DNA of 64,000 nucleotides from NCBI RefSeq assembly GCF_010091925.1, contig NZ_WVID01000001.1, positions 124,001 to 188,000 of the forward strand, in the 5' to 3' direction. The notes under the pieces were generated by a model. The model saw only the letters and a list, made by a program, of their open reading frames with translations. It did not search any database and was not told where the DNA came from. The translations under genes and the position numbers were made by a program. Source of the DNA: Nostoc sp. B(2019). GTDB taxonomy: Bacteria > Cyanobacteriota > Cyanobacteriia > Cyanobacteriales > Nostocaceae. Shown piece after piece: positions 1 to 64,000 of the stretch; within the stretch, counting starts at the first letter, position 1, and every line of letters starts with the position of its first letter.

Positions 1-96
1 TTGCTAAAAAGCACTCCCACAAAATGATTAATAAAAATTCTTATTAAGAACCTAAAGAGGTTTTAACTACTCTGACAATACCTTAAGGAGAGAAAA

Positions 97-1038
97 ATGA
101 GATTTGGAATTGATATCGGGCATAATTGTCCACCAGATACAGGAGCCAGAGGAATCAAAGTTGAAGATAATTTAACTTTAGATGTAGGTAATAGAGTTAT
201 AGCCAAGTTAAAAGCTTTAGGGCATGAAGTAATAGCATGTAAACCAGATAGTGCTGGTAGCGTACGCGATTCGCTTTCAAAAAGATGTGCTAGAGCTAAT
301 GCTAGTAATGTAGGTATTTTTGTGTCGATTCATTTTAACGCTTTCAACCGACAAGCTAATGGCACAGAAGTATTTGCAACTAGCGAGACGGGTAGAAAAA
401 TTGCTAAACCTGTATTAGATGAAATCGTCAAGTTGGGATTTTTTAATCGCGGCGTTAAGAGCGGTTCCCACTTGTATGTTCTGAGAAATACAGATATGCC
501 AGCAATTCTGGTAGAAGGTTGCTTCATCGATTCGGCAAAAGATATGAATCTTTTTAACGCCGAAGCAATGGCTAATGCGATCGTTAAAGGTTTAACTGGA
601 CAAGTGCCAAGTACACCTGTTAACCCCGTACCAGATGATGAGCAGAATGCAGATACCACTATTCTCAGACTGCAAAAAGCCTTAAATAGACTAAAAATAA
701 CTGATAAAAATGGTAAGACGTTAGTAGAAGATAATTCAATTGGGCCTAGCACACAATCTGCTGTACAAAAATTTCAGATTATTGCCGGCATTCAATCAAC
801 GGGAAATGCTGATCAAACTACATGGAATGCAATAAATCTGATTTTAGCAAAAAGAATCGTCAGACCTAACCACGCTGGCGGCCCAGTTGTCAGATACTTG
901 CAACACCGTTTAGGTATTGAAGTAGATGGCGTATATGGCCCGCAAACAGAAGCGTCAATTAAGCAATTTCAAAAGCAAAATGGTTTAGTTGCTGATGGGA
1001 TTGTGGGCGCAATAACTTGGCAGAAATTGATTGGTTAA
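97..1038 (+). CDS. N-acetylmuramoyl-L-alanine amidase with two peptidoglycan-binding domains
   Basis: Zinc amidase that cleaves the amide bond between MurNAc and the stem peptide of peptidoglycan. The Amidase_3 domain fills residues 1-170, with the expected zinc/catalytic positions visible: H9 (DIGHN), E23 (KVEDN), H79 (SIHFN) and E140 (LVEGC). Two PG_binding_1 repeats follow (about 190-247 and 258-312, each ending in a W-x-x-I/L motif). The start is fixed by AAGGAG at 85-90, seven bases before ATG. Oddly there is no signal peptide, so the enzyme either needs another export route or acts as a lysin released on lysis, as in phage endolysins. No phage genes are beside it, so a cellular role is equally possible. 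Family assignment is firm; the biological role is inference. Confidence 0.93.
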   Translation: MRFGIDIGHNCPPDTGARGIKVEDNLTLDVGNRVIAKLKALGHEVIACKPDSAGSVRDSLSKRCARANASNVGIFVSIHFNAFNRQANGTEVFATSETGRKIAKPVLDEIVKLGFFNRGVKSGSHLYVLRNTDMPAILVEGCFIDSAKDMNLFNAEAMANAIVKGLTGQVPSTPVNPVPDDEQNADTTILRLQKALNRLKITDKNGKTLVEDNSIGPSTQSAVQKFQIIAGIQSTGNADQTTWNAINLILAKRIVRPNHAGGPVVRYLQHRLGIEVDGVYGPQTEASIKQFQKQNGLVADGIVGAITWQKLIG

Positions 1039-1358
1039 TGATTAGTTACTAGTTATTAGTTGTTGTTAATTAATAATAACAACTAATAAAAATTAAATAA
1101 TTGTAGGTTTGAAAACGAGCCACCTCATTAATGAGTAAATGATAATGAGGTCTAACCAAAAATTTGTTCTAGTAGCATCATCAAATTTCACAAAATTTGC
1201 CGCTCTTTACATAAGCAAAAAGTATACAAAAGCTGATTGCAGATTCCCACCCCTCCTGTATAACTCAATACGCTTCGCTTAGAGGTTAAAACATACATAT
1301 AAAGCGGGATGTATAAGTTTGAAAAAAGAGGACATATCAACAGCTACAAATTTCAACC
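1039..1358. other. Intergenic region with AT-rich hairpin
   Basis: No gene seen. An AT-rich inverted repeat (arms 1053-1068 and 1074-1089, one mismatch) follows the amidase stop and may end its transcript, although a clean T-run is missing. A second small inverted repeat CCTCATTA/ATAATGAGG lies near 1125-1151. Confidence 0.5.
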
Positions 1359-3017
1359 ATGACTCAAGAAAGGGGCAAAGTTTACCTCGTTGGTGCTGGA
1401 CTTGGAGATGTAGCGTACCTGACAGTAAAGGCTAATGATCTCTTAACTGTCGCTCAGGTATTGGTCTACGATGCCCTAGTAGATGCCCAATTATTACAGT
1501 GCGTACCGCAAGATTGTCTGAAGCTGGATGTTGGCAAACGCGGTGGAAAACCCAGCACACCGCAAGTTGAGATTAACAAGTTACTAGTAGAATACTGTCA
1601 GCAAGGAAAACAAGTTGTACGGCTCAAGTCAGGCGATCCGTTTATTTTTGGGCGCTGTACTTCCGAAATTGAAGCGTTGAAGGCATCTGGTTGTGATTTT
1701 GAAGTAGTACCAGGAATTTCTTCGGCCCTTGCAGCACCGTTACTAGCAGGAATTCCCTTGACAGATCCGGCTTTAAGTCGCTGTTTTGCAGTGTTTACAG
1801 CCCATGAACCAGATGCTTTAGACTGGGAGGCGCTGTCACGGTTAGAGACATTGGTAATTTTGATGGGAGGGCGACATCTGCCGGAGATTATAAATCAACT
1901 GGTGCGGCATGGGCGATCGCCTGACACACCCATTGCTATTATCCGTTGGGCAGGAACTCCTAATCAACAAATTTGGACAGGCCAACTAAATAATATTCTG
2001 GAACAAACCACCGGATTATCACTCTCCCCAGTAGTAATTGTGATTGGCGAAGTTGTTGGGCTACGCAAGTACTTACAACCTGAGAAAATATATTTAAACG
2101 AAATTACCAGGCAGGAGCCTAGGGAAAAGCATTCCCAGGTTTTACCTGAGAACGAAAGTACTTCCACACCCCCAGCTATGTCAACTAATCTCCTCCCCTC
2201 TCCCTCCCCTCCCCTTGCTGGTAAAACCATCCTAGTGACACGTTCAGTCGGACAATCGAGTCAATTTAGCGATCGCCTCACCGCATCAGGCGCAAAAGTC
2301 ATTGAAATGCCTGCTTTAGAAATCGGCCCGCCTTCTAGTTGGGATGCGTTGGATCATGCGATCGCTCATTTATCTGACTTCAACTGGCTAATTCTCACTT
2401 CTACCAATGGTGTAGACTACTTTTTTGAAAGGCTAACTACACAGGGTAAAGACGCTCGTGCTTTGACTGGTGTCAAAATTGCCGTTGTTGGTGAGAAAAC
2501 AGCCCAACGCCTCAAACAACGCTGTATCCAACCAGATTTTATTCCCCCCAACTTTGTCGCCGATTCTTTAGTAGAAAACTTCCCAGAGGAACTGCTTGGT
2601 AAAAAGGTTTTCTTTCCCAGGGTTGAAAGTGGTGGACGAGAAGTTTTAGTTAAAGAATTAACTGCTAAGGGTGCAGAAGTCATAGAAATTGCCGCATATC
2701 AATCACGTTGTCCTAGTAATATGCCATCTGCGGCTGAGTTAGCTATCCAAAATCACACAGTTGATGTAATTACTTTTGCCAGTTCCAAAACTGTACAATT
2801 TTTCTGTCAGCTTACAGCAAATAAATTCTCACCAAACTCTGATGGCAATCATTTATCTGTAGTGAAAAATTATTTAGATGGAGTTTGTATTGCCTCTATC
2901 GGCCCGCAAACCTCTAAAACTTGTCATACTTTATTCGGCCGCGTGGATGTAGAAGCTGAGGAATATACCTTAGATGGGTTAACCCAAGCACTGATAACAT
3001 GGGCAACTAATTCGTAA
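1359..3017 (+). CDS. cobA-hemD: Fused uroporphyrinogen-III C-methyltransferase / uroporphyrinogen-III synthase
   Basis: Bifunctional enzyme at the branch point of tetrapyrrole synthesis. The N-terminal SUMT domain (about residues 5-245) methylates uroporphyrinogen III at C2 and C7 with SAM to give precorrin-2 for siroheme and cobalamin. Its motifs VGAGLGD, GKRGGKPSTPQ and RLKSGDPFIFGR are all present. The C-terminal HemD domain (about 290-550, starting LVTRSVGQSSQF) cyclises hydroxymethylbilane to uroporphyrinogen III, the precursor of heme, chlorophyll and bilins. The domains are joined by a Ser/Pro-rich linker around 262-288. The same fusion is known from other bacteria. The gene is followed 42 bp later by coaE on the same strand. 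The start ATG at 1359 fits the family N-terminus. Confidence 0.95.
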   Translation: MTQERGKVYLVGAGLGDVAYLTVKANDLLTVAQVLVYDALVDAQLLQCVPQDCLKLDVGKRGGKPSTPQVEINKLLVEYCQQGKQVVRLKSGDPFIFGRCTSEIEALKASGCDFEVVPGISSALAAPLLAGIPLTDPALSRCFAVFTAHEPDALDWEALSRLETLVILMGGRHLPEIINQLVRHGRSPDTPIAIIRWAGTPNQQIWTGQLNNILEQTTGLSLSPVVIVIGEVVGLRKYLQPEKIYLNEITRQEPREKHSQVLPENESTSTPPAMSTNLLPSPSPPLAGKTILVTRSVGQSSQFSDRLTASGAKVIEMPALEIGPPSSWDALDHAIAHLSDFNWLILTSTNGVDYFFERLTTQGKDARALTGVKIAVVGEKTAQRLKQRCIQPDFIPPNFVADSLVENFPEELLGKKVFFPRVESGGREVLVKELTAKGAEVIEIAAYQSRCPSNMPSAAELAIQNHTVDVITFASSKTVQFFCQLTANKFSPNSDGNHLSVVKNYLDGVCIASIGPQTSKTCHTLFGRVDVEAEEYTLDGLTQALITWATNS

Positions 3018-3059
3018 TTCATATAATAAATAGTTTGTTATTTACCCAACAAACGACAA

Positions 3060-3656
3060 ATGACAAAACGCATAATCGGCTTAACTGGAGGTATTGCAAC
3101 TGGTAAAACCACTGTTGCCAATTATTTGGCTAGTGCTTACAATTTGCCGATTTTGGATGCTGATATTTATGCCAGGGACGCAGTATCTACAGGTTCGCCT
3201 ATTCTTGACGCGATCGCTCAACGTTATGGCGAACAAATTTTACTACCAGATGCTAGCCTTAACCGTCAAAAGCTGGGCGAAATTATCTTTAATCATCAAG
3301 ATGAGCGTAACTGGATAGAGGGATTTATTCATCCTTACGTGCGCGATCGCTTCCTCAAAGAAATTGCCCAATCTCCTTCACAAACACTAGTATTAGTAAT
3401 ACCTCTGCTATTTGAAGCTGGGATGACTAATTTGGTTACAGAAATCTGGGTAGTGCGTTGTTCACAAGAGCAACAACTACAAAGATTGATGCAACGCAAC
3501 CATTTAAATAGAGAACAAGCAAAAGCCCGCATCAACAGCCAATTATCTTTAGAAGAAAAAGTCGCTCGTGCAGATGTCGTTTTGGACAATTCCTTTACCC
3601 TAGAAGCACTGTTGAAACAAGTAGATGTCGCTCTAAAAATAGGAGTTGGGAACTAG
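3060..3656 (+). CDS. coaE: Dephospho-CoA kinase
   Basis: Catalyses the last step of coenzyme A synthesis, ATP-dependent phosphorylation of the 3'-OH of dephospho-CoA, in the cytoplasm. The P-loop GGIATGKTT is at residues 9-17. The family motifs DADIYAR, PLLFEAG and the lid region RLMQRNHLNREQA follow, and the 198-aa length is normal. It starts 42 bp after cobA-hemD on the same strand, so co-transcription is possible. Both products serve basic cofactor synthesis. The next 1.1 kb downstream carries only repeats. Confidence 0.96.
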   Translation: MTKRIIGLTGGIATGKTTVANYLASAYNLPILDADIYARDAVSTGSPILDAIAQRYGEQILLPDASLNRQKLGEIIFNHQDERNWIEGFIHPYVRDRFLKEIAQSPSQTLVLVIPLLFEAGMTNLVTEIWVVRCSQEQQLQRLMQRNHLNREQAKARINSQLSLEEKVARADVVLDNSFTLEALLKQVDVALKIGVGN

Positions 3657-3661
3657 AACAT

Positions 3662-3752
3662 CGATTCAGTATTCAAGATAGGGGCGAGAAAAACCGATTA
3701 TTTCGTAGAGACGTTGCATTGCTGTAGAGACATTGCAATGCAACGTCTCTAC
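3662..3752. repeat. Dispersed repeat with GTAGAGACGTTGC palindrome
   Basis: Bases 3662-3718 are identical over 57 bp to 34092-34148. Here the palindromic tail is expanded: GTAGAGACGTTGCA (3705-3718) is followed by an extra GTAGAGACATTGC arm before the closing GCAACGTCTCTAC (3740-3752), so the copy looks like a nested or duplicated palindrome. Confidence 0.8.
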
Positions 3753-3781
3753 AGTCAACGATAATTGGTCGTTTTACCGAT

Positions 3782-4106
3782 AGGACTTACGCAAAAAACC
3801 TCTCAAACTCTCATTTCTCCCGAAGTTCTGATGCCTACGGCGGGCTGCGCCAACGGATAGCGCAGCGTTAGCGTTAGCGAAGCGGTAGCGAGGAACGAGC
3901 GTCCGTAGGAGCGTCGGAAGCCTCCGCTCAGACTTCTCTCCGTGTCCTCTGCCTTGAAAAGTGACGCTCCTGCGTCGCTAACAGATCGCCGGAAGCCGGC
4001 GCTCCGACGCCAGTTGCTTTCCGACGCAAGCGCGATTGTTCGCACTGGCTCGACTTTTCGCTGTGCCCTCTGCGGTTCGTTTTTCCATTACCTGTGCGTA
4101 AGTCCT
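3782..4106. mobile_element. MITE-like element with AGGACTTACGCA terminal inverted repeats
   Basis: A 325-bp non-coding element bounded by perfect 12-bp inverted repeats: AGGACTTACGCA at 3782-3793 and TGCGTAAGTCCT at 4095-4106. The interior is GC-rich and full of short direct and inverted repeats (GCGTTAGCG, GGAAGC). A second element with the same ends lies at 6736-6881. No transposase is encoded, so it would need one supplied in trans. An internal open frame (3942-4232) runs past the right end and is not a believable gene. Target-site duplication is not obvious. Confidence 0.75.
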
Positions 4107-4787
4107 GACCGAAAAGAAATCGGGTTTTTGCGATTTCTGAATCGATGCTCTAGCGTCTATTCATTCAGCACTCTTCAAGACAGGGGCATGATTTTCGATG
4201 AGGATAACCTCATCAAAAAGATCTATATCTGACGTAAATCTTATTTAATAAGCTAGTAATTTTACGGTAGACACTGCGGAATACATCGCTGATTATTGCG
4301 TGATTACCGCAGAAATTGACGTTATCATCTCTGGCAATTTAAGAGGCACTCTGTTTGACATAATGCTCTGGATTGATGGCTATCAAGTATTAAATAATAA
4401 TATCAAAAATTGACCATTCAAGGTATAAGTGGCATCATTAGTGACATAGAATGTTTCTTGAGCTTAAAATGAAAATCGGTATAATTTAAAAATAAGAATT
4501 AAGAATTAAGTCTTAAGAAGATTTAATTTTTTATTTCTATTACTGCTTTTAAAATTAGTCCTGTAGAGCGTTCTAAAAGAACGGCTTGAAATTCCTGTGG
4601 TGTTGCTTATGGGTGCAGGCATTTATTTAACATCGGGTGATGCATTGGCTTTATTGCCTAATAATGCAGTTGATTCCTAACTCAATTTTCCACCTGTTCG
4701 ATTCTGGATTGGTGATTGACAGGGATTGAGATTCACCTACGGGACAGAATTATTTGTTGTAGATATCTTCTTTGGGAGAACTCACTT
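4107..4787. other. Intergenic region, possible gene remnant
   Basis: No complete gene. A 38-codon open stretch ends at TAA 4678-4680 (from about 4567). It would encode a hydrophobic peptide containing VVLLMGAGIYL followed by NNAVDS. It has no convincing start and I do not recognise it; it may be the tail of a lost membrane protein. The sequence near 4160-4190 (ATTCAGCACTCTTCAAGACA) looks like a degraded copy of the 3662/34092 repeat. Confidence 0.35.
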
Positions 4788-5117
4788 ATGTCTTTTATCA
4801 GAACAGGTATGAATGTAGGCTTCAGTTTTCTAAATAAGTTCGCCTTGACGACCTCTCCTGTAATTGAATTAAAACAGAAGAATAAAGTACACGATTATAG
4901 CCAATTCGTTTGGGGAAGCGACTACGTATTTGAGCCAATCAATGGAGAACTCGGTGGGTACATGACCGGACAGGGAAAAGGTATCAAACCTAATGACTAC
5001 ATTATTTTGCAGCGCGGTTCTAAATCTTACAAGTATCAAATTGAGGAAATTGATTACTATTGTGATCCACCAGATATGTGGATGGCTTTACTGAAGCAAG
5101 TACTGGCTGAGTTATAA
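4788..5117 (+). CDS. Conserved hypothetical protein, 109 aa
   Basis: Function not recognised. The ATG at 4788 is preferred because GGGAG lies about 10 bases upstream (4773-4777); the open frame extends back to a TTG at 4716 without a usable ribosome site. The protein has no signal peptide or membrane segment. It shows a compact sequence with VWGSDYVFEPINGELGGYMT and a basic strand-like part ILQRGSKSYKYQIEEIDYY, suggesting a small beta-rich domain. The gene stands alone, convergent with tldD, and the two are separated by a perfect hairpin (5209-5237). Codon use matches its neighbours, so I treat it as a real gene, most likely of a cyanobacterium-restricted family. Confidence 0.7.
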   Translation: MSFIRTGMNVGFSFLNKFALTTSPVIELKQKNKVHDYSQFVWGSDYVFEPINGELGGYMTGQGKGIKPNDYIILQRGSKSYKYQIEEIDYYCDPPDMWMALLKQVLAEL

Positions 5118-5208
5118 AACCCAACCAACTACTCTACTAGCAAGGAAGATGAGATGTGTTTGTCCCAAATCGATCAGAATTTTGCTATCTTACACCGAGT
5201 GTCATAAA

Positions 5209-5237
5209 GTAGGGTGGGCATTGCATGCCCACCCTAC
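5209..5237. terminator. GTAGGGTGGGCA hairpin between convergent genes
   Basis: Perfect 12-bp arms, GTAGGGTGGGCA (5209-5220) and TGCCCACCCTAC (5226-5237), with a 5-base loop. It sits between the convergent ends of the 109-aa gene and tldD. There is no T-run on either strand, so it may be a dispersed repeat acting as a transcript barrier. A degenerate copy is at 34266-34295. Confidence 0.55.
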
Positions 5238-5257
5238 AAGCTGAAGAAGCGTAATTA

Positions 5258-6652
5258 TTATATTTCTCCTCCAACTACTACATCTCGAATTCGCAGACTG
5301 GGGCCACCACAACCTACAGGTAAGCCGTTTTGTCCTCCTTTGCCACAACCGCCGGATTCATCCCAGTAAAAGTCATCACCCATAGCTTCAATATCTGCCA
5401 AGGTTTGGAAAACATTACCTGAAAGAGTCACATCGCGCACAGGTTCAGCAATTTTGCCGTTTCTAATCATCCAGGCTTCTCCGGCGCTAAAAGTGAACAT
5501 TTCCCCATTTGTCATACCACCCAGCCAATTACGGGCATACACTCCTTCTCTGATATCAGTAAATAAGTCTGCAACTGGCGTTGTACCCCGCTCAATCCAG
5601 GTATTTGTCATCCGAACAATGGGTGTGAAGTGATAATTAAGACAGCGTGCATTACCAGTAGGCGCTTCCTCCAATTTGCCAGCGGTTTCGCGGGAGTGTA
5701 AACGTCCGACTAAAACTCCATCTTTAATCAGTTGGGTAGTGGTAGCGGGTGTACCTTCGTCGTCATAAAAGTAACTACCGCGATGTCCTTCTGGAGCAGC
5801 ACCATCAAAAATTTGTAGTTCATCCGGGCCAAACCGCCGTCCAATAGTCATGACTTCCAATAAGTCTGGGTTTTCGTAAGCCATATCAGCTTCAGAAAGA
5901 TGTCCAAAAGCTTCGTGGACAAACAAACCTGTGAGAATTGGATCAATCACTACGGTGTAGGTATTGCCTTTTACCGGTGGCAGAGATAAAGCAGCAACAG
6001 CTCTTTGAGCAGCACTTTTGACTTGTTCATCCAAATTGATTAAATCTTCGTAAGCTTTGCGAGAGCCAGTAGTTTCTCTTCCAGTTTGTACGGTTTCCCC
6101 GTTTCTGGCGGTGGCGGCAAAGCGCATTTCCATATCTACCCACGATTGTTCAATTAGAGTACCTTCTGAGGTTGCGAGAATAATTCTTTGAGCGCTGTCG
6201 CCATAGCGCACTGAAGTAGTAGTAATGCGGGAGTCAACACTTTTGAGCAAGTCAGTATAGCGATCGCACAATTGTTTTTTCTGCCAAAGTGGTACTTTTC
6301 GGGGGTCTGTACCTGTGAGTGGTAAAATGCATACTGCTTGCACCGGGTCAATGGGAGCGAGTAAAGTCTGTTCATCACCAACCATCCGCGCAGCTGCGAT
6401 CGCTTCTTCAATACGGTCTTTAATTGTCGAAAGCTGGTTAAAGCAGCTCAACCCCCACCCACCTTTATAACAAGCGCGAATATGTCCACCTATCGAGATC
6501 CCTTCACTGAGAGTTTCTACCTTGTCACCACGCAACAAGATATCCGTCCCTTCTGCTTCTTCGAGGCGAATCATCAGATAATCTACGCGGGATGAGTAGC
6601 GGGCGATGAGGTCAGAAAGTAAGTTTTGTGTGTCAGCAAGTGTAGTCGGCAT
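5258..6652 (-). CDS. tldD: TldD/PmbA-family metalloprotease
   Basis: TldD-type zinc metallopeptidase, which in Escherichia coli works with TldE (PmbA) to degrade or mature unfolded peptides such as microcin B17 precursor and CcdA. The family HExxxH metal site is present as HEAFGH in the middle of the chain, with the conserved glycine-rich C-terminal part (MTNGEMFTFSAGEAWMIRNGK, DVTLSGNVF) intact. I choose ATG at 6652 (MPTTLADTQNL), giving 464 aa, because the longer frame to 6718 begins at TTG and adds a Cys/Asn-rich stretch unlike the family. The partner tldE is not in the window. A MITE-like element begins 83 bp upstream of this start, so the promoter lies in or beside it. Confidence 0.93.
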   Translation of the reverse strand: MPTTLADTQNLLSDLIARYSSRVDYLMIRLEEAEGTDILLRGDKVETLSEGISIGGHIRACYKGGWGLSCFNQLSTIKDRIEEAIAAARMVGDEQTLLAPIDPVQAVCILPLTGTDPRKVPLWQKKQLCDRYTDLLKSVDSRITTTSVRYGDSAQRIILATSEGTLIEQSWVDMEMRFAATARNGETVQTGRETTGSRKAYEDLINLDEQVKSAAQRAVAALSLPPVKGNTYTVVIDPILTGLFVHEAFGHLSEADMAYENPDLLEVMTIGRRFGPDELQIFDGAAPEGHRGSYFYDDEGTPATTTQLIKDGVLVGRLHSRETAGKLEEAPTGNARCLNYHFTPIVRMTNTWIERGTTPVADLFTDIREGVYARNWLGGMTNGEMFTFSAGEAWMIRNGKIAEPVRDVTLSGNVFQTLADIEAMGDDFYWDESGGCGKGGQNGLPVGCGGPSLRIRDVVVGGEI

Positions 6653-6735
6653 TTCTAAGTAATAATTATGACGAACTGCATTTATTCTGCAATTATTTGG
6701 GCAATGTCTGCTACTCAATCACGGTCTTTGCAATC

Positions 6736-6881
6736 AGGACTTACGCAAAAGTTGCCAAAAAGCTAATTTATCGTTCGCGTAGCGTGCCGAAGGCATGCCG
6801 CCTTCTCTGCGAGAGGCTCAGCTAAAGCGTAGCGTCTCGCAGAGAAGAACGCCGAGAATTCGTAGACTGTGCGTAAGTCCT
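6736..6881. mobile_element. Second MITE-like element, AGGACTTACGCA ends
   Basis: A 146-bp element with the same perfect 12-bp ends as 3782-4106: AGGACTTACGCA (6736-6747) and TGCGTAAGTCCT (6870-6881). The interior has strong internal symmetry (CTTCTCTGCGAGA versus TCTCGCAGAGAAG). It lies between tldD and the membrane-protein gene, and the latter reads into it and stops at 6822. Confidence 0.78.
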
Positions 6882-8558
6882 AATACAGTCTGCTTTTAAT
6901 AAAGTAAAACGCTCAGTTTCTAAAACAGAACACTGTTTTGCTAACCTTGCTAATGCTGGGGTATTTTCCCGCTTCAAACTGCTTAAAGCTTCTGTAAACG
7001 CTGGTTGAAAACTTTTTAGCCAAGTTTTTTCGGTCAAGTACTCAGGTTTAAAAGCTGTACTTTCCAGCAGCCAGAAATTGACTCCATACTTTGAAATTAG
7101 CTCTTTTGCAGCGGTTAATTCCTGACTGTATTGAGCACGAATCAAATCAGTGGTACGTTGGCGAATTTGCGAGTAGTAGCCGAGATGAAATGGTAGTGCA
7201 TATTCTCTACCCACTAAAATAGATCTCTGGGCAAAAGTCGGGATGTTATCTGCTTCGTCGGAGAGGGTGGCGATTAGACTGTCTTTAGGTTGCTGCTGAA
7301 GAAATTGATATAAGGCTGACTCTCCAGATTGCCTGTAATCTGTTGTGGGAAAACGTCCTGAGAAATTAGGATAAAGAAAGAGTGCAACTGCTAAAGTAGC
7401 TGTTAATGCTAGTCGCCATAATCTGCGTTTTTGTTGCTCAGCAAGGAAAAACTTATCTAACATGATAGTTAAAGTAATGCCAGCAGCAATAGCCATAACA
7501 ATTCGCAGCGTATGAATTGTATAGCGGGTGGGAAAAAACAACTTTAACAAGAAGGTATGAGCAGCAAAAAACAAGGTCAAGGATACTATGACAACTTGCG
7601 GCAGTATGGTAATTTTACTCTTAGTTAAATTGACCAACGGAAAGCGGGACGAATATCGCAGCACCACAGGCAACAATAACCCTATCCAAATCAAGGGAGG
7701 CATCAACGGTGGTAATATGCCACTATGCTGGCCAATTAGCCAAAATTTCCCAGGATTATTGTCAAAAAAAGGATGTCGTCCTTCTCTCCAAAATTCTGGC
7801 ATCATCTTGGCTTGAGAAGCAGTGACAACTGGCCCAAACTCAGAAGAAGCGATCGCATAAGGTAACATTACTAGAAATCCCAGTCCTAGAAGGGCTGCTA
7901 GCAAAAAATAGTTACTCCGCAACCTAATGAGCAAGATTCCTAAACAAATCAATAGCAGTGGAGGATAAAAAAGTCCTTCCAGTATAATAATTAGACAAAT
8001 AATTAGCCAAGATTCACGCAGAAGATAGTACAGAAATGCCAACAGCAACGGATAAACAAAAGACTTAGGTGTAGCAGAAACCAAATCAGTCTTGAACCAA
8101 AGACTTTGATTGAGTAGCAAAGTACTGATAAATCCAGCAGTTGGTATCGGAAAAATTTCAAGACATAGCCAAAAACAATAGATAGTAACAATCAACCCCA
8201 GGATAATGGGCAAGATTTTACTTAGCAAAAGAGGATTAATGCCTAAACTAGCCATCAGTTTGTAAACAGCAGCAAATCCAAATGGCGTAATCGATTTAAA
8301 GTAATTTGCAATCAAATCATTAGGTAACAATTCTGGATCGACAAACTGCTGCATCCAAAATACGTATTCACGGGCATCATCTTGAGCGACATACTCACTT
8401 CTGAAGGCTTTTTGTAGTCCTAAAATACCGTAAAATAATGCAAATCCAAGGCTGAGAGTTAACCATAATAAAATTGATGGAGATGTGCATTTTTTACTAT
8501 GAGTAGATGTTTCTTTAACTGATGCAGTTAAAAATCTATGTAGATGAGAGAATAACAT
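6822..8558 (-). CDS. Multipass membrane protein, GT-C-like; C-terminus supplied by a MITE
   Basis: A 578-aa protein with an N-terminal membrane anchor (LWLTLSLGFALFYGILGL) and about ten further hydrophobic segments, then a soluble C-terminal part (about 400-570). The loop after the first segment has acidic residues (QDDAREYVFW), as in GT-C glycosyltransferases that use lipid-linked sugars. This points to a cell-surface glycan enzyme, but is not proof. The last 19 residues (from RTYAQ) are encoded inside the MITE-like element at 6736-6881, so the original stop was lost or moved by its insertion. The start ATG at 8558 is a usual N-terminus, with no strong ribosome site. It is divergent from nothing and ends 170 bp from the tldD start. 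Confidence 0.8.
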   Translation of the reverse strand: MLFSHLHRFLTASVKETSTHSKKCTSPSILLWLTLSLGFALFYGILGLQKAFRSEYVAQDDAREYVFWMQQFVDPELLPNDLIANYFKSITPFGFAAVYKLMASLGINPLLLSKILPIILGLIVTIYCFWLCLEIFPIPTAGFISTLLLNQSLWFKTDLVSATPKSFVYPLLLAFLYYLLRESWLIICLIIILEGLFYPPLLLICLGILLIRLRSNYFLLAALLGLGFLVMLPYAIASSEFGPVVTASQAKMMPEFWREGRHPFFDNNPGKFWLIGQHSGILPPLMPPLIWIGLLLPVVLRYSSRFPLVNLTKSKITILPQVVIVSLTLFFAAHTFLLKLFFPTRYTIHTLRIVMAIAAGITLTIMLDKFFLAEQQKRRLWRLALTATLAVALFLYPNFSGRFPTTDYRQSGESALYQFLQQQPKDSLIATLSDEADNIPTFAQRSILVGREYALPFHLGYYSQIRQRTTDLIRAQYSQELTAAKELISKYGVNFWLLESTAFKPEYLTEKTWLKSFQPAFTEALSSLKRENTPALARLAKQCSVLETERFTLLKADCIRTYAQSTNSRRSSLRDATL

Positions 8559-8674
8559 TAAACCTCTGGCACAATCCTATTTGATTATTTAAAACTACCG
8601 ATAAACATAGATAATTTATCTAGATTTTTATGTTTATATAAGTGACTTTTACAATAAGTTTGTTGTTAAGCAAA

Positions 8675-9121
8675 TTATTCAAAAACATACTTTTGAGCCA
8701 CTTTCCAATAACGTGAGAACCGCTTTAAGTCGATGTAGCCGTCGTACTCAAAAAGTGGTTCTACCTCTAATACTTCTACGGCTAAAGAAGGCGCAATTTC
8801 ATTGCAGATATCATTAAATCGGGGACTGGGACTTGTTGCTGTCACAACTAAGTTGGCATTATGTTCTTTAGCAAAGGCTAAAATTTCTTGCGCCACATCG
8901 CCACGACGGATAATAACAGGTAACTCTAGCAAGCATTCATAGATAAACGTGAGGCGTTTAAGGCTCAGTTGCCATTCTTCTATCAAAGCATCATCCCAAA
9001 CCCAAATGGCTGGGGCATCGGGGTATTTTTGTAATGCGGGGTTGTGTGGACTTAAGCAGTCTCCATGTACCCAAACAATTGGTTTACTCATTAGATTTTG
9101 GATTAGTCTCTGAGGTTGCAT
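8675..9121 (-). CDS. Photolyase N-terminal-like (antenna) domain protein
   Basis: A stand-alone alpha/beta domain resembling the N-terminal domain of DNA photolyases and cryptochromes. It has a WVHGDCLSPHNPAL strand-loop (compare the R-L-x-D-N-P-A-L motif of the family), a PAIWVWDD strand, and LPVIIRRGDVAQEILAFAKEH, the usual segment that places the partner or antenna pocket. The FAD-binding half is encoded separately just upstream (9561-10403, same strand), so the two probably form a split photolyase-like protein. The two genes are now separated by a decayed toxin-antitoxin locus on the opposite strand. Starts at 9139, 9121 or 9091 are all possible; none has a strong ribosome site. Confidence 0.75.
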   Translation of the reverse strand: MQPQRLIQNLMSKPIVWVHGDCLSPHNPALQKYPDAPAIWVWDDALIEEWQLSLKRLTFIYECLLELPVIIRRGDVAQEILAFAKEHNANLVVTATSPSPRFNDICNEIAPSLAVEVLEVEPLFEYDGYIDLKRFSRYWKVAQKYVFE

Positions 9122-9183
9122 TGGATTATATAGCAGCATAATGCAATGTTATATTATGCAAGATAATAGGAGGTGGCGAGACG

Positions 9184-9426
9184 ATGAGCAAAGAAAACAT
9201 CACTTTTCTGATAGATAGTGATCACAAGCTTGCACTAGATGCGATCGCATCTGGGATGAACCGCGATCGCAGCTACGTCCTCAATGAAGCTGTAGCCGCT
9301 TATTGAGAGATGTACCATTGGCAAATTGAGGAGATCAAAAGGGGAATTGCAGAGGCGGATGCAGGAGACTTTGCTAGTGATGAGGAAGTAAAGGCGACTT
9401 TTGCAAAGCTTACCAATGCAGATTAA
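9184..9426 (+). pseudogene. RHH antitoxin (ParD-like) with an in-frame nonsense codon
   Basis: A strong Shine-Dalgarno AGGAGGTGG (9168-9176) precedes ATG 9184. The frame encodes a ribbon-helix-helix antitoxin (MSKENITFLIDSDHK...RDRSYVLNEAVAAY). TGA at 9304-9306 stops it after 40 codons. The same frame then continues with a perfect antitoxin tail (EMYHWQIEEIKRGIAEADAG...) to TAA 9424-9426. A single T-to-G change from TTA would restore the gene, so the break is recent. The first 40 residues still contain the DNA-binding fold and could be made as a short repressor. Confidence 0.8.
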
Positions 9427-9613
9427 GTGGCTGCGTCGTGCGATCCGTAATTTGGAACAAGCGCATAAGCATATACTGAAAGATAATCCAGAAGCAGCAC
9501 AGGAAGTTATTTTTAAAATTAATTGTAATTACGAAGTACGAATTATTTTGACTTGGTATTTTACCTTTTACCTTTTTTTCCACGTTGCCAACTTTGGCTG
9601 TTGGGTTGTTTAG
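9416..9613 (+). pseudogene. ParE/RelE-like toxin, truncated
   Basis: Starts at ATG 9416 inside the antitoxin tail (11-base overlap), as in intact parDE operons. The first 35 codons match the ParE N-terminus (MQIKWLRRAIRNLEQAHKHI, then NPEAAQEVIFKI). The homology then stops near 9520, and the frame runs into sequence overlapping the 3' end of the photolyase-like gene. The catalytic C-terminal half is gone, so the toxin is dead, which explains why its antitoxin could be lost too. Confidence 0.75.
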
Positions 9614-10403
9614 AAAATTCACCATTAGGAAAAAGTCGCTGCTCTAATTCTTCATAGCTACCTTCAAAGTCACAATGACCGTAAAGAGGACACTGGCGGC
9701 AATAAACGCCTTTGCTGTAACGTTCTAAGTTCTCGCGGTTGAAAAAATACGGTTTTTGACTAAAGGTACTGGCAACCCACTGCCATGACATATTATTGCT
9801 AGCTGGATCACCATCTAAAAGGTGTTCGAGAAACCACTTGGCTCCTGCTTGCCAACGAATGCGCCGCCAATGGATCATGTAAGCCGCTAGCCACATCCGC
9901 TTATGGTTATGTAAGTAACCAGTTTCTTGCAAGTCACGGCTAAAGCTATCGATGCAAACTAACCCTGTAGTACTTTCTTTGATGTCTTGTGGTAAATCTG
10001 CTGCGTAATCTGTTGCAGCGTAACCAGTTTTGTATTCCTCTTGGTCTTGCCAAATTTCATTACCTAGCTTGACATATAATCTTTGCCAGTAGTCGCGCCA
10101 GCCCAATTCGTTAATCAGTTTAGTAGCATCATCTGGATGCTGTACATGCTCAAGTACATAATCCCGAATTTCTCGCAAGCTTAAAACTCCATAGCGAATA
10201 TAAGGCGAAAGTCGCGTCACCGCACCTGTTAATAAGTTTCTTGTTTTACCATAGTTTGCTGGGTCTACTTGTTGCAGTGCTTGCTCAGCAGCTTGGCGTC
10301 CGCCCACAGTTTCGCTGATATGGTCATCGCGTTCTGCTGCATCTGGGAATTCTTGACGGAGATAGGCTATTAACTCATTACGATTAGCAAATTTACGTAG
10401 CAT
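9561..10403 (-). CDS. FAD-binding (photolyase/cryptochrome C-terminal) domain protein
   Basis: Corresponds to the helical FAD-binding domain of photolyases without the N-terminal antenna domain. Visible family signatures are the SPYIRYGVLSLREI segment, ELGWRDYWQRLY, YLHNHKRMWLAAYMIHW, the flavin pocket around HLLDGDPASNNMSWQW and a final FSQKPYFFN. After it comes YCRQCPLYGHC, a close group of three cysteines that ordinary class I photolyases do not have and that could bind metal or an Fe-S cluster. ATG at 10403 (MLRKFANRNEL) is preferred over the longer frame to 10448. The matching N-terminal-like domain is the next same-strand gene (8675-9121), suggesting a two-subunit blue-light or repair protein. 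Confidence 0.85.
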   Translation of the reverse strand: MLRKFANRNELIAYLRQEFPDAAERDDHISETVGGRQAAEQALQQVDPANYGKTRNLLTGAVTRLSPYIRYGVLSLREIRDYVLEHVQHPDDATKLINELGWRDYWQRLYVKLGNEIWQDQEEYKTGYAATDYAADLPQDIKESTTGLVCIDSFSRDLQETGYLHNHKRMWLAAYMIHWRRIRWQAGAKWFLEHLLDGDPASNNMSWQWVASTFSQKPYFFNRENLERYSKGVYCRQCPLYGHCDFEGSYEELEQRLFPNGEFSKQPNSQSWQRGKKGKR

Positions 10404-10589
10404 ATTTTGTGATTTGTTACTTAAATTTTTATAGGACAACAGCAGCAAGTTAAATAGTTATGATCGCTAATTATATAGAAGCGTAGGCTTGGAGTGTCTG
10501 CACTTCACTAAGGCACACAATTCTACTGGGGTTCCTTTGCGGTTTGATTATTCAGCTGACATTTATTACCATTGCAACAGGAGCAAATT

Positions 10590-12515
10590 ATGGTGTTCCA
10601 TGTAAATACTACTGAGCAACAAGGTCATTATCGCTACGATCCAACGGGTTTGGATCAGAAGGGGCCTGCACGGATTTTTCCCTATGCTGGGGAAGATGGC
10701 GTGTTGCGCTATGTTTTGACAAAACTGCGTAAAAATCAATTAAATCAGGGACAGCTATCGCAACCCTGGAGTCTGCTATTAACAGAGTTGGAAAAGGCAA
10801 TCGAGTCTTTAGATGAAAACTGGTTGCGAATTTCTATTTTGCTGGTAGATTTAGAGATTTTTCAATCAGGATGGTTTAATTTCAATCTGCCGCCGAACGA
10901 ACAGTTTAACGCCAGTTTTGTTCGGGAACGGCGGACAATGGGACAAAGACTGATGGCGGCGACTAAAGCAGCTGAGGCAGTAGATACGCAGAGTTATATT
11001 TCTGTTACGGCTAAGAATGAGCAGCAGCGATCGCAATTTTTTCAAGCTCTAGAAAAAAGCGGACGACCATACCCAGTAGCTAACCACATTTATAAACGAG
11101 ATGGAGGTTTGCGCGATCGCGAATTTGCTCGTCAACGCTTGGCTGGGCAAAACCCAAATGTGATCCGTCGAGTTCAATCAGCGGAACAACCAATTTTGCA
11201 AACTTGGGCAACTCAGCCTTACCAATTGGCAGATGGTAGGACAATCGACCTAATACAGTCAGCAGTCGAAAATCGTTTATTTGTTGCCGACTATCCTTTA
11301 TTACAAGACCTGAAAGTTACAGATTTGCAGTTAGGACGCTATGTAGGGAGTCCTGTGGCGCTGTTTTACCACTCTGAGCAAGGGTTAGAACCAGTACTAA
11401 TCCAGGTGGAAAAAGGTAAAGTTGTGACTCCTGCAATCAGCGGTGGGAATGTAGACGACTGGACGCGGGCAAAACTCTACGTGCAAACAGCCGATGTCAC
11501 ATATCACGAACTGCTTACCCACCTTTGCTACACCCATCTAGCAATGGAAGCGTTTGCGATCGCTACTCCCCGACAGTTACCTAGTAACCATCCGCTCTAT
11601 CGGCTACTGTATCCCCATTTTCAGTTTCTACTAGCAATTAATACGCGGGGTAATACAGTCTTGCTCGGCGAGGAAGGCGCTATCGGCAAGTTGATGGCTC
11701 CCACCAGAGAGGCTTCTTTGGGGTTGATTAACCGGGCTTATCGCCAACGCTCTTTCGCGGAATACTCCCTGTTAAACGACATCAAACGCCGAGGAATCGA
11801 ACCTGAATTTATCTCAGAATTCCCTTACCGAGATGATGCCTTATTGTTGTGGGAAGCGATCGCTAACTACACATCTCGCTATTTACAACGTTATTATCCA
11901 AGCGACCAGGCAGTACAGCAAGACCCTTATCTAAGAGCCTGGGCGGCAGAATTAGGAGCACCCTTAGACTCGCGTCCTAAATCAGAGTTTCCCCAAGCAC
12001 CAGACTGGCTACCTAAAGAATGGGTAATTGCTGCTGGACTCGAACCCCAAGAATTACCTTCCTATCCCCGGATGCCTGGGTTTAGTGAAATCACCAGTCT
12101 GCAACAACTCATAGACATTGCTACTTTAATTATCTTTACCTGCGGCCCTCAGCACGCAGCAGTAAACTTCAGCCAATTTGATTATGTTACCTATGTACCC
12201 AACGCCCCTTTAGCACTTTACAGCCGACCAGACGCACCAGCCACTCTCGAAGAATTGCTACCCTCAACAAAGCAAGATTTGGGACAGATGCAGTTAACTT
12301 TTTCTCTAAGTGGGATTTATTGGGGACAACTAGGTAGTTCCGAGCTAATTCAGTTTGTCGATCAAGGCGATCGCCAGATCCTCAAACAGTTCCAAAATGA
12401 ATTAGTGGAAATTGAAAGCAAAATCAAAGCACGTAATCAGCTACGTGTAGCAGATACCGGGATTGAGTATCCATATCTTCTACCCTCTCGCATCCCCAAC
12501 AGTATTAATATTTGA
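10590..12515 (+). CDS. Lipoxygenase
   Basis: Non-heme iron dioxygenase that inserts O2 into polyunsaturated fatty acids to make hydroperoxides, the first step to oxylipins. Using ATG 10590 (ribosome site CAGGAG at 10578-10583) the protein has 641 aa. The metal site is complete: H306/H311/H316 in YHELLTHLCYTHLAMEAF (iron ligands by analogy H311 and H316), H522 and N526 in GPQHAAVNF, and the C-terminal isoleucine of the NSINI end. The IATPRQLPSNHPLYRLLYPH segment is conserved with plant enzymes. The plant-type PLAT beta-barrel is missing, leaving about 130 residues before the catalytic domain, as in other bacterial single-domain forms. Regiospecificity cannot be read reliably. Monocistronic, with its own terminator. 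Confidence 0.95.
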   Translation: MVFHVNTTEQQGHYRYDPTGLDQKGPARIFPYAGEDGVLRYVLTKLRKNQLNQGQLSQPWSLLLTELEKAIESLDENWLRISILLVDLEIFQSGWFNFNLPPNEQFNASFVRERRTMGQRLMAATKAAEAVDTQSYISVTAKNEQQRSQFFQALEKSGRPYPVANHIYKRDGGLRDREFARQRLAGQNPNVIRRVQSAEQPILQTWATQPYQLADGRTIDLIQSAVENRLFVADYPLLQDLKVTDLQLGRYVGSPVALFYHSEQGLEPVLIQVEKGKVVTPAISGGNVDDWTRAKLYVQTADVTYHELLTHLCYTHLAMEAFAIATPRQLPSNHPLYRLLYPHFQFLLAINTRGNTVLLGEEGAIGKLMAPTREASLGLINRAYRQRSFAEYSLLNDIKRRGIEPEFISEFPYRDDALLLWEAIANYTSRYLQRYYPSDQAVQQDPYLRAWAAELGAPLDSRPKSEFPQAPDWLPKEWVIAAGLEPQELPSYPRMPGFSEITSLQQLIDIATLIIFTCGPQHAAVNFSQFDYVTYVPNAPLALYSRPDAPATLEELLPSTKQDLGQMQLTFSLSGIYWGQLGSSELIQFVDQGDRQILKQFQNELVEIESKIKARNQLRVADTGIEYPYLLPSRIPNSINI

Positions 12516-12559
12516 TCAGCGATCGCAGATTTAGAAATATCACGAATCTAAAAATCAAG

Positions 12560-12580
12560 CCTGCTATGAGCAGGTTTTTT
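12560..12580 (+). terminator. Rho-independent terminator after lipoxygenase gene
   Basis: Stem CCTGC (12560-12564) and GCAGG (12570-12574), loop TATGA, directly followed by six T residues. Located 45 bp after the lipoxygenase stop. Confidence 0.75.
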
Positions 12581-12642
12581 CGTGACTCTAATAAATTTAA
12601 GTGCGATCGCCTAATCTATGTAAAATTTGAAAGCGATGTCTA

Positions 12643-12686
12643 ATATCAAGTTCGCTTAATTATAAGTAATTAAGCGAACTTGATAT
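12643..12686. repeat. Perfect 20-bp inverted repeat (ATATCAAGTTCGC family)
   Basis: Left arm 12643-12662 begins ATATCAAGTTCGC and right arm 12667-12686 ends GCGAACTTGATAT; arms are perfect, loop TAAG. A half-copy sharing TATAAGTA and GCGAACTTGATAT is at 16701-16726 next to a broken SDR gene, suggesting a small mobile or recombinogenic element. Confidence 0.7.
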
Positions 12687-12839
12687 CACTCATCTATATA
12701 TGGTAAGTCAGTCTTGACTTACCGATGGCGATCGCTTTGGCTAACCGCGATCGCTCTGGCGCTATGCCCCTTTGGGCGGCTCCCTAACGATGAGCGCGAG
12801 AACGCCATCACACAACTTGCAGGAGTGATCAAATTCCCG

Positions 12840-13580
12840 TCAAGAAGTCAGGGTTAATTCTTCCCGCTTGGTAGAGTTGACCATTTTCATTAAGTGCCCA
12901 TTAAGATAACTTTGGGCCGAGATGTATAAACTCTCCCAAATCTCTTGATTGCGGCATATTTTTGCACCGATTGTATTCCCGGCTGTTTTCTCTGAGATTA
13001 AATATTTGCGGAAATTATGACTCCAGATGTGTTGTAGGAAATCTTCGGCGAATTCCTTGAACGGCAGAACCCAATTGTAGTCTTTGTCTAGGAATACCCG
13101 ATACGCGGCAACTATCGGAGCGCTAGTTCTGCTGGCACTCCAAACCCGAAGGAATATTTACTGTCTGGTAGCAGGGTAGTTTTTCTAGTATCAATTGAGG
13201 CTAAGTCATTCACACCCTTTCTTCTGGGATTGGTGATACGTGATTGGATAATTTCATAGAACCTCTGTTCTACCCATAGCCCTTGTGGCAGCAACGGTAG
13301 AAGAGTTGTGAACCTTTCCTTTCTTTGTCTGTGATCTGACTTGGGGTGTTACTAACTGGTGGGTGTTTGGTTCTTGTTCTACGGATAGAGATCGCTGCTG
13401 CTGTTTTTGATTCCTTCTAATAGCCGCAGAAACAGACCCCGTTCTTAATTGGAGTATGTGCTGAGTCAGCTCGGATTGAGTTAGTAAATGCAATATGGCT
13501 GGAGTACAACAAGGACAAAACAATGGTTCAAGGGGAAACATGACTATTACTGTCTCAGATTTGTATATTGAGTTAGGCAT
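12840..13580 (-). pseudogene. Degraded gene with several frameshifts, function unknown
   Basis: Three minus-strand open frames line up in order. 13580-13254 contains CPCCTPAILHLL. 13294-13112 contains WVEQRFYEIIQSRI. A third frame runs from about 13110 down to TGA 12842-12840 and contains VFLDKDYNWVLPFKEF and WESLYISAQSYL. Each hands over to the next by a frame change within a few tens of bases: one near 13254-13294, one near 13105-13115 where TAG ends the middle frame. Read together they would give a protein of about 240 aa with a Cys pair near its start. I do not recognise the family. Whether these are real frameshifts or sequencing errors cannot be told here. Confidence 0.5.
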
Positions 13581-13779
13581 TCATGGTGCACTAACGACAT
13601 CAGTATGTGTGACGAACTAATTCAGGGGACTCTTGTCAATCTTCTCGTTTTTCATGATGAGTTTAAAAGCTAAAACCCTACTATTCAACCGAATGGATAG
13701 CCAAAGTGTCGCAAATCTCATTGATCCATTGTGCTCCGGAATGGCACAAGCTATTCTCATCAGAGAAAATCTCCAAACA

Positions 13780-14403
13780 TTAGAAAAACTCACTCCTGGT
13801 GCTATCGTTGGTGTTACAAGCGCTATTACAGGTGTTATTAGTACCATTCAATTCAGAGGTAGTAGTTGCACCGACTGCCATTACTTGAGACCATTCACTG
13901 ACGCGGTTGTTATCTAAGACGGCTCGCACTCGATAACCAAGCTGAATTTTATGCATTAACAAGATTAAATCACGGTTGAGTAATCCTTGTGATTTTTGGT
14001 TTTCATTAGATGCAGCTTGTATACGAAAGCAGCGATCGCTTTGTCGTTTCAACTTGGGAGACTTGCCTTCCATAAGCACCGTTTGCAGTTCGTATGCTTT
14101 AGCTTCAGGATATGCTTCCCAGCAAAGTTGCCAGAAAGTCGACCAGCGAATTAACTGGGCTGGTAATTCCTCAACTTGATCCGACAATGTAGACACAAGT
14201 CCGGTGACTGAAGGTTGTACCACTTGAGGCTGACTGGAGGTGATATCAGTAGTTACAGGGTTTATAAATCCTGGTTGCCCAACCTTCTGTGCAGCTATAG
14301 ATGAACCATCATCAACAATTAGTATCAGCCCGAATATCAAAGTTAACGGCAGCATCAATCGTAGGCATTGTAATTGCACTAACGACAAGATTTTCAGATT
14401 CAT
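13780..14403 (-). CDS. Exported protein of unknown function, 207 aa
   Basis: Starts at ATG 14403 with a hydrophobic export signal (LMLPLTLIFGLILIV, then SSIAAQ). The mature part has a disordered Gln/Pro/Thr-rich linker and a domain from about residue 85. That domain contains WSTFWQLCWEAYPEAKAYEL, a Cys-containing strand RCFRIQAA, and a closing YRVRAVLDNNRVSEWSQVMAVG, which reads like a fibronectin type III or Ig-like beta-sandwich (inference). It is the third of three consecutive minus-strand genes for exported proteins (16223, 15829, 14403), spaced 128-167 bp, possibly transcribed together. Function unknown. Confidence 0.7.
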   Translation of the reverse strand: MNLKILSLVQLQCLRLMLPLTLIFGLILIVDDGSSIAAQKVGQPGFINPVTTDITSSQPQVVQPSVTGLVSTLSDQVEELPAQLIRWSTFWQLCWEAYPEAKAYELQTVLMEGKSPKLKRQSDRCFRIQAASNENQKSQGLLNRDLILLMHKIQLGYRVRAVLDNNRVSEWSQVMAVGATTTSELNGTNNTCNSACNTNDSTRSEFF

Positions 14404-14530
14404 AATTATGCAAAAGTTAATTGCTTAGGCACAAGCTAAGAAAAAAGATACCAGCCGTCATAAAAGAGATCCACGCTACACAACGAGCAGCTAAGAACAC
14501 GGCTGGTATAGGAGTGAAAGCGGTCTCCTC

Positions 14531-15829
14531 TTACCACTCCACAGGTAGAATGATGCTGCCGTTGTCGGCATAGATTGTTCGAGAACGGATCTCTGTTCTG
14601 GGAGCTAATGTAGAATTGAAGACTGCGCTTCTTTGCCCAATTGCTGATCTGTTGCCAATGCTGGCGCGGAATATAACAGAGTTCGGCCCTAGCCCTACAG
14701 CATCACCTATGCTACTTTCAGGGCCATTAGCAACACCATTGACAACCTGCCTACCGCCATGAACTAGAGCGCGAGGCCCATAACCAATACCATTACCAAG
14801 AGTCAAACTAGTGGTTTCTAATGCGTGAAAGACAACATCGTTTGCCATCCCAGCAATTTGTCCAACATTAAAAGGTTCACCCTCATCAGCACGCAGCGAA
14901 ATTCTATTAGCTAGTTTGTTGTTGAGTGTTGCTAAAGAATCTTGGAAAGTAAGATTACCAATAATGCGGTTACGATAGTTCGGATCACGAGTTGGACTTC
15001 CACCTATCTGCGGCAGACCTCCAGAATTAAAGAAGGTGACGGGAGCATAATTAATTCCTGTGACGTTTGTCAAATCTGCTCTAGCTAATTCTGTGTAACC
15101 TTTGGCAAATGCATCATTGACTTCAATGATGCCTTCCATTAATGCAACGTCTGCTTGTGTCAGGTTGACTACTTTCCCCAAACTGCCGCTAGTAGCTTGT
15201 AGATTAGTTGTGACGTTTCTACCGGGCAAAATAACTTTACCAGCGGGTAAGGTAACACCAGGACCAACTCGTGCGAGAAAGTTGACTACTGTGTTTCTTT
15301 CTATAGTTGCACCATCTATTTCACAGTTGAAAGCGAGAAAAGTCTCTGGAACAGTGTTGCTAAACTGAGTATTGGTAACTGGGTCGGTAAAAGGCCCTGT
15401 GGAACCTTGAGTACCAATTTTAGCTGCACCTTTGACAATGGCCATGTGTGCCATAATGACACGCTCGCCAATCTCCACTCCCGTCCCTGAAGCTGTGATT
15501 TTCACTTGGTCTTGGGCATTAGAATCTGCTGCAATACTAATAGGAGCATTAGTAGCATCTAACTGGGCAAATGGTGCAACATAGACTTTTTCACCCAAGG
15601 TAATATTTGTGGGATTGGTGATTGTTGCTGTTGGGTCAACAAAACTAGCTGACTCGGAAGGTGCAGTACTTGGGCATATAGGTAGGTTTCCCACAGTTGG
15701 ATTACACGTTCCTCCAGCAGCTACTGCGGGTTGTATATATATCTGTGTGCTGATGGCAAACGTTAGGATAGTTGCAGTTAAAGCACTAAAAATTGTGCGA
15801 GGTTTGAACATGGAAAGAAAAGTCCTCAC
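14531..15829 (-). CDS. Exported left-handed beta-helix protein, gamma-carbonic-anhydrase-like
   Basis: A signal peptide (SALTATILTFAISTQIYIQPAVAAG, cleavage near residue 38) precedes a long run of hexapeptide-type repeats: ITLGEKVYVAPFAQLDA, VEIGERVIMAHMAIVKGAAKIG, NTVVNFLARVGPGVTL, and again SIGDAVGLGPNSVIFRASIGNRSAIGQRSAVFNSTLAP at the C-terminus. This is the left-handed beta-helix fold of gamma-class carbonic anhydrases and acyltransferases. Candidate zinc histidines are in IMAHMA, VVFHALET and LVHGGRQ, but their spacing does not clearly match the archaeal Cam triad, so carbonic anhydrase activity is only a possibility. The middle 200-300 region is an insertion with mixed helix. At 432 aa it is about twice the size of Cam. 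Located between two other exported-protein genes. Confidence 0.8.
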   Translation of the reverse strand: MRTFLSMFKPRTIFSALTATILTFAISTQIYIQPAVAAGGTCNPTVGNLPICPSTAPSESASFVDPTATITNPTNITLGEKVYVAPFAQLDATNAPISIAADSNAQDQVKITASGTGVEIGERVIMAHMAIVKGAAKIGTQGSTGPFTDPVTNTQFSNTVPETFLAFNCEIDGATIERNTVVNFLARVGPGVTLPAGKVILPGRNVTTNLQATSGSLGKVVNLTQADVALMEGIIEVNDAFAKGYTELARADLTNVTGINYAPVTFFNSGGLPQIGGSPTRDPNYRNRIIGNLTFQDSLATLNNKLANRISLRADEGEPFNVGQIAGMANDVVFHALETTSLTLGNGIGYGPRALVHGGRQVVNGVANGPESSIGDAVGLGPNSVIFRASIGNRSAIGQRSAVFNSTLAPRTEIRSRTIYADNGSIILPVEW

Positions 15830-15995
15830 GGGTTATGGAATATTTGGCTATGGGATAATCTGCGTTAATGAATGAGAAATTTATTCAGGCGATGTCTGGC
15901 AACAAAACGCAGAGCGTCTACGCAGGCTGAGAAATTACCAAAAATTACACTGCAACAGCTTCTATTGAGACTCCTTTTAGGTATGAGACCAAGAA

Positions 15996-16223
15996 TTAAC
16001 CGCCCCAAAAACCTGCCAAATTGAAGAATATTTGTAAGACAACTGATAATAAAAAGCCTAAAAGCGGCACTGAAATTGTTGTTGTTGCTCCAGCAACCGC
16101 ATCATTGTAGACAGTCTCCCAAGCATCTGGCCCAGTTGTGGACTGTCCATACACTTTAGTACTCACAGCTAACGTTAAGCTAAGTACACTTAAACCAGCT
16201 AGTATTACGCGACGTTTCAACAT
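15996..16223 (-). CDS. Small exported/membrane peptide, 75 aa
   Basis: Begins MLKRRVILAGLSVLSLTLAVS with a classic signal peptide ending near VYGQS. The mature part is only about 48 residues. It ends in a hydrophobic segment (ISVPLLGFLLSVVLQIFFNLAGFWGG) that could anchor it in a membrane, leaving a short acidic stretch (DAWETVYNDAVAG). No family recognised. First of three same-strand genes for exported proteins. A 13-bp inverted repeat (16266-16309) lies just upstream and could be an operator or leader hairpin. A short protein, but the clear signal peptide and context support it. Confidence 0.65.
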   Translation of the reverse strand: MLKRRVILAGLSVLSLTLAVSTKVYGQSTTGPDAWETVYNDAVAGATTTISVPLLGFLLSVVLQIFFNLAGFWGG

Positions 16224-16265
16224 TATTCCTTGTTACCTAATAGTTCGCCAAGTTTATTGGGTAAT

Positions 16266-16309
16266 GTAAACCGAAAAGGTGCAGGACATGCTTAAACTTT
16301 TCGGTTTAC
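16266..16309 (-). promoter_or_regulatory. Inverted repeat upstream of the exported-protein cluster
   Basis: Perfect 13-bp arms, GTAAACCGAAAAG (16266-16278) and CTTTTCGGTTTAC (16297-16309), with an 18-base spacer, 43 bp upstream of ATG 16223. It is placed to act as a 5'-leader hairpin or a dimeric repressor site for the exported-protein genes; which one is unknown. Confidence 0.45.
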
Positions 16310-16584
16310 CTGACCTAATAACTTTCAAATTTGATTTAATGAAGTACAAATTGCTACATCTAGCAATTAACAGTTTATTGTAATCTTATTTGCTGTTTAA
16401 CACTAGAGTTTTAGGTATTGAAAAAATTGATGGAAATAATAAAAATAATATTAAATTTATAATGGTAAGCTGTATTGGAAGGAGAATAATTTACTAAGAA
16501 AAGTCATCTATCTTAAGGAATAAGATTAGATTAATTGCTGCTACTAAAAGATAATCAGTATTTGCAGTTATTGGAATGACTTAG

Positions 16585-16695
16585 ACAGCAGCCAAAGACT
16601 TAGCCTCTTACGGCATCCGGGTAAATGCACTGTCTCCTGCGCTGATCGGCCCTGGTTTGATGTGGACGCGGCAAACACAATTGCAAGCAGCAGTC
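16585..16695 (+). pseudogene. Short-chain dehydrogenase/reductase remnant
   Basis: A 37-codon frame encodes an SDR C-terminal-half motif, TAAKDLASYGIRVNALSPA followed by LIGPGLMWTRQTQLQAA. This matches the conserved region after the SDR Tyr-x-x-x-Lys helix where IRVN-x-x-x-PG is typical. It begins right after TAG and ends at the half inverted repeat at 16701, so both flanks are lost. Confidence 0.75.
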
Positions 16696-16700
16696 CTTAT

Positions 16701-16726
16701 TATAAGTATTCATGCGAACTTGATAT
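16701..16726. repeat. Half copy of the ATATCAAGTTCGC inverted repeat
   Basis: TATAAGTA and then GCGAACTTGATAT (16714-16726) match the loop and right arm of the 12643-12686 element; the left arm is missing. It abuts the SDR remnant. Confidence 0.6.
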
Positions 16727-16765
16727 AATACCAATTAAAAAAAAAGAATGTGACAGATAGACCAT

Positions 16766-16794
16766 GTAGAGACGTTGCAATGCAACGTCTCTAC
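16766..16794. repeat. GTAGAGACGTTGCA palindrome
   Basis: Arms GTAGAGACGTTGCA (16766-16779) and TGCAACGTCTCTAC (16781-16794), 37 bp before the peroxiredoxin start. Same family as 3705-3752, 34135-34163, 38176-38204 and 38496-38524. It lies in the likely 5' untranslated region of that gene. Confidence 0.85.
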
Positions 16795-16830
16795 CTCTAC
16801 TACGCCTACGTAATCTTTCAAACTCCTATC

Positions 16831-17310
16831 ATGAGCAACATTCCCCAAACTGGACAACCAGCGCCAGATTTCTCAACTCCTGACCAAAACGATAATCTAG
16901 TCAGTTTGGCTGATTTCAGCGGACAGTGGGTTGTCCTTTATTTCTACCCTAAAGATGACACTTCTGGTTGTACCACTGAAGCAAAAGATTTTACCGAATT
17001 GTATCAAGACTTCAGCCAACTAGGAGCGAAAATCTTAGGCGTTAGCCCAGATTCAGGTAAGGCTCATTGCAAATTTATCAACAAACATAGCCTGTCAATC
17101 ACCCTTTTAAGTGACCCAGAACATCATCTAATAGAAGCCTATGGTGCTTGGCAATTGAAGAAGTTTATGGGGAAAGAATATATGGGTGTTGCTAGATCAA
17201 CCTTTCTCATTTCACCTGATAGAACTATTGCCTATACTTGGCCTAATGTGAAAACCAAAGGTCATGCTCAGGCAGTTTTAACTAAATTGCAGGAATTGGC
17301 GAATATATGA
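16831..17310 (+). CDS. bcp: Peroxiredoxin Q / bacterioferritin comigratory protein
   Basis: Thiol peroxidase reducing H2O2 and organic hydroperoxides, re-reduced by thioredoxin. The AhpC/TSA fold is clear: TGQPAPDFSTPDQN, then VVLYFYPKDDTSGCTTEA with the peroxidatic Cys47. The usual resolving cysteine five residues later is replaced by Lys (TTEAKDF). A second cysteine, Cys80 in SGKAHCKF, sits about 33 residues on, where the subgroup with a helix-3 resolving Cys has it. ATG 16831 (MSNIPQTGQPAP, 159 aa) is the family start; the longer frame to 16750 only reads through a palindromic repeat. Single gene. Confidence 0.93.
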   Translation: MSNIPQTGQPAPDFSTPDQNDNLVSLADFSGQWVVLYFYPKDDTSGCTTEAKDFTELYQDFSQLGAKILGVSPDSGKAHCKFINKHSLSITLLSDPEHHLIEAYGAWQLKKFMGKEYMGVARSTFLISPDRTIAYTWPNVKTKGHAQAVLTKLQELANI

Positions 17311-17363
17311 GGGTATGTCGTTGTAATACCATATAAATCATCTTTATAGCAATTAATTAAAAT

Positions 17364-17633
17364 TTGACCAGCCCCTTTGAACTGACAATTACCAATACTC
17401 TGAACTCAGCCAATCCTCAAAGAGTTCTAGAAGGTACAGTAGCAAATGCTATCATCCAGGCAGGGTTTGATTTAGTTGGTTTCAACAAAGCAGTAGGCCT
17501 AAATGGCGAAGTTGGTGAAATTGATGTAGAAACCAGCAACGCTATCATCGAAGTAACAACCCAAACTTCTCGTCAGTTAAAGCCAATATGGTTCAAGTCA
17601 TCCAAGCACAGAATATCGGACTTGCCTATCTAG
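17364..17633 (+). pseudogene. Truncated nuclease-like ORF fused out of frame to the next gene
   Basis: From TTG 17364 the frame reads TSPFELTITNTLNSANPQRVLEGTVANAIIQAGFDLVGFNKA, then GEVGEIDVETSNAIIEVTTQ. The GEIDV...IIEVTT pattern resembles the core of a PD-(D/E)xK nuclease (Asp, then Glu-x-Thr/Lys). The match ends near 17580, at the exact place where the HsdR_N-type gene begins in another frame (17588). The rest of the nuclease is missing. This looks like a deletion or recombination joint, not a gene overlap. Confidence 0.6.
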
Positions 17634-18214
17634 AAGAAAGATTTGGTTTGCAACAGACTGAGGCTGAAGATTTTTTTCCAGAATGGTTTGACACTCTCCC
17701 AGAAATCGCGGATTTAGAAAAGCAATATTTAAACAGAGTTAAAGCTAATTTCCTCAGATTGGTTAAGCACCCACCAATCTTAGAAAATGCAGTCAAAATG
17801 GTAGTATTGTCACCTTTATTAGATTTCGCTGGATTTTATGATGAGCCGTTTTTGATCGGTACTGAAGAATCTATAGAAATTGCCTTAGAAGATGAAGGTG
17901 AAATTATTAGAGGACGCATTGATGTTTTAGTTATTCAAGAACAATTGTGGCTTTTAGTCATTGAATCTAAAAGGGCTAGTTTTTCTCTTTTAGAAGCTAT
18001 ACCCCAAGCACTCGCCTATATGCTTGCAAATACTCATCCAGCAAAACCTGTGTTTGGATTAGTAACTAGTGGAGAAGATTTTCAATTTATAAAACTAATA
18101 AAGCAAGATAAACCTGAGTATGCTTTGTCTGATAAATTAACTTTGTCCAGACGGGAAAATGAATTGTACAAGGTCTTAAGTATCTTAAAAAAATTAAGTC
18201 AAATATTAAGTTAA
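17588..18214 (+). CDS. Type I restriction enzyme R protein N-terminal-like (HsdR_N) protein
   Basis: A 208-aa stand-alone PD-(D/E)xK domain of the HSDR_N family, common as single small genes in cyanobacteria. The core is visible as GRIDVLVIQEQLWLLVIESKRASFSL, with Asp, then Glu-Ser-Lys as the catalytic signature, preceded by an E in ENAVKMVVLSPLLDFAGFY. No helicase domain and no HsdM or HsdS genes are nearby, so it is not a working type I restriction system. DNA cleavage or binding in another context is possible. ATG 17588 gives the usual start. The cysteine desulfurase starts 8 bp after the stop. Confidence 0.8.
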   Translation: MVQVIQAQNIGLAYLEERFGLQQTEAEDFFPEWFDTLPEIADLEKQYLNRVKANFLRLVKHPPILENAVKMVVLSPLLDFAGFYDEPFLIGTEESIEIALEDEGEIIRGRIDVLVIQEQLWLLVIESKRASFSLLEAIPQALAYMLANTHPAKPVFGLVTSGEDFQFIKLIKQDKPEYALSDKLTLSRRENELYKVLSILKKLSQILS

Positions 18215-18221
18215 TTAATTT

Positions 18222-19388
18222 ATGTCTATTCGTCCGATATACCTCGATTGCCACGCTACTACGCCTGTAGATGAGCGAGTATTGGCAGCAATGCTACCTT
18301 ACTTCACAGAAAAATTTGGCAATTCATCCAGTATTAATCATGTTTACGGTTGGGAAGCAGAAGCGGCTGTCAAACAAACGCGGGAAATTTTAGCAGCAGC
18401 AATCAACGCCACACCAGAGGAAATTGTTTTCACTAGTGGCGCGACAGAAGCTAATAATTTAGCTATTAAAGGTGTTGCGGAAGCTTACTTTCAAAAAGGA
18501 CAGCATATTATTACTGTTGCTACTGAACATAGTGCAGTTATTGACCCTTGTAATTATTTAAAAAGCCTCGGTTTTGAAATTACTATTCTCCCAGTTCAAA
18601 AAAATGGACTAATTGATTTAACTGAATTAGCAAAATCTTTCCGTCCTGAAACAATTTTGGTATCGGTGATGGCTGCAAATAATGAAATTGGCGTGTTGCA
18701 ACCTTTAGCAGAAATTGGGGAGATATGTAGCGATCGCCAAGTCCTATTTCACACCGATGCAGCCCAAGCTATTGGTAAAATTCCTTTAGATGTGCAAGCC
18801 ATGAAAATCGACTTAATGTCCCTAACTGCACATAAAGTATATGGGCCCAAAGGCATCGGAGCGCTATACGTCCGCAGGCGCAACCCCAGAGTAAAACTTG
18901 CTCCCCAGCAGCATGGTGGTGGACATGAGCGCGGGATGCGTTCTGGTACTTTGTATACACCGCAAATTGTCGGCTTTGGTAAAGCTGTAGAAATAGCTTT
19001 GGCTGAACAAGCCGCAGAAAACCAACGCCTTACCGAACTTAGGCAAAGACTGTGGAAGGCGCTTTCGCAGTTGGAGGGAATTCATTTCAACGGACATCCT
19101 CAAAACCGACTGGCGGGAAACTTAAACATTAGTGTTGAGGGAGTGGATGGAGCCGCACTTTTGCTAGGATTGCAGCCAGTCATGGCGGTGTCTTCTGGTT
19201 CTGCTTGCTCATCGGCAACCACTGCACCCTCTCATGTTCTCACAGCATTGGGACACTCAGAACAGCTAGCTTATGCCTCAGTGCGGTTTGGCATTGGCCG
19301 GTTTAATACCCAAGAGGAAATTGATATTGTAGCCAAACATGCGATCGCTACTATTCAAAGTTTACGCAAACAAGCAACCCTGGTGTAG
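18222..19388 (+). CDS. Cysteine desulfurase (NifS/IscS family)
   Basis: PLP-dependent enzyme that takes sulfur from cysteine as a persulfide for Fe-S clusters and tRNA thiolation. Seen: YLDCHATTPVDERV at the start, SGATEANNLAIKG, the PLP lysine in SLTAHKVYGPKG, and the active-site loop SSGSACSSATTAPSHVL carrying the catalytic Cys. A 388-aa length and ACSS motif fit the NifS/IscS group (class I), not SufS. No nifU, iscU or nif genes are adjacent; a Nfu-type scaffold gene is 12 kb away (31363). nifS or iscS cannot be separated from sequence alone. It may be co-transcribed with the HsdR_N gene 8 bp upstream. Confidence 0.94.
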   Translation: MSIRPIYLDCHATTPVDERVLAAMLPYFTEKFGNSSSINHVYGWEAEAAVKQTREILAAAINATPEEIVFTSGATEANNLAIKGVAEAYFQKGQHIITVATEHSAVIDPCNYLKSLGFEITILPVQKNGLIDLTELAKSFRPETILVSVMAANNEIGVLQPLAEIGEICSDRQVLFHTDAAQAIGKIPLDVQAMKIDLMSLTAHKVYGPKGIGALYVRRRNPRVKLAPQQHGGGHERGMRSGTLYTPQIVGFGKAVEIALAEQAAENQRLTELRQRLWKALSQLEGIHFNGHPQNRLAGNLNISVEGVDGAALLLGLQPVMAVSSGSACSSATTAPSHVLTALGHSEQLAYASVRFGIGRFNTQEEIDIVAKHAIATIQSLRKQATLV

Positions 19389-19462
19389 AGGAGTGAGGGA
19401 GTGAGGGAGTGAGGAAGCAGGGGAAGCAGGGGAAGCAGGGGAAGCAGGGGAAGCAGGGGGAG
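19389..19462. repeat. Short tandem repeats (GTGAGGGA)n and (AGCAGGGGA)n
   Basis: Directly after the cysteine desulfurase stop are about three copies of GTGAGGGA and then five copies of AGCAGGGGA, a typical cyanobacterial short tandem repeat tract. No spacers, so not a CRISPR. Confidence 0.85.
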
Positions 19463-19512
19463 AGAATAATTAATGACTTTTGACTCTTGACCCTTGATCC
19501 TTGACTCATCAC

Positions 19513-20571
19513 TCAATATGGATTTGAGTCAATTCGCCCTCTTTTAACGCTCCTGAGATAATAGCCTGATGTCGGTCTGTATTTGAGGTTGAAGGTGTCG
19601 CCACTGCGAAGTTTCCAAATTTTGTAGTTGGAAAAGGTTAAAGGAGTTCGGGGTTCGCAGACTTCAGGCGGATGATCGCCAAGTACAAAGTATACTGCAC
19701 CTCTACCTATAACATTTGCTAGACCGTCTTTATCCACAATAACCGATGTACTCTCGCTAACCGCTATACCTAAAACGCTTCTGGATACACCGTCTTTAAT
19801 TTGACGAGCAATAAAGGCCATAATTCGACCCATTCTTTCGCGCCTATCAAAGTGCGTATCTACGATGGTTCCTTTAAAATTGCTCCAGTTGAAAAAGTTG
19901 TAAGTAAAAGTAATATCCCGGTAGGGATCTTCGAGTGCATCTCTGGTTTCAATGCCTTTTTCAGAAGAAGCACAAGCATCGTAGACGTAATCACTTTGGA
20001 TCATCGCACCCGCACTAGTGCCACCAATACCACCTCCTCTAGCGTAAACTGACTTGATAGCAGACTCTAGCTTAGTGTTTTTCCAATTGCGGATATATTG
20101 ACATTGGTCGCCGCCAGCGAAGAAAATCACATCAGCTTTTCTGACTTTCTCAACTATCTCAGTTTTGCTTGCCTCTTGTCTGTTGCTAATAACAAGAGTT
20201 TCCACAGAGTTCACGCCCTTCATGGCATAAATTAGCCGATTGTAATCGTGATTACCATAAGTGCGGATAACTACAACATCAACTTTGGTGGCGTATCTAG
20301 TACCTCCCCTAACCTGGTTGATCATCCATTGAATGGCGTCATCTACATCGGGGCCACCTCCACCTAAGCTAAGGACGGGGCCAGCTAAGGTGGGACGGAC
20401 ATCGAAGGCGGGGCGAACTTCTACAGTGTCGCCCAGGAAGTAGCGTTTCCAGCTGGCGATAAAACTGGTTATGAGGAAGCTTCCCATCTCCAACAACTTG
20501 ATTCCTGCACTTTTCAAGTACCTTGCGATATTTGGGAATGCCTTTGTGGTCATACTAAACTTCTGGTGCAT
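19513..20571 (-). CDS. Cyanophycinase-like peptidase S51
   Basis: Peptidase S51 family. Cyanophycinase (CphB) hydrolyses the nitrogen store cyanophycin (multi-L-arginyl-poly-L-aspartate) to Asp-Arg dipeptides. Catalytic serine motif GGTSAGAM, upstream FFAGGDQCQY, and DTHFDRRERMGR with the conserved His/Arg region are all present. GGGGPDVDDAIQWMI replaces the family's usual first strand motif. The protein has a 60-residue N-terminal extension with a hydrophobic stretch (MGSFLITSFIASWKRYFLG), not typical of soluble CphB, so membrane association or export is possible. No cphA (cyanophycin synthetase) is nearby; CphB-like paralogues with other substrates exist, so the substrate is not certain. 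Confidence 0.85.
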   Translation of the reverse strand: MHQKFSMTTKAFPNIARYLKSAGIKLLEMGSFLITSFIASWKRYFLGDTVEVRPAFDVRPTLAGPVLSLGGGGPDVDDAIQWMINQVRGGTRYATKVDVVVIRTYGNHDYNRLIYAMKGVNSVETLVISNRQEASKTEIVEKVRKADVIFFAGGDQCQYIRNWKNTKLESAIKSVYARGGGIGGTSAGAMIQSDYVYDACASSEKGIETRDALEDPYRDITFTYNFFNWSNFKGTIVDTHFDRRERMGRIMAFIARQIKDGVSRSVLGIAVSESTSVIVDKDGLANVIGRGAVYFVLGDHPPEVCEPRTPLTFSNYKIWKLRSGDTFNLKYRPTSGYYLRSVKRGRIDSNPY

Positions 20572-20681
20572 ACTGCAATTACTGCTAACTCTCGCACCAG
20601 AAAGGGTGAAATTTCCAGCGTACAGGGCTTGTACTGTTTTTTAACGCCAAATAACCCAGAGTAATCAATGATTCTTTGCTT

Positions 20682-20715
20682 GTAGTTAGCTCTTTAGTAC
20701 TAAAGCGCCAACTAC
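20682..20715. terminator. Imperfect hairpin after GH13 gene
   Basis: GTAGTT (20682-20687) and AACTAC (20710-20715) enclose a perfect CTTTAGTACTAAAG palindrome, 30 bp after the end of the minus-strand GH13 gene. No T-run, so its function as terminator is uncertain. Confidence 0.4.
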
Positions 20716-20744
20716 TTAACTTTAATTGATTGATGCCTACCTAG

Positions 20745-22598
20745 TTAGGTGTTGGTTGTCACCGTCCAAATTCTTCCATAATTTTTAGGAATATTTAACC
20801 AATATTCCGAATAACTGGGAACGCCGATTAAATTATTTTCACCGTGAAGTTCTTCTTGATAATCGCCAGCAATGGGAAACCAGAAAGGTACACTCTGATC
20901 GCTATCGCCAAAGTTAAGCGCGACTAAGCTAAATTGGTTAGCGTGTTGGCGAGAGAATAGTAAGACATTTTTTGAGTGATAGCGGTCATGATTGTTGTAA
21001 AAGAAATGACTGCCTTCTGTAAACTGCGATCGCAGTTTACGCAGTTTAATCAGCTTCCGTACTAAGGCAATAACACTGTTACCAATGGCATCGTAAAAAT
21101 AATCCCATCGCACAGGTCGAAGCAACATCACCCGCCCAAAACCTTGTTCTGGAAGGTAATAGTTTTCACCAAATTCTTGCCCTTGCCACAGCATGGGAAT
21201 ACCTTTGGCAGTGAAAATACTAATGAGGTAAGGCTGAACTTTATACCACAATCCCCGATTACCTTCTTGTAATAAATCATTATCACGTGCGATCGCCCCA
21301 AAGTTACAGACAAAACGCGAGTGGTCATGATTCTCTATATATTGCAGCGCCGTCTTGGTAATTTTGTCACCGTTGTTTGTAATCTCTGTTGGATAGCCAT
21401 CTAAACCCAATTTAAAGCCAAGATTAGCTAAATCCCCCCGATTTCCATACGCTACACTTTTAGCTGCACCTAAAGTTTCATTTTGCCAAGTAGAGTTGGT
21501 ATAAGTTTGTTCAAGAATCTCCTTTGGCCCTTCTAATTGTTCAGCACACTGAATCAAATTGATAGTGTCATTATTAAAAAATCTCTGCCAATACTCGCCA
21601 GCTTCTCTCTTTTCTTTGACTGTTTTGTAAGTGTTAAAAACTAAATTGGCGTAACCAACCCCCGTAGAACCATCCCAATAATTTGGTACACAATCATAAC
21701 GAAAACCATCAACGTGATAAACATCTAACCAGTGATAGTTGACTGTATAGAAAAAATCTTGAGTAAACTTGCGATTATAGTCTGTACTTTCGCCAAAATA
21801 ATCTTTAGCAAATGTTCCCATAAAAGGGTTATCACGATAACCTAGTTTTTTGTAAACATAAGAGTAGGGAAAATCATCACCTGTGTGACCATAAACAGCA
21901 TCTACAATTACAGCAATGTTATGTTGATGTGCAGCATCAATCAACTTTTGTAAATCTCGCCTTTTACCAAATCGCTCATCTACTCCAAAGTAGCCTAGCG
22001 GTAAAAAGCCCCAATCTACTGTTAAAGCCACATTGGAAAGCGGCATAATTTCTAGACAGTTAACTCCCAAATCTGCTAGATAACTGAGTTTTTCAATTGT
22101 TCCGTCAATATTTCCGCCGAATTCATCAATCATCAATTCGTACAGAACAATATCTTTTAAATTTGGAGTTTTCCAGGTTTTTTCTGGCTGGCTCCATTCG
22201 TATGGTTGATAACCTAATGTAAAAGCGGATAATTTACCTGTACCAAATTCTCTGGCGAACGGGTCAATAATCCAATCAATTTCTCCCTTATTGGGATTTT
22301 GTAAAAAATAGCGATAAACATATCTACCTGGTTCTCCCCATGCAGATTTAGGGATAGGCTTTGCTTGAGTGTTGATATTTATCCGAGTTGACCAATAATC
22401 ACCATACTCTGAATCGATAGAATGCTCTAATTCAAATTGTAGGGGTTGAATATCTTGTAAGAATTGGTCTTTTTCGTGGATTACTTTAACCCACAGCCGA
22501 TTACCATCATTTTGAGAAACCCAAGGAAGAAATATTCCAAAATCAACAATACCATTGGCTTCTCTAGCCCCTAGTTTGTCCAAAGGTAGCAGTTTCAT
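20745..22598 (-). CDS. GH13 alpha-amylase-family glycoside hydrolase with N-terminal CBM48-like domain
   Basis: Acts on alpha-1,4/1,6-glucans (glycogen-type). An N-terminal beta-sandwich (about 1-140, containing GDYWSTRININT and GRYVYRYFL) resembles the CBM48/branching-enzyme domain. The (beta/alpha)8 barrel follows with all four GH13 regions: DAVYGHTG, GFRYDC (nucleophile Asp), CAEQLEG (acid/base Glu) and IENHDHSRF (transition-state Asp). A beta-domain closes the chain (LNFGDSDQSVPFWF). Similarity to branching and debranching enzymes is evident, but the exact specificity cannot be set. It neighbours a GT4 glycosyltransferase upstream on the same strand, which suggests shared glycogen metabolism; a terminator lies between them. 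Confidence 0.9.
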   Translation of the reverse strand: MKLLPLDKLGAREANGIVDFGIFLPWVSQNDGNRLWVKVIHEKDQFLQDIQPLQFELEHSIDSEYGDYWSTRININTQAKPIPKSAWGEPGRYVYRYFLQNPNKGEIDWIIDPFAREFGTGKLSAFTLGYQPYEWSQPEKTWKTPNLKDIVLYELMIDEFGGNIDGTIEKLSYLADLGVNCLEIMPLSNVALTVDWGFLPLGYFGVDERFGKRRDLQKLIDAAHQHNIAVIVDAVYGHTGDDFPYSYVYKKLGYRDNPFMGTFAKDYFGESTDYNRKFTQDFFYTVNYHWLDVYHVDGFRYDCVPNYWDGSTGVGYANLVFNTYKTVKEKREAGEYWQRFFNNDTINLIQCAEQLEGPKEILEQTYTNSTWQNETLGAAKSVAYGNRGDLANLGFKLGLDGYPTEITNNGDKITKTALQYIENHDHSRFVCNFGAIARDNDLLQEGNRGLWYKVQPYLISIFTAKGIPMLWQGQEFGENYYLPEQGFGRVMLLRPVRWDYFYDAIGNSVIALVRKLIKLRKLRSQFTEGSHFFYNNHDRYHSKNVLLFSRQHANQFSLVALNFGDSDQSVPFWFPIAGDYQEELHGENNLIGVPSYSEYWLNIPKNYGRIWTVTTNT

Positions 22599-22834
22599 AC
22601 GGACATCCTTGATTAATTGAATTTTACTAGTTTTCCTGATGATGTAATTGAAACAACATCTATAACCAGGCTAAATTTACTCTGCTGAAAAAATTAAATC
22701 AATTATCAGCTGTTTACTGAAGTAGCACCTGCTGTAGATTTATCGCAGGTTGATTAAGGATTTATGCAAATTCCAATAAAGTTGACATTTCTTCACTTCA
22801 TTTCCTAGACTTCTTGCCAAAATGTGAATAAGCG

Positions 22835-22867
22835 AAAAATGAACACAGATGAATTATCTGTGTTCAT
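22835..22867 (-). terminator. Rho-independent terminator after GT4 gene
   Basis: On the minus strand ATGAACACAGAT and ATCTGTGTTCAT form a perfect 12-bp stem with loop AATTC and are followed by TTTT. It lies 40 bp past the glycosyltransferase stop. The extra GTGTTCATCT copies beside it show that it also belongs to a dispersed repeat. Confidence 0.7.
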
Positions 22868-22906
22868 CTGTGTTCATCTGTGGTTTAATTTATAAAAAAT
22901 TGACTT

Positions 22907-24094
22907 TTACCAGAGAGTTTGCGATCGCTCTTGCACAACTCGCTCAAAAACACTCTCTGTTTGCTTGGCTAATTTCGTCCAGCTAAAGCGGCGTTCTAAA
23001 TCCTCATAAGCATTATCAATTAGCCATTGTCGATAACCCGGATTTTTCAACACCTCTAAAATTCCCCAAGCTAGGGAATCGGGATTGTTTACCCAGGTAA
23101 CAACACCCGTTTTGGTATGTTGCACCACTTCAGGAAACCCCCCTGTATCAGAAACTACTACTGGTACACGAGAAGCAAAGCTTTCTAAAGCTACAATCCC
23201 AAAAGGTTCATAAAGACTAGGAAATACAGCACAGTCAGCAATAGTTTGAAATTTATCTAAGTATTCGTCTGAGAGAAAACCTGTAAAATAACAATGATGC
23301 CAAATTCCTAAATCCCAGGCTTGGCGCTTGAGATGGTCAGTATTGCCACCACCAACAATCACAAATTTAACGTTACCTCCCATTTCTCTAAGTATCTTGG
23401 GAGCCGCATTTAGTAATACAGGTACACCCTTTTCGTAGGTCATGCGACCAAGATAGTAAACGATTTTTTCATCATCTGTGGCAAATTGACGGCGAAAATC
23501 CAGAGCATGAAAATCTTCGTGATGCTTTTTCTTTTCTGGTCGAATACCGTTATAAATGACATCAACTTTGTCCCAAGGACTATGTAGCGCTCGTCCTACT
23601 TCCTGTCGCATATAGTCGCTACAAACGATGATTCGCCAAGCGTTGTAAGCCAGTAAATTTTCTTTGCCACTAATATAGTGTTGAGTGTCCGTATGAATAC
23701 CGTTATAGCGACCGTATTCAGTAGCGTGGATTGTGGCAATTAAGGGTATTTTAAAATTATGCTTGAGAGCGATCGCAGCATCTCCCACTAACCAATCATG
23801 AGCATGAATTAAGTCAAAGGTTCCTTCCTCTAGGATCAACTTCCCACCATGCTCCCCCATGCTCCCATTCAGGTTTACTACCCAGTGGAAAAAGTCGTTA
23901 CTATAAGGTACGGGTACTCGGTGTACGTGTACTCCCTCAACTACCTCATACATCGATGCGTGACCAAACTCCGCCGTAATCAAGTGAACTTCATGACCCA
24001 GCTTGATTAATTCTGGGTATAACTCCGCCACATGACGCGCAATTCCTCCAACTATCCTCGGTGGAAACTCCCAACTTAGTACAAGTATCTTCAT
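22907..24094 (-). CDS. GT4 family glycosyltransferase (glycogen-synthase-like)
   Basis: Retaining GT-B glycosyltransferase of family 4. N-terminal Rossmann half: ILVLSWEFPPRIVGGIARHVAELYP (glycine loop as in glycogen and starch synthases), HAHDWLVGDAAIALKH. C-terminal half: VYYLGRMTYEKGVPVLLNA, FVIVGGG, and the E-x7-E element SLYEPFGIVALE, then GGFPEVV. The close resemblance to ADP/UDP-glucose-using synthases and to maltose-1-phosphate-type (GlgM-like) enzymes suggests alpha-glucan synthesis; the donor cannot be read. The GH13 gene follows on the same strand 308 bp later. The ATG at 24094 is a family-typical start. Confidence 0.9.
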   Translation of the reverse strand: MKILVLSWEFPPRIVGGIARHVAELYPELIKLGHEVHLITAEFGHASMYEVVEGVHVHRVPVPYSNDFFHWVVNLNGSMGEHGGKLILEEGTFDLIHAHDWLVGDAAIALKHNFKIPLIATIHATEYGRYNGIHTDTQHYISGKENLLAYNAWRIIVCSDYMRQEVGRALHSPWDKVDVIYNGIRPEKKKHHEDFHALDFRRQFATDDEKIVYYLGRMTYEKGVPVLLNAAPKILREMGGNVKFVIVGGGNTDHLKRQAWDLGIWHHCYFTGFLSDEYLDKFQTIADCAVFPSLYEPFGIVALESFASRVPVVVSDTGGFPEVVQHTKTGVVTWVNNPDSLAWGILEVLKNPGYRQWLIDNAYEDLERRFSWTKLAKQTESVFERVVQERSQTLW

Positions 24095-24306
24095 TGACTA
24101 GACTCCCCGATGCTTTACAAATATCTAAAAAACTAGATTTATCTAAAAATACAAGTCTGGCAATTACTGTGAGTATATTTACTAAAATGTTTAAATTTTT
24201 TAACAGTTTTTTGATAAAGCTGATCATAAGGTTATCAAGACTACCCAAATCAGCAAAGACCTCATGAAACATCTCAACTATAAATTCATCTTTCATTCAC
24301 CTAAAT

Positions 24307-24335
24307 AAAAAATACAGCCTCAAAAAGACGGCTGT
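24307..24335 (-). terminator. Rho-independent terminator downstream of lepA
   Basis: Minus strand: ACAGCC, loop, GGCTGT, then ATTTTTT. Stem bases 24330-24335 and 24314-24319, about 105 bp after the lepA stop. Confidence 0.65.
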
Positions 24336-24370
24336 TAACTCAGAAATTTTGTCATACTCAATGAAATAAA

Positions 24371-24405
24371 GGGGAATCGGAAAGTTTACCCTTCTAAGAT
24401 TCCCC
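24371..24405 (-). terminator. GGGGAATC hairpin just after lepA
   Basis: Arms GGGGAATC and GATTCCCC (24371-24378, 24398-24405) with a 19-base loop, followed on the minus strand by TTTATTTC; a first weak terminator 34 bp after the lepA stop. Confidence 0.5.
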
Positions 24406-24438
24406 ATAACTTGGCAGTGGGTATTGCCCATATTCAAA

Positions 24439-26250
24439 TTAATCTTGATCCAAGCGCAGTACTGCCATAAAAGCTTCCTGGGGTACATCCACCGTTCCCA
24501 CAGATTTCATCCGCTTTTTACCTTTTGCTTGCTTTTGCAATAGTTTCTTCTTGCGGCTAATATCACCGCCGTAGCACTTAGCAAGCACGTCTTTTCGCAA
24601 AGCGGGGATGTGTTCGCTGGCAATAACTTTACTACCAATTGATGCCTGAATCGGTACTTTAAATTGATGACGAGGAATCAGTTCTTTAAGTTTTTCGGCC
24701 ATTGACCGCCCGACATTGTAAGCTTTGTCCCGGTGGACAATCATGGCCAAGGAATCTACAGGATCACCGTTGATCATGATATCTAACTTCACCAAAGGAT
24801 TTTCACGGTAGCCGATGAGGTGATATTCCATGCTAGCGTAACCGCGCGATCGCGATTTCATCTGGTCAAAAAAGTCTGTCACCACTTCCGCCAAAGGAAG
24901 CTCGTAAGTGAGTGTAGTTCGTCCTTTGGTGAGATATTTCATATCTTTGAAAATGCCACGTCGGTTTTGTGACAACTCCATCAAAGTACCCACGTAGGTT
25001 TCCGGCGTAATCATTTCTACTTGGACGTAGGGTTCTTCAATTTTTTCGCGATCGTTAGGAGAGGGCAAGCGGCTAGGATTATCAATGTACAGTTCCTCAC
25101 CTTTGATGGTTGTCACTTTATAAACCACAGATGGGGCTGTAATGATCAAATCTAAGTCATATTCTCGCTCCAAGCGTTCTTGGACAATTTCCATGTGCAG
25201 CAAGCCCAAAAACCCGCAACGGAAGCCAAATCCCATCGCGCTCGAAGTTTCTGGTTCGTAGTGTAGCGCCGCATCATTGAGACTGAGCTTTTCTAAAGCT
25301 TCTCGCAAATCTTCAAATTGATCAGCATCGATGGGGAACATTCCACAGAAAACCATCGGGTTGGCTTCTGTGTAACCAGGTAAAGGTTCCGTTGCTTTGG
25401 CTTTGGCTAGGGTAATAGTATCTCCCACCCGTGCATCAGCGACAGCTTTAATTGCCGCTCCCAAATAGCCTACTTCCCCAGCATGCAGTTCTTCAACTTG
25501 CTTTTGGGTAGGAGAGAGAACGCCTAACTCGTCAATTTCGTATTCTTTACCAGATACCATCAAATGGACGCGATCGCCCTTTCTCAGAGTGCCATCCATC
25601 ACCCGGAAATACACAATTACTCCCCGGTAGCTGTCATAGTAGCTATCAAAAATTAACGCCCGCAAACGTTCATTTACCGTGTTGGCTGGTGGTGGTACTC
25701 GCTCGACAATAGTTTCTAAAATATCATCAATACCAATTCCTTCTTTGGCAGAGGCAAGAATCGCACCGCTGCAATCTAAACCGATAATTTCTTCGATTTC
25801 ACTAATTACTCGCTCTGGTTCTGCCCCAGGTAAGTCGATTTTATTCAAAACCGGGATAATTTCCAGGTTATGCTCAAGCGCTAAATACACATTCGCCAAA
25901 GTTTGCGCCTCCACACCTTGGGAAGCATCTACTACCAACAGCGCTCCTTCGCAAGCGGCGAGAGAGCGCGACACCTCATAAGAAAAATCTACGTGTCCTG
26001 GAGTATCAATCAAGTTCAGCACATACTGCTGACCATCTTTTGCTGTGTAGTTCATCCGGGCAGCTTGCAGCTTAATTGTAATGCCGCGCTCCCGTTCCAA
26101 ATCCATATTGTCGAGAAACTGTTCCTTCATCTGCCGTTCGTCAACAGTGCCAGTAGCTTGCAGCAAGCGATCGGCGAGGGTTGATTTCCCGTGGTCGATG
26201 TGAGCAATAATACAAAAATTGCGAATGCGAACTGCGGGAACGTCAGTCAT
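24439..26250 (-). CDS. lepA: Elongation factor 4 (LepA)
   Basis: Ribosome-dependent GTPase that affects elongation and ribosome maturation. G1 motif AHIDHGKST, switch [10 protein letters not shown], and NKIDLPGA (G4) are intact. Domains II and III of EF-G type follow (about 190-480). The LepA-specific C-terminal domain ends with [46 protein letters not shown]. The length of 603 aa is normal. ATG 26250 matches the family start [21 protein letters not shown]. It is a single gene followed by two hairpins. Confidence 0.98.
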
Positions 26251-26839
26251 ATACTATCTTTGCTTTAGCAGCAACCAAGGTTAAAAAAGCAATTTACTTC
26301 ATGTATTTTAATGCTTTCTTAGCCAAGACGCTGCTAGCTTTTATTGCTGAGTCCTGAGTCCTGAGTCCTGAGTGAGGAGTAGAGACGCGATTAATCGCGT
26401 CTCTACAGGAGTAGTGAGTTGTTATTCTCCCTCTGTCTCCCCTGCTCCGCTGCCCTCCCCTTCACCCCATCTTTATCTTTAGATATAAATAGGGGGACTT
26501 TTAAGAATATTATGAAAGTCTATTTATGGCTGCTAGTATTCATCAGCCAGGAGCGTACAATAAATATAAATAAGTACATGTGGGGATCATGTAGGGATTA
26601 CAGGCAATTGCAATCCGTAATTGCTTGGAACTACTGATTTTCTGACAAAATTTCTAGAGAGCTATTGTCTAGCGAGTTATATGGAAATTGCCACTTAAAA
26701 CTTGAAGCTGTTACTTTAGTGCTATTTTGGGGAACTATGTAACCGTACCTTTTAAAGTTTTTCAGTGAACTAACCCAAATTGCGAATATAACTGCTTTAC
26801 AAAGCTTTGGACAAAACAGATTCAGAGTATATAAAGCCC
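26251..26839. other. Intergenic region with tandem and palindromic repeats
   Basis: No gene seen in 590 bp. It contains three to four copies of CCTGAGT (26350-26373) and the palindrome listed next. The rest is AT-rich and probably holds the promoters of lepA (minus) and the RHH gene (plus). Confidence 0.5.
26379..26406. repeat. GTAGAGACGCGATT palindrome (variant of the dispersed family)
   Basis: Perfect arms GTAGAGACGCGATT and AATCGCGTCTCTAC. The outer GTAGAGACG/CGTCTCTAC is shared with the GTAGAGACGTTGC repeats elsewhere in the window, while the core differs. This shows outer-arm conservation with core exchange. Confidence 0.75.
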
Positions 26840-27073
26840 ATGAATATGCAAGAAAAAGCTACCGAAGCGGGAAGACAAGTCGATAAGGTAGAAATTGCTG
26901 TCCGCCTGGACTCCGAGTTACTAGAGCAAATTCAGCATCTCACCAACGACCCCAGTAAAGTAATTGAGGTGGCGATCCGTCAGTGGTTGCGGGGTGAAAT
27001 ACCCAGAGATGATGAACTGACTCGAACTCCTGTACGTACACCTATTCCGCCTAGAGGTGAATGGAACGATTGA
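26840..27073 (+). CDS. Ribbon-helix-helix (CopG-like) small protein, 77 aa
   Basis: Contains the RHH pattern VEIAVRLDSELLEQIQHLTNDPSKVIEVAIRQWLRGEI: a strand, then two helices, as in Arc/MetJ/CopG DNA-binding repressors and antitoxins. A Pro/Arg tail follows (RTPVRTPIPPRGEW). No toxin gene is adjacent, since the next gene is a histidine kinase 149 bp downstream on the same strand. It is therefore probably an orphan antitoxin or a free-standing regulator. ATG at 26840 or 26846 is preferred over the TTG at 26807. DNA binding is inference from fold. Confidence 0.75.
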   Translation: MNMQEKATEAGRQVDKVEIAVRLDSELLEQIQHLTNDPSKVIEVAIRQWLRGEIPRDDELTRTPVRTPIPPRGEWND

Positions 27074-27221
27074 CATATAAATTCATCTGTCATTAAAAGA
27101 TAAAGAAAAAGTAAAATTTGTCAATTTAGATTCCAAAACGCCAAGAAATACCCAATCAAAAATACAAAAGCTGTAAAAATTTATGCCAAAATTTAAACAG
27201 CTTTAGTAATACTACGGTAGG

Positions 27222-29006
27222 ATGCCGTTTGACTATCCAACTCGATTAATGACTATTACTGCCAAATCCCAATTGCCTAATTTGTTTTCCCCCAATCTGG
27301 AATCTATTACCAGTAAAATTGATGGCTCATTACCAACTTTGGGAGCCGAGTTGGTATATGTGCAAGATGGGGCAGGGCGCTATCTGACCTTTTATTGGCA
27401 GCAAAGCGAACTCCTGGGATTAAATCCTGAGAAAATAGTTGACGAGCTAAACGAGGGTGAAACCTTTGTCCCTGTGGATAAGGTTACTTATTGGGAACGG
27501 TTGCACCGAATTCTGACAAGTTTAGTGCCAGAAAGGTTTCAGTGTTGGTTTAGCTACCGCCAAGAGTTATTTGAGTTGGAGTTGGCAGTTAGTCCGATTA
27601 TGCCGAGATTGGGAACCGCCGCCACCACAGTTTTAGTGATGGGACGGTTATTACAAACTAAAGTCAATAAAAAAGAGCTAAAAGTGGTATCCAAAACGCC
27701 CACACAGCTAAAGTTGACTTTACGTTCACAGCAACACCGGAAACAGGTAAATCAAATTACCAGAAATATCCGGGGGACATTGGATTTAGACATTATTTGG
27801 CAGCAAACAGTTGACAGTTTAGGGAAAGCGCTGCGTCTAGAGCGCTGCATTATCTGCCCCTACCAGTCCTCTAGCTCAAAAGTACAGGTGGTTGCAGAGT
27901 ATCACCAGTCAGATCTCAAATCAATACTTGGCTCAGAAATAGATTTAGCTTGTGAGCCTGCCTTTGCTCAGGCATTGACAACCTTAGAACCAATAGTAAT
28001 GGAGGTGTCTGGATATACTGAGTTTCAACAGCAAAAAATTTTAGTAGTTGCTACTTGTTATCAAGACCAAGCGAATGGATTTGTTGCCTTAAATCTGCCA
28101 GATGAATGCTACCCGTTGACAGAATCGGAACTTGAACTAGCAAAAGAAGCAGCAGATCAACTAGGAACAGCGATCGCTCATGCTACTTTATACAAAGAAT
28201 TAGAAGCAGCACGTCAAAAAGCCGAAGAAGCCTCCCGCCTCAAAAGTGAGTTTCTGGCTAATGTATCGCATGAAATTCGCACCCCTCTCAACGGCATGAT
28301 TGGATTCTTAAAGCTGATTTTAGAGGGGATGGCAGACGACCCAGAAGAACAAAATCAGTTTTTAGCAGAAGCTCATCAATTATCGATACACCTGCTAAAT
28401 ATCATCAACGACATCTTGGATATTGCCAAAATTGAAGCAGGCAAAATGGAGCTAGCTTGTGCTCCAGTCAAACTGAATGAGCTATTCAGTGATGTCGAAA
28501 ATTTTATGCGTCCCCAAGCAGAAATGAGAAACCTCAGCTTCGGGATGCAAATGCCTGCTACCTCCGATGAAATTATCGTCCAGAGCAACTACCAACGTTT
28601 GCTCCAAGTCATGCTCAATTTAGTGGGTAATGCCATCAAATTTACCCATGAAGGTGGTGTCACTGTTAGCGCCGATTTAGTACTCAAAAAGGCGAAACTT
28701 CAAGATCAGCAATTCCCCGGTATGGTAAGAGTGCGCGTGGCAGACACGGGCATTGGTGTTTCCCTAGATAAGCAAGATAAACTATTTCAATTGTTCTCTC
28801 AAGTAGATGGCTCCCGCACTCGTCAATATGGCGGCACAGGTTTAGGACTGGCAATATCCCAGAAACTAGTAGAGGCTATGGGTGGTGAAGTACATTTTTA
28901 CAGTTTGGGCGAAGGACTTGGCTCAACAGTCACATTTACAGTGCCTTTGTATCAACAACCAGTAATTGTTTCATCTAGTGAGAGTGACTCAGACTGTATG
29001 TGTTAG
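27222..29006 (+). CDS. Sensor histidine kinase (PAS-like, GAF, HisKA, HATPase)
   Basis: Soluble sensor kinase, 594 aa, no membrane segment. Residues 35-140 form a PAS-like domain (LVYVQDGAGRYLTFYW, LLGLNPEKIVDEL). About 180-320 is a GAF domain (LDLDIIWQQTVDSLGKALRLERCII). A short coiled coil (about 322-342) leads to HisKA with phospho-acceptor His350 in LANVSHEIRTPLNGMIGF. HATPase_c follows (about 450-585) with VMLNLVGNAIKFT (N box), ADTGIG (G1) and GGTGLGLAIS (G2). No receiver domain is attached and no response regulator gene is beside it, so the partner is unknown. Start ATG 27222; 27249 is an alternative. Confidence 0.93.
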   Translation: MPFDYPTRLMTITAKSQLPNLFSPNLESITSKIDGSLPTLGAELVYVQDGAGRYLTFYWQQSELLGLNPEKIVDELNEGETFVPVDKVTYWERLHRILTSLVPERFQCWFSYRQELFELELAVSPIMPRLGTAATTVLVMGRLLQTKVNKKELKVVSKTPTQLKLTLRSQQHRKQVNQITRNIRGTLDLDIIWQQTVDSLGKALRLERCIICPYQSSSSKVQVVAEYHQSDLKSILGSEIDLACEPAFAQALTTLEPIVMEVSGYTEFQQQKILVVATCYQDQANGFVALNLPDECYPLTESELELAKEAADQLGTAIAHATLYKELEAARQKAEEASRLKSEFLANVSHEIRTPLNGMIGFLKLILEGMADDPEEQNQFLAEAHQLSIHLLNIINDILDIAKIEAGKMELACAPVKLNELFSDVENFMRPQAEMRNLSFGMQMPATSDEIIVQSNYQRLLQVMLNLVGNAIKFTHEGGVTVSADLVLKKAKLQDQQFPGMVRVRVADTGIGVSLDKQDKLFQLFSQVDGSRTRQYGGTGLGLAISQKLVEAMGGEVHFYSLGEGLGSTVTFTVPLYQQPVIVSSSESDSDCMC

Positions 29007-29060
29007 AGTTTTGAGCAAAAAAGTCAAATAAGTAGGTAAGTATAATTAAATACAAAATCA

Positions 29061-29138
29061 AATTCTAGTTTGTAGTGAGCGATTCATCGCTCAAAACAAG
29101 GATAATCAGGACTAAAGTCCTTACTACAAACTAGAATT
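29061..29138. repeat. 78-bp element with 16-bp terminal inverted repeats
   Basis: Perfect ends AATTCTAGTTTGTAGT (29061-29076) and ACTACAAACTAGAATT (29123-29138) enclose two further hairpins (GAGCGATTCATCGCTC and GGACTAAAGTCC). It lies between the kinase gene and the convergent Uma2 gene and could act as a two-way barrier; it looks like a small non-autonomous element. Confidence 0.75.
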
Positions 29139-29204
29139 CATTTACGCCTAGCTACTTAATATTAAATCCGCTAGCGTTGAAAATTCCTTCTCGCTTTGTT
29201 TGAA

Positions 29205-30035
29205 CTAAGTAGGTACTTCATCTATAGGCAAATTATTCGGATCAATACCTTGAGATTGTAAATAGGCAATTAGCCGTTCTTTTTGCTGACGTTCTTGTTC
29301 AGCACGTTGGCGTTCTTGTTCAGCACGTTGGCGTTCTTGTTCAGCACGTTGGCGTTCTTGTTCAGCACGTTGGCGTTCTTGTTCAATCTGTTCTACTGCC
29401 CACGGTAACAAATTACCTGCTTCATCCCACCACCGCAACCAGTAACCTGTTCGGGTTTCTTTTGTTCCTTGCCAAGTTCCCAAAAATAAACTCATCGAAG
29501 CAATCCAATGACGACCATTTTCATCGGGTTGCTTGAGTTCGTAGCGTCCATTTTCGAGTTGATAAAATTCTAGTAAACCACCATTTGGCTCAAAAATTAC
29601 GTAAATGGGAACCTGCAAAATTTGCTCGTAGAAAAACCATTTTCCCGGTGGATAAGTTCGCTTTACTGAATATTCTCCACCATCGGTATCGGATAGAAAT
29701 TCCATCACAACCGCCGGGATATCTCCTTCTAAGTTGGGTGTGTAGCTTTTGCGGTCAGCTAAAACCTGATTAACACGAGGAACATAAACCCAGTCGGGAG
29801 CTTTAGCAATAAACTGTCCGTTAAGTGTTGCACAAAGACCAAAATTTGAGGCTATCAACATCTGGGGTTGGATGAAACCACTGATTTCTAAGCTTTCACG
29901 CAAAGCACCAGCCAAGATTGGCTGACCTGTATTTTCCACTGGTTCATCCTCTAACTGAAAATCATCGGGCAATGCTTCCCAAGAGATTACCAGTTTGGTT
30001 GATGAGGATTTGGCCTCACTAACCTGGGTTGCCAT
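29205..30035 (-). CDS. Uma2-family putative endonuclease (DUF820) with EQERQRA repeats
   Basis: Uma2/DUF820 proteins form a large cyanobacterial family with a PD-(D/E)xK-like nuclease fold and no firm biological role. Here the core is at about residues 20-190: APDWVYVPRVNQVL supplies the Asp, and IPAVVMEFLSDTDGGEYSVKRTYPPGKWFFYE the Glu and Lys region. WWDEAGNLLPW follows. The tail (about 215-260) is a coiled coil made of four EQERQRA copies and a fifth EQERQQK, encoded by a 21-bp tandem repeat near 29290-29400. Repeat number likely varies between strains. Real gene; function uncertain. Confidence 0.88.
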   Translation of the reverse strand: MATQVSEAKSSSTKLVISWEALPDDFQLEDEPVENTGQPILAGALRESLEISGFIQPQMLIASNFGLCATLNGQFIAKAPDWVYVPRVNQVLADRKSYTPNLEGDIPAVVMEFLSDTDGGEYSVKRTYPPGKWFFYEQILQVPIYVIFEPNGGLLEFYQLENGRYELKQPDENGRHWIASMSLFLGTWQGTKETRTGYWLRWWDEAGNLLPWAVEQIEQERQRAEQERQRAEQERQRAEQERQRAEQERQQKERLIAYLQSQGIDPNNLPIDEVPT

Positions 30036-30461
30036 AAATACTGCCTTTTATTGATTTGCTTTTATTTTATCGCTCTCGGTACGGCGTTTAGCTCACGCGC
30101 GAAAGAGAAGTTTGTAGCTTGCTTCCCGCAAGGTGCGGCGGCTAGTAGCCTACGATAACGCTTAAGAACCTCCGTAGACGCACGGTAGACGCGGAGCGGC
30201 TGTCGGAGACATCAAAACTCTCTTATAGTCGGCGCAGCGTCCCGTAGGGAAGGGTTATGGTGGGTGCAAAAAAGCGTGCACTTATTATTTTGTGTCCTAG
30301 CGCGATCGCCAAAACATAGTTTGGCTTAACAATCACACTCATGTGATTACATATATTAGTTAGTCCAATAATAAACAAGCAATTAATTACATCTATCAGA
30401 CTTTGAACTTTGCACTCCAGACTTTGAACTAAACTGATAAAAGTGAAGTCAAAGTGGTTAT
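30036..30461. other. Intergenic region with GC-rich dispersed repeats
   Basis: No gene. The left half (30060-30250) is a mosaic of GC-rich repeats such as GCTTGCTTCCCGCAAGG and CGTAGACGC that also occur near 3840 and 52940. The right half is AT-rich and should contain the promoter of the DUF3386 gene. A minus-strand frame 30223-30483 overlaps the next gene start and is not credible. Confidence 0.5.
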
Positions 30462-31172
30462 ATGACAGATCCAATAACAGCAAGCGCTTTGTTCCAAACC
30501 GCTTACGAAAGTCGTTACACTTGGGACGAAAACTTTCCTGGTTATAGTGCAGATGTGCAACTAGTGCAGGGTTCAGAAGTTTATACAGGTACTATTCGCA
30601 TTAACCGCGACCTGAGCGTAGAAGTTATCGGTATTGCAGATGAACAAGTACAAGAAGGCATCTATACCCAATTACGAGATATAGTTACTCATCGCCAACG
30701 CTCCAGTTTTGAGCAGTCTCATGGCCAGCATGAGTTTACCTTGGGTGAAACAGATGAAACTGGTGCGGTGCAAGTTCTGGTCAAGGGCGACTCGATGGGT
30801 TCTAATTATAAAATTCGCGGCAAGGAAATTTGCCAAGTCAGTCGGGTTATGGGTCGCATGGCTTTTGTAATTAATACTCACGAAAGCTTCGATACTGGTT
30901 CTGGCTACATTGCGAGTCGCTACGATGCGGTTTTCCGCAACTCGAAAACTAATGAAGTCAGCAGCGTCCTGAAATTTGAAGACACATATAAAAAATTTGG
31001 CGATTATTATTTAATGACCAAACAGGTTGTGCAAGAGTGTGAAGATGGCGTTAGCGTTGACGGAGCCTCTGATATAGAAGCAGCAACGTCAGGAGCATCA
31101 AGGTCAGTTGCTCGCATGACAACTGAGTTCAGCTACTCCAATATCAAGCTGCTAAAACCAGCAATTGTTTAG
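30462..31172 (+). CDS. DUF3386 family protein
   Basis: A 236-aa soluble protein with the DUF3386 pattern: ASALFQTAYESRYTWDENFPGYSADVQLV at the start, IRINRDLSVEVIG, then repeated beta-strand segments (YKIRGKEICQVSRVMGRMAFVINTHESFDTGSGYIASRYDAVF). The family is widespread in cyanobacteria and plants, and its function is not established. No signal peptide or membrane segment. It stands alone, 190 bp before the Nfu-type gene on the same strand. The family call is from memory of the motif order and is fairly confident. Confidence 0.8.
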   Translation: MTDPITASALFQTAYESRYTWDENFPGYSADVQLVQGSEVYTGTIRINRDLSVEVIGIADEQVQEGIYTQLRDIVTHRQRSSFEQSHGQHEFTLGETDETGAVQVLVKGDSMGSNYKIRGKEICQVSRVMGRMAFVINTHESFDTGSGYIASRYDAVFRNSKTNEVSSVLKFEDTYKKFGDYYLMTKQVVQECEDGVSVDGASDIEAATSGASRSVARMTTEFSYSNIKLLKPAIV

Positions 31173-31362
31173 TTATTTAGTCATCAACACATGACTCTTT
31201 TGTCTCAGTACACTGGACAAAGCGCAATCTAGGGACAATTAGATCTAGGATCGACTTAACAAAGCTGGAAAACAAAATTTTGGATAATGGTTTTGTAGTA
31301 GACTTCAGCACTACTACAAATTAATTCCCGATCGCCATCGTTTACTTAGCAGGTCTAAAACT

Positions 31363-31593
31363 ATGGAACTAACAATTGGCAACGTCGAAACAGTATTAGA
31401 TGAAATGCGCCCTTACCTCATGTCTGATGGTGGCAATGTGGAGCTCGTAGAACTCGATGGCCCTGTGGTCAAACTACGGTTGCAAGGTGCTTGTGGTTCT
31501 TGCCCAAGTTCTGCAATGACCTTGAGAATGGGTATTGAGCGCCGCCTCCGGGAAATGATTCCCGAAATTGCAGAAGTTGAGCAAGTAATTTAG
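31363..31593 (+). CDS. NifU-like (Nfu-type) iron-sulfur scaffold
   Basis: A 76-aa single NifU C-terminal domain: [26 protein letters not shown], then the cluster-binding CxxC in [13 protein letters not shown]. In cyanobacteria this protein (often named nfu or nifU-like) is an essential scaffold that passes 4Fe-4S clusters to targets such as photosystem I. The N-terminal NifU scaffold domain is absent, which separates it from nitrogen-fixation NifU. The length is normal. Followed by a GT-rich/low-complexity repeat tract and then the GH57 gene. Confidence 0.95.
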
Positions 31594-31715
31594 GGATTGG
31601 GGATTGGGGATTGGGGGCTAGGGGAGCAGGGGAGCAGAGGGGCAGGGGGCAGAGGGACGACAAAAGAGTAATTCTTTCCCTTTTCCCTTTTCCCTTTTCC
31701 CCATGCCCAATCCCC
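31594..31715. repeat. Low-complexity tandem repeats (GGGGATT, GGGGAGCA, CCCTTTT)
   Basis: Three copies of GGGATTG, several GGGGAGCA/GGGGCAGA units and three copies of CCCTTTT in 120 bp. Typical short tandem repeat tract of filamentous cyanobacteria. Confidence 0.8.
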
Positions 31716-31815
31716 CTGCCCCATGACACCATTTGCTTTAAGTCGGGCATTGCCCGCGCCCAACGCAATGGCTCCCCCATGCCCCATGCCTATGCCCTAA
31801 CCCCAATCACTATCT

Positions 31816-34050
31816 ATGTCCCATCCCTTACACGTCGCTTTTATCTGGCATCAACATCAGCCGCTATACAAATCTCCTGGCAGCGGCGTTTCGCTATCTC
31901 CTAGTCAGCAGTACCGTCTGCCTTGGGTACGGTTGCATGGTACTAAAGATTATCTGGATTTAATATTACTCCTAGAGCGGTATCCGAAGTTACACCAAAC
32001 GGTAAATCTAGTACCCTCGCTGATATTGCAACTTGAAGATTACATTGCTGGCACTGCTTTTGATCCTTACCTCACAGCCAGCTTGACACCAACTGAGCAA
32101 CTAACTCAGCAACAGCGGGAATTCATTATCCAACACTTTTTTGATGCCAATCACCACACGCTGATTGACCCCCATCCCCGCTATGCCGAGTTGTACACGC
32201 AAAGGCAGGAAAAGGGGCCAGCTTGGTGTTTGGCAAATTGGCAATTGCCAGATTATAGTGATTTGCTAGCTTGGCACAATTTGGCATGGATCGATCCGCT
32301 ATTTTGGGATGACCCGGAAATTGCGGCTTGGTTAAAGCAGGGTCGAAATTTTACTTTAAGCGATCGCCAGCGGATTTATTCCAAACAGCGTCAAATTCTC
32401 AGCCGCATCATTCCCCAACACCGGAAAATGCAGGAAGCGGGGCAATTAGAAGTTACTACTACGCCCTACACTCACCCGATTTTACCCTTACTCGCTGATA
32501 CAAACTCCGGTCGGGTAGCAGTGCCTAATATGACTCTACCTCAGTATCGGTTTCAGTGGGCAGAAGATATCCCCCGCCACTTACAAAAAGCTTGGAACCT
32601 ATATAAAGACCGCTTTGGACAAATACCCCGTGGCTTGTGGCCTTCAGAACAGTCAGTCAGCCCGGAGATACTTCCATATATTATTGATCAAGGATTTAAG
32701 TGGATTTGCTCAGATGAAGCCGTTTTGGGATGGACGCTGAAACACTTTTTTCACCGGGATGGGGCGGGGAACGTGGAGCAACCAGAATTGCTGTACCGAC
32801 CATACCGCCTGCAAACCCCAGCAGGTGATTTGGCGATTGTGTTTCGTGACCATCGATTATCAGATTTGATTGGCTTTACTTACAGCGCCATGCCTGCAAA
32901 ACAGGCAGCAGCGGACTTAGTGGGTCACCTACAAGCGATCGCTAAAATGCAAAGAGACAGCCAAAGTGAACAACCTTGGTTAGTTACCATCGCTTTGGAT
33001 GGAGAAAATTGCTGGGAATTTTACCCGCAAGATGGCAAACCTTTCCTAGAAGCTTTATATCAAACATTAAGCAACGAACCCCACCTTAAACTCGTTACTG
33101 TCTCCGAATTTCTCGAACAATTTCCCGCCACAGCAACCATCCCTGGAGAACAACTGCATAGCGGTTCTTGGGTAGATGGCAGCTTTACCACTTGGATAGG
33201 CGACCCTGCCAAAAATCGGGCTTGGGACTATCTGACACAAGCCAGAAATCTGTTGGCAAATCATCCTGAAGCCACAGAAGACAATAACCCCGAAGCGTGG
33301 GAAGCTTTATATGCCGCCGAGGGTTCCGACTGGTTCTGGTGGTTTGGCGAAGGACATTCATCAAATCAGGATGCCATTTTTGACCAGTTGTTTCGGGAAC
33401 ACTTGTTTGGCATTTACAAGGCGTTAAATGAACCCATACCTTCACATATTCGGCAACCAGTGGAGGTTCACCAAGCACGCGCAGACCACCGCCCAGAAGG
33501 GTTTATTCACCCCGCCATTGATGGCAAAGGTGATGAACAGGATTGGGACAAAGCTGGACGCATAGAAATAGGCGGGGCGCGAGGGACGATGCACAACAGC
33601 AGTGTCATCCAGCGGCTTTGGTATGGGGTAGATCACCTGAATTTCTATTTGCGGTTGGACTTTAAAAGTGGCGTTGCACCAGGAGGAGATTTGCCAGCAG
33701 AGTTAAATTTACTGTGGTTCTATCCCGACAAGACAATGGTCAACAGTCCGGTTCCTTTAGCAGATGTGCCAGATGCAGCCCCACTAAATTACCTTTTCCA
33801 CCATCTTCTAGAAATTAATTTGCTGACGCAATCAATTCAGTTTCGAGAAGCTGGAGAACATCATCAATGGCATCCCCGTGCTAGTCGCGCTCAAGTAGCT
33901 TTAAATAATTGTTTAGAGTTATCTGTGCCGTGGGCAGATTTGCAAGTTCCGCCAGATTATCCCCTACGTTTGATTTTGGTGCTGGCGGATGAGGGGCGTT
34001 TTTGCAATTATTTGCCAGAAAGTGCTTTGATTCCGATTGAAGTGCCTTAA
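31816..34050 (+). CDS. Glycoside hydrolase family 57 alpha-glucan enzyme
   Basis: GH57 enzymes act on alpha-glucans (alpha-amylase, amylopullulanase, 4-alpha-glucanotransferase or branching activity). The chain begins with HVAFIWHQHQPLYK (family region 1, HQP). Further regions are GLWPSEQSVSPEIL, KWICSDEAVLGW (probable nucleophile Glu), and LVTIALDGENCWEFY with the catalytic Asp. A C-terminal beta-domain from about residue 560 (VHQARADHRPEGFIHPAIDGKGDEQDW) resembles a DUF1925/1926-like or carbohydrate-binding module and is not part of minimal GH57. The protein has 744 aa and no signal peptide, so it acts in the cytoplasm, fitting glycogen turnover with the GH13 and GT4 genes of this window. 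ATG 31816. Exact specificity open. Confidence 0.92.
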   Translation: MSHPLHVAFIWHQHQPLYKSPGSGVSLSPSQQYRLPWVRLHGTKDYLDLILLLERYPKLHQTVNLVPSLILQLEDYIAGTAFDPYLTASLTPTEQLTQQQREFIIQHFFDANHHTLIDPHPRYAELYTQRQEKGPAWCLANWQLPDYSDLLAWHNLAWIDPLFWDDPEIAAWLKQGRNFTLSDRQRIYSKQRQILSRIIPQHRKMQEAGQLEVTTTPYTHPILPLLADTNSGRVAVPNMTLPQYRFQWAEDIPRHLQKAWNLYKDRFGQIPRGLWPSEQSVSPEILPYIIDQGFKWICSDEAVLGWTLKHFFHRDGAGNVEQPELLYRPYRLQTPAGDLAIVFRDHRLSDLIGFTYSAMPAKQAAADLVGHLQAIAKMQRDSQSEQPWLVTIALDGENCWEFYPQDGKPFLEALYQTLSNEPHLKLVTVSEFLEQFPATATIPGEQLHSGSWVDGSFTTWIGDPAKNRAWDYLTQARNLLANHPEATEDNNPEAWEALYAAEGSDWFWWFGEGHSSNQDAIFDQLFREHLFGIYKALNEPIPSHIRQPVEVHQARADHRPEGFIHPAIDGKGDEQDWDKAGRIEIGGARGTMHNSSVIQRLWYGVDHLNFYLRLDFKSGVAPGGDLPAELNLLWFYPDKTMVNSPVPLADVPDAAPLNYLFHHLLEINLLTQSIQFREAGEHHQWHPRASRAQVALNNCLELSVPWADLQVPPDYPLRLILVLADEGRFCNYLPESALIPIEVP

Positions 34051-34091
34051 AACTAAGATATTGCACTAGTTCTCACAACCGCCTAGAACAC

Positions 34092-34163
34092 CGATTCAGT
34101 ATTCAAGATAGGGGCGAGAAAAACCGATTATTTCGTAGAGACGTTGCAATGCAACGTCTCTAC
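34092..34163. repeat. Dispersed repeat, intact copy
   Basis: 34092-34148 is identical to 3662-3718, and the palindrome GTAGAGACGTTGCA / TGCAACGTCTCTAC (34135-34163) closes it. Located 40 bp after the GH57 stop. Together with the 3662 copy it defines a repeat unit with a 43-bp unique lead and a 29-bp palindrome. Confidence 0.85.
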
Positions 34164-34265
34164 AGTCGCGTTTGAGTCTACAAAGATTGGAATTGGGTTA
34201 TTAGCGCGGAAATTTATTTGCGGGTGGGATAGTTGCCTCATTGAGAATAGTGTAATACCAAGCTT

Positions 34266-34295
34266 GTAGGGTAAGCATTACAATGCCCACCCTAC
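34266..34295. repeat. Degenerate GTAGGGTGGGCA hairpin
   Basis: GTAGGGTAAGCATT and AATGCCCACCCTAC form an imperfect hairpin homologous to 5209-5237. Confidence 0.6.
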
Positions 34296-34457
34296 TGTTG
34301 TTTATGCTGACTTCGTGAATTTTAGAATTCTATATTTTAAATTTTCAATTGCAGGGTGAAGAAGGTCATGATTTAGCAAAGATACAGTAATGCTACTGAC
34401 ACTCAAGAATATTTTTCATAAAATTAAAGACATTGTAGAGTAGCTTTTGTGTAGCTA

Positions 34458-35495
34458 ATGAATCGCCTTTCTTCCAAAATCACGAATCCTGAATCTTCAC
34501 AGCATCAACTTGGTCAAATGTGTGGTTCCAAACAGCTATTTCGCGATCGCTACGAAATACTCCGAATTTTGGGTAGAGGTGGTTTTGGCATCACGTATTT
34601 AGCCAAGAATGCTGTAATACCAGGGAATCCCTTGTGTGTAATTAAGCAGCTTTGTGTAAAAGTGACTAGCCCTCAAAGTTGGCAAAGAGCATGCGATCGC
34701 TTTGAAAAAGAAGCAAAAACTTTAGGTCAACTCGGTAGCCATTCTCAAATTCCCCTGCTTTTAGACTACTTTGAAGAGAATGGAGAGTTTTATTTAGTTC
34801 AAGAATACGTCCAGGGTTTCACTTTGGCGCAAGAAGTCCGGCGAACTGGGCCCAAGAATGAAGCCGCCGTTAAGCAATTTTTGCAGGAATTATTACCAGT
34901 ATTGCAGTATCTTCATAAACATCGTGTAATTCATCGAGATATTAAGCCTCAGAACTTGCTGCGCTGTGAGTATGACGCACGGGTAGTACTAATAGATTTT
35001 GGTGCAGTGAAAGAGGAATTAGCTGACGCTTGTGAAAGCTCAATCAATAAAACTGCTTTTATTGGAACTATGGGATTTGCACCACCAGAACAGTTTTCTC
35101 TGCGTCCAGTTTATGCCAGTGATATTTATGCACTGGGTATGACTTGTCTTTATTTGTTAACAGGCAAAAGCCCTTTAGAATTTGACTACGATGCAGATAC
35201 AGGTGAAATATGTTGGCAAAAAGAAGTAAACATCAGTAGCAATTTTGCTCAGGTTTTGGGCAAAATGCTGAAAATTCCTTTAGATGAACGTTTTAGGACT
35301 GCTGATGATGCGATCGCAGCTTTGAACTGGGACAGCTACTTGCCAACTTTAAATAACTGTTTAACTACCCAAAGCCTCAAAAATCAAACTACTACAACAG
35401 AAAATCCTCAAGTATATATACCTCCTGTCGCCAGAACTGCTAACGCCATTCGGAAATGGAGAGCAAGACTAAAAGAAACAAAGTCATGTAATTAA
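34458..35495 (+). CDS. Eukaryotic-type Ser/Thr protein kinase
   Basis: A 345-aa soluble Hanks-type kinase. Motifs: GRGGFGITYLA (P-loop), VIKQLC (Lys), HRDIKPQNLL (catalytic loop), LIDFGAVK (DFG) and GFAPPEQF (activation/P+1 region, the PEQ form common in cyanobacteria). A short C-terminal tail without a membrane segment follows. It is the first of three kinase genes within 9 kb, and the only one without a zinc-ribbon start and WD40 repeats. Substrates are unknown. ATG 34458; no clear ribosome site. Confidence 0.94.
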   Translation: MNRLSSKITNPESSQHQLGQMCGSKQLFRDRYEILRILGRGGFGITYLAKNAVIPGNPLCVIKQLCVKVTSPQSWQRACDRFEKEAKTLGQLGSHSQIPLLLDYFEENGEFYLVQEYVQGFTLAQEVRRTGPKNEAAVKQFLQELLPVLQYLHKHRVIHRDIKPQNLLRCEYDARVVLIDFGAVKEELADACESSINKTAFIGTMGFAPPEQFSLRPVYASDIYALGMTCLYLLTGKSPLEFDYDADTGEICWQKEVNISSNFAQVLGKMLKIPLDERFRTADDAIAALNWDSYLPTLNNCLTTQSLKNQTTTTENPQVYIPPVARTANAIRKWRARLKETKSCN

Positions 35496-36132
35496 TACTT
35501 ATAGCAGTTTTTAGTTGAATGAGGTACTGAGGTACACAAAGAAGTAAGTAACTGAAAAGTTAGCTCCCCGACTTCTTAAAAAAGTCGGGGAGGTGGAAAC
35601 CGCAAACGCTATAAAGTATCAAATTAACAATTAATTAAGATAAATTCCAAACATCAAAAGCAATTTTAGTAATATTTGTGACTATATTTAATAGTCAAAT
35701 ATGTTTGATTCATCTGATTTGACTTAATACTTAGTAGCTTGTTGCTTGCCAAGATACAAGCAAAATTACTTGAGTAAATAATTTAAAAATATTTTAAATT
35801 CAGATTATTATATAATCGAGAAAATAAATAATCTTATGGCTCTTGTAGTTTTCCGAAACTGAGGAAGACTGGCTACTATCTACAAACGCTAACTATATTA
35901 AGTAGCTCCCCAATCCCCAGAACAGGGTTTTCTACCTACCAGTACGCGAGAGTCAATTATTTTAAGGGAAAAGCGCAAAGTCGAGCCAGCGCTGCGGGAG
36001 GGTTTCCCTCCGCAGGCGACTGGCGTCTGAGCGGTTTGCGGAGCGTCTCATAGAGAGGCTTCCTCCGTTCAGAACTTTGTAAAAGAGGGGCAAACTTAGC
36101 ATTAATTTTCATGCAGTCGCGCTTGTCAGATC
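35496..36132. other. Intergenic region between two kinase genes
   Basis: No gene in 637 bp. Contains an 11-bp perfect inverted repeat CTCCCCGACTT / AAGTCGGGGAG (35564-35574, 35582-35592), not followed by T residues, and a GC-rich repeat tract (35960-36075) with inverted parts such as GGAGGGTTTCCCTCC. The centre is AT-rich. Confidence 0.55.
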
Positions 36133-38163
36133 ATGATCTGCTGCTTAAATCCCGATTGCCAAAATCCCCTAAATCCCAATGGAAAAAAAATTTGCCAAAG
36201 TTGTAGCACCTCGCTGGTGTCACTTTTGAGAAATCGCTTCCGTGTCATCCGAGTGCTTTCAGATGAGGGGGGATTTGGCAGAACCTATCTATCAGAAGAT
36301 ACAGATAAACTAAATGAACACTGCGTTATCAAACAATTAGCGCCTAAATTTCAAGGAACTTGGTCACAAAAAAAGGCTATGGAGTTGTTTGCTGAAGAAG
36401 CAAAGCGACTACAAGAACTTGGAGTAAATCCCCAAATTCCCACACTGTTGGCTTACTTTGAGCAAGACGGCTGTCTGTATTTAGTACAACAGTTTATCAA
36501 TGGGCAGAATTTGTTAAAGGAGTTACAGCAACGCAAAGGGTATAGTGCTAAAGAAGTCCAAGCAATTTTGCTAGATTTATTGCCTATACTCAAATTTATC
36601 CACGATCGCGGCGTTATTCATCGAGACATCAAGCCAGAAAATATTATCCGGCGTAAAAGTGATGGGAGATTAAACCTGATTGATTTTGGCTCCTCAAAGC
36701 AATTTACCGCTAGAGTTCAGAATAAAGTTGGCACATCTATCGGCTCACATGGATATTCTCCAATTGAACAAATCAGAGATGGCAAAGCTTATCCAGCCAG
36801 TGATTTATTCGGTTTAGGAGCTACCTGCTTTCATTTGCTAACAGGAATTTCTCCATTTCAATTGTGGATGGAAAATGGGTACGCTTGGGTAGGAAATTGG
36901 CGGCAATATTTACGAGTTCCATTAAGTACTGAGTTAGATATTGTTCTGGAAAAGCTTTTGAAAAAAGATATCCAAGAACGTTATCAATCAGCCGATGAAG
37001 TAATTAAAGATTTAACTTATAAACAACCACTTGCCTTACCACCAGCTGGTCAAACGTCAGGAAAAATACCACCAACACAAGCACCATATTTACCAATAAA
37101 ATATTCCTTACTCAGAAGTATAGTTTTATTCAGCGCTTTCATTTTATTATTCGGATTTAGCGAAACTTGGTATCAGCAATCTCGCCGGATTTACGCTAGC
37201 TTGTCTGCTAAGTTGAATCAGCACAATCATAGACCAGGCGGTGAGGAATTGGGCCAACCGCCAAAAATTGCTTTGGGAAATATTGCCTTATCTCACACCA
37301 TTAAAGGTCATGAAAACTCGGTTTCATCCGTCGTCATTAGCCCAGATGGCCAGATGATTGCTAGCAGTGGCGATCGCACAATCAAACTGTGGAATTTAGC
37401 AACCGGAAAGCAAATCTCTTCACTCAACGGGCATTCCCAGCAGGTAAATATTGTAGTGATCAGCCCAGATGGTAAAACCTTAGCTAGTGGTAGTGATGAC
37501 AACACCATCAAAGTGTGGAACCTGGCAACCGGACAACAAATCCGTACTTTGATCGGTCATTCCGACTCTGTTCATGCTCTAGCAATCAGCCCAGATGGCA
37601 GAACCCTAGTTAGTGGTAGTGATGATAACACCATCAAAATATGGAATCTAGCAACCGGACGACAAATCAGCACTTTGATCGGGCATACATTCTGGGTGCG
37701 GTCTGTTGCCATCAGCCCAGATGGTGCAACCCTTGCCAGTGGCAGTTTTGACAAGACCATCAAACTCTGGAATATGGGCAATGGAAATCTAATTCGCACA
37801 CTGGCGGGAAATGCTCAAACAGTCACAGCTGTAGCCATCAGCCCAGATGGTGCAACCCTTGCTAGTGCTAGCCGCGATCGCACAATCAAACTTTGGAATC
37901 TCGCAACAGGCGAGGAAATCTTAACATTAGTGGGACATAGCAACACAGTCACATCTGTAGCCTTTAGCCCAGATGGTAAAATTCTTGCTAGTGGTAGTCG
38001 CGATCGCACAATCAAACTGTGGAATCTGGCTACAGGCGAGGAAATTCTCAAATTGGCAGGGCGTAGCAACACCATCACATCTGTAACCTTCAGCCCCGAT
38101 AGTAAAACCCTTGTCAGTAGCAGTGAGGATAATACTATCAAGATTTGGCGATCGCCTCAGTGA
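36133..38163 (+). CDS. Ser/Thr protein kinase with N-terminal zinc ribbon and C-terminal WD40 propeller
   Basis: 676 aa. Residues 1-28 hold a CxxxxC...CxxC zinc ribbon (CCLNPDCQNP, ICQSCS). The kinase domain (about 35-300) has DEGGFGRTYLSED, CVIKQL, HRDIKPENII, LIDFGSSKQ and GYSPIEQ. A single membrane segment (SIVLFSAFILLFGFSETWY, about 330-350) separates it from seven WD40 repeats (about 388-676), each about 42 aa with GH...SPDG...ASGS-D-TIKLWN. Seven repeats give one closed propeller, which by topology would lie outside the cytoplasm and could sense an extracytoplasmic ligand. Paralogue of 42973-45003 (same length and architecture). The WD40 repeats are nearly identical at DNA level, a sign of internal duplication. 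Confidence 0.95.
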   Translation: MICCLNPDCQNPLNPNGKKICQSCSTSLVSLLRNRFRVIRVLSDEGGFGRTYLSEDTDKLNEHCVIKQLAPKFQGTWSQKKAMELFAEEAKRLQELGVNPQIPTLLAYFEQDGCLYLVQQFINGQNLLKELQQRKGYSAKEVQAILLDLLPILKFIHDRGVIHRDIKPENIIRRKSDGRLNLIDFGSSKQFTARVQNKVGTSIGSHGYSPIEQIRDGKAYPASDLFGLGATCFHLLTGISPFQLWMENGYAWVGNWRQYLRVPLSTELDIVLEKLLKKDIQERYQSADEVIKDLTYKQPLALPPAGQTSGKIPPTQAPYLPIKYSLLRSIVLFSAFILLFGFSETWYQQSRRIYASLSAKLNQHNHRPGGEELGQPPKIALGNIALSHTIKGHENSVSSVVISPDGQMIASSGDRTIKLWNLATGKQISSLNGHSQQVNIVVISPDGKTLASGSDDNTIKVWNLATGQQIRTLIGHSDSVHALAISPDGRTLVSGSDDNTIKIWNLATGRQISTLIGHTFWVRSVAISPDGATLASGSFDKTIKLWNMGNGNLIRTLAGNAQTVTAVAISPDGATLASASRDRTIKLWNLATGEEILTLVGHSNTVTSVAFSPDGKILASGSRDRTIKLWNLATGEEILKLAGRSNTITSVTFSPDSKTLVSSSEDNTIKIWRSPQ

Positions 38164-38175
38164 GGGGAAGAACAT

Positions 38176-38204
38176 GTAGAGACGTTGCAATGCAACGTCT
38201 CTAC
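38176..38204. repeat. GTAGAGACGTTGCA palindrome
   Basis: Arms GTAGAGACGTTGCA (38176-38189) and TGCAACGTCTCTAC (38191-38204), 12 bp after the kinase-WD40 stop; may act as a terminator-like hairpin. Confidence 0.85.
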
Positions 38205-38258
38205 CAAAGGATTTGTTGCAATCATTAATTAAATCGGTATCACCCTTTAACCTAACGG

Positions 38259-38432
38259 AGTTCAAAGGTGGATTCATCCAGTTCAAAGACTCGTTAATCC
38301 AGTTCAGAGGTGGATTCATCCAGTTCAAAGACTCGTTAATCCAGTTCAAAGGTGGATTCATCCAGTTCAAAGACTCGTTAATCCAGTTCAAAGGTGGATT
38401 CATGAGTATCAAAGACTCGTTAACGGAGTTCT
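38259..38432. repeat. 42-bp tandem repeat made of alternating 21-bp units
   Basis: Four tandem copies of a 42-bp unit built from AGTTCAAAGGTGGATTCATCC and AGTTCAAAGACTCGTTAATCC halves (each 21 bp). The tract is bounded on both sides by TAACGGAGTTC (38253-38263 and 38422-38432). Because 42 is a multiple of three, both strands stay open: the plus frame 38213-38434 would give a 14-residue repeat (FKGGFIQFKDSLIQ), but it has only a TTG start and no ribosome site. I therefore list it as repeat DNA; a small repeat protein is possible. Confidence 0.8.
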
Positions 38433-38495
38433 GAGCCTTATTTATATACAGCAGATTTCAGGTAAATGAAGTAGATAAATAAAACCCGAAACCCT

Positions 38496-38524
38496 GTAGA
38501 GACGTTGCATTGCAACGTCTCTAC
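38496..38524. repeat. GTAGAGACGTTGCA palindrome
   Basis: Same palindrome as 38176-38204 but with the centre base changed (GCATTGC rather than GCAATGC). Two copies only 320 bp apart flank the 42-bp tandem repeat. Confidence 0.85.
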
Positions 38525-38719
38525 ACATGATTTATGAAAATGCCAACTGTTGTATCTACCCTGCTCCCACTCCTCGTAGTATGGTTTTAACACTCTGGTA
38601 GGATGTGCAAGAAAGACCAAAAGGTTTATTTTACTAAATAACTAATTTTAAGCTACGTGTGTAGTAATGTTTAAACTACTACCTGCACTCATGCTTCATA
38701 GCTTTGCGAGTTCAGCAAT

Positions 38720-41008
38720 ATGAACATAGATGACTTGAGCCAACAAATAGATAAATTACGCTCACGGGTAATAGCACTACTGCAACGCACCACAGATGAG
38801 CCTGGCTCACAACAAGATGTAATAACAGAAGCTTTTGAAGAACTCCACATCGCTTTAGAAGAACTGAGGGTAGCCGAAGAACAGTTAAAGGCAACACGAG
38901 CAGCGACTAAGGAAGAACGCCAGCGCTACCAAGAATTGTTTGATTTTGCACCAGATGGTTATTTGGTGACTGATACTTATGGCACTATTCTGGAAGCTAA
39001 TCGTGCCGCCTCTGTGATGCTCAATGTATCGCAGCGATTCTTGATTCGTAAACCACTGCTTAGTTACATTGCCCAATCAGACCATAAAGCTTTTTTTGAT
39101 TTCCTCGCTCAATTGCAGCACCTCGACAGGCGTGAGGAGTGGGAAATATGCTTACAACCGCGAAAAGAAGTCTGCTTTGATGCTGCTCTAACAGTAGTTA
39201 CTGTCCGTAATATTCAAAGCGAACCAGTTGCGCTACGCTGGCTAATGCGCGACATTAGCGATCGCAAGCGTTTAGAGATAGAGCGCAATCAGTTACTTGT
39301 CCGTGAACAAGCTACCCGAATTGCAGCCGAAGCGGCACAGAAGCGATCTTATTTCTTAAGTGAGGCAAGTTGTGTATTAGCATCTTCCCTCGACTACCAC
39401 ACCACCTTAAACAGTGTCGCGCAACTGGCAGTGCCGACCCTAGCCGACTGCTGTATTGTAGATGTCATCGAAAATAATTTGCCGATTTTCAGCAATCCAA
39501 TAGTGGCTGCATCGGAACCAGAGAAGGAAGCATTGGTAAGAAAAATCCAGCGATGCTACCCAGTCTCTATCGATGCTGATTATGGAGCACCAAAGGTTTT
39601 AAGGACTGGAAAGCCGCAACTGAATATAGATATAGATGAGTCCTCATTATTAAAAATTGCCTGTAACCAAGAACACCTCAACCTACTGCACCAACTCCAA
39701 GCCAAGTCCGACATAATCGTGCCATTGCTAGTGCGCGATCGCAAGCTGGGGACAATTACATTTGCATCGGCACAACCAGGACGCCATTATACTACCGTAG
39801 ATTTAGTAATGGCTTGTGAACTAGCCCAACGCGCAGCGATCGCCATTGACAACGCACGGCTTTATCAGCAAGCCCAAGAAGCCAACCGCATCAAAGACGA
39901 GTTTTTAGCGATCGTCTCCCACGAACTGCGTACACCTCTCAACTCTATGATCGGTTGGGTTCACATGATCCGGAACCGCAAATTGGACGCAGCAACTATC
40001 TCGAAAGCACTCGAAACAATCGAGCGAAATGCCAAAATTCAAACAAAAGTTATTGATGACATCTTAGATATTTCCCGTATTGTCCGAGGTCAAATCCGCC
40101 TCAATACCCGTAAAGTTGACCTTATACCTGTAATTAATGGGGCAATTGAAGCTCTGCGCCCCACAGCAGAAATTAAAAATATTCAAATTGAATTTAACTT
40201 TGACCCCTCAGTGGGTCAGGTTATGGGTGATGCAGAACGCTTACAGCAAGTTGTCTGGAATTTGCTCTCTAACGCTATTAAGTTCACACCTAGTGGTGGG
40301 CGTGTGGAAGTGCATCTGAAGCAGGTAAACTCAAACGCTCAGATTACTGTCTCTGATACAGGCCAGGGAATTAGTGCTGAGTTTCTACCTTATATCTTTG
40401 AACGTTTTAGCCAAGCTGATAGTACAACCACCAGAGCAAACAACGGTTTGGGGCTGGGGCTGGCCATTGTGCGCTACTTAGTCGAAATGCACTCAGGCAC
40501 AGTCTACGCAGTTAGTGAAGGGGAAGGACGGGGGGCAACATTTACAGTGCAGTTGCCCATTGTAGAACCAGCACCAGAGCGGCTAATCAATCACAGTGAA
40601 GAAAAATTCCATCACCTCACCTCACTCGACCACTTGCAAGTACTCCTTGTAGAAGATAATCCCGATACGCGCGAGTTAATTGCCTTTATTCTTGAACAGT
40701 CTGGGGCAAACGTGACAGCGGTTGGCTCAGTAAATGAAGCTCTAGAGACTCTGGCACAATTCAAACCCGATGTTCTACTCAGTGATATTGGCATGCCAGA
40801 AGAGGACGGCTATTCCCTAATTCGTAAAATCAGAGCGCAAGAAACAGGGCAAAAACAAAAGCTTCCAGCGATCGCTCTAACGGCATTTGCTAGAGATGAA
40901 GAAAGGATACTGATTCTTCAAGCTGGGTTTCAAGCTCATATATCCAAACCAGTTGAGCCAGATGAGTTAGTGACGATAGTAACGAACATCGCCAAACCCA
41001 GCGGATAA
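38720..41008 (+). CDS. Hybrid sensor histidine kinase/response regulator
   Basis: 762 aa, soluble. Order: N-terminal coiled coil (1-70), PAS (about 70-180, with ELFDFAPDGYLVTDTYGTI), GAF (about 215-380), HisKA with His401 in LAIVSHELRTPLNSMIGW, HATPase_c (about 505-615; VVWNLLSNAIKFTPSGG, VSDTGQG, GLGLGLAIVRYLV), and a receiver domain (about 638-758) with phospho-acceptor Asp689 in DVLLSDIGMPEEDGY and the conserved Lys in AHISKPVEP. Phosphate would pass His401 to Asp689. No DNA-binding output is attached. It follows the kinase-WD40 gene within a signalling island; a link between the two is guess only. Confidence 0.95.
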   Translation: MNIDDLSQQIDKLRSRVIALLQRTTDEPGSQQDVITEAFEELHIALEELRVAEEQLKATRAATKEERQRYQELFDFAPDGYLVTDTYGTILEANRAASVMLNVSQRFLIRKPLLSYIAQSDHKAFFDFLAQLQHLDRREEWEICLQPRKEVCFDAALTVVTVRNIQSEPVALRWLMRDISDRKRLEIERNQLLVREQATRIAAEAAQKRSYFLSEASCVLASSLDYHTTLNSVAQLAVPTLADCCIVDVIENNLPIFSNPIVAASEPEKEALVRKIQRCYPVSIDADYGAPKVLRTGKPQLNIDIDESSLLKIACNQEHLNLLHQLQAKSDIIVPLLVRDRKLGTITFASAQPGRHYTTVDLVMACELAQRAAIAIDNARLYQQAQEANRIKDEFLAIVSHELRTPLNSMIGWVHMIRNRKLDAATISKALETIERNAKIQTKVIDDILDISRIVRGQIRLNTRKVDLIPVINGAIEALRPTAEIKNIQIEFNFDPSVGQVMGDAERLQQVVWNLLSNAIKFTPSGGRVEVHLKQVNSNAQITVSDTGQGISAEFLPYIFERFSQADSTTTRANNGLGLGLAIVRYLVEMHSGTVYAVSEGEGRGATFTVQLPIVEPAPERLINHSEEKFHHLTSLDHLQVLLVEDNPDTRELIAFILEQSGANVTAVGSVNEALETLAQFKPDVLLSDIGMPEEDGYSLIRKIRAQETGQKQKLPAIALTAFARDEERILILQAGFQAHISKPVEPDELVTIVTNIAKPSG

Positions 41009-41201
41009 AGGCTTTTCTACCTTAGTGTCTTCTCTGCGTTCGCGCAGCGTGTCGCAGACAGACGCTCCGCGAACGTGTCTTGGTGGTTCAAAATCAATTT
41101 TTAACCACAAAGGCACTAAGACACTAAGAAAAATACATTCTTCTGTGTGCGTGAATTTTAAAATTCTTATTTTCCAATATTCGTGCAAAAGGTCTATTAA
41201 C

Positions 41202-42731
41202 TCAGTAAATAGTCAATCGGTATGTACCGCGTTCGCGTGGGTTATTTGAAGTAACAACTATATAGTAAGTGTCATCTTCAGGTAACTTAACTCTGTCAAT
41301 GAGAGCGCTGTACATCCCATCCTTGTCATTATTCGCTGCGATTCTCTGACCTTGAGAATTTAGCAAGACTATATAAGGCGAAAACTCCTCATTGATGCTA
41401 TCTGCACGAATACTCACAAGCTGATTTTTCTTACCCTGAAACTGAGAAACATTGTAAGGGCTGCCATTTTGTTTAAGAGTTGAGCTTTGAGCAGTTAGTT
41501 CGCCTGCTTCATCTAGGGTATAGCTGGCTCTGTCATTCCGCAGAGCTAGACTATAGCGACCGATATCTTTGGGATTGCGACTAGTTACTGCGATCGTGTA
41601 AGTACCTTTAACAGGCAATCGAGCAAATATAAATGCATCTCTAATTGTACTGTTTGACCCTCCGCTACCTCTTTTTAAGACAACTTTATTATTTGGGTCG
41701 AGCAGAAACATGAAGGGTTGTAGACTCAAGTTGCTTGTACGGCGTTGATCTTTACTACCACCAAGCCTGATTTGAAGCAGTTGATTTTCTCTACCCTCAA
41801 ACTGGTAGAAATGAAAATACCTACCTTTAGACTGGTAATCACCTTTAGACAGAATACCAAAAGCGATATCTACAAAGTTAATCTCTTTGATAGGGAGAGT
41901 GCTGGATAGGGGAACAGGCGAAACCTCACGAGTTGGATTACTATTTCTACCTGGGCTAGTAATTGGCTTACGACCTCCCTGTTGTATAGGAGTCGAACCA
42001 CCCGGTGTCGGCTGAGGCATCGGTCTAGCAGGTCTGGGAGTTGAGCCGCCTCGTGTTGGCTGAGGCGTCGGTCTAGCAGGTCTGGGAGTTGAGCCGCCCT
42101 GTCTTGGCTGAGACGTCGGTCTGGAAGGTCTGGGAGCAGAACCGCCTCGTGTTGGCTGAGGCGTTGGTTGTGTTGGCTGAGGCGCTGGTTGTGTTGGCTG
42201 AGGCGTTGGTTGTGTTGGCTGAGGCGCTGGTTGTGTTGGCTGAGGCGCTGGTTGCGTTGGCTGAGGCGCTGGTTGTGTTGGTTGAGGCGTTGGTTGAGAA
42301 GGTGTAGGAGTAGAATCACCCGGTGTTGGTTGAGGCGTTGGTTGAGAAGGTGTAGGAGTAGAACCACCCGGTGTTGGCTGAGGTGTTGACTGAGAAGGTG
42401 TAGGAGTAGAACCACCCGGTGTTGGCTGAGGTGTTGACTGAGAATCTACTGGTGTGGGCGATACATTCTCAGGTATTGGTGAATCAATAGGTTGGGTGGG
42501 TTGTGGAGATACAGACGGTTGAGAAACAGGGATTTGCTCAATTCCTTGTTGTACCGCTTCTGGTTGTCTCTCATCTGGTGTTTTGGCAAGTCGGAATTTT
42601 TTAGAATCTTCTGGAATTTTTAAAGCATTTATAGGTAGGGTGTAACTTGCAATCAACAAACTACTACTCAGAAAAAAAATTAAAGCCAAGTCAAATCTAA
42701 AACAATATCTTATGTTGCTTTTGCCTGCCAT
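41202..42731 (-). CDS. Exported Pro-rich protein with two PPC domains
   Basis: ATG 42731 is chosen because AGGAGTG lies just upstream; the longer frame to 42746 begins at an unsupported codon. A signal peptide/anchor (LALIFFLSSSLLIASYTL) is followed by a low-complexity linker of about 170 residues made of PQPTQPA and GGSTPTPSQ/GGSTPRPARP repeats. Two beta-sandwich domains of the bacterial pre-peptidase C-terminal (PPC) type follow: about 285-400 (YFHFYQFEGRENQLLQIRLGG...YTIAVTSRNP) and 410-509 (VSQFQGKKNQLVSIRAD...YYIVVTSNNPRERGTYRL). PPC domains help secretion or binding and are usually cut off; no protease is fused here. Sits divergently 242 bp from the second kinase-WD40 gene. Confidence 0.88.
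   Translation of the reverse strand: MAGKSNIRYCFRFDLALIFFLSSSLLIASYTLPINALKIPEDSKKFRLAKTPDERQPEAVQQGIEQIPVSQPSVSPQPTQPIDSPIPENVSPTPVDSQSTPQPTPGGSTPTPSQSTPQPTPGGSTPTPSQPTPQPTPGDSTPTPSQPTPQPTQPAPQPTQPAPQPTQPAPQPTQPTPQPTQPAPQPTQPTPQPTRGGSAPRPSRPTSQPRQGGSTPRPARPTPQPTRGGSTPRPARPMPQPTPGGSTPIQQGGRKPITSPGRNSNPTREVSPVPLSSTLPIKEINFVDIAFGILSKGDYQSKGRYFHFYQFEGRENQLLQIRLGGSKDQRRTSNLSLQPFMFLLDPNNKVVLKRGSGGSNSTIRDAFIFARLPVKGTYTIAVTSRNPKDIGRYSLALRNDRASYTLDEAGELTAQSSTLKQNGSPYNVSQFQGKKNQLVSIRADSINEEFSPYIVLLNSQGQRIAANNDKDGMYSALIDRVKLPEDDTYYIVVTSNNPRERGTYRLTIY
42000..42440. repeat. In-gene tandem repeats encoding PQPTQPA and GGSTPTPSQ
   Basis: Six or so 21-bp units (CAGCCAACACAACCAGCGCCT on the minus strand) and longer 48-bp units coding for GGSTPTPSQ-type stretches. 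The repeats keep frame and explain the false W/L-rich frames on the other strand. Copy number is likely variable. Confidence 0.8.
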
Positions 42732-42972
42732 AATTTCACTCCTCATTGTTATAAATTTAAATTATTGAGAGTGGATAGCTCATGCACAGTAATGCAAATT
42801 TAGAGCTAAGATGCTGCTGGCGATCGCTTGGAAAACAACTCCGTTTTTTATTTTAAATTGCTGAGTTACCAATAAATTGCTACCTTGATGCAAAATAACT
42901 CTCCTGGCAACTGCATAGCAAAAATAGACGTCATGAATTAACATATACACAAACTGCAAATGGATTCCCAGT

Positions 42973-45003
42973 ATGCTTTGCTGCCTGAATCCCGATTGCC
43001 CCAATCCTCAGAATCCTGATGGCAACCAGTATTGCCAAACTTGCAGTACACCATTGATACCACTTTTAAGGGGCCATTATCGTGTCATCAAAGTGCTATC
43101 TGATGAAGGTGGATTTGGCAGAACCTATCTATCAGAAGATGTAGATAAGCTAAATGAATGGTGCGTTGTCAAGCAATTTGCACCGAAAGTCCAGGAAACC
43201 TCAGCATTGAAGAAAGCGATCGAGCTTTTTAAAGAAGAAGCTCAACGACTACAACAGTTGGGGGAACATCACCAAATTCCCGCACTTTTGGCTTACTTTG
43301 AACAAGATAATTATCTGTTTTTAGTACAACAATTTATCGATGGGCAAAATTTATTACAAGAATTGCAACAATCAGTAAAATACAACGAAAGCCAAATTAT
43401 AGAGCTTTTGCTAGATTTACTGCCCGTCCTCAAGTTTATCCACGATCGCGGCGTAATTCACCGCGACATCAAACCACAAAATATTATCCGCCGTCAAAAT
43501 GATCGGCGATTAGTACTAATTGATTTTGGCTCTGCAAAGCAACTAAGAGCAACCATACAGACTCAATTAGGAACAACCATTGGTTCACATGGTTATACCC
43601 CACTAGAACAAATGCAGTATGGCAAGGCTTACCCAGCCAGTGATTTATTCAGTTTGGGTGCAACTTGCTTTCATCTGTTAACGGGAATCCGCCCATCCAA
43701 ACTATGGATAAAACAGGGCTATGGGTGGATTGAATCTTGGCAGCAATATTTGAGTAATTCGGATAAAAACGGGGTAGCCTCTAGTGTCAAATTGGTTGAG
43801 GTTTTAGACAAGCTGTTGGCAGCAGATATCCAAGAGCGTTATCAATCGGCTGATGAAGTCATCAGGGATTTGACAAAACAGCCATCATTACCTCCAGAAC
43901 CCACAACTTTACTACCAATCTCGCCAGCGTCCGCAATACTGACAACTTCGCCAGCAAGCCAGAGGCTAGTTCCACTAAAAATACTCGACGACAAGCTCAA
44001 AAAACGACTACTAATAAATGCTGTCATTGTGCTATTCGGATTAGGCGGAGTTTGGTATTTACAGTTTCTCCCGCAGTTAATGGCTGATTCTAACCCCAGT
44101 CAATCTGCATCCAATCAACCCAACGCTTTGAAAGGACATTCCAGCGATGTGAACTCTGTCGCCTTTGCTCCCGATGGTAAAACCCTTGCTAGTGGCAGTG
44201 ATGACAGGACAATCAAGCTGTGGAATTTAGTAGATGGAAAAGAAATCCACAGCCTTAGAGGTCACTCAGGATGGATTTGGAATATCGCCTTCAGTCCCGA
44301 TGGCAAAACCCTTGCCAGTGGTGGTGCAGACAAAACAATCAAACTGTGGAATCTGGCAACTGGACAGGAAATCCGCACCCTAAAGGGTCATTCTAAGGGA
44401 GTTGCTGCTGTCGCCTTCAGTCCAGATGGTAAAACTCTTGCCAGTGGTAGCTTAGACAAAACAATTAAACTGTGGAATCTGGTAACTGGAAAAGAAATCC
44501 GCACATTTGAGGGACATTCCCAAGCAGCTGCTACTGTCGCCTTTAGTCCAGATGGTAAAACTCTTGCTAGTGGTAGTTGGGACAAGACAATCAAATTGTG
44601 GGATTTAGCAACCGGCAAGATAATTCGTACCCAGGAAGGACATTCCGACTTGGTTCTTTCTGTCGCCTTTAGTCCTGATGGTAAAACGCTTGCCAGTGGT
44701 AGTAAGGACGAGACAATTAAATTGTGGAATTTGGCAACAGGAGAGACAATCCGCACGTTGAAGGGACATTCTGAGAAGGTTAATTCTGTCGCCTACAGCA
44801 AAACACTAAATGGTGTGACTCTTGTCAGTGGCAGTAATGACAACACAATCAAACTATGGAATCCAGCAACAGGAAAGACAATCCGCACTTTGAAGCGAGA
44901 TTCTGGGTACATTTATGCCGTAGCCATCAGTTCAGATGGACAAACTATTGCTAGTGGCGGTAGCGCTGATAATATTATGAAGATTTGGCGGGTGTCTCCT
45001 TAA
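42973..45003 (+). CDS. Ser/Thr protein kinase with zinc ribbon and WD40 propeller (paralogue)
   Basis: 676 aa with the same plan as 36133-38163: zinc ribbon (CCLNPDCPNP, YCQTCST), kinase (about 35-305; DEGGFGRTYLSED, CVVKQF, HRDIKPQNII, LIDFGSAKQ, GYTPLEQ), one membrane segment (LLINAVIVLFGLGGVWYLQFL, about 337-357), and seven WD40 repeats from about residue 378. Repeat 6 carries a short insertion (YSKTLNGVTL) where the others have SPDGKTL, and repeat 7 starts with the changed LKRDSGY. The kinase and zinc ribbon are more alike between the paralogues than the linkers. The ATG lies at the end of a leader divergent from the PPC gene, so the exported protein and this kinase may share a promoter region. 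Confidence 0.95.
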   Translation: MLCCLNPDCPNPQNPDGNQYCQTCSTPLIPLLRGHYRVIKVLSDEGGFGRTYLSEDVDKLNEWCVVKQFAPKVQETSALKKAIELFKEEAQRLQQLGEHHQIPALLAYFEQDNYLFLVQQFIDGQNLLQELQQSVKYNESQIIELLLDLLPVLKFIHDRGVIHRDIKPQNIIRRQNDRRLVLIDFGSAKQLRATIQTQLGTTIGSHGYTPLEQMQYGKAYPASDLFSLGATCFHLLTGIRPSKLWIKQGYGWIESWQQYLSNSDKNGVASSVKLVEVLDKLLAADIQERYQSADEVIRDLTKQPSLPPEPTTLLPISPASAILTTSPASQRLVPLKILDDKLKKRLLINAVIVLFGLGGVWYLQFLPQLMADSNPSQSASNQPNALKGHSSDVNSVAFAPDGKTLASGSDDRTIKLWNLVDGKEIHSLRGHSGWIWNIAFSPDGKTLASGGADKTIKLWNLATGQEIRTLKGHSKGVAAVAFSPDGKTLASGSLDKTIKLWNLVTGKEIRTFEGHSQAAATVAFSPDGKTLASGSWDKTIKLWDLATGKIIRTQEGHSDLVLSVAFSPDGKTLASGSKDETIKLWNLATGETIRTLKGHSEKVNSVAYSKTLNGVTLVSGSNDNTIKLWNPATGKTIRTLKRDSGYIYAVAISSDGQTIASGGSADNIMKIWRVSP

Positions 45004-45345
45004 AAAGCTTTGTATCTTAAGATTTTTAATTACTTTTTACACAAAGGCGATCGCCTCATGATTATTGTCTTTAATTGCCTGCGATCGCTATATCTAAAGC
45101 AGTAATTGTCAGTTTTTGCAAGAATATTTATATCTTCTGGAATAAAGCCAACTTTAATGCTATGGCAACTATTTTGTTGCACTTGTCGTGTTGCAATCCA
45201 TTCTCTACCATCATGCTTGTTTGCCCAATATTATAGATCCAACTTTAAGCTGATATAGATTTCCAGCTAAAGATTGACGATGGTGCTGTCGTAACTTAAT
45301 TAGCTATAAGCAACAGTTAAAGAAATTCAATTGAGGAATGCGATC
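45004..45345. other. Intergenic region with a possible gene remnant
   Basis: A 67-codon minus-strand frame from 45230 to TAA 45032-45030 has no start codon and would encode YWANKHDGREWIATRQV, then SIKVGFIPEDINIL. Its composition looks protein-like, so it may be the tail of a lost gene; I do not recognise it. The rest is AT-rich and should hold the promoter of the small exported peptide. Confidence 0.35.
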
Positions 45346-45642
45346 GTGAAACGCTTTGATATCTCCAAAATTCTGGGCATTAGTGTTCTAGCCCTAAGTT
45401 TAGCTACGCTACCTACAGTTGTGCCTGCTTCTGCCCAGACAACTACAACACCTGACACTACTATTACAGATACGACTACAGACAATCGCGTTACCGACGG
45501 TAATTATCTAGATGGCGATTGGGGTTTGCTAGGCTTGCTCGGTTTATTTGGTCTGTTTGGTCGCAAGAGCCGTAAAAATAAATCCGTGGGTTATGGAAAT
45601 CGTGATGTAGTAGGCACTCCTGGCTCTCGTTCTAACTACTAA
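45346..45642 (+). CDS. Small exported WGxxGxxG-like peptide, 98 aa
   Basis: GTG 45346 is chosen (GAGG about 10 bases upstream); the TTG at 45331 is the alternative. The protein has a signal peptide (ISKILGISVLALSLATLPTVVPASAQ), a Thr/Asp-rich stretch, then YLDGDWGLLGLLGLFGLFGRKSRKNKS: a single short glycine-zipper-like membrane segment starting with WG and ending in positive residues. This matches the WGxxGxxG-type small proteins found in many cyanobacteria, which are predicted to be exported and membrane-linked with unknown function. A terminator follows at 45690. Monocistronic. Confidence 0.8.
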   Translation: MKRFDISKILGISVLALSLATLPTVVPASAQTTTTPDTTITDTTTDNRVTDGNYLDGDWGLLGLLGLFGLFGRKSRKNKSVGYGNRDVVGTPGSRSNY

Positions 45643-45689
45643 CATCAAGTTGGATTCCAAGTTTGCCTAAGTCCTAATAATTTTATGTC

Positions 45690-45716
45690 AAAGCCTGCGA
45701 TATCCAGGCTTTATTT
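45690..45716 (+). terminator. Terminator after the small exported peptide
   Basis: AAAGCCTG (45690-45697) and CAGGCTTT (45705-45712) form an 8-bp stem with loop CGATATC, followed by ATTTG. Fits a weak factor-independent terminator; it might also belong to the 3' end of the IS605-type remnant. Confidence 0.6.
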
Positions 45717-45757
45717 GTATTCTTGGATTTCTGCAAAATTTCCAAAGTGAGAAGGTG

Positions 45758-46707
45758 TCAAGAAACGGCCTTGTGGTCACGGTCGTAGCTTGCACCACAC
45801 TGGCAACTTTGCCATCGATCAGCAAGTACCTTGGGAACTGTTGCCCCACAGTCAGAACACTCTTGACTTGTGCCATTGGGATTGACTGCTACTACCAAAC
45901 ACCCAGCACTTGCGGCCTTGGTATTCAGTATTTGTAGAAATTGACCCTATCCAGCATCGGTTACGGACTTGGCAAGCATGGATTTTGCCAGTCCTTTGAT
46001 ATTCAGGTTTTCATGAGCAATAACTTGGGTTTGATTGATTAGCCATATTGCAGTTTTATGGTGGAAATCTTTACGCTGATTAGCAACTTTTAAATGAGTT
46101 TTAGCAACACGATTGATTGCCTTGGTGCGTCGTTTTGACCCCTTCTTCTTTCGAGATAGCTGACGCTGTAGCCGCTTCAATCGCTTCTCGGCTTTACGGT
46201 AATGTTGTGGGGTTTGTACTTCTTGATTGTCGCTTGTGACCAAAAATGATTTCAACCCCATGTCAATACTCACAGTGCTATCAGGTGTGGGGATGACATC
46301 AACTTTAGTGCTAGGCACTGTCACATCTTCCAGGCTAAGGCTGATATACCAGCCGTCAGCTTTGCAGGTGATTGTCGCAGTTTTGATTTTGAAACCGTCA
46401 AGTATGAGACGGTGCAAAATCATTTTTACCTTACCGATTTTGGGTAACTGGATGAATTTACCTGTCAGGTGTTCTGGTTTGATGGGGTCAGGAAACGCCA
46501 GTGAACGGTAACGCCCTTTGCCTTTGAATCTTGGGCGACCAGATTTTTTACCGTTACTGTCACCTTTTAGCCAACGGTCAAACATCTTTTCAACCCGTGC
46601 GATTACGTCTTGTGGGTGTGGGAGGGAAGTTCTTTGTAGTCAGCAAATAAAGCTTTAGTGTTGGTTAAATCGCGTTTCTGACTGTAGTAACTAGGCTTGT
46701 CTTTTAA
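45758..46707 (-). pseudogene. tnpB: TnpB (IS200/IS605 family OrfB) pseudogene
   Basis: Reading the minus strand from 46707: the N-terminal part (DKPSYYSQKRDLTNTKALFADYKELP) is followed by a frameshift near 46620-46630 into SLPHPQDVIARVEKMFDRWLKG. The RuvC-like core continues with VSIDMGLKSFLVTSD (Asp) and VIAHENLNIKGL (Glu). TAG at 45949-45947 then breaks the frame where DAGWGQFL is expected (a TGG-to-TAG change). In the same frame the zinc ribbon (CSDCG, CQCG) and SYDRDHKAVS end at TGA 45760-45758, with the last RuvC Asp region damaged. The first residues are also missing. So the protein is N-truncated, frameshifted and interrupted. No tnpA is present. Confidence 0.88.
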
Positions 46708-46720
46708 CTATTGTGGTGAA

Positions 46721-46793
46721 TGGAGCTAAGCGGATTCGAACCGCTGACTTCCTCAATGCCATTGAGGCGCTCTACCAACTGAGCTATAACCCC
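46721..46793 (-). tRNA. tRNA-Ala (anticodon GGC)
   Basis: 73 nt on the minus strand. Acceptor stem GGGGTTA/TAGCTCC with the alanine-specific G3-U70 pair, D stem GCTC/GAGC, anticodon arm CCTCA-ATGGCAT-TGAGG giving GGC, T stem AGCGG/CCGCT with loop TTCGAAT, and A73. CCA is not encoded. The tnpB remnant begins 13 bp past its 3' end. Confidence 0.97.
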
Positions 46794-46893
46794 TTAAGGT
46801 GCGTTATATATATTGCATTAATTATTGGTAATTTGTCAAGTAGTCTCTAAAATTAAGTGTAAAGTCTCTCATCTGCAAGGCGGTGAGTACTTG

Positions 46894-47085
46894 CTAGGAC
46901 ACTTGCAACAAATACGTCATACAGTGCCCCATCAGGAAGTAAACTACTAACATTGCAGCAGCCGCAAGAGCAACTAATGTACCAGCCAACATCAGAGAAA
47001 ATTCTTTATTCTCGTAGGCTTTTTCCATTAGGTGCAGCGACCACGCCACCAGTGCCACATCAAAAACTAAAATAGGAATCAACAT
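46894..47085 (-). CDS. Small membrane protein, 63 aa
   Basis: Two hydrophobic segments (ILVFDVALVAWSLHLM and MLAGTLVALAAAAMLVVYFLMG) separated by a charged loop EKAYENKEFS form a helical hairpin. No family is recognised with certainty; two-TM small proteins of this type are common in cyanobacterial genomes. ATG 47085; no strong ribosome site. The gene lies alone between the tRNA and hisF on the same strand as hisF, 100 bp downstream of its stop. Composition is protein-like, with normal codon use. Confidence 0.65.
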   Translation of the reverse strand: MLIPILVFDVALVAWSLHLMEKAYENKEFSLMLAGTLVALAAAAMLVVYFLMGHCMTYLLQVS

Positions 47086-47184
47086 ATTTCTTAATATTTG
47101 TTAATACTTGTAAAATAATATTAACACCCTTTTCAGGAAGTGTGTCTAACCTAGGATAGATGTCATTAATAGAGGAATTACAGA

Positions 47185-47958
47185 TCAGTAAACAGTTCGT
47201 ACTGGGACGTTGCGATCGCCCAAATAATTTTTAATTTCTGCCACGCTTAATTGGCCGTAGTGTAACAGAGATGCCAGTAATGCTGCTTCAGCTTTGCCTT
47301 GGGTTAGCGCGGTATAAATATGTTCACAATTACCTGCACCACCAGAGGCAATAACTGGAATTTCTACAGCTTCAGCGATTGACCGTGTTAGCTCTAGGTC
47401 ATATCCGGCTTGAGTTCCATCAGCATCCATACTTGTTATTAGCAGTTCTCCGGCCCCCCGTTTTTCAACTTCTTGTGCCCACAGCAAGGCATCTAAGCCT
47501 GTATTTTCCCTGCCACCGCGTACATACACATCCCACCCAGGATTATTGGGTTCGACTCGCCGTCTAGCATCAATAGCAATAACTATGCACTGATTACCGA
47601 AGCGATCGCTGGCCCGATTAATCAAGTCTGGTTCACGTACTGCCGCAGAATTAATACTAACTTTATCTGCTCCCGCTCGTAACAAAGCTTTAACATTTTC
47701 TAAGGATTGAATGCCACCACCCACAGTTAACGGAATGAAGACTTGTTCAGCAGTGCGGTAGACCACATCCAGAATAATTCCCCGGTCTTCATGAGTCGCT
47801 GTAATATCCAGAAACACTAACTCATCTGCACCGGCTTCGTTGTAAACCTTTGCCAACTCTACCGGATCGCCTGCATCTTGCAGATTGACAAAGTTAACTC
47901 CTTTTACAACCCGTCCCGCCTTCACATCCAAGCACGGTAAGATTCTTTTAGATAACAT
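47185..47958 (-). CDS. hisF: Imidazole glycerol phosphate synthase cyclase subunit
   Basis: HisF uses ammonia from HisH to convert PRFAR into imidazole glycerol phosphate and AICAR in histidine synthesis. TIM barrel with the catalytic Asp11 ([14 protein letters not shown]) and Asp of VIAIDARR. The phosphate loops [11 protein letters not shown] and ASGGAGN are present, and the 257-aa length is standard. ATG 47958. HisH and other his genes are not here, as usual for scattered his genes in cyanobacteria. Confidence 0.97.
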
Positions 47959-48112
47959 AATAGCTTTTGCACTTCTGGGTAATTGTCCGGAATTTAAATT
48001 TTAAATTGGCGCGGGTATTCCCAAACGAAAATTTTTGCACCTGCGTTTATTCGCAAATATTGCGGCGTAGATGACCTCACACAGTTCTAAAGTCAACGTT
48101 GATAGCTGAATT

Positions 48113-49213
48113 ATGGCGATAATATCCTCGAAAAAACAACCTCCAGAACCTAATGGAGAACCAAAGCAGCGCCGGGAGTCGGCCAAAGCAGCCTCCACAG
48201 ACAATATTTTGCAACCACAAGCTGCTATTGATGAACAAGATAAGCAAGAAGAGGGTATTCGACCGCAGCGATTTGCTGATTACATTGGTCAAAAAGACTT
48301 GAAGGATGTGCTAGATATTGCTATCAAAGCAGCCAAGTCTCGGAATGAGGTGCTGGATCACTTGCTGCTATATGGGCCACCGGGATTAGGCAAGACAACG
48401 ATGGCAATGATTTTAGCATCAGAAATGGGCGTAAGTTGTAAAATTACCAGTGCGCCTGCGCTAGAACGTCCACGCGATATTGTCGGGTTACTGGTAAACC
48501 TCAAACCAGGGGATATTCTATTTGTGGATGAAATTCATCGTCTCTCACGGATGACGGAGGAAATACTTTATCCGGCAATGGAGGATTATCGCTTAGATAT
48601 CACTATTGGTAAGGGTTCAAGCGCTCGGATTAGGAGTGTGCCACTGTCAAAGTTTACTCTAGTGGGGGCAACAACGCGTGTGGGTGCGCTGACTTCACCA
48701 CTGCGCGATCGCTTCGGCTTAATTCAAAAACTGCGATTTTACGAAGTTGAGGAATTGACCAAAATTGTACTGCGAACCGCTCAATTACTCAAAACCCCCG
48801 TTACAGAAGATGGTGCCACAGAAATTGCGCGGCGATCGCGGGGAACGCCACGTATTGCCAATAGATTACTTAAGCGAGTACGTGATTTTGCGGAAGTAAA
48901 GTTGTCTGGTGAGGTTAATGAAATAGTCGCATCAGAAGCATTGCAACTATTCCAAGTAGATCCTTGCGGTTTAGATTGGACAGACCGCAAGATGCTAAGT
49001 GTAATAATTGAACACTTTAACGGCGGGCCAGTAGGATTAGAGACAATTGCCGCTGCTACAGGTGAAGATACCCAAACAATTGAAGAAGTATACGAACCTT
49101 ACCTAATGCAGATTGGCTATTTAAGCCGGACTCCTCGTGGGAGAATAGCGACAAAGGCAGCATATAAGCATTTGGACTTTACCCCGCCCAATGAACAGTT
49201 GTCATTGTTGTAG
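48113..49213 (+). CDS. ruvB: Holliday junction branch-migration helicase
   Basis: AAA+ motor of the RuvAB complex that moves Holliday junctions in recombination and repair. Walker [10 protein letters not shown], Walker [12 protein letters not shown], sensor 1 [13 protein letters not shown] and the arginine finger region PLRDRFG are all intact. The C-terminal winged-helix domain ends with [22 protein letters not shown] 50-residue N-terminal extension before [11 protein letters not shown] is a little longer than in E. coli, as in other cyanobacteria. ruvA and ruvC are not adjacent. ATG 48113. Confidence 0.98.
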
Positions 49214-49330
49214 TGAAGGGATGATCATCTCACGCAAAGGCGCAGCGAAAAATCTGAGCGCCTCTGCGTGAAAATTTTTCTTATGATAAGTTGTGGATTT
49301 TAAACCACAGATAGACACAGGTAAACCTAG

Positions 49331-50134
49331 ATGATTAAGTTAATTGCTATTTTTCTCAGTCTGTTGCTTGTGTTTGGCTGGGGTAAACCAGTTATGGCAC
49401 AACCCCAACCGTCCATTACTCAAGAGCAATTAAAACAAGGCGATGAGTTGGCAAATCAGGCGTTTGCTGCGACGAATCAAGGTGATTTTGCCACGGCTGA
49501 AATGTACTGGACACAGATTATTGAGCAATTTCCTACTAATGCTGGCGCTTGGAGTAACCGGGGGAATTCGCGGGTGAGTCAGAACAAGTTGCAAGCAGCA
49601 CTGGCAGATTACAACAAAGCTATAGAACTTGCTCCGAATGTCACTGATCCTTATTTAAATCGAGGTGCGGCGTTGGAGGGGTTGGGAAAATGGGAAGATG
49701 CGATCGCCGATTATAATCATGTTTTAGAACTTGATCCTAACGATGCGATGGCGTACAACAATCGGGGAAATGCCAAGACAGGTTTGGGAAAATGGGAAGA
49801 TGCGATCGCTGATTACAAAAAATCTAATGATATAGCCCCAAATTTTGCCTTTGCTCGTGCTAACTACGCCCTCGCCCTTTATGAAACTGGTCAAATAGAC
49901 CAAGCAATCCGCCAGATGCGGAACATCGTCCGCAAATATCCGAAGTTTGCTGATATGCGTGCCGCTCTCAGCGCTGCTTATTGGGTCAAAGGAGAACAAG
50001 GTGAAGCCGAAAGTAACTGGGTAGCAGCTTATGGACTAGATCCCCGCTATAAAGACATCAACTGGGTGACAAATATCCGCCGTTGGCCTCCCAGCATGGT
50101 AGCAGCTTTAGATAAATTCTTGAAACTCCAATAG
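49331..50134 (+). CDS. Exported TPR-repeat protein
   Basis: 267 aa. Signal peptide LIAIFLSLLLVFGWGKPVMAQ; mature part almost entirely TPR repeats. At least four are seen: QAFAATNQGDFATAEMYWTQIIEQFP, then NRGNSRVSQNKLQAALADYNKAIELAP, NRGAALEGLGKWEDAIADYNHVLELDP, and NRGNAKTGLGKWEDAIADYKKSNDIAP. The GLGKWEDAIADY segment is repeated exactly, so recent duplication is likely. The proteins probably mediate protein-protein contacts in the periplasm or thylakoid lumen. Partners are unknown. Start ATG 49331. Confidence 0.9.
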   Translation: MIKLIAIFLSLLLVFGWGKPVMAQPQPSITQEQLKQGDELANQAFAATNQGDFATAEMYWTQIIEQFPTNAGAWSNRGNSRVSQNKLQAALADYNKAIELAPNVTDPYLNRGAALEGLGKWEDAIADYNHVLELDPNDAMAYNNRGNAKTGLGKWEDAIADYKKSNDIAPNFAFARANYALALYETGQIDQAIRQMRNIVRKYPKFADMRAALSAAYWVKGEQGEAESNWVAAYGLDPRYKDINWVTNIRRWPPSMVAALDKFLKLQ

Positions 50135-50216
50135 GCACTTTCCACTCACTTGTGTGCCTTTATGCACCTGTTTTCTGGTATACATACATCATTGTAATTA
50201 GCCAGAAACAGCAAAT

Positions 50217-51488
50217 ATGACTCATTTTGGACTGATTTGTCCAGCAACAACTGGACACCTAAACCCCATGACCACACTAGGGTACGAACTTAAAAAACGT
50301 GGTCACCACGTCACCCTATTCGGTATACTCGACGCTCAATCTAAGACACTAGCAGCTGGATTGGAATTTTGGCCAATTGGCGAGTCTGAGTTTCCCCGTG
50401 GAGCGATGGCGCAATTGTTTGCCCAACTAGGAAAACTTAGTGGATTAGCTGCATTGCGATATACGATCGCTTGGATACAGAAGATGGCGGCTATATTTCT
50501 TAGCGAAGCTCCACAAGCCCTTAAAGAAGCTGGCGTAGAGGCACTGTTAGTAGACCAGGTTTCACCTGAAGGAGGAACAATTGCAGAATTCTTGGGCATC
50601 CCCTTTATCAGCGTGTGCAACGCCATGATGATTAATCGGGATGTCAGCGTTCCACCTTTTAACACCTCTTGGAGCTATAGTCCTACCTGGTGGGCACTGT
50701 TACGCAACCGAGCAGGTTATGAGTTGTTAAACCGTGTTGGGCGACCAATCAGGGAGGTCATAGATGAGTATCGCCGAAAATGGAAGCTACCCCCTCACTT
50801 TAGTCCCAACGACTCTTACTCTCAACTAGCTCAGATCAGCCAACAACCTGCTGAGTTGGAATTTCCAAGGAAGAATTTACCCAAAAGTTTCCATTTCACA
50901 GGGGCATACCATAACACAGTCACTAGGGAACCCGTATCTTTTCCGTTTGAAAAATTGACTGGGCAACCGTTAATTTACGCTTCGATGGGAACTATACAAA
51001 ATCGCCTATTGAAGATTTTCAACTATATTGCCGAAGCTTGTAAAGAGTTAGATGCCCAACTGGTGATTTCATTAGGTGGTTCTGCAAATCCAGAATATCT
51101 GCAAGGGTTGCCCGGAAATCCTCTAGTTGTATGTTATGCTCCCCAACTCGAACTGCTTCAAAAAACTACCCTCACCATTACCCATGCAGGCATGAATACC
51201 ACTTTGGAATCTTTAAGCAATGGGGTGCCGATGGTTGCTATTCCAATTGCTAACGATCAGCCTGGAGTGGCGGCGCGTGTCGCTTGGGTAGGAGCAGGTG
51301 AAGCAGTACCCTTGAAACGCGTGAACGTTCCCAGGCTGCAAACCGCTATACAAAAAGTGTTGACAGAAGATTCTTATAAAAAGAATGCTTTGAAACTACA
51401 AGAAGCAATTAAGCAAGCAGGTGGAGTTAGTCGAGCCATTGATATTGTGGAACAGGCTGTATCTACAGCGAAGCCTGTGCTTTCTTAA
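50217..51488 (+). CDS. GT1-family glycosyltransferase (MGT/zeaxanthin glucosyltransferase-like)
   Basis: UDP-sugar-dependent GT-B enzyme. The N-terminal start FGLICPATTGHLNPMTTLGYELKKRGH has the catalytic His of family 1. The C-terminal signature HAGMNTTLESLSNGVPMVAIPIANDQPGVAARV is the UDP-sugar pocket. It resembles the group with CrtX (zeaxanthin glucosyltransferase) and macrolide glycosyltransferases; the true acceptor (carotenoid, sterol or another lipid) is not shown. In cyanobacteria GT1 enzymes glycosylate carotenoids such as myxol, so that is a reasonable guess. 423 aa, ATG 50217, alone on the strand. Confidence 0.9.
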   Translation: MTHFGLICPATTGHLNPMTTLGYELKKRGHHVTLFGILDAQSKTLAAGLEFWPIGESEFPRGAMAQLFAQLGKLSGLAALRYTIAWIQKMAAIFLSEAPQALKEAGVEALLVDQVSPEGGTIAEFLGIPFISVCNAMMINRDVSVPPFNTSWSYSPTWWALLRNRAGYELLNRVGRPIREVIDEYRRKWKLPPHFSPNDSYSQLAQISQQPAELEFPRKNLPKSFHFTGAYHNTVTREPVSFPFEKLTGQPLIYASMGTIQNRLLKIFNYIAEACKELDAQLVISLGGSANPEYLQGLPGNPLVVCYAPQLELLQKTTLTITHAGMNTTLESLSNGVPMVAIPIANDQPGVAARVAWVGAGEAVPLKRVNVPRLQTAIQKVLTEDSYKKNALKLQEAIKQAGGVSRAIDIVEQAVSTAKPVLS

Positions 51489-51909
51489 GAAATGTCTACA
51501 ACAACTTTGTAAGGGCAATAAAGTCGGGTTTTTAGACCTTTTCAGCCTTTTCTAAAGGTCAAGTCTGATACACTTCATACTGAACTAAAGCTAGTCTGAA
51601 GTCTTTGCTGATTTTAAGAACGCTTACCAGTCGTAAAAAATTCATTCTGACTTCTGAATTCTTTTTTGATCAATAAAAAACTAAAGAATTTCTTAAACTT
51701 TCTGATTTATTATTTTGACTTCTACCAAAGGGCTAGGATAATAATCTTCCAGATGGAATATTGACTCTTCAATTCCCCAAATAATTGGCTAGTATACGAT
51801 TCGCCAAGTATCAAATTAGCAACCTAAATTCAGGATGATTTTTTATTAGAGGTTTGATAAATTACTATAATAAATCCGCCAGTGTTTACTTAGTCGTAAT
51901 TTTAGAACT
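51489..51909. other. Intergenic region
   Basis: AT-rich, 421 bp. I see no gene, repeat or terminator; it should contain the promoter of the GAF-domain gene. Confidence 0.5.
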
Positions 51910-52449
51910 GTGCAAATTCATCCTCACTCACAATTGGAACATAGCCCAAATCGCCATAGAGAAGAGGGTCTACAAAAATTACTTGACGGTCTTGTCAAGA
52001 CAATGCAGCGGGATGAGTTAGTCCGCCAAACTACGAATCAACTGAAAGAATCGCTCCAGGTTGATCGCGTAATTTTGTATTACTTTTACGGACAGTGGCA
52101 GGGCCAGGTAACATTTGAATCATTGAGTTCTCAGGAATTCTCAATACTTGGTTCCACTGGCCCAGATGATTGTTTTAACAACGAGTATGCCGCTCTGTAT
52201 TTGGCAGGACGAGTAAGAGCGATCGCTGATATTGAATTAGAGCCAATCCAAGCTTGTCACCGAGATTTTCTCAGCAATATGCAGGTTCGTGCCAACCTCG
52301 TAGTACCCATTTTGATCCCCAGAGGATTATGGGGATTGCTAGCAGCACATCACTGTCAAGGGCCACGTTATTGGTCGCCATTAGATATAGAAATGATGCA
52401 AACAGGGGCAAAAACTCTAGCAACAGATCCAAATATCCTAGAGAGTTAA
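51910..52449 (+). CDS. Single GAF-domain protein, phytochrome/cyanobacteriochrome-related
   Basis: 179 aa and little more than one GAF domain (about 25-175). The sequence shows RQTTNQLKESLQVDRVILYYF at the start, then IQACHRDFLSNMQVRANLVVPILIPRGLWGLLAAHHCQGPRYWSPLDIEMM. The Cys-His pair (ACHRDFL) lies exactly where cyanobacteriochrome GAF domains attach bilin. The core lacks the longer insert and PHY or DXCF motifs, so chromophore binding is not certain. No kinase, DGC or output domain is fused. GTG start at 51910, no clear ribosome site. Could be a stand-alone light sensor, a bilin carrier, or a non-chromophore GAF. Confidence 0.85.
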   Translation: MQIHPHSQLEHSPNRHREEGLQKLLDGLVKTMQRDELVRQTTNQLKESLQVDRVILYYFYGQWQGQVTFESLSSQEFSILGSTGPDDCFNNEYAALYLAGRVRAIADIELEPIQACHRDFLSNMQVRANLVVPILIPRGLWGLLAAHHCQGPRYWSPLDIEMMQTGAKTLATDPNILES

Positions 52450-52517
52450 CTTACTTAAATCGCATACAGTTAAGTAGCTAGGATACCTGCTAGCAGTATT
52501 CAAGAGGAGGAAAAATT

Positions 52518-52907
52518 GTGAAATTTGGTTACACAATCATCTGGGTAGACGATGTAGTTAAGACCGTTGAGTTTTACGAAAAAGCATTTGGTTTCCTTCG
52601 TCGCACTCTCCAGGATATGGGTCAGTTTATCTGGGCTGAAATCGAAACCGGAGACACTGTACTAGCTTTTTCCTCCACTAGTGAAGCACAAATGTTATTT
52701 CCTGGCGGTTTCCATCCCAATGATCCCACGCAACCACCAGCATTAATTCAGATATCATTCATCACGCCTGATGTTGCCACTGCCTATATTAGAGCCATAG
52801 GAGCAGGAGCAAAAGGATTAGATGCGCCGAAAAAACAACCTTGGGGACAGACAGTTGCTCGTGTCCGCGATCTTAATGGCGTGCTGGTGTCGCTAGTGAG
52901 TGGCTAG
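52518..52907 (+). CDS. VOC superfamily (glyoxalase/bleomycin resistance-like) protein
   Basis: 129-aa single-gene VOC protein: FGYTIIWVDDVVKTVEFYEKAFGF at the first beta-alpha-beta unit, GQFIWAEIETGDTVLAFSS, and ALIQISFITPDVATAYIRAI at the second. Such proteins bind a metal ion and work as glyoxalases, dioxygenases or antibiotic-binding proteins; the substrate is not readable. A strong AGGAGG (52503-52508) precedes the GTG start at 52518, which fixes it. Starts 68 bp after the GAF gene on the same strand. Confidence 0.9.
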   Translation: MKFGYTIIWVDDVVKTVEFYEKAFGFLRRTLQDMGQFIWAEIETGDTVLAFSSTSEAQMLFPGGFHPNDPTQPPALIQISFITPDVATAYIRAIGAGAKGLDAPKKQPWGQTVARVRDLNGVLVSLVSG

Positions 52908-53103
52908 TATCACTGCGTTGGAATTCGTAATGACAGCTCCTACGGACGCTTGTTCCTCTCTACGAGATGCTGCTTTGTAGCTTGCTTCCCCGTAGGGGTA
53001 CGCTATCGCTAACGTAATTCCCATACCGCAAATGTTTCATTGATTAGGGCATCAAACAGGCAAAGTATAATTAACGTAGCCTCTAGCCATGTTGCATAGT
53101 TCT

Positions 53104-53391
53104 ATGACCCATCTTCTGACACTGGAACTGAACGATGAAATTTTCACCGCGATTCAGCGACAGGCTGAGGCGATTGGCGTTCCTCCTGAACGGCTAGCTG
53201 CAACGTTGCTAGAACAGCAGCTTGGACAAGTTTTTAAATTGTTGCTGTCTGAAGCAGAAAAGGAGACAGCACGAGCCAGATTTGAAAGCCATTTTGGGGC
53301 GCTTAATCTCGAACATACTATTGATCTAAATAATGAGAGTATTGATGCAGATTTGGTGAGAGAGTATGCCAGTAACCACGAGGAGGGTTAG
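53104..53391 (+). CDS. Antitoxin of a VapBC-like module
   Basis: 96 aa from ATG 53104 (53089 is the other start). The N-terminal part, LLTLELNDEIFTAIQRQAEAIGVPPERLAATLLEQQ, reads like a ribbon-helix-helix DNA-binding domain; the C-terminal acidic tail (ENLSIDADLVREYASNHEEG type) should bind and inhibit the toxin. The stop TAG overlaps the GTG start of the PIN-domain gene by one base, a usual layout for co-translated toxin-antitoxin operons. The family is not one I can name exactly. The pair is intact, unlike the ParDE-like locus at 9.2 kb. Confidence 0.8.
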   Translation: MTHLLTLELNDEIFTAIQRQAEAIGVPPERLAATLLEQQLGQVFKLLLSEAEKETARARFESHFGALNLEHTIDLNNESIDADLVREYASNHEEG

Positions 53392-53792
53392 TGATAATCG
53401 ATACTTCTGGGTTACTTTGTCTGCACTATCAGACTGAGCCTTTGCATACTGAAGCTTGTACTGCCTATAAGAGAGCAACAATCCGATTAACCCACAGCTA
53501 TGTCATTGCTGAGTACGTAGCGTTAGCCACTGCAAGGCGTTTTCCGCGTTCATCCGTCCTTGCTTTTGTGGTTGATTTGCTGGATAACCCAGACATAGAA
53601 ACAGTTTGGGTGGATGAGCCATTGCACCGAACAGCAGTCGATCTCCTAATGAAGCGGGAGGATAAAACCTACTCTCTATGTGATGCGTTGAGCTTTGTGC
53701 TAATGCGCCAGCGCGGGATTACAGAGGCATTGTCTACTGATCGGCATTTCGAGCAAGAAGGGTTTATCCGCTTACTGCGACCAGCAGTCTAA
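53391..53792 (+). CDS. PIN-domain toxin (VapC-like ribonuclease)
   Basis: 133 aa. VapC toxins are Mg-dependent RNases that cut tRNA or rRNA and stop translation. The acid residues are at MIIDTS (D4), SYVIAEYVAL (E41), SLCDALSF (D98 or so) and STDRHFEQ (last Asp). GTG start (53391) overlaps the antitoxin stop. The toxin is complete, so the module may work as a stabiliser of this region. Confidence 0.9.
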   Translation: MIIDTSGLLCLHYQTEPLHTEACTAYKRATIRLTHSYVIAEYVALATARRFPRSSVLAFVVDLLDNPDIETVWVDEPLHRTAVDLLMKREDKTYSLCDALSFVLMRQRGITEALSTDRHFEQEGFIRLLRPAV

Positions 53793-53827
53793 CATGACAA
53801 TGAAAAGTACCTAAAACCTCAAATTTT

Positions 53828-55033
53828 ATGGATTCCAATCTAGCGCTATGTGCAGCGATCGCTCACCAAATTACCACTAGTCCCCAACAGCGAATTACTT
53901 TTGCTGAATTCATGGACATGGCGCTATATCACCCTCAACACGGCTACTATTGCAGCGATGCAGTCAAAATTGGCTTTCAAGGTGGTGATTTTTTTACCTC
54001 TCCTAACCTTGGCGCTGACTTTGGCGAGTTGCTAGCAGAACAATTTTTCCAGATGTGGAAGATTTTAGAGCAACCTGTGCCGTTTTCTCTGGTAGAAATG
54101 GGAGCAGGTCAAGGAGTGTTGGCATTGCATATCCTCAAGCACTATCAGCTACACTACCCAGATTTTCTTACCGCTCTGGAGTACGTCATTGTCGAAAAAT
54201 CCCCAGCTTTAAGGCAAGAACAGCAGCAACGCTTGCAAGAGTTTCCGGTGCGTTGGTGCAATCTAGAAGATATATCACCTAACTCGATTACTGGCTGCTT
54301 TTTTTCTAATGAGTTAGTTGATGCTTTACCAGTGCATCAATTCAGCTTAGAGACTGGGGAACTGCGAGAGATTTATGTAACAACGCAAGCAGATAAGGGA
54401 GATGAGGAAGTATTTTCTTCCCCTACCATGCCATCATTTGTGGAAGTCATAGGAGAACCTTCTACGCCCCAACTGGCTGAATATTTAGATTTTGTGGGAA
54501 TTAACTATGCTCAAAGTATTTATCCAGATGGCTACCGTAGCGAAATTAATTTAGCTGCTCTGGATTGGTTGAGTATAGTAGCCGACCGCTTGCAACGTGG
54601 CTATGTGTTAACAATTGATTATGGCTATCCTGCCAGTCGTTACTACAATCCTAGGCGATCGCAAGGAACATTACAGTGTTACTATCACCATCGTTTCCAT
54701 GACAATTCCTACATTCATATTGGGCGACAAGACATTACATCCCACGTTGATTTTACAGCTTTGGAAAGCTGGGGTGAACGGTGCGGTTTAGATAAAGTTG
54801 GTTTTACCCAGCAGGCTTTATTTTTGATGGCGTTGGGTTTAGGCGATCGCATTGCTGCCATCTCCTACCAAAACCAACCTCTCTCAAAGTTATTACGGCG
54901 GCGGGACGCACTACATCAGCTTCTAGATTCCACAGGATTGGGCGGCTTTGGAGTCCTAGTTCAGAGCAAAGGTCTAGTAGAGACAGAAACTTCTCAACCA
55001 CTCAAAGGATTAACTTTCCCAGAGCCAGCGTAA
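53828..55033 (+). CDS. SAM-dependent methyltransferase, MidA/NDUFAF7 family
   Basis: 401 aa, class I SAM methyltransferase (DUF185/MidA family, whose mitochondrial member NDUFAF7 methylates an arginine of the complex I subunit NDUFS2). Motifs: ITFAEFMDMALYHPQHGYYCS, the SAM-binding LVEMGAGQGVLALHIL, YVIVEKSPALR (acidic residue for the ribose), and CFFSNELVDALPVHQF; later VLTIDYGYPASRYY and GDFFTSPNL. By analogy, the target could be a subunit of the NDH-1 complex, which cyanobacteria have; this is inference. ATG 53828. A 31-aa membrane peptide gene follows 103 bp downstream. Confidence 0.92.
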   Translation: MDSNLALCAAIAHQITTSPQQRITFAEFMDMALYHPQHGYYCSDAVKIGFQGGDFFTSPNLGADFGELLAEQFFQMWKILEQPVPFSLVEMGAGQGVLALHILKHYQLHYPDFLTALEYVIVEKSPALRQEQQQRLQEFPVRWCNLEDISPNSITGCFFSNELVDALPVHQFSLETGELREIYVTTQADKGDEEVFSSPTMPSFVEVIGEPSTPQLAEYLDFVGINYAQSIYPDGYRSEINLAALDWLSIVADRLQRGYVLTIDYGYPASRYYNPRRSQGTLQCYYHHRFHDNSYIHIGRQDITSHVDFTALESWGERCGLDKVGFTQQALFLMALGLGDRIAAISYQNQPLSKLLRRRDALHQLLDSTGLGGFGVLVQSKGLVETETSQPLKGLTFPEPA

Positions 55034-55135
55034 ATATGAAAAGTTAAAACTCTATTTAAGAATGCTGTATCAGTCTTATTTAGACTAGGATAACAGTGAT
55101 TACTGTGAAGTCAAACATAGACAAAAGTATTAATT

Positions 55136-55231
55136 ATGTCTACTCATGAATTGTTTTTGTTAGTAACACTACTTACCCCAGGCATCTTACTTTCAGTTTT
55201 AATTATGCTTACTTTTGCTGCTGGTGGTTGA
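55136..55231 (+). CDS. Putative 31-residue single-span membrane peptide
   Basis: ATG 55136 to TGA 55229-55231 encodes MSTHELFLLVTLLTP, then GILLSVLIMLTFAAGG: a short polar start followed by one long hydrophobic segment. Its size and shape are like the tiny subunits of photosystem, cytochrome b6f and NDH-1 complexes, but I cannot place it in any. It lies 103 bp past the MidA gene. No clear ribosome site is visible (TTAATT before ATG). It is too short for most gene finders, so it may be unannotated. Confidence 0.45.
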   Translation: MSTHELFLLVTLLTPGILLSVLIMLTFAAGG

Positions 55232-55340
55232 AGTAGTCAGTCATTAGTTATCACTGTTTACTGATAACTGATGACTGAATTAATAGAAACTCAATATTTA
55301 CGACAGGCTACGCTGACGCTGTATCAAAGGAACGTAAAAA

Positions 55341-56219
55341 ATGAAGGTGGCATTTCTGGGAACTGGACTGATGGGACTACCAATGGCTCAAAGATTGTTA
55401 GCCGCAGATATACAGCTAGTTGCCTACAACCGCACCCCAGAAAAATTAGCACCACTGCAAGCAGCCGGCGCGGAAGTGGTGACACATCCTCGCCATGCCA
55501 TTCGTGCAGCTGAGTGCATTATTCTCATGCTCACTAATGCCTCAGCAATTTATCATGTCTTGCTTTCCGATACTGCTTGGCACACTCTGGAAGGGCGCAC
55601 TATTATCCAAATGGGAACAATTACACCCACAGAAAGCCAAGAAATCAGAGATGCAGTGGTTGCAGGTGGTGGTGAATATTTAGAAGCGCCTGTACTAGGG
55701 AGCATCCCAGAAGCACAAGCTGGCAAACTGATGGTGATGGTAGGTGCTGAGCCAGAACAATATCAAAGTCACTTGAAATTACTGCAACATTTCGGAGCAG
55801 AACCTTTACTTATAGGGCCAGTGGGAACTGCTGCGGCGCTCAAATTAGCACTAAATCAACTAATAGCTTCCTTAACAACTAGCTTTGCTCTCAGTCTCGC
55901 TTTCGTTCAGCGTCAGGGTGTCGATGTAGATGTGTTTATGCAGATATTGCGTGAGAGTTCACTTTATGCGCCTACATTTGACAAAAAGCTGCAACGGATG
56001 TTGACTGGTAATTATGCTAATCCCAATTTTCCGACAAAACATTTGCTAAAAGATACAGATTTGTTTATCTCGGAAGCAAAATCACGTGGATTGGATCTCA
56101 GCAGTATTAAAGGTGTGCGACAAATCTTGCAAACAGCAGTGAAGATGTCATTTGCTGATGCTGATTACTCATCACTATTTTCTATTGTTAAGGAATGGGG
56201 AGAATCGAGTGAGGAGTAA
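55341..56219 (+). CDS. Beta-hydroxyacid dehydrogenase, 3-hydroxyisobutyrate dehydrogenase family
   Basis: 292 aa NAD(P)-dependent oxidoreductase. Rossmann loop FLGTGLMGLPMAQRL, substrate loop GGGEYLEAPVLGSIPEAQAGKLMVMVGA, and the catalytic Lys in ALKLALNQLIASL. Related enzymes reduce succinic semialdehyde or glyoxylate (GLYR) and tartronate semialdehyde; in cyanobacteria the group often matches glyoxylate/succinic semialdehyde reductases. Specificity is not readable. ATG 55341 is preceded by AAAGGAACG. Last gene before the origin region, transcribed toward it. Confidence 0.9.
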   Translation: MKVAFLGTGLMGLPMAQRLLAADIQLVAYNRTPEKLAPLQAAGAEVVTHPRHAIRAAECIILMLTNASAIYHVLLSDTAWHTLEGRTIIQMGTITPTESQEIRDAVVAGGGEYLEAPVLGSIPEAQAGKLMVMVGAEPEQYQSHLKLLQHFGAEPLLIGPVGTAAALKLALNQLIASLTTSFALSLAFVQRQGVDVDVFMQILRESSLYAPTFDKKLQRMLTGNYANPNFPTKHLLKDTDLFISEAKSRGLDLSSIKGVRQILQTAVKMSFADADYSSLFSIVKEWGESSEE

Positions 56220-56385
56220 GCAATTCAAAAGCGATCGCCATCTATAATTGTTACAACTTTCGCATTGCTGTTGCAGGTAGTCCAAGAATTTGGCTGACTT
56301 GAGCGATCGCTATCCCAGATTGGAGTAAATTCTCTGCTACGTATAACAATTGCTTTAAGGCTTGTTTTGCTTTATTTTTTGGTAT

Positions 56386-56600
56386 CTTTAAGTAAAGTAT
56401 AAAAATTGATTAACTTTAACGCAGATTGTGGAAAAATCTGTGGAAAACTTTAGGGTTTTCGGGGAAAACTTAATTAAGTATAATTACCCTGTGGAAAACA
56501 TCAGGGGTTTTTCCACAAGTTTTCCACAGATAGTTATTTACTTAACCATCTGTTAAACAGACTTGTGGCAGGTTTTCCACAAATTCCACAGTTACTACTA
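56386..56600. other. oriC: Chromosome replication origin (oriC) with six perfect DnaA boxes
   Basis: Six perfect 9-mers TTTTCCACA occur within 155 bp: minus-strand orientation at 56427-56435, 56439-56447 and 56490-56498, plus-strand at 56509-56517, 56520-56528 and 56573-56581. A near match AATTCCACA follows at 56582-56590. The boxes are arranged symmetrically, three facing one way then three the other. An AT-rich stretch (56386-56425) to the left and another near 56467-56487 are candidate unwinding elements. dnaN begins 140 bp downstream. In Synechococcus elongatus the origin likewise lies next to dnaN, so this is very probably the chromosomal oriC. Confidence 0.92.
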
Positions 56601-56729
56601 TGTAAATAGAAAATATCATTTTAGTAGTAGTTCGGCAGTCAGTAAAGATACCGCTGGTAAACTGGACTGTCACCACTCGCGTATAAACAACAAGGGTGCT
56701 AGTATATCCTTCACCAGCTGAATCTGACT

Positions 56730-57890
56730 ATGAAATTAGTTTGCGCCCAAAGCGATCTCAGTACAAATCTCTCACTCGTTAGCCGTGCTGTACCGTCACG
56801 ACCAACTCATCCGGTACTTGCCAATGTGCTGCTCCAAGCGGATGCTCAAACTAACCAGGTAAGCTTAACAGCCTTTGATCTCAGCTTGGGTATCCGCACC
56901 AGCTTTAACGCTGAGGTATGGCAAGGTGGAGCGATCGCCCTTCCTGCTAAATTGCTTGTAGACATCACCTCTCGTCTTCCAGAAGGAGAAATCACTCTAG
57001 ACGATGAATCAGCCCTCACAGGTGCAACAGGTGGTGAAGGTTTAATTGTCACACTCACGCCGAAAAGTGGACATTATCAGGTGCGGGCAATGGGGCCTGA
57101 AGAATTTCCCGAATTGCCTGTAATCGAAAATGCTGAAGCACTACATATCCCCGCGGCTGCATTAATTGAGGGATTACGGGGTTCATTATTTGCTACGAGT
57201 GCAGATGAAACCAAACAAGTACTCACTGGAGTCCATTTAACAGTTAAACAAGATACTCTGGAATTCGCTGCTACTGATGGACATCGCTTAGCAGTAGTAG
57301 AAACGACTAACGAGCGTCCTCTGGACGAAAGTAGTCAACTAGAAGTCACAGTACCAGCTAGAGCATTACGTGAACTACAACGAATGTTAGCTCACATCTC
57401 CTCATCAGATGAACCTATAGCTTTACATTTCGATCAAGGTCAAGTTGTGTTTTCCTGGCAAAATCAACGCTTGACTAGTCGTACATTAGAAGGGCAATAT
57501 CCTGCTTATCGACAACTGATTCCACGTCAATTTGAGCGAGAAGTGACAATTGAGCGGCGACAATTCATCAGCACTTTAGAGCGAATTGCGGTGCTAGCCG
57601 ATCAGAAAAATAATATTGTGAAACTCAGCATTGACGGCGATGCTCAGGAAATCACTTTGTCTTGTGAGGCTCAAGATGTGGGTAGTGGTAGAGAGTCAAT
57701 GCCAGCACAGATTTCTGGGCAGAATATAGAAATTGCTTTTAACATCAAGTATCTGATGGAAGGCTTGAAAGAGTTACCATCTTCTGAAATTCAAATGCAT
57801 CTGAATCAAAGTCTGACTCCAGTGATTTTTACCCCACTGGGGGGGTTGAAAATGACCTATTTAGCCATGCCTGTACAGATTCGTACTTAA
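56730..57890 (+). CDS. dnaN: DNA polymerase III sliding clamp beta subunit
   Basis: Ring-shaped clamp that keeps the replicative polymerase on DNA. 386 aa, with three clamp domains: MKLVCAQSDLSTNLSLVSRAVPSRPTHPVLANVLL (1-120), middle part VLTGVHLTVKQDTLEFAATDGHRLAVVE (120-250) and YPAYRQLIPRQFEREVTIERRQFISTLERIAVLAD (260-386). The C-terminal YLAMPVQIR is the usual end. Located directly next to the DnaA-box cluster, as expected for dnaN. The dnaA gene is not in this window, as in other cyanobacteria where the two are apart. Confidence 0.98.
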   Translation: MKLVCAQSDLSTNLSLVSRAVPSRPTHPVLANVLLQADAQTNQVSLTAFDLSLGIRTSFNAEVWQGGAIALPAKLLVDITSRLPEGEITLDDESALTGATGGEGLIVTLTPKSGHYQVRAMGPEEFPELPVIENAEALHIPAAALIEGLRGSLFATSADETKQVLTGVHLTVKQDTLEFAATDGHRLAVVETTNERPLDESSQLEVTVPARALRELQRMLAHISSSDEPIALHFDQGQVVFSWQNQRLTSRTLEGQYPAYRQLIPRQFEREVTIERRQFISTLERIAVLADQKNNIVKLSIDGDAQEITLSCEAQDVGSGRESMPAQISGQNIEIAFNIKYLMEGLKELPSSEIQMHLNQSLTPVIFTPLGGLKMTYLAMPVQIRT

Positions 57891-58066
57891 AAATAGCGCG
57901 TCTACAAAGTAAACAGCAATAAACACTTAACTTTGTAGACATATAAATTGGATATTGACTTACTGACTCTTATGTGTATACGAGTTATATAAGGCGATCG
58001 CTTCCTCAAACACGGAAATCTAGACTTTAGAAATTGAAAAGCAGACGCAGTATGTAAATGTTCAAT

Positions 58067-61000
58067 TTAGGGCTTAGAAGTGATTTGTCTTATTGGAATT
58101 TCAATCCAAAATTCTGTGCCTAACCCTGGTTGTGAATCACATTTAAATACACCACCATGTTTCTCTACGATAATCTGGTAACTAATTGACAACCCCAAGC
58201 CAGTACCTTTTCCCACTGGCTTAGTAGTGAAAAATGGATCACAGATTCTTGTCCTAACAGTTTCAGGTATTCCTAAACCATTATCTGCAATGCGAATTAT
58301 CACGCTCTTAACATTGCCTTCCATTTTTCCGATCGCAGTACGGATGATAATTTGACTACTGTGAGGTTCTGATTTAGATTCTTTGCCATCTTCTAAGGCA
58401 TCGATCGCATTGCTCAAAACATTCATAAATACCTGATTAAGTGGCCCCGCATAGCACTCTACCAAGGGTAAGTCACCGTACTCTTTGACTAACTCAATAG
58501 CTGGACTTTCGGGTTTTGCTCTCAAGCGATGCTGCAAAATCAGCAAGGTGCTATCAATACCTTCGTGAATATCAACTGGCTTCATTTCAGCCTGATCAAG
58601 GCGCGAGAAATTCCGTAAACCCAAGACAATTTGACGGATGCGCTCAACCCCAATTTTCATAGAAGATAAGGTTTTGGGTAAATCCTCCGTAGCAAATTCT
58701 AAGTCAATCTCGAATGCGCGATCGCGAATTTCGGGGCTGGGGTTAGGACAGTGCTGCTGATAGAGTTCGAGTATACCAAGTAAATCTTCCGCGTATTCAC
58801 TGACGTGGTTGATGTTGCCATAAATGAAGTTCACCGGGTTGTTAATTTCGTGAGCAACACCAGCTACCAGTTGACCCAGTGAAGACATTTTCTCACTTTG
58901 GATGAGTTGGGTTTGAGTTTGTTGTAAATCATGCAGAGCTAGACCCAGCTTTTCTGACTGCTCCTTAGTCTGGTTCAGCAATTGGGTTTGTTGGAGTGCG
59001 ACCCCCAGCTGATTGGCAATCTGAGCGATAAACTGAACTTCCGAGGCTTCCCAGTGACGGGGTGCAGAGTTTTGGTATGCTGCTAATAAGCCCCATAGCT
59101 GTTGTCCAATAAAAATTGGCGCGATCGCATAGGCCTTTGTCTGTAATTGCTCCAAAGCCTTAATATGACACTCAGAGTGACCAGCCTCATAGATATCATC
59201 AACTGCAAAGGTTTGATTGTGGCGATATCGTCCACCTTGAGTTTCTTGTAAATAGCTATCTTTCCAATCGGTCTTGATATCAGAACTTACTAACTTGACC
59301 CAGCCATTAACTACAAACTCAGCGATATATTCACCACTCCAATCAGGGCCGAAGCGATAGACTGCAACTCGATCCGCTTGCAGTGATTTACAGACTTCTT
59401 GGGTGGTTGTCTGAAAAATTGCATCTAGATCAAGTGATTCCCGTATTTTAGCAACTACTTCAAACAAGACTCGCTGTTGTTCTGCTGCCTCATGTAAATC
59501 AGCTGCTTGCTGTCGTGTCTGACCGAGTAAGTCAGCTTGCTCTAGTGCTACACTTAACTGGGCTGCAACCTGGGTAGCAAATTGGATTTCTGAAGTTTGC
59601 CATTCGCGGGGCTGGTTACATTGGTGAATACACAACAAACCCCAAAGCTCATTACTTTTAGCTAGTGGTAAAACTAAATTAGCTTGAACCTGAAGTTGCT
59701 CCAGCATTTGGACGTAGCAAGCGTTCAGTCCAGAGTTATAGATATCAGCGATCGCGTTAACGCGTCCCTGATGATAAAGAACATGATACTTCTTTTTAAA
59801 ACAGTTATCTTGAATTTTTAAAGTCAAAGCAGAAGTAAACTCTGGCAAAACATTTTCTGAAACAATTTCACCCTCATCAAATTCAGAATTAGGGTCAAAG
59901 CGATATACTACCACTCGGTCAGCATTCAAAGAACGACGCACTTCACATACTGTTGCTGCAAAAACTGTCTCCAAGTCAAGAGATTCTCGAATCTTCGCAA
60001 CAACTTCAAACAATACCTGTTGCTGTTCTGCTGCTTGTCGCAAACCTAACGCTTGCTGTTGCGTTTGCGTGAGTAACTCTGCTTGCTGAAGTGCTACACC
60101 GATTTGGGCAGCAATCTGACTGAGAAAGTTAATTTCAACAGCTTTCCATTGGCGGGGCCCAGAGTGTTGATAAGTTGCTAGCAAACCCCAAAGTTTTTGC
60201 CCAACAAAAATCGGGGCAAGTACAAAAGCGTGAATTTGAAACTGCTCTAGATTGTCGACGTGACAAGGATCAAACCCCATCTTGTAGATGTCATCTACCG
60301 CAAATGTTTCATTGTTACGGTAACGCCCTCCCAGGGTGTCTTGTAAGTAGGTGTCATTCCAAACTGTATTAATACCAAGTTTGTACTCATTTGACCAGTA
60401 TGGGCTAGCAGCCTCAAAATCACCGACAAATTCTCCACCCCAATTAGAAGTGAAGCGATATACAGAAACACGATCAGCTTTGATTAATTGACAAACCTCT
60501 TTAGTAGTTGTTTGAAAAATGGTATTAGTGTCAAGAGACTCACGAATCTTGGCAATAACTCCAAATACAGCTTGTTGTTGTTCAGCTGTCCGTTGCAGTT
60601 CAAATGTGCGCCTTTTAACTTGTTTTTCTAAATTCTCATTGAAGGCTTGTACCTGTTGGTATAGTTCATACTGCTGAATTGCTGAAGCAAAATGTTTGCC
60701 GAGTTCTCCAGCTAGTTCAATTTCTTCATCTGTCCATTTGCGTGCTTGAGCTTTCTTAGATTCCCGCCAAACTTCAAACGATAGACGGGGATATAGTTGC
60801 CTTTGATCAAGGTCTAATTGACCTGCCCACAAGGTTTCTGTATCTATTTCGTTGCGAAAAATACTTAAATAGCCCAGCAATTGCTGACGATACTGGAGTG
60901 GAATCATCAACATGCTGCGAATTTTAGTTGGTTGAAAACTAGTTTGTAAACTTCGCAAGCTAGGAGTTTGATATATGTCTGAAATTGCCCAGACATCATA

Positions 61001-61927
61001 TTCACCAGACTTGTAATGTTCCTGCCAAACGCTATACTGCTCTATCAATGGATAGATATTTTGTTCTGGTATCACAGGTTGCTGTCCAGAAGTATAAAGC
61101 CTGACACAATTATTTCCTGGGATCAAACATTCTACTAAACTCTGAACGCTGCCATTTTGAAAATCCAAAGCTTCATTTCTAATGCAAAGCCTGCCACCAA
61201 TACCATCAAAAGCAGCTATAGCTGCTTCTAAAGCTGGTTGTAATATAATTGTGGGTAATGAATGCAGTAAGGTGGCAATGCGGTTAATGATAGCTTCCCG
61301 TTCAGCTTTCTGGCGGGCTTGAGTCAGGAGGGTACTTTGAGCGATCGCGACTGACAGTTGATCGACTACCATTTGTACCGCTTCTAGTTCATATTCTGAA
61401 ATAAATCGAGTTTCAGAGTTATGAGATACCAGCAGTCCCCAGAGTTCATTTTGATAAAGAATAGGCGCTACTATAGTGGACTTTACCCCCATAGCTGTCA
61501 AATATTCAATATGACAGGAATCTACAGGGCGGTAATGTATGTCCTCTAATATAGTTTCTCCATTTTCCAAGTCACGCAGGTGGCTTTGACCAATCTCCCC
61601 AGTATCCACATTCACAACAGAACGTACCCGTGACTTGATAAACAGTTCACGAGCGGATAGTGGAATGTCATCAGCTGGAAAATTTAGCCCTAGCAGCGAC
61701 GGTAATCGATTATTGTAAATTGACTCAGCAATGACCTGACCACTACCATCTGCATGAAACTTGTAAATCATCACTCGGTCAGTTCCAAGAAGCGATCGCA
61801 CCTCCGCCGTTGTCACCGTAATAATGTCTTCTAACTCTAAGGTTCGTCGGATACGGTTTGTAATACGGTTTAGTAAACTTTCTTCATAACGACTTACTTG
61901 TAAGTCTTTTTCATCGTTTAAGGTCAT
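58067..61927 (-). CDS. Multi-GAF sensor histidine kinase, 1286 aa
   Basis: Soluble sensor kinase with five GAF domains. GAF1 (about 20-200) is phytochrome-like ([40 protein letters not shown]). GAF2 (about 210-430) is divergent. GAF3 to GAF5 (about 450-620, 640-810, 830-1000) resemble each other, with [20 protein letters not shown] and [10 protein letters not shown] and the ending [17 protein letters not shown]. Coiled coils with [30 protein letters not shown] separate them. HisKA (from about 1030, His in [18 protein letters not shown]) and HATPase_c ([34 protein letters not shown]) close the protein. Four of the five GAFs keep a Cys at or near the bilin-attachment site, three as CH. No response regulator is adjacent. 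ATG 61927. Confidence 0.92.
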
Positions 61928-62315
61928 TGTTTATAGTAAAATAAATTAACAATTTGCCAATAGACATAATTAAATCTAAAGACATTTTTAAATTTAATTA
62001 ATCAACTTGTCTTCAGTAAAACTACTGGCAATACACCATCACATAATTTATTTACTCAAAATTCATAAAAACAGTAATTTTCTTAGTGAATTACGTAGGT
62101 CTATAGCAGATAAAATTAACTATTTACACCAAATTTCTGCGTTGATGTTGATTTTATTTAGACTAATCAATTTACTGCATTTTTACGCCAAGTATTACTG
62201 AATAATTACTAAATAAATAAGATGCTTAATTTCAACTAAGTTTTAAAATTTTGATAATATCTACTTAAGGTCATCAATTTTAAAAAGACACAATACAAAT
62301 AATTGAAAGTAAAGA
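61928..62315. other. AT-rich intergenic region
   Basis: About 390 bp of very AT-rich DNA between two minus-strand genes. An open frame at 62007-62201 has only a TTG start, no ribosome site and low-complexity codon use, so it is not called. The promoter of the multi-GAF kinase should be in the left end. Confidence 0.5.
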
Positions 62316-62345
62316 GTACAGACACAATATTCATTGCATCTGTAC
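62316..62345 (-). terminator. Hairpin after the ArsA-type gene
   Basis: GTACAGA (62316-62322) and TCTGTAC (62339-62345) with inner CAAT/ATTG pairs form a stem; on the minus strand it is followed by TCTTTACTTT. It lies 70 bp past the ATPase stop. Confidence 0.5.
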
Positions 62346-62413
62346 AAGTTAAAATAAGAACTTTTTGCTTTTTAGTGTTGGCTTTTTGTCTAGACGCTAC
62401 CGCGTAAGCAGAA

Positions 62414-63601
62414 TTAAACTCTTACATTGTCAGTAAAGCGAATTTTCAGATAGTCTTCTTCCATCTTTGCTCCTGATGGTTGGAGTGCTGCTAAGGCTTG
62501 CGGTAATACTAAGTTACGCCGATGGTTGCCAATAGTAATGTTTAATTCATCTCCAGTTTTATTCAGTTGAATTTGGTCTTTGGGAATACCAGGTAAGTAG
62601 AGTTCCAAACTGTATTGGTTTTGCTCTTGCACGACTCTAATAGTCGTTTCTTTGTAATAAACCTGAGTTGGATCTTCATCCTTATACAGAGTTTCCTTTA
62701 ACCGTTCTAATGCTGGCAATCCACACAATTCCTCAGAGAATAGCGGAACTTCCTTTACAGGCAAAGGGTGAAAATTATCATGGATTTCCTGACGGTATTG
62801 CTGTTGATTCTCTTTCCAACGTTGGAAAAATGGGTCTTGTACTTCGCTAGGAATGATACGATTAGCTACTACTAAATCTGTAGCAACGTTGTACAAACTT
62901 AAATAGGCATGAGCGCGGAGAGACTCTTTAATCACCATCTTTTCTGGATTCGTGACGAGACGCACTGAGGTTTGAGTATTGTCTGTTAATACTTTTTCTA
63001 GAGCTTCAATTTGTTCATAAAACTCGTAAGGTGCATCCATCACCTCTTTGTCTGGGAGGGAAAAACCAGCGATTGGTCTAAAAAAAGGTTCAACTAGAGG
63101 TCTAAGCGCTACTGAAATGTTTTGAAATGGTTTGTAAAAACGGCGCATATACCAGCCACCAATTTCTGGTAAACTTAGTAGTCGTAATGCTGTACCAGTA
63201 GGGGCTGAGTCAATAATTAAGACATCAAACTCGCCTTCATCGTAATGACGTTTCATTCTTACCAAGCCAAAAATCTCATCCATGCCTGGTAAAATTGCCA
63301 ATTCTTCTGCCTGTACCCCTTCTAAACCTCTTGCTTGTAAAACTTGGGTGATATAGCGCTTCACAGAACCCCAGTTTCCTTCTAGTTCTAGCAACGCATC
63401 CAATTCCGCACCCCACAAATTTGGGCGAATCTCTCGCGGCGCATGGCCCATTTCCAGGTCAAAACTGTCTGCCAAAGAGTGAGCGGGGTCTGTACTCAGA
63501 ACTAGTGTGCGATAACCTAGTTCCGCGCAACGGAGTCCAGTCGCAGCAGCAACGGAGGTTTTACCCACGCCGCCTTTGCCAGTCATCAAAATTACACGCA
63601 T
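62414..63601 (-). CDS. ArsA/GET3-type ATPase with C-terminal HSP20-like domain
   Basis: 395 aa. Deviant Walker [18 protein letters not shown] at the start (signature Lys and GKT), [14 protein letters not shown] (switch I) and [19 protein letters not shown] (switch II region) are present, with the long membrane-active helix region. From about residue 325 a small beta-sandwich, [41 protein letters not shown], is the ArsA_HSP20 alpha-crystallin-like domain. No arsenical pump genes are near, so the protein is more likely a chaperone-like targeting ATPase of the GET3 type than an arsenite pump. Typical cyanobacterial form. ATG 63601. Confidence 0.94.
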
Positions 63602-64000
63602 GGATGATTCTGTCCTGACTGAGAATTTTTTACATTTATTTACATTATCAACTGTTTAAGAAAAATAAATGCTGCTTTCGTACGTCTAGGCGTAAATAGT
63701 TCCAATAATTAAACCTTGTTGTCATACTGACCGCTATTAATCGCGTAGTGAATTAGGGTGATACGGTAGGAGGCGGTAATGTCAAAACGAAAAATTCTCC
63801 AACCGGATGGGAACTACTTATGCTGTTCTAGCGTTACTCGCAATTAATTATTTGAGTTCTTTATCAGTTATTGCGATCGCACGTTGAGATTAAGATTATT
63901 ATTCATCATAATTTGTGGGTTAAATTGAGCGATCGCAAAACCCAGTATTTATAAGTTGACTTCAACAGTATTTCAATTATCGACTGTTTAAGGAAAAGAA
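63602..64000. other. Terminal region with a repeated segment
   Basis: About 400 bp, window end. The segment ATTATCAACTGTTTAAG (63645 area) recurs as ATTATCGACTGTTTAAGGAA at the very end of the window (63976-63995), a near-direct repeat around a possible decayed micro-gene (see 63779). Nothing else seen. Confidence 0.45.
63779..63887 (+). pseudogene. Possible decayed small membrane-protein gene (psaX-like?)
   Basis: A very strong ribosome site AGGAGG (63768-63773) precedes ATG 63779. Frame 1 reads MSKRKILQPDGNYL and then a stop-bound tail (22 aa, TAA 63845-63847). The second frame, from ATG 63807 to TGA 63885-63887, reads MGTTYAVLALLAINYL, then SSLSVIAIAR. A frame change after NYL joins them into a charged start plus one membrane span with AVLALLAINYL, which resembles the WAVLLLAINFL span of the photosystem I subunit PsaX. 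Resemblance is from memory and short; it could be two unrelated small frames. Confidence 0.25.

Follow-up and report, generated by a model that had tools for sequence, protein, structure and literature searches.

We consider it fairly probable that the cluster of DnaA boxes beside dnaN in the window (the whole 64-kb stretch of DNA analyzed here) is an ancestral DnaA-box oriC that was left by dnaN after dnaA had been separated from it. According to this reading, the right-hand module of the origin has decayed, and opening would occur mainly on the left, perhaps conditionally. Overall, the locus looks like a structurally intact DnaA-binding oriC in which the opening module appears to have been rewired. 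The reading draws on direct observations, namely the sequence of the cluster, its uniqueness, its conservation, its synteny, its co-occurrence with dnaA, and a change in the side on which the least stable DNA is located. As far as our searches reach, this family-level remodelling of the opening module has not been described so far.

This pattern provides a concrete sequence hypothesis for why some cyanobacteria can dispense with DnaA, an initiator that is otherwise essential. The boxes are retained in genomes that retain dnaA, the DnaA-trios are eroded, and an AT-rich element is fixed on the opposite side, a combination open to testing in Nostoc PCC 7120 and Synechococcus elongatus. The results also call for caution when dnaN adjacency or GC skew is used to place origins in heterocyst-forming cyanobacteria.

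Composition and Rarity of the Box Cluster

The features of the locus are collected in Table 1. The sequence-only reading had described six perfect boxes within 155 bp, three on the minus strand followed by three on the plus strand, and this description is exact (56427–56581). The single near match that it mentioned is AATTCCACA at 56582–56590. No other perfect TTTTCCACA is present in the 64-kb window. The claim that such a density is not due to chance was also borne out, as none of 100 dinucleotide shuffles of the whole window reached six boxes (mean 1.21, largest 5). At the shuffle rate, the Poisson probability of finding six boxes in a given 155 bp is about 9e-19.

Table 1. Features of the box cluster and its surroundings (positions in the window)
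Feature	Position	Strand	Remarks
3-Hydroxyisobutyrate dehydrogenase-type reductase, left of breakpoint	55341–56219	+	matches below curated cut-offs
Left AT-rich element TTAAGNNNNGTATAAAAANNNATTAA, proposed Nostocaceae unwinding element	56388–56413	+	family pattern match
Perfect DnaA box TTTTCCACA	56427–56435	-	exact match; invariant in 5 genus genomes
Perfect DnaA box TTTTCCACA	56439–56447	-	exact match; invariant in 5 genus genomes
Conserved GTATAATTAC adjoining central boxes	56478–56487	+	exact in 22/30 named Nostocaceae loci
Perfect DnaA box TTTTCCACA, central dyad left half	56490–56498	-	exact match; class core; invariant in genus
Perfect DnaA box TTTTCCACA, central dyad right half	56509–56517	+	exact match; class core; invariant in genus
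Perfect DnaA box TTTTCCACA	56520–56528	+	exact match; class core; invariant in genus
Perfect DnaA box TTTTCCACA, first of right tandem pair	56573–56581	+	exact match; invariant in genus
Degenerate DnaA box AATTCCACA, second of tandem pair	56582–56590	+	abuts last perfect box
Weakened DnaA-trio run TTA-CTA-CTA	56592–56600	+	relaxed trio rule
AT-rich spacer behind trios, putative right-hand unwinding region of ancestral module	56601–56621		
Inverted trio copy TAGTAGTAG	56622–56630	-	behind AT spacer
dnaN, beta clamp of DNA polymerase III	56730–57890	+	TIGR00663, 344 bits

The window is located on contig C21 (402.9 kb) of a 7.43-Mb draft genome with 109 contigs. Of the 11 perfect boxes counted in 400 kb of this contig, six are those of the cluster. 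Same-facing box pairs no more than 30 bp apart occur twice in the genome, both times inside the cluster, and yield no control matches. Among the criteria for an oriC were a dense box cluster, adjoining AT-rich and easily opened DNA, and adjacency to dnaN and/or dnaA. The cluster is the only dense group of TTTTCCACA in the genome, and easily opened AT-rich DNA, as computed from sequence, adjoins its boxes. The AT-rich flanks noted previously were found at 56388–56413 and 56601–56621. That description was correct in that the flanks exist, but it missed both the distinctive conserved left element and the erosion of the trios on the right.

The oriC known from Anabaena/Nostoc PCC 7120 and from symbiotic Nostoc shares the box sequence and number, with six TTTTCCACA as well (PMC4674748, PMC5987646). 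There, the origin is placed by dnaA and/or dnaN, whereas the present cluster adjoins dnaN and has its dnaA on a different contig. The relevant passages of these two accounts make no mention of a left element or of trio erosion. The oriC of S. elongatus also consists of TTTTCCACA boxes (PMC4674748).

Conservation of the Core and Co-occurrence with dnaA

A three-box core is shared across the class: 123 of 388 genomes contain a left-facing box, 8–13 bases, a right-facing box, 1–4 bases, and a further right-facing box, and the reversed control matches none. The window's genome contains one copy. The central left-to-right box span was obtained by the rule used at 26 of 29 loci and is exactly 39 bp in 21 of these 26. 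Among five genomes of the genus, none of the 54 box columns varies, compared with 18 of the 101 non-box columns between the boxes. The corresponding values are 21/100 in 56630–56729 and 26/300 at the start of dnaN. Two further sequence similarities were observed near the center. In some other families the palindromic GGTATTTATACC is seen, and AAGTATAA is common to GTATAATTAC and the left AT-rich element.

The Anabaena/Nostoc oriC was reportedly described by Zhou et al. in 2011, as cited in PMC4674748 and PMC5987646. The window's genome encodes a full-length DnaA with the Walker motifs and the GGKDHTTV box-binding signature. Alignment with solved DnaA structures covers its GGVGLGKTH, DDIQF, SRF, and GGKDHTTV stretches.

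The presence of dnaA and of the box pair was surveyed in 40 genomes and in a further set of 16, hand-picked mostly because they are without the core, with one genome (G017) in both sets. A box pair anywhere in the genome accompanies an intact dnaA in 44 of 45 genomes (34/34 and 10/11, the exception being G275), is found in one of eight genomes without any dnaA (G039), and is kept in both genomes with a dnaA pseudogene (G018 and G447); related genomes in these counts are not independent. Six of the eight genomes surveyed in genus g40 have dnaA and the box pair, and two (G385 and G394) have neither. In these two Nostocaceae the loss of dnaA is possibly recent; the assembly of G394 comprises 1110 contigs.

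Binding of DnaA to the boxes is suggested by their sequence, by the binding in PCC 7120 cited in PMC4674748, and by the co-occurrence with dnaA. The uniqueness of the cluster, its class-wide core, the adjacency of dnaN, and the co-loss with dnaA support, on sequence grounds, its assignment as a cyanobacterial oriC module.

Separation of dnaA from the Cluster

The distance to dnaN, given previously as about 140 bp, was confirmed, since the gene starts 148 bases past the last perfect box and 139 past the near match. It was likewise correct that dnaA is not nearby. The gene is located on another contig (G000:C23:81624-82946), and the adjacency expected of an oriC is thus found for dnaN and not for dnaA. 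The 4.3-kb dnaA locus has no perfect boxes and three scattered one-mismatch sites. Among the matches listed, the closest relatives of the DnaN protein (97–99%) are those of Nostoc sp. MG11, Komarekiella atlantica, an aff. Roholtiella strain, and Komarekiella delphini-convector. These names point to Nostocaceae as the family and to a genus in which some strains are called Komarekiella.

The common gene order is dnaA–cluster–dnaN. In a sample of 24 family genomes (the window's own and 23 relatives), all three are together in 14, one of which has a dnaA pseudogene. In five genomes, which all belong to this genus, the cluster is beside dnaN and dnaA lies elsewhere, and in four, from four genera, the cluster is beside dnaA and dnaN lies elsewhere. 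In the remaining genome, G017, neither dnaA, the cluster, nor dnaN was found. Where dnaA is included in the locus (24 of 80 named loci), the densest box group begins 41–197 bp past dnaA in all 24.

On the left of the cluster, the gene at 53828–55033, which looks like a methyltransferase and matches no NCBIfam model, and the reductase (Table 1) adjoin dnaN in 4 of the 80 named loci, all of this genus. On the right, an ArsA-like gene is found in 47 of 80. Because the left genes are restricted to the genus while the ArsA-like gene is widespread, the breakpoint can be placed between 56219 and the cluster. The position beside dnaN is therefore a leftover of a genus-specific breakpoint, on the left of the cluster, that parted it from dnaA.

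The earlier use of dnaN adjacency to recognize the origin is valid here insofar as dnaN does adjoin the cluster, but it is not a rule of the family: in the nine genomes where the order is broken, the cluster remained with dnaN in five and with dnaA in four. Published predictions place the origin beside dnaN in 55 of 68 cyanobacterial species (PMC4674748). In Nostoc punctiforme, dnaA, dnaN, and the box cluster are all apart, and six boxes downstream of dnaA have already been published for a lichen Nostoc (PMC5987646). By our comparison, dnaN adjacency is not a reliable marker of the origin in Nostocaceae.

As contig C21 comes from a draft genome in which it is not assigned to a replicon, the cluster might belong to a plasmid or a secondary chromosome instead of the main chromosome. 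We regard this as very improbable and rejected it from the synteny, as the main dnaN adjoins, the chromosomal neighbors are common to relatives, an identical layout is present on megabase contigs in G008, G013, and G021, and there is a single copy per genome.

Erosion of the Right-Hand DnaA-Trio Module

The opening of many bacterial origins is attributed to the assembly of DnaA from tandem boxes onto DnaA-trios (3'-GAT-5'), and unwinding of the box-trio module of S. elongatus by its own DnaA has been reconstituted in vitro (PMC8287927). The trios are weak in the present locus. A basal unwinding system should contain tandem boxes, the upstream one being closer to the consensus, and three or more DnaA-trios no farther than 16 bp from a box. 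Both parts can be recognized, as TTTTCCACA is followed by AATTCCACA at 56573–56590 and then by TTA-CTA-CTA, a weak form of the trios. Together with the AT-rich stretch, the resemblance covers 56573–56621. In contrast to that system, the second box is degenerate (TTTTCCACA or NTTTCCACA is present at this position in class relatives), the trios vary in the genus and are absent from most of the family, and an extra conserved AT-rich element is located on the opposite side.

The strict pattern, a box followed by CTACTACTA, was scored per genome and not per place, and was found in 167 of 388 class genomes (13 control matches in 12 genomes). It occurs in 159 of 326 genomes outside the order, in 5 of 38 order members outside the family, and in 3 of 24 in the family. 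The matches of the family genomes G235, G242, and G255 and of the order members G196, G368, and G373 are not at box clusters. Among core-bearing genomes outside the order, the strict pattern is present in 80 of 99, a comparison from which f38 (seven core-bearing genomes with TTATCCACA boxes) was excluded. Inspection of 18 of the remaining 19 revealed that 13 follow the relaxed rule and that five have trios that appear, by eye, interrupted or variant. The nineteenth, G168, has CTACTATCTACTACTA, again a variant or interrupted run of trios. The assumption that strict negatives are without trios was dropped, since all 18 inspected show variant or interrupted trios, and for the same reason the strict value of 80/99 understates the class.

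The relaxed rule is passed by 3 of 44 distinct core-bearing Nostocaceae loci, with a mean of 0.05 and a maximum of 1 for shuffled tails. The window's genome and one sibling pass it weakly, making two of the five genus genomes, and G013 passes with five perfect trios.

These counts bear on a conventional right-hand origin, in which 56573–56600 would still function as a basal unwinding system, with the left element as a secondary or regulatory site. Three trios located 11 bp past a perfect box are consistent with it, as are the five perfect trios retained in G013 and the near-invariance within the genus of the AT spacer (1 of 17 columns variable) and the inverted trios (0 of 13, 56617–56629). 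However, the trio tract itself varies in the genus (7 of 20 columns, 56582–56601), few genus and family genomes pass even the relaxed rule, and the least stable DNA at the locus of the window's genome is on the left. We therefore consider such an origin unlikely.

Mirrored trios were considered as a class-wide feature and rejected. TAGTAG was found in the next 60 bases at 5 of 82 loci (shuffle mean 1.9, maximum 7), in a test of 90 trio-selected loci from which eight with fewer than two nearby boxes were left out. The full mirrored-trio pattern occurs in 27 of 388 genomes versus 6 forward and 3 reverse control matches, and we retained inverted trios as a trait of a few lineages, among which is this genus. 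An inverted copy is also present at L023, L144, L150, L154, and L162, in a few distant lineages. When single-stranded, the inverted copy can pair with the trios (z -2.1).

Searches of open-licence papers found no DnaA-trio analysis applied to Nostoc and, among the matches listed, no title on a DNA unwinding element in Anabaena/Nostoc.

The Left AT-Rich Element and a Proposed Opening Mechanism

The left element lies in a conserved block at approximately 56382–56420 and is the sole match in the window when up to three mismatches are allowed. On the left of the leftmost left-facing box, the Nostocaceae consensus is approximately AATATTAAGTAAAGTATAAAAATTGATTAAATTTAA, with 1.18 bits/position versus 0.21 in the left flank, a figure inflated by the anchoring of the 41 rows on part of the motif. 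A strict degenerate pattern for the element has a single match in each of 49 family genomes out of 145 and none in the control, and is missing from the other 96. Each of the 30 fetched copies is followed on its right by three or more DnaA boxes within 260 bp, and the first perfect box starts 13 bp from the element in 25 of them. A looser form within 200 bp on the left of the core is present at 37 of 45 Nostocaceae loci, compared with 2 of 44 other class loci, and is missing from eight of the Nostocaceae clusters. Three order members examined from outside the family differ from each other, G343 having the element and no trios, G348 trios and no element, and G324 neither. Within the genus, the sibling G002 has lost the element, and this loss accounts for most of the 14 variable columns among the 41 of 56386–56426.

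The side of the least stable DNA changes as well. In nearest-neighbour calculations, 38 of 44 Nostocaceae loci have their least stable 35-bp segment to the left of the core, whereas 35 of 43 other class loci, which had been picked through trio patterns, have it on the right. The segment is also on the right in all 17 strict-trio-negative loci. At the cluster of the window, the least stable DNA is at about 56400, inside the left element. The six Nostocaceae loci with this segment on the right include the sibling G004 and G013. The conservation, spacing, and stability of the element suggest opening on the left side.

In the E. coli oriC, AT-rich repeats are located by the DnaA-box array, and dnaA is elsewhere. 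The present locus resembles it in having an AT-rich element by a box array and an origin apart from dnaA, and appears to differ in array layout.

We propose that a rearrangement parted dnaA from the locus, while the ancestral oriC stayed by dnaN. DnaA made elsewhere would bind the symmetric array, made up of a central dyad flanked by arms that face left and right. In the majority of other cyanobacteria, the right tandem boxes would load DnaA onto the trios, causing the AT-rich DNA behind them to open. In Nostocaceae, this right-hand module would have decayed, partly so in the window's genome, and a lineage-specific AT-rich element lies beyond the left-facing boxes, usually 13 bp off. Opening, when it occurs here, may therefore take place mainly on the left.

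A further-reaching version is conceivable but rather doubtful. Nostocaceae might have swapped the opening mechanism altogether, the trios having decayed while a new left element took over, opened by DnaA without the help of trios or by another initiator. Such a switch would underlie the relaxed dependence on DnaA, and the window's genome and G013, which hold both modules, would be intermediates.

Possible Use of the Cluster as a Replication Start

A cumulative GC-skew minimum at the cluster had been proposed as a check; none was found in 400 kb of the draft contig. Around the cluster, GC skew is weakly opposite in sign (+0.017 on the left, -0.020 on the right, 20 kb). The closest complete relative, sampled as 60 pieces of 20 kb over 6.53 Mb, has no V (permutation p 0.49), and neither has the control G095 (p 0.23). 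A second control, G050, has a shallow V (p 0.03), and its cluster, at 1.816 Mb, borders the low plateau of 1.82–2.21 Mb. Skew is a weak method of location and was used just for the absence of a visible minimum.

An irregular skew has been reported for most cyanobacteria (PMC7198777), and the missing minimum is therefore not disqualifying. The skew of Anabaena sp. WA102 is weak (PMC4907049), and that of PCC 7120 is irregular in one passage of PMC7198777 and V-shaped in another. S. elongatus, in contrast to the present case, has a regular skew, and it requires DnaA (PMC7198777). The earlier statement that its origin adjoins dnaN agrees with the same source.

Nostoc PCC 7120 reportedly grows without dnaA and replicates from multiple origins (PMC7198777), and the deletion of dnaA in this strain has been repeated (PMC7283527). 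Because dnaA is dispensable in the model strain of the family, it is unwarranted to regard the cluster as the sole or required origin, and the site probably acts conditionally or as one start among several. The original description as a likely chromosomal origin thus stands for the oriC module and not for a sole or required start. Its origin activity is putative.

The same dispensability and multiple starts, together with the missing skew minimum and the eroded trios, would also fit a relict or regulatory site, whose boxes titrate DnaA or control the transcription of dnaN or other genes while DnaA-independent replication starts elsewhere. Several observations make this rather unlikely. The whole array and the left element are kept where dnaN has moved away (G005, G007, and G019), and control of dnaN therefore fails to explain the array. 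A scan of the + strand of 56100–56900 found no sigma-70-like promoter, and the AT-rich element fixed by the boxes resembles an unwinding element. Because of the same + strand scan, GTATAATTAC and the left element were rejected as promoter candidates. An ancestral oriC with left-side opening remains our preferred explanation.

Additional Observations

Outside the window, the genome has a second, diverged dnaN (G000:C20:31252-32409, - strand), whose product shares 39% identity with the DnaN of the window. Comparable second copies were also listed for G001, G004, G006, G008, G009, G022, and G025. In G017, a member of the Nostocaceae (3.8 Mb, one contig, 99% complete), searches by protein, TIGR00663, and PF02767 gave no dnaN, and no dnaA was above the cut-off. 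A missing beta clamp would be remarkable, but gaps in the searched sequence may explain it. Within the window, two small adjoining genes at 53089–53792 (100 and 133 aa) appear, by eye, toxin-antitoxin-like with a PIN-like protein.
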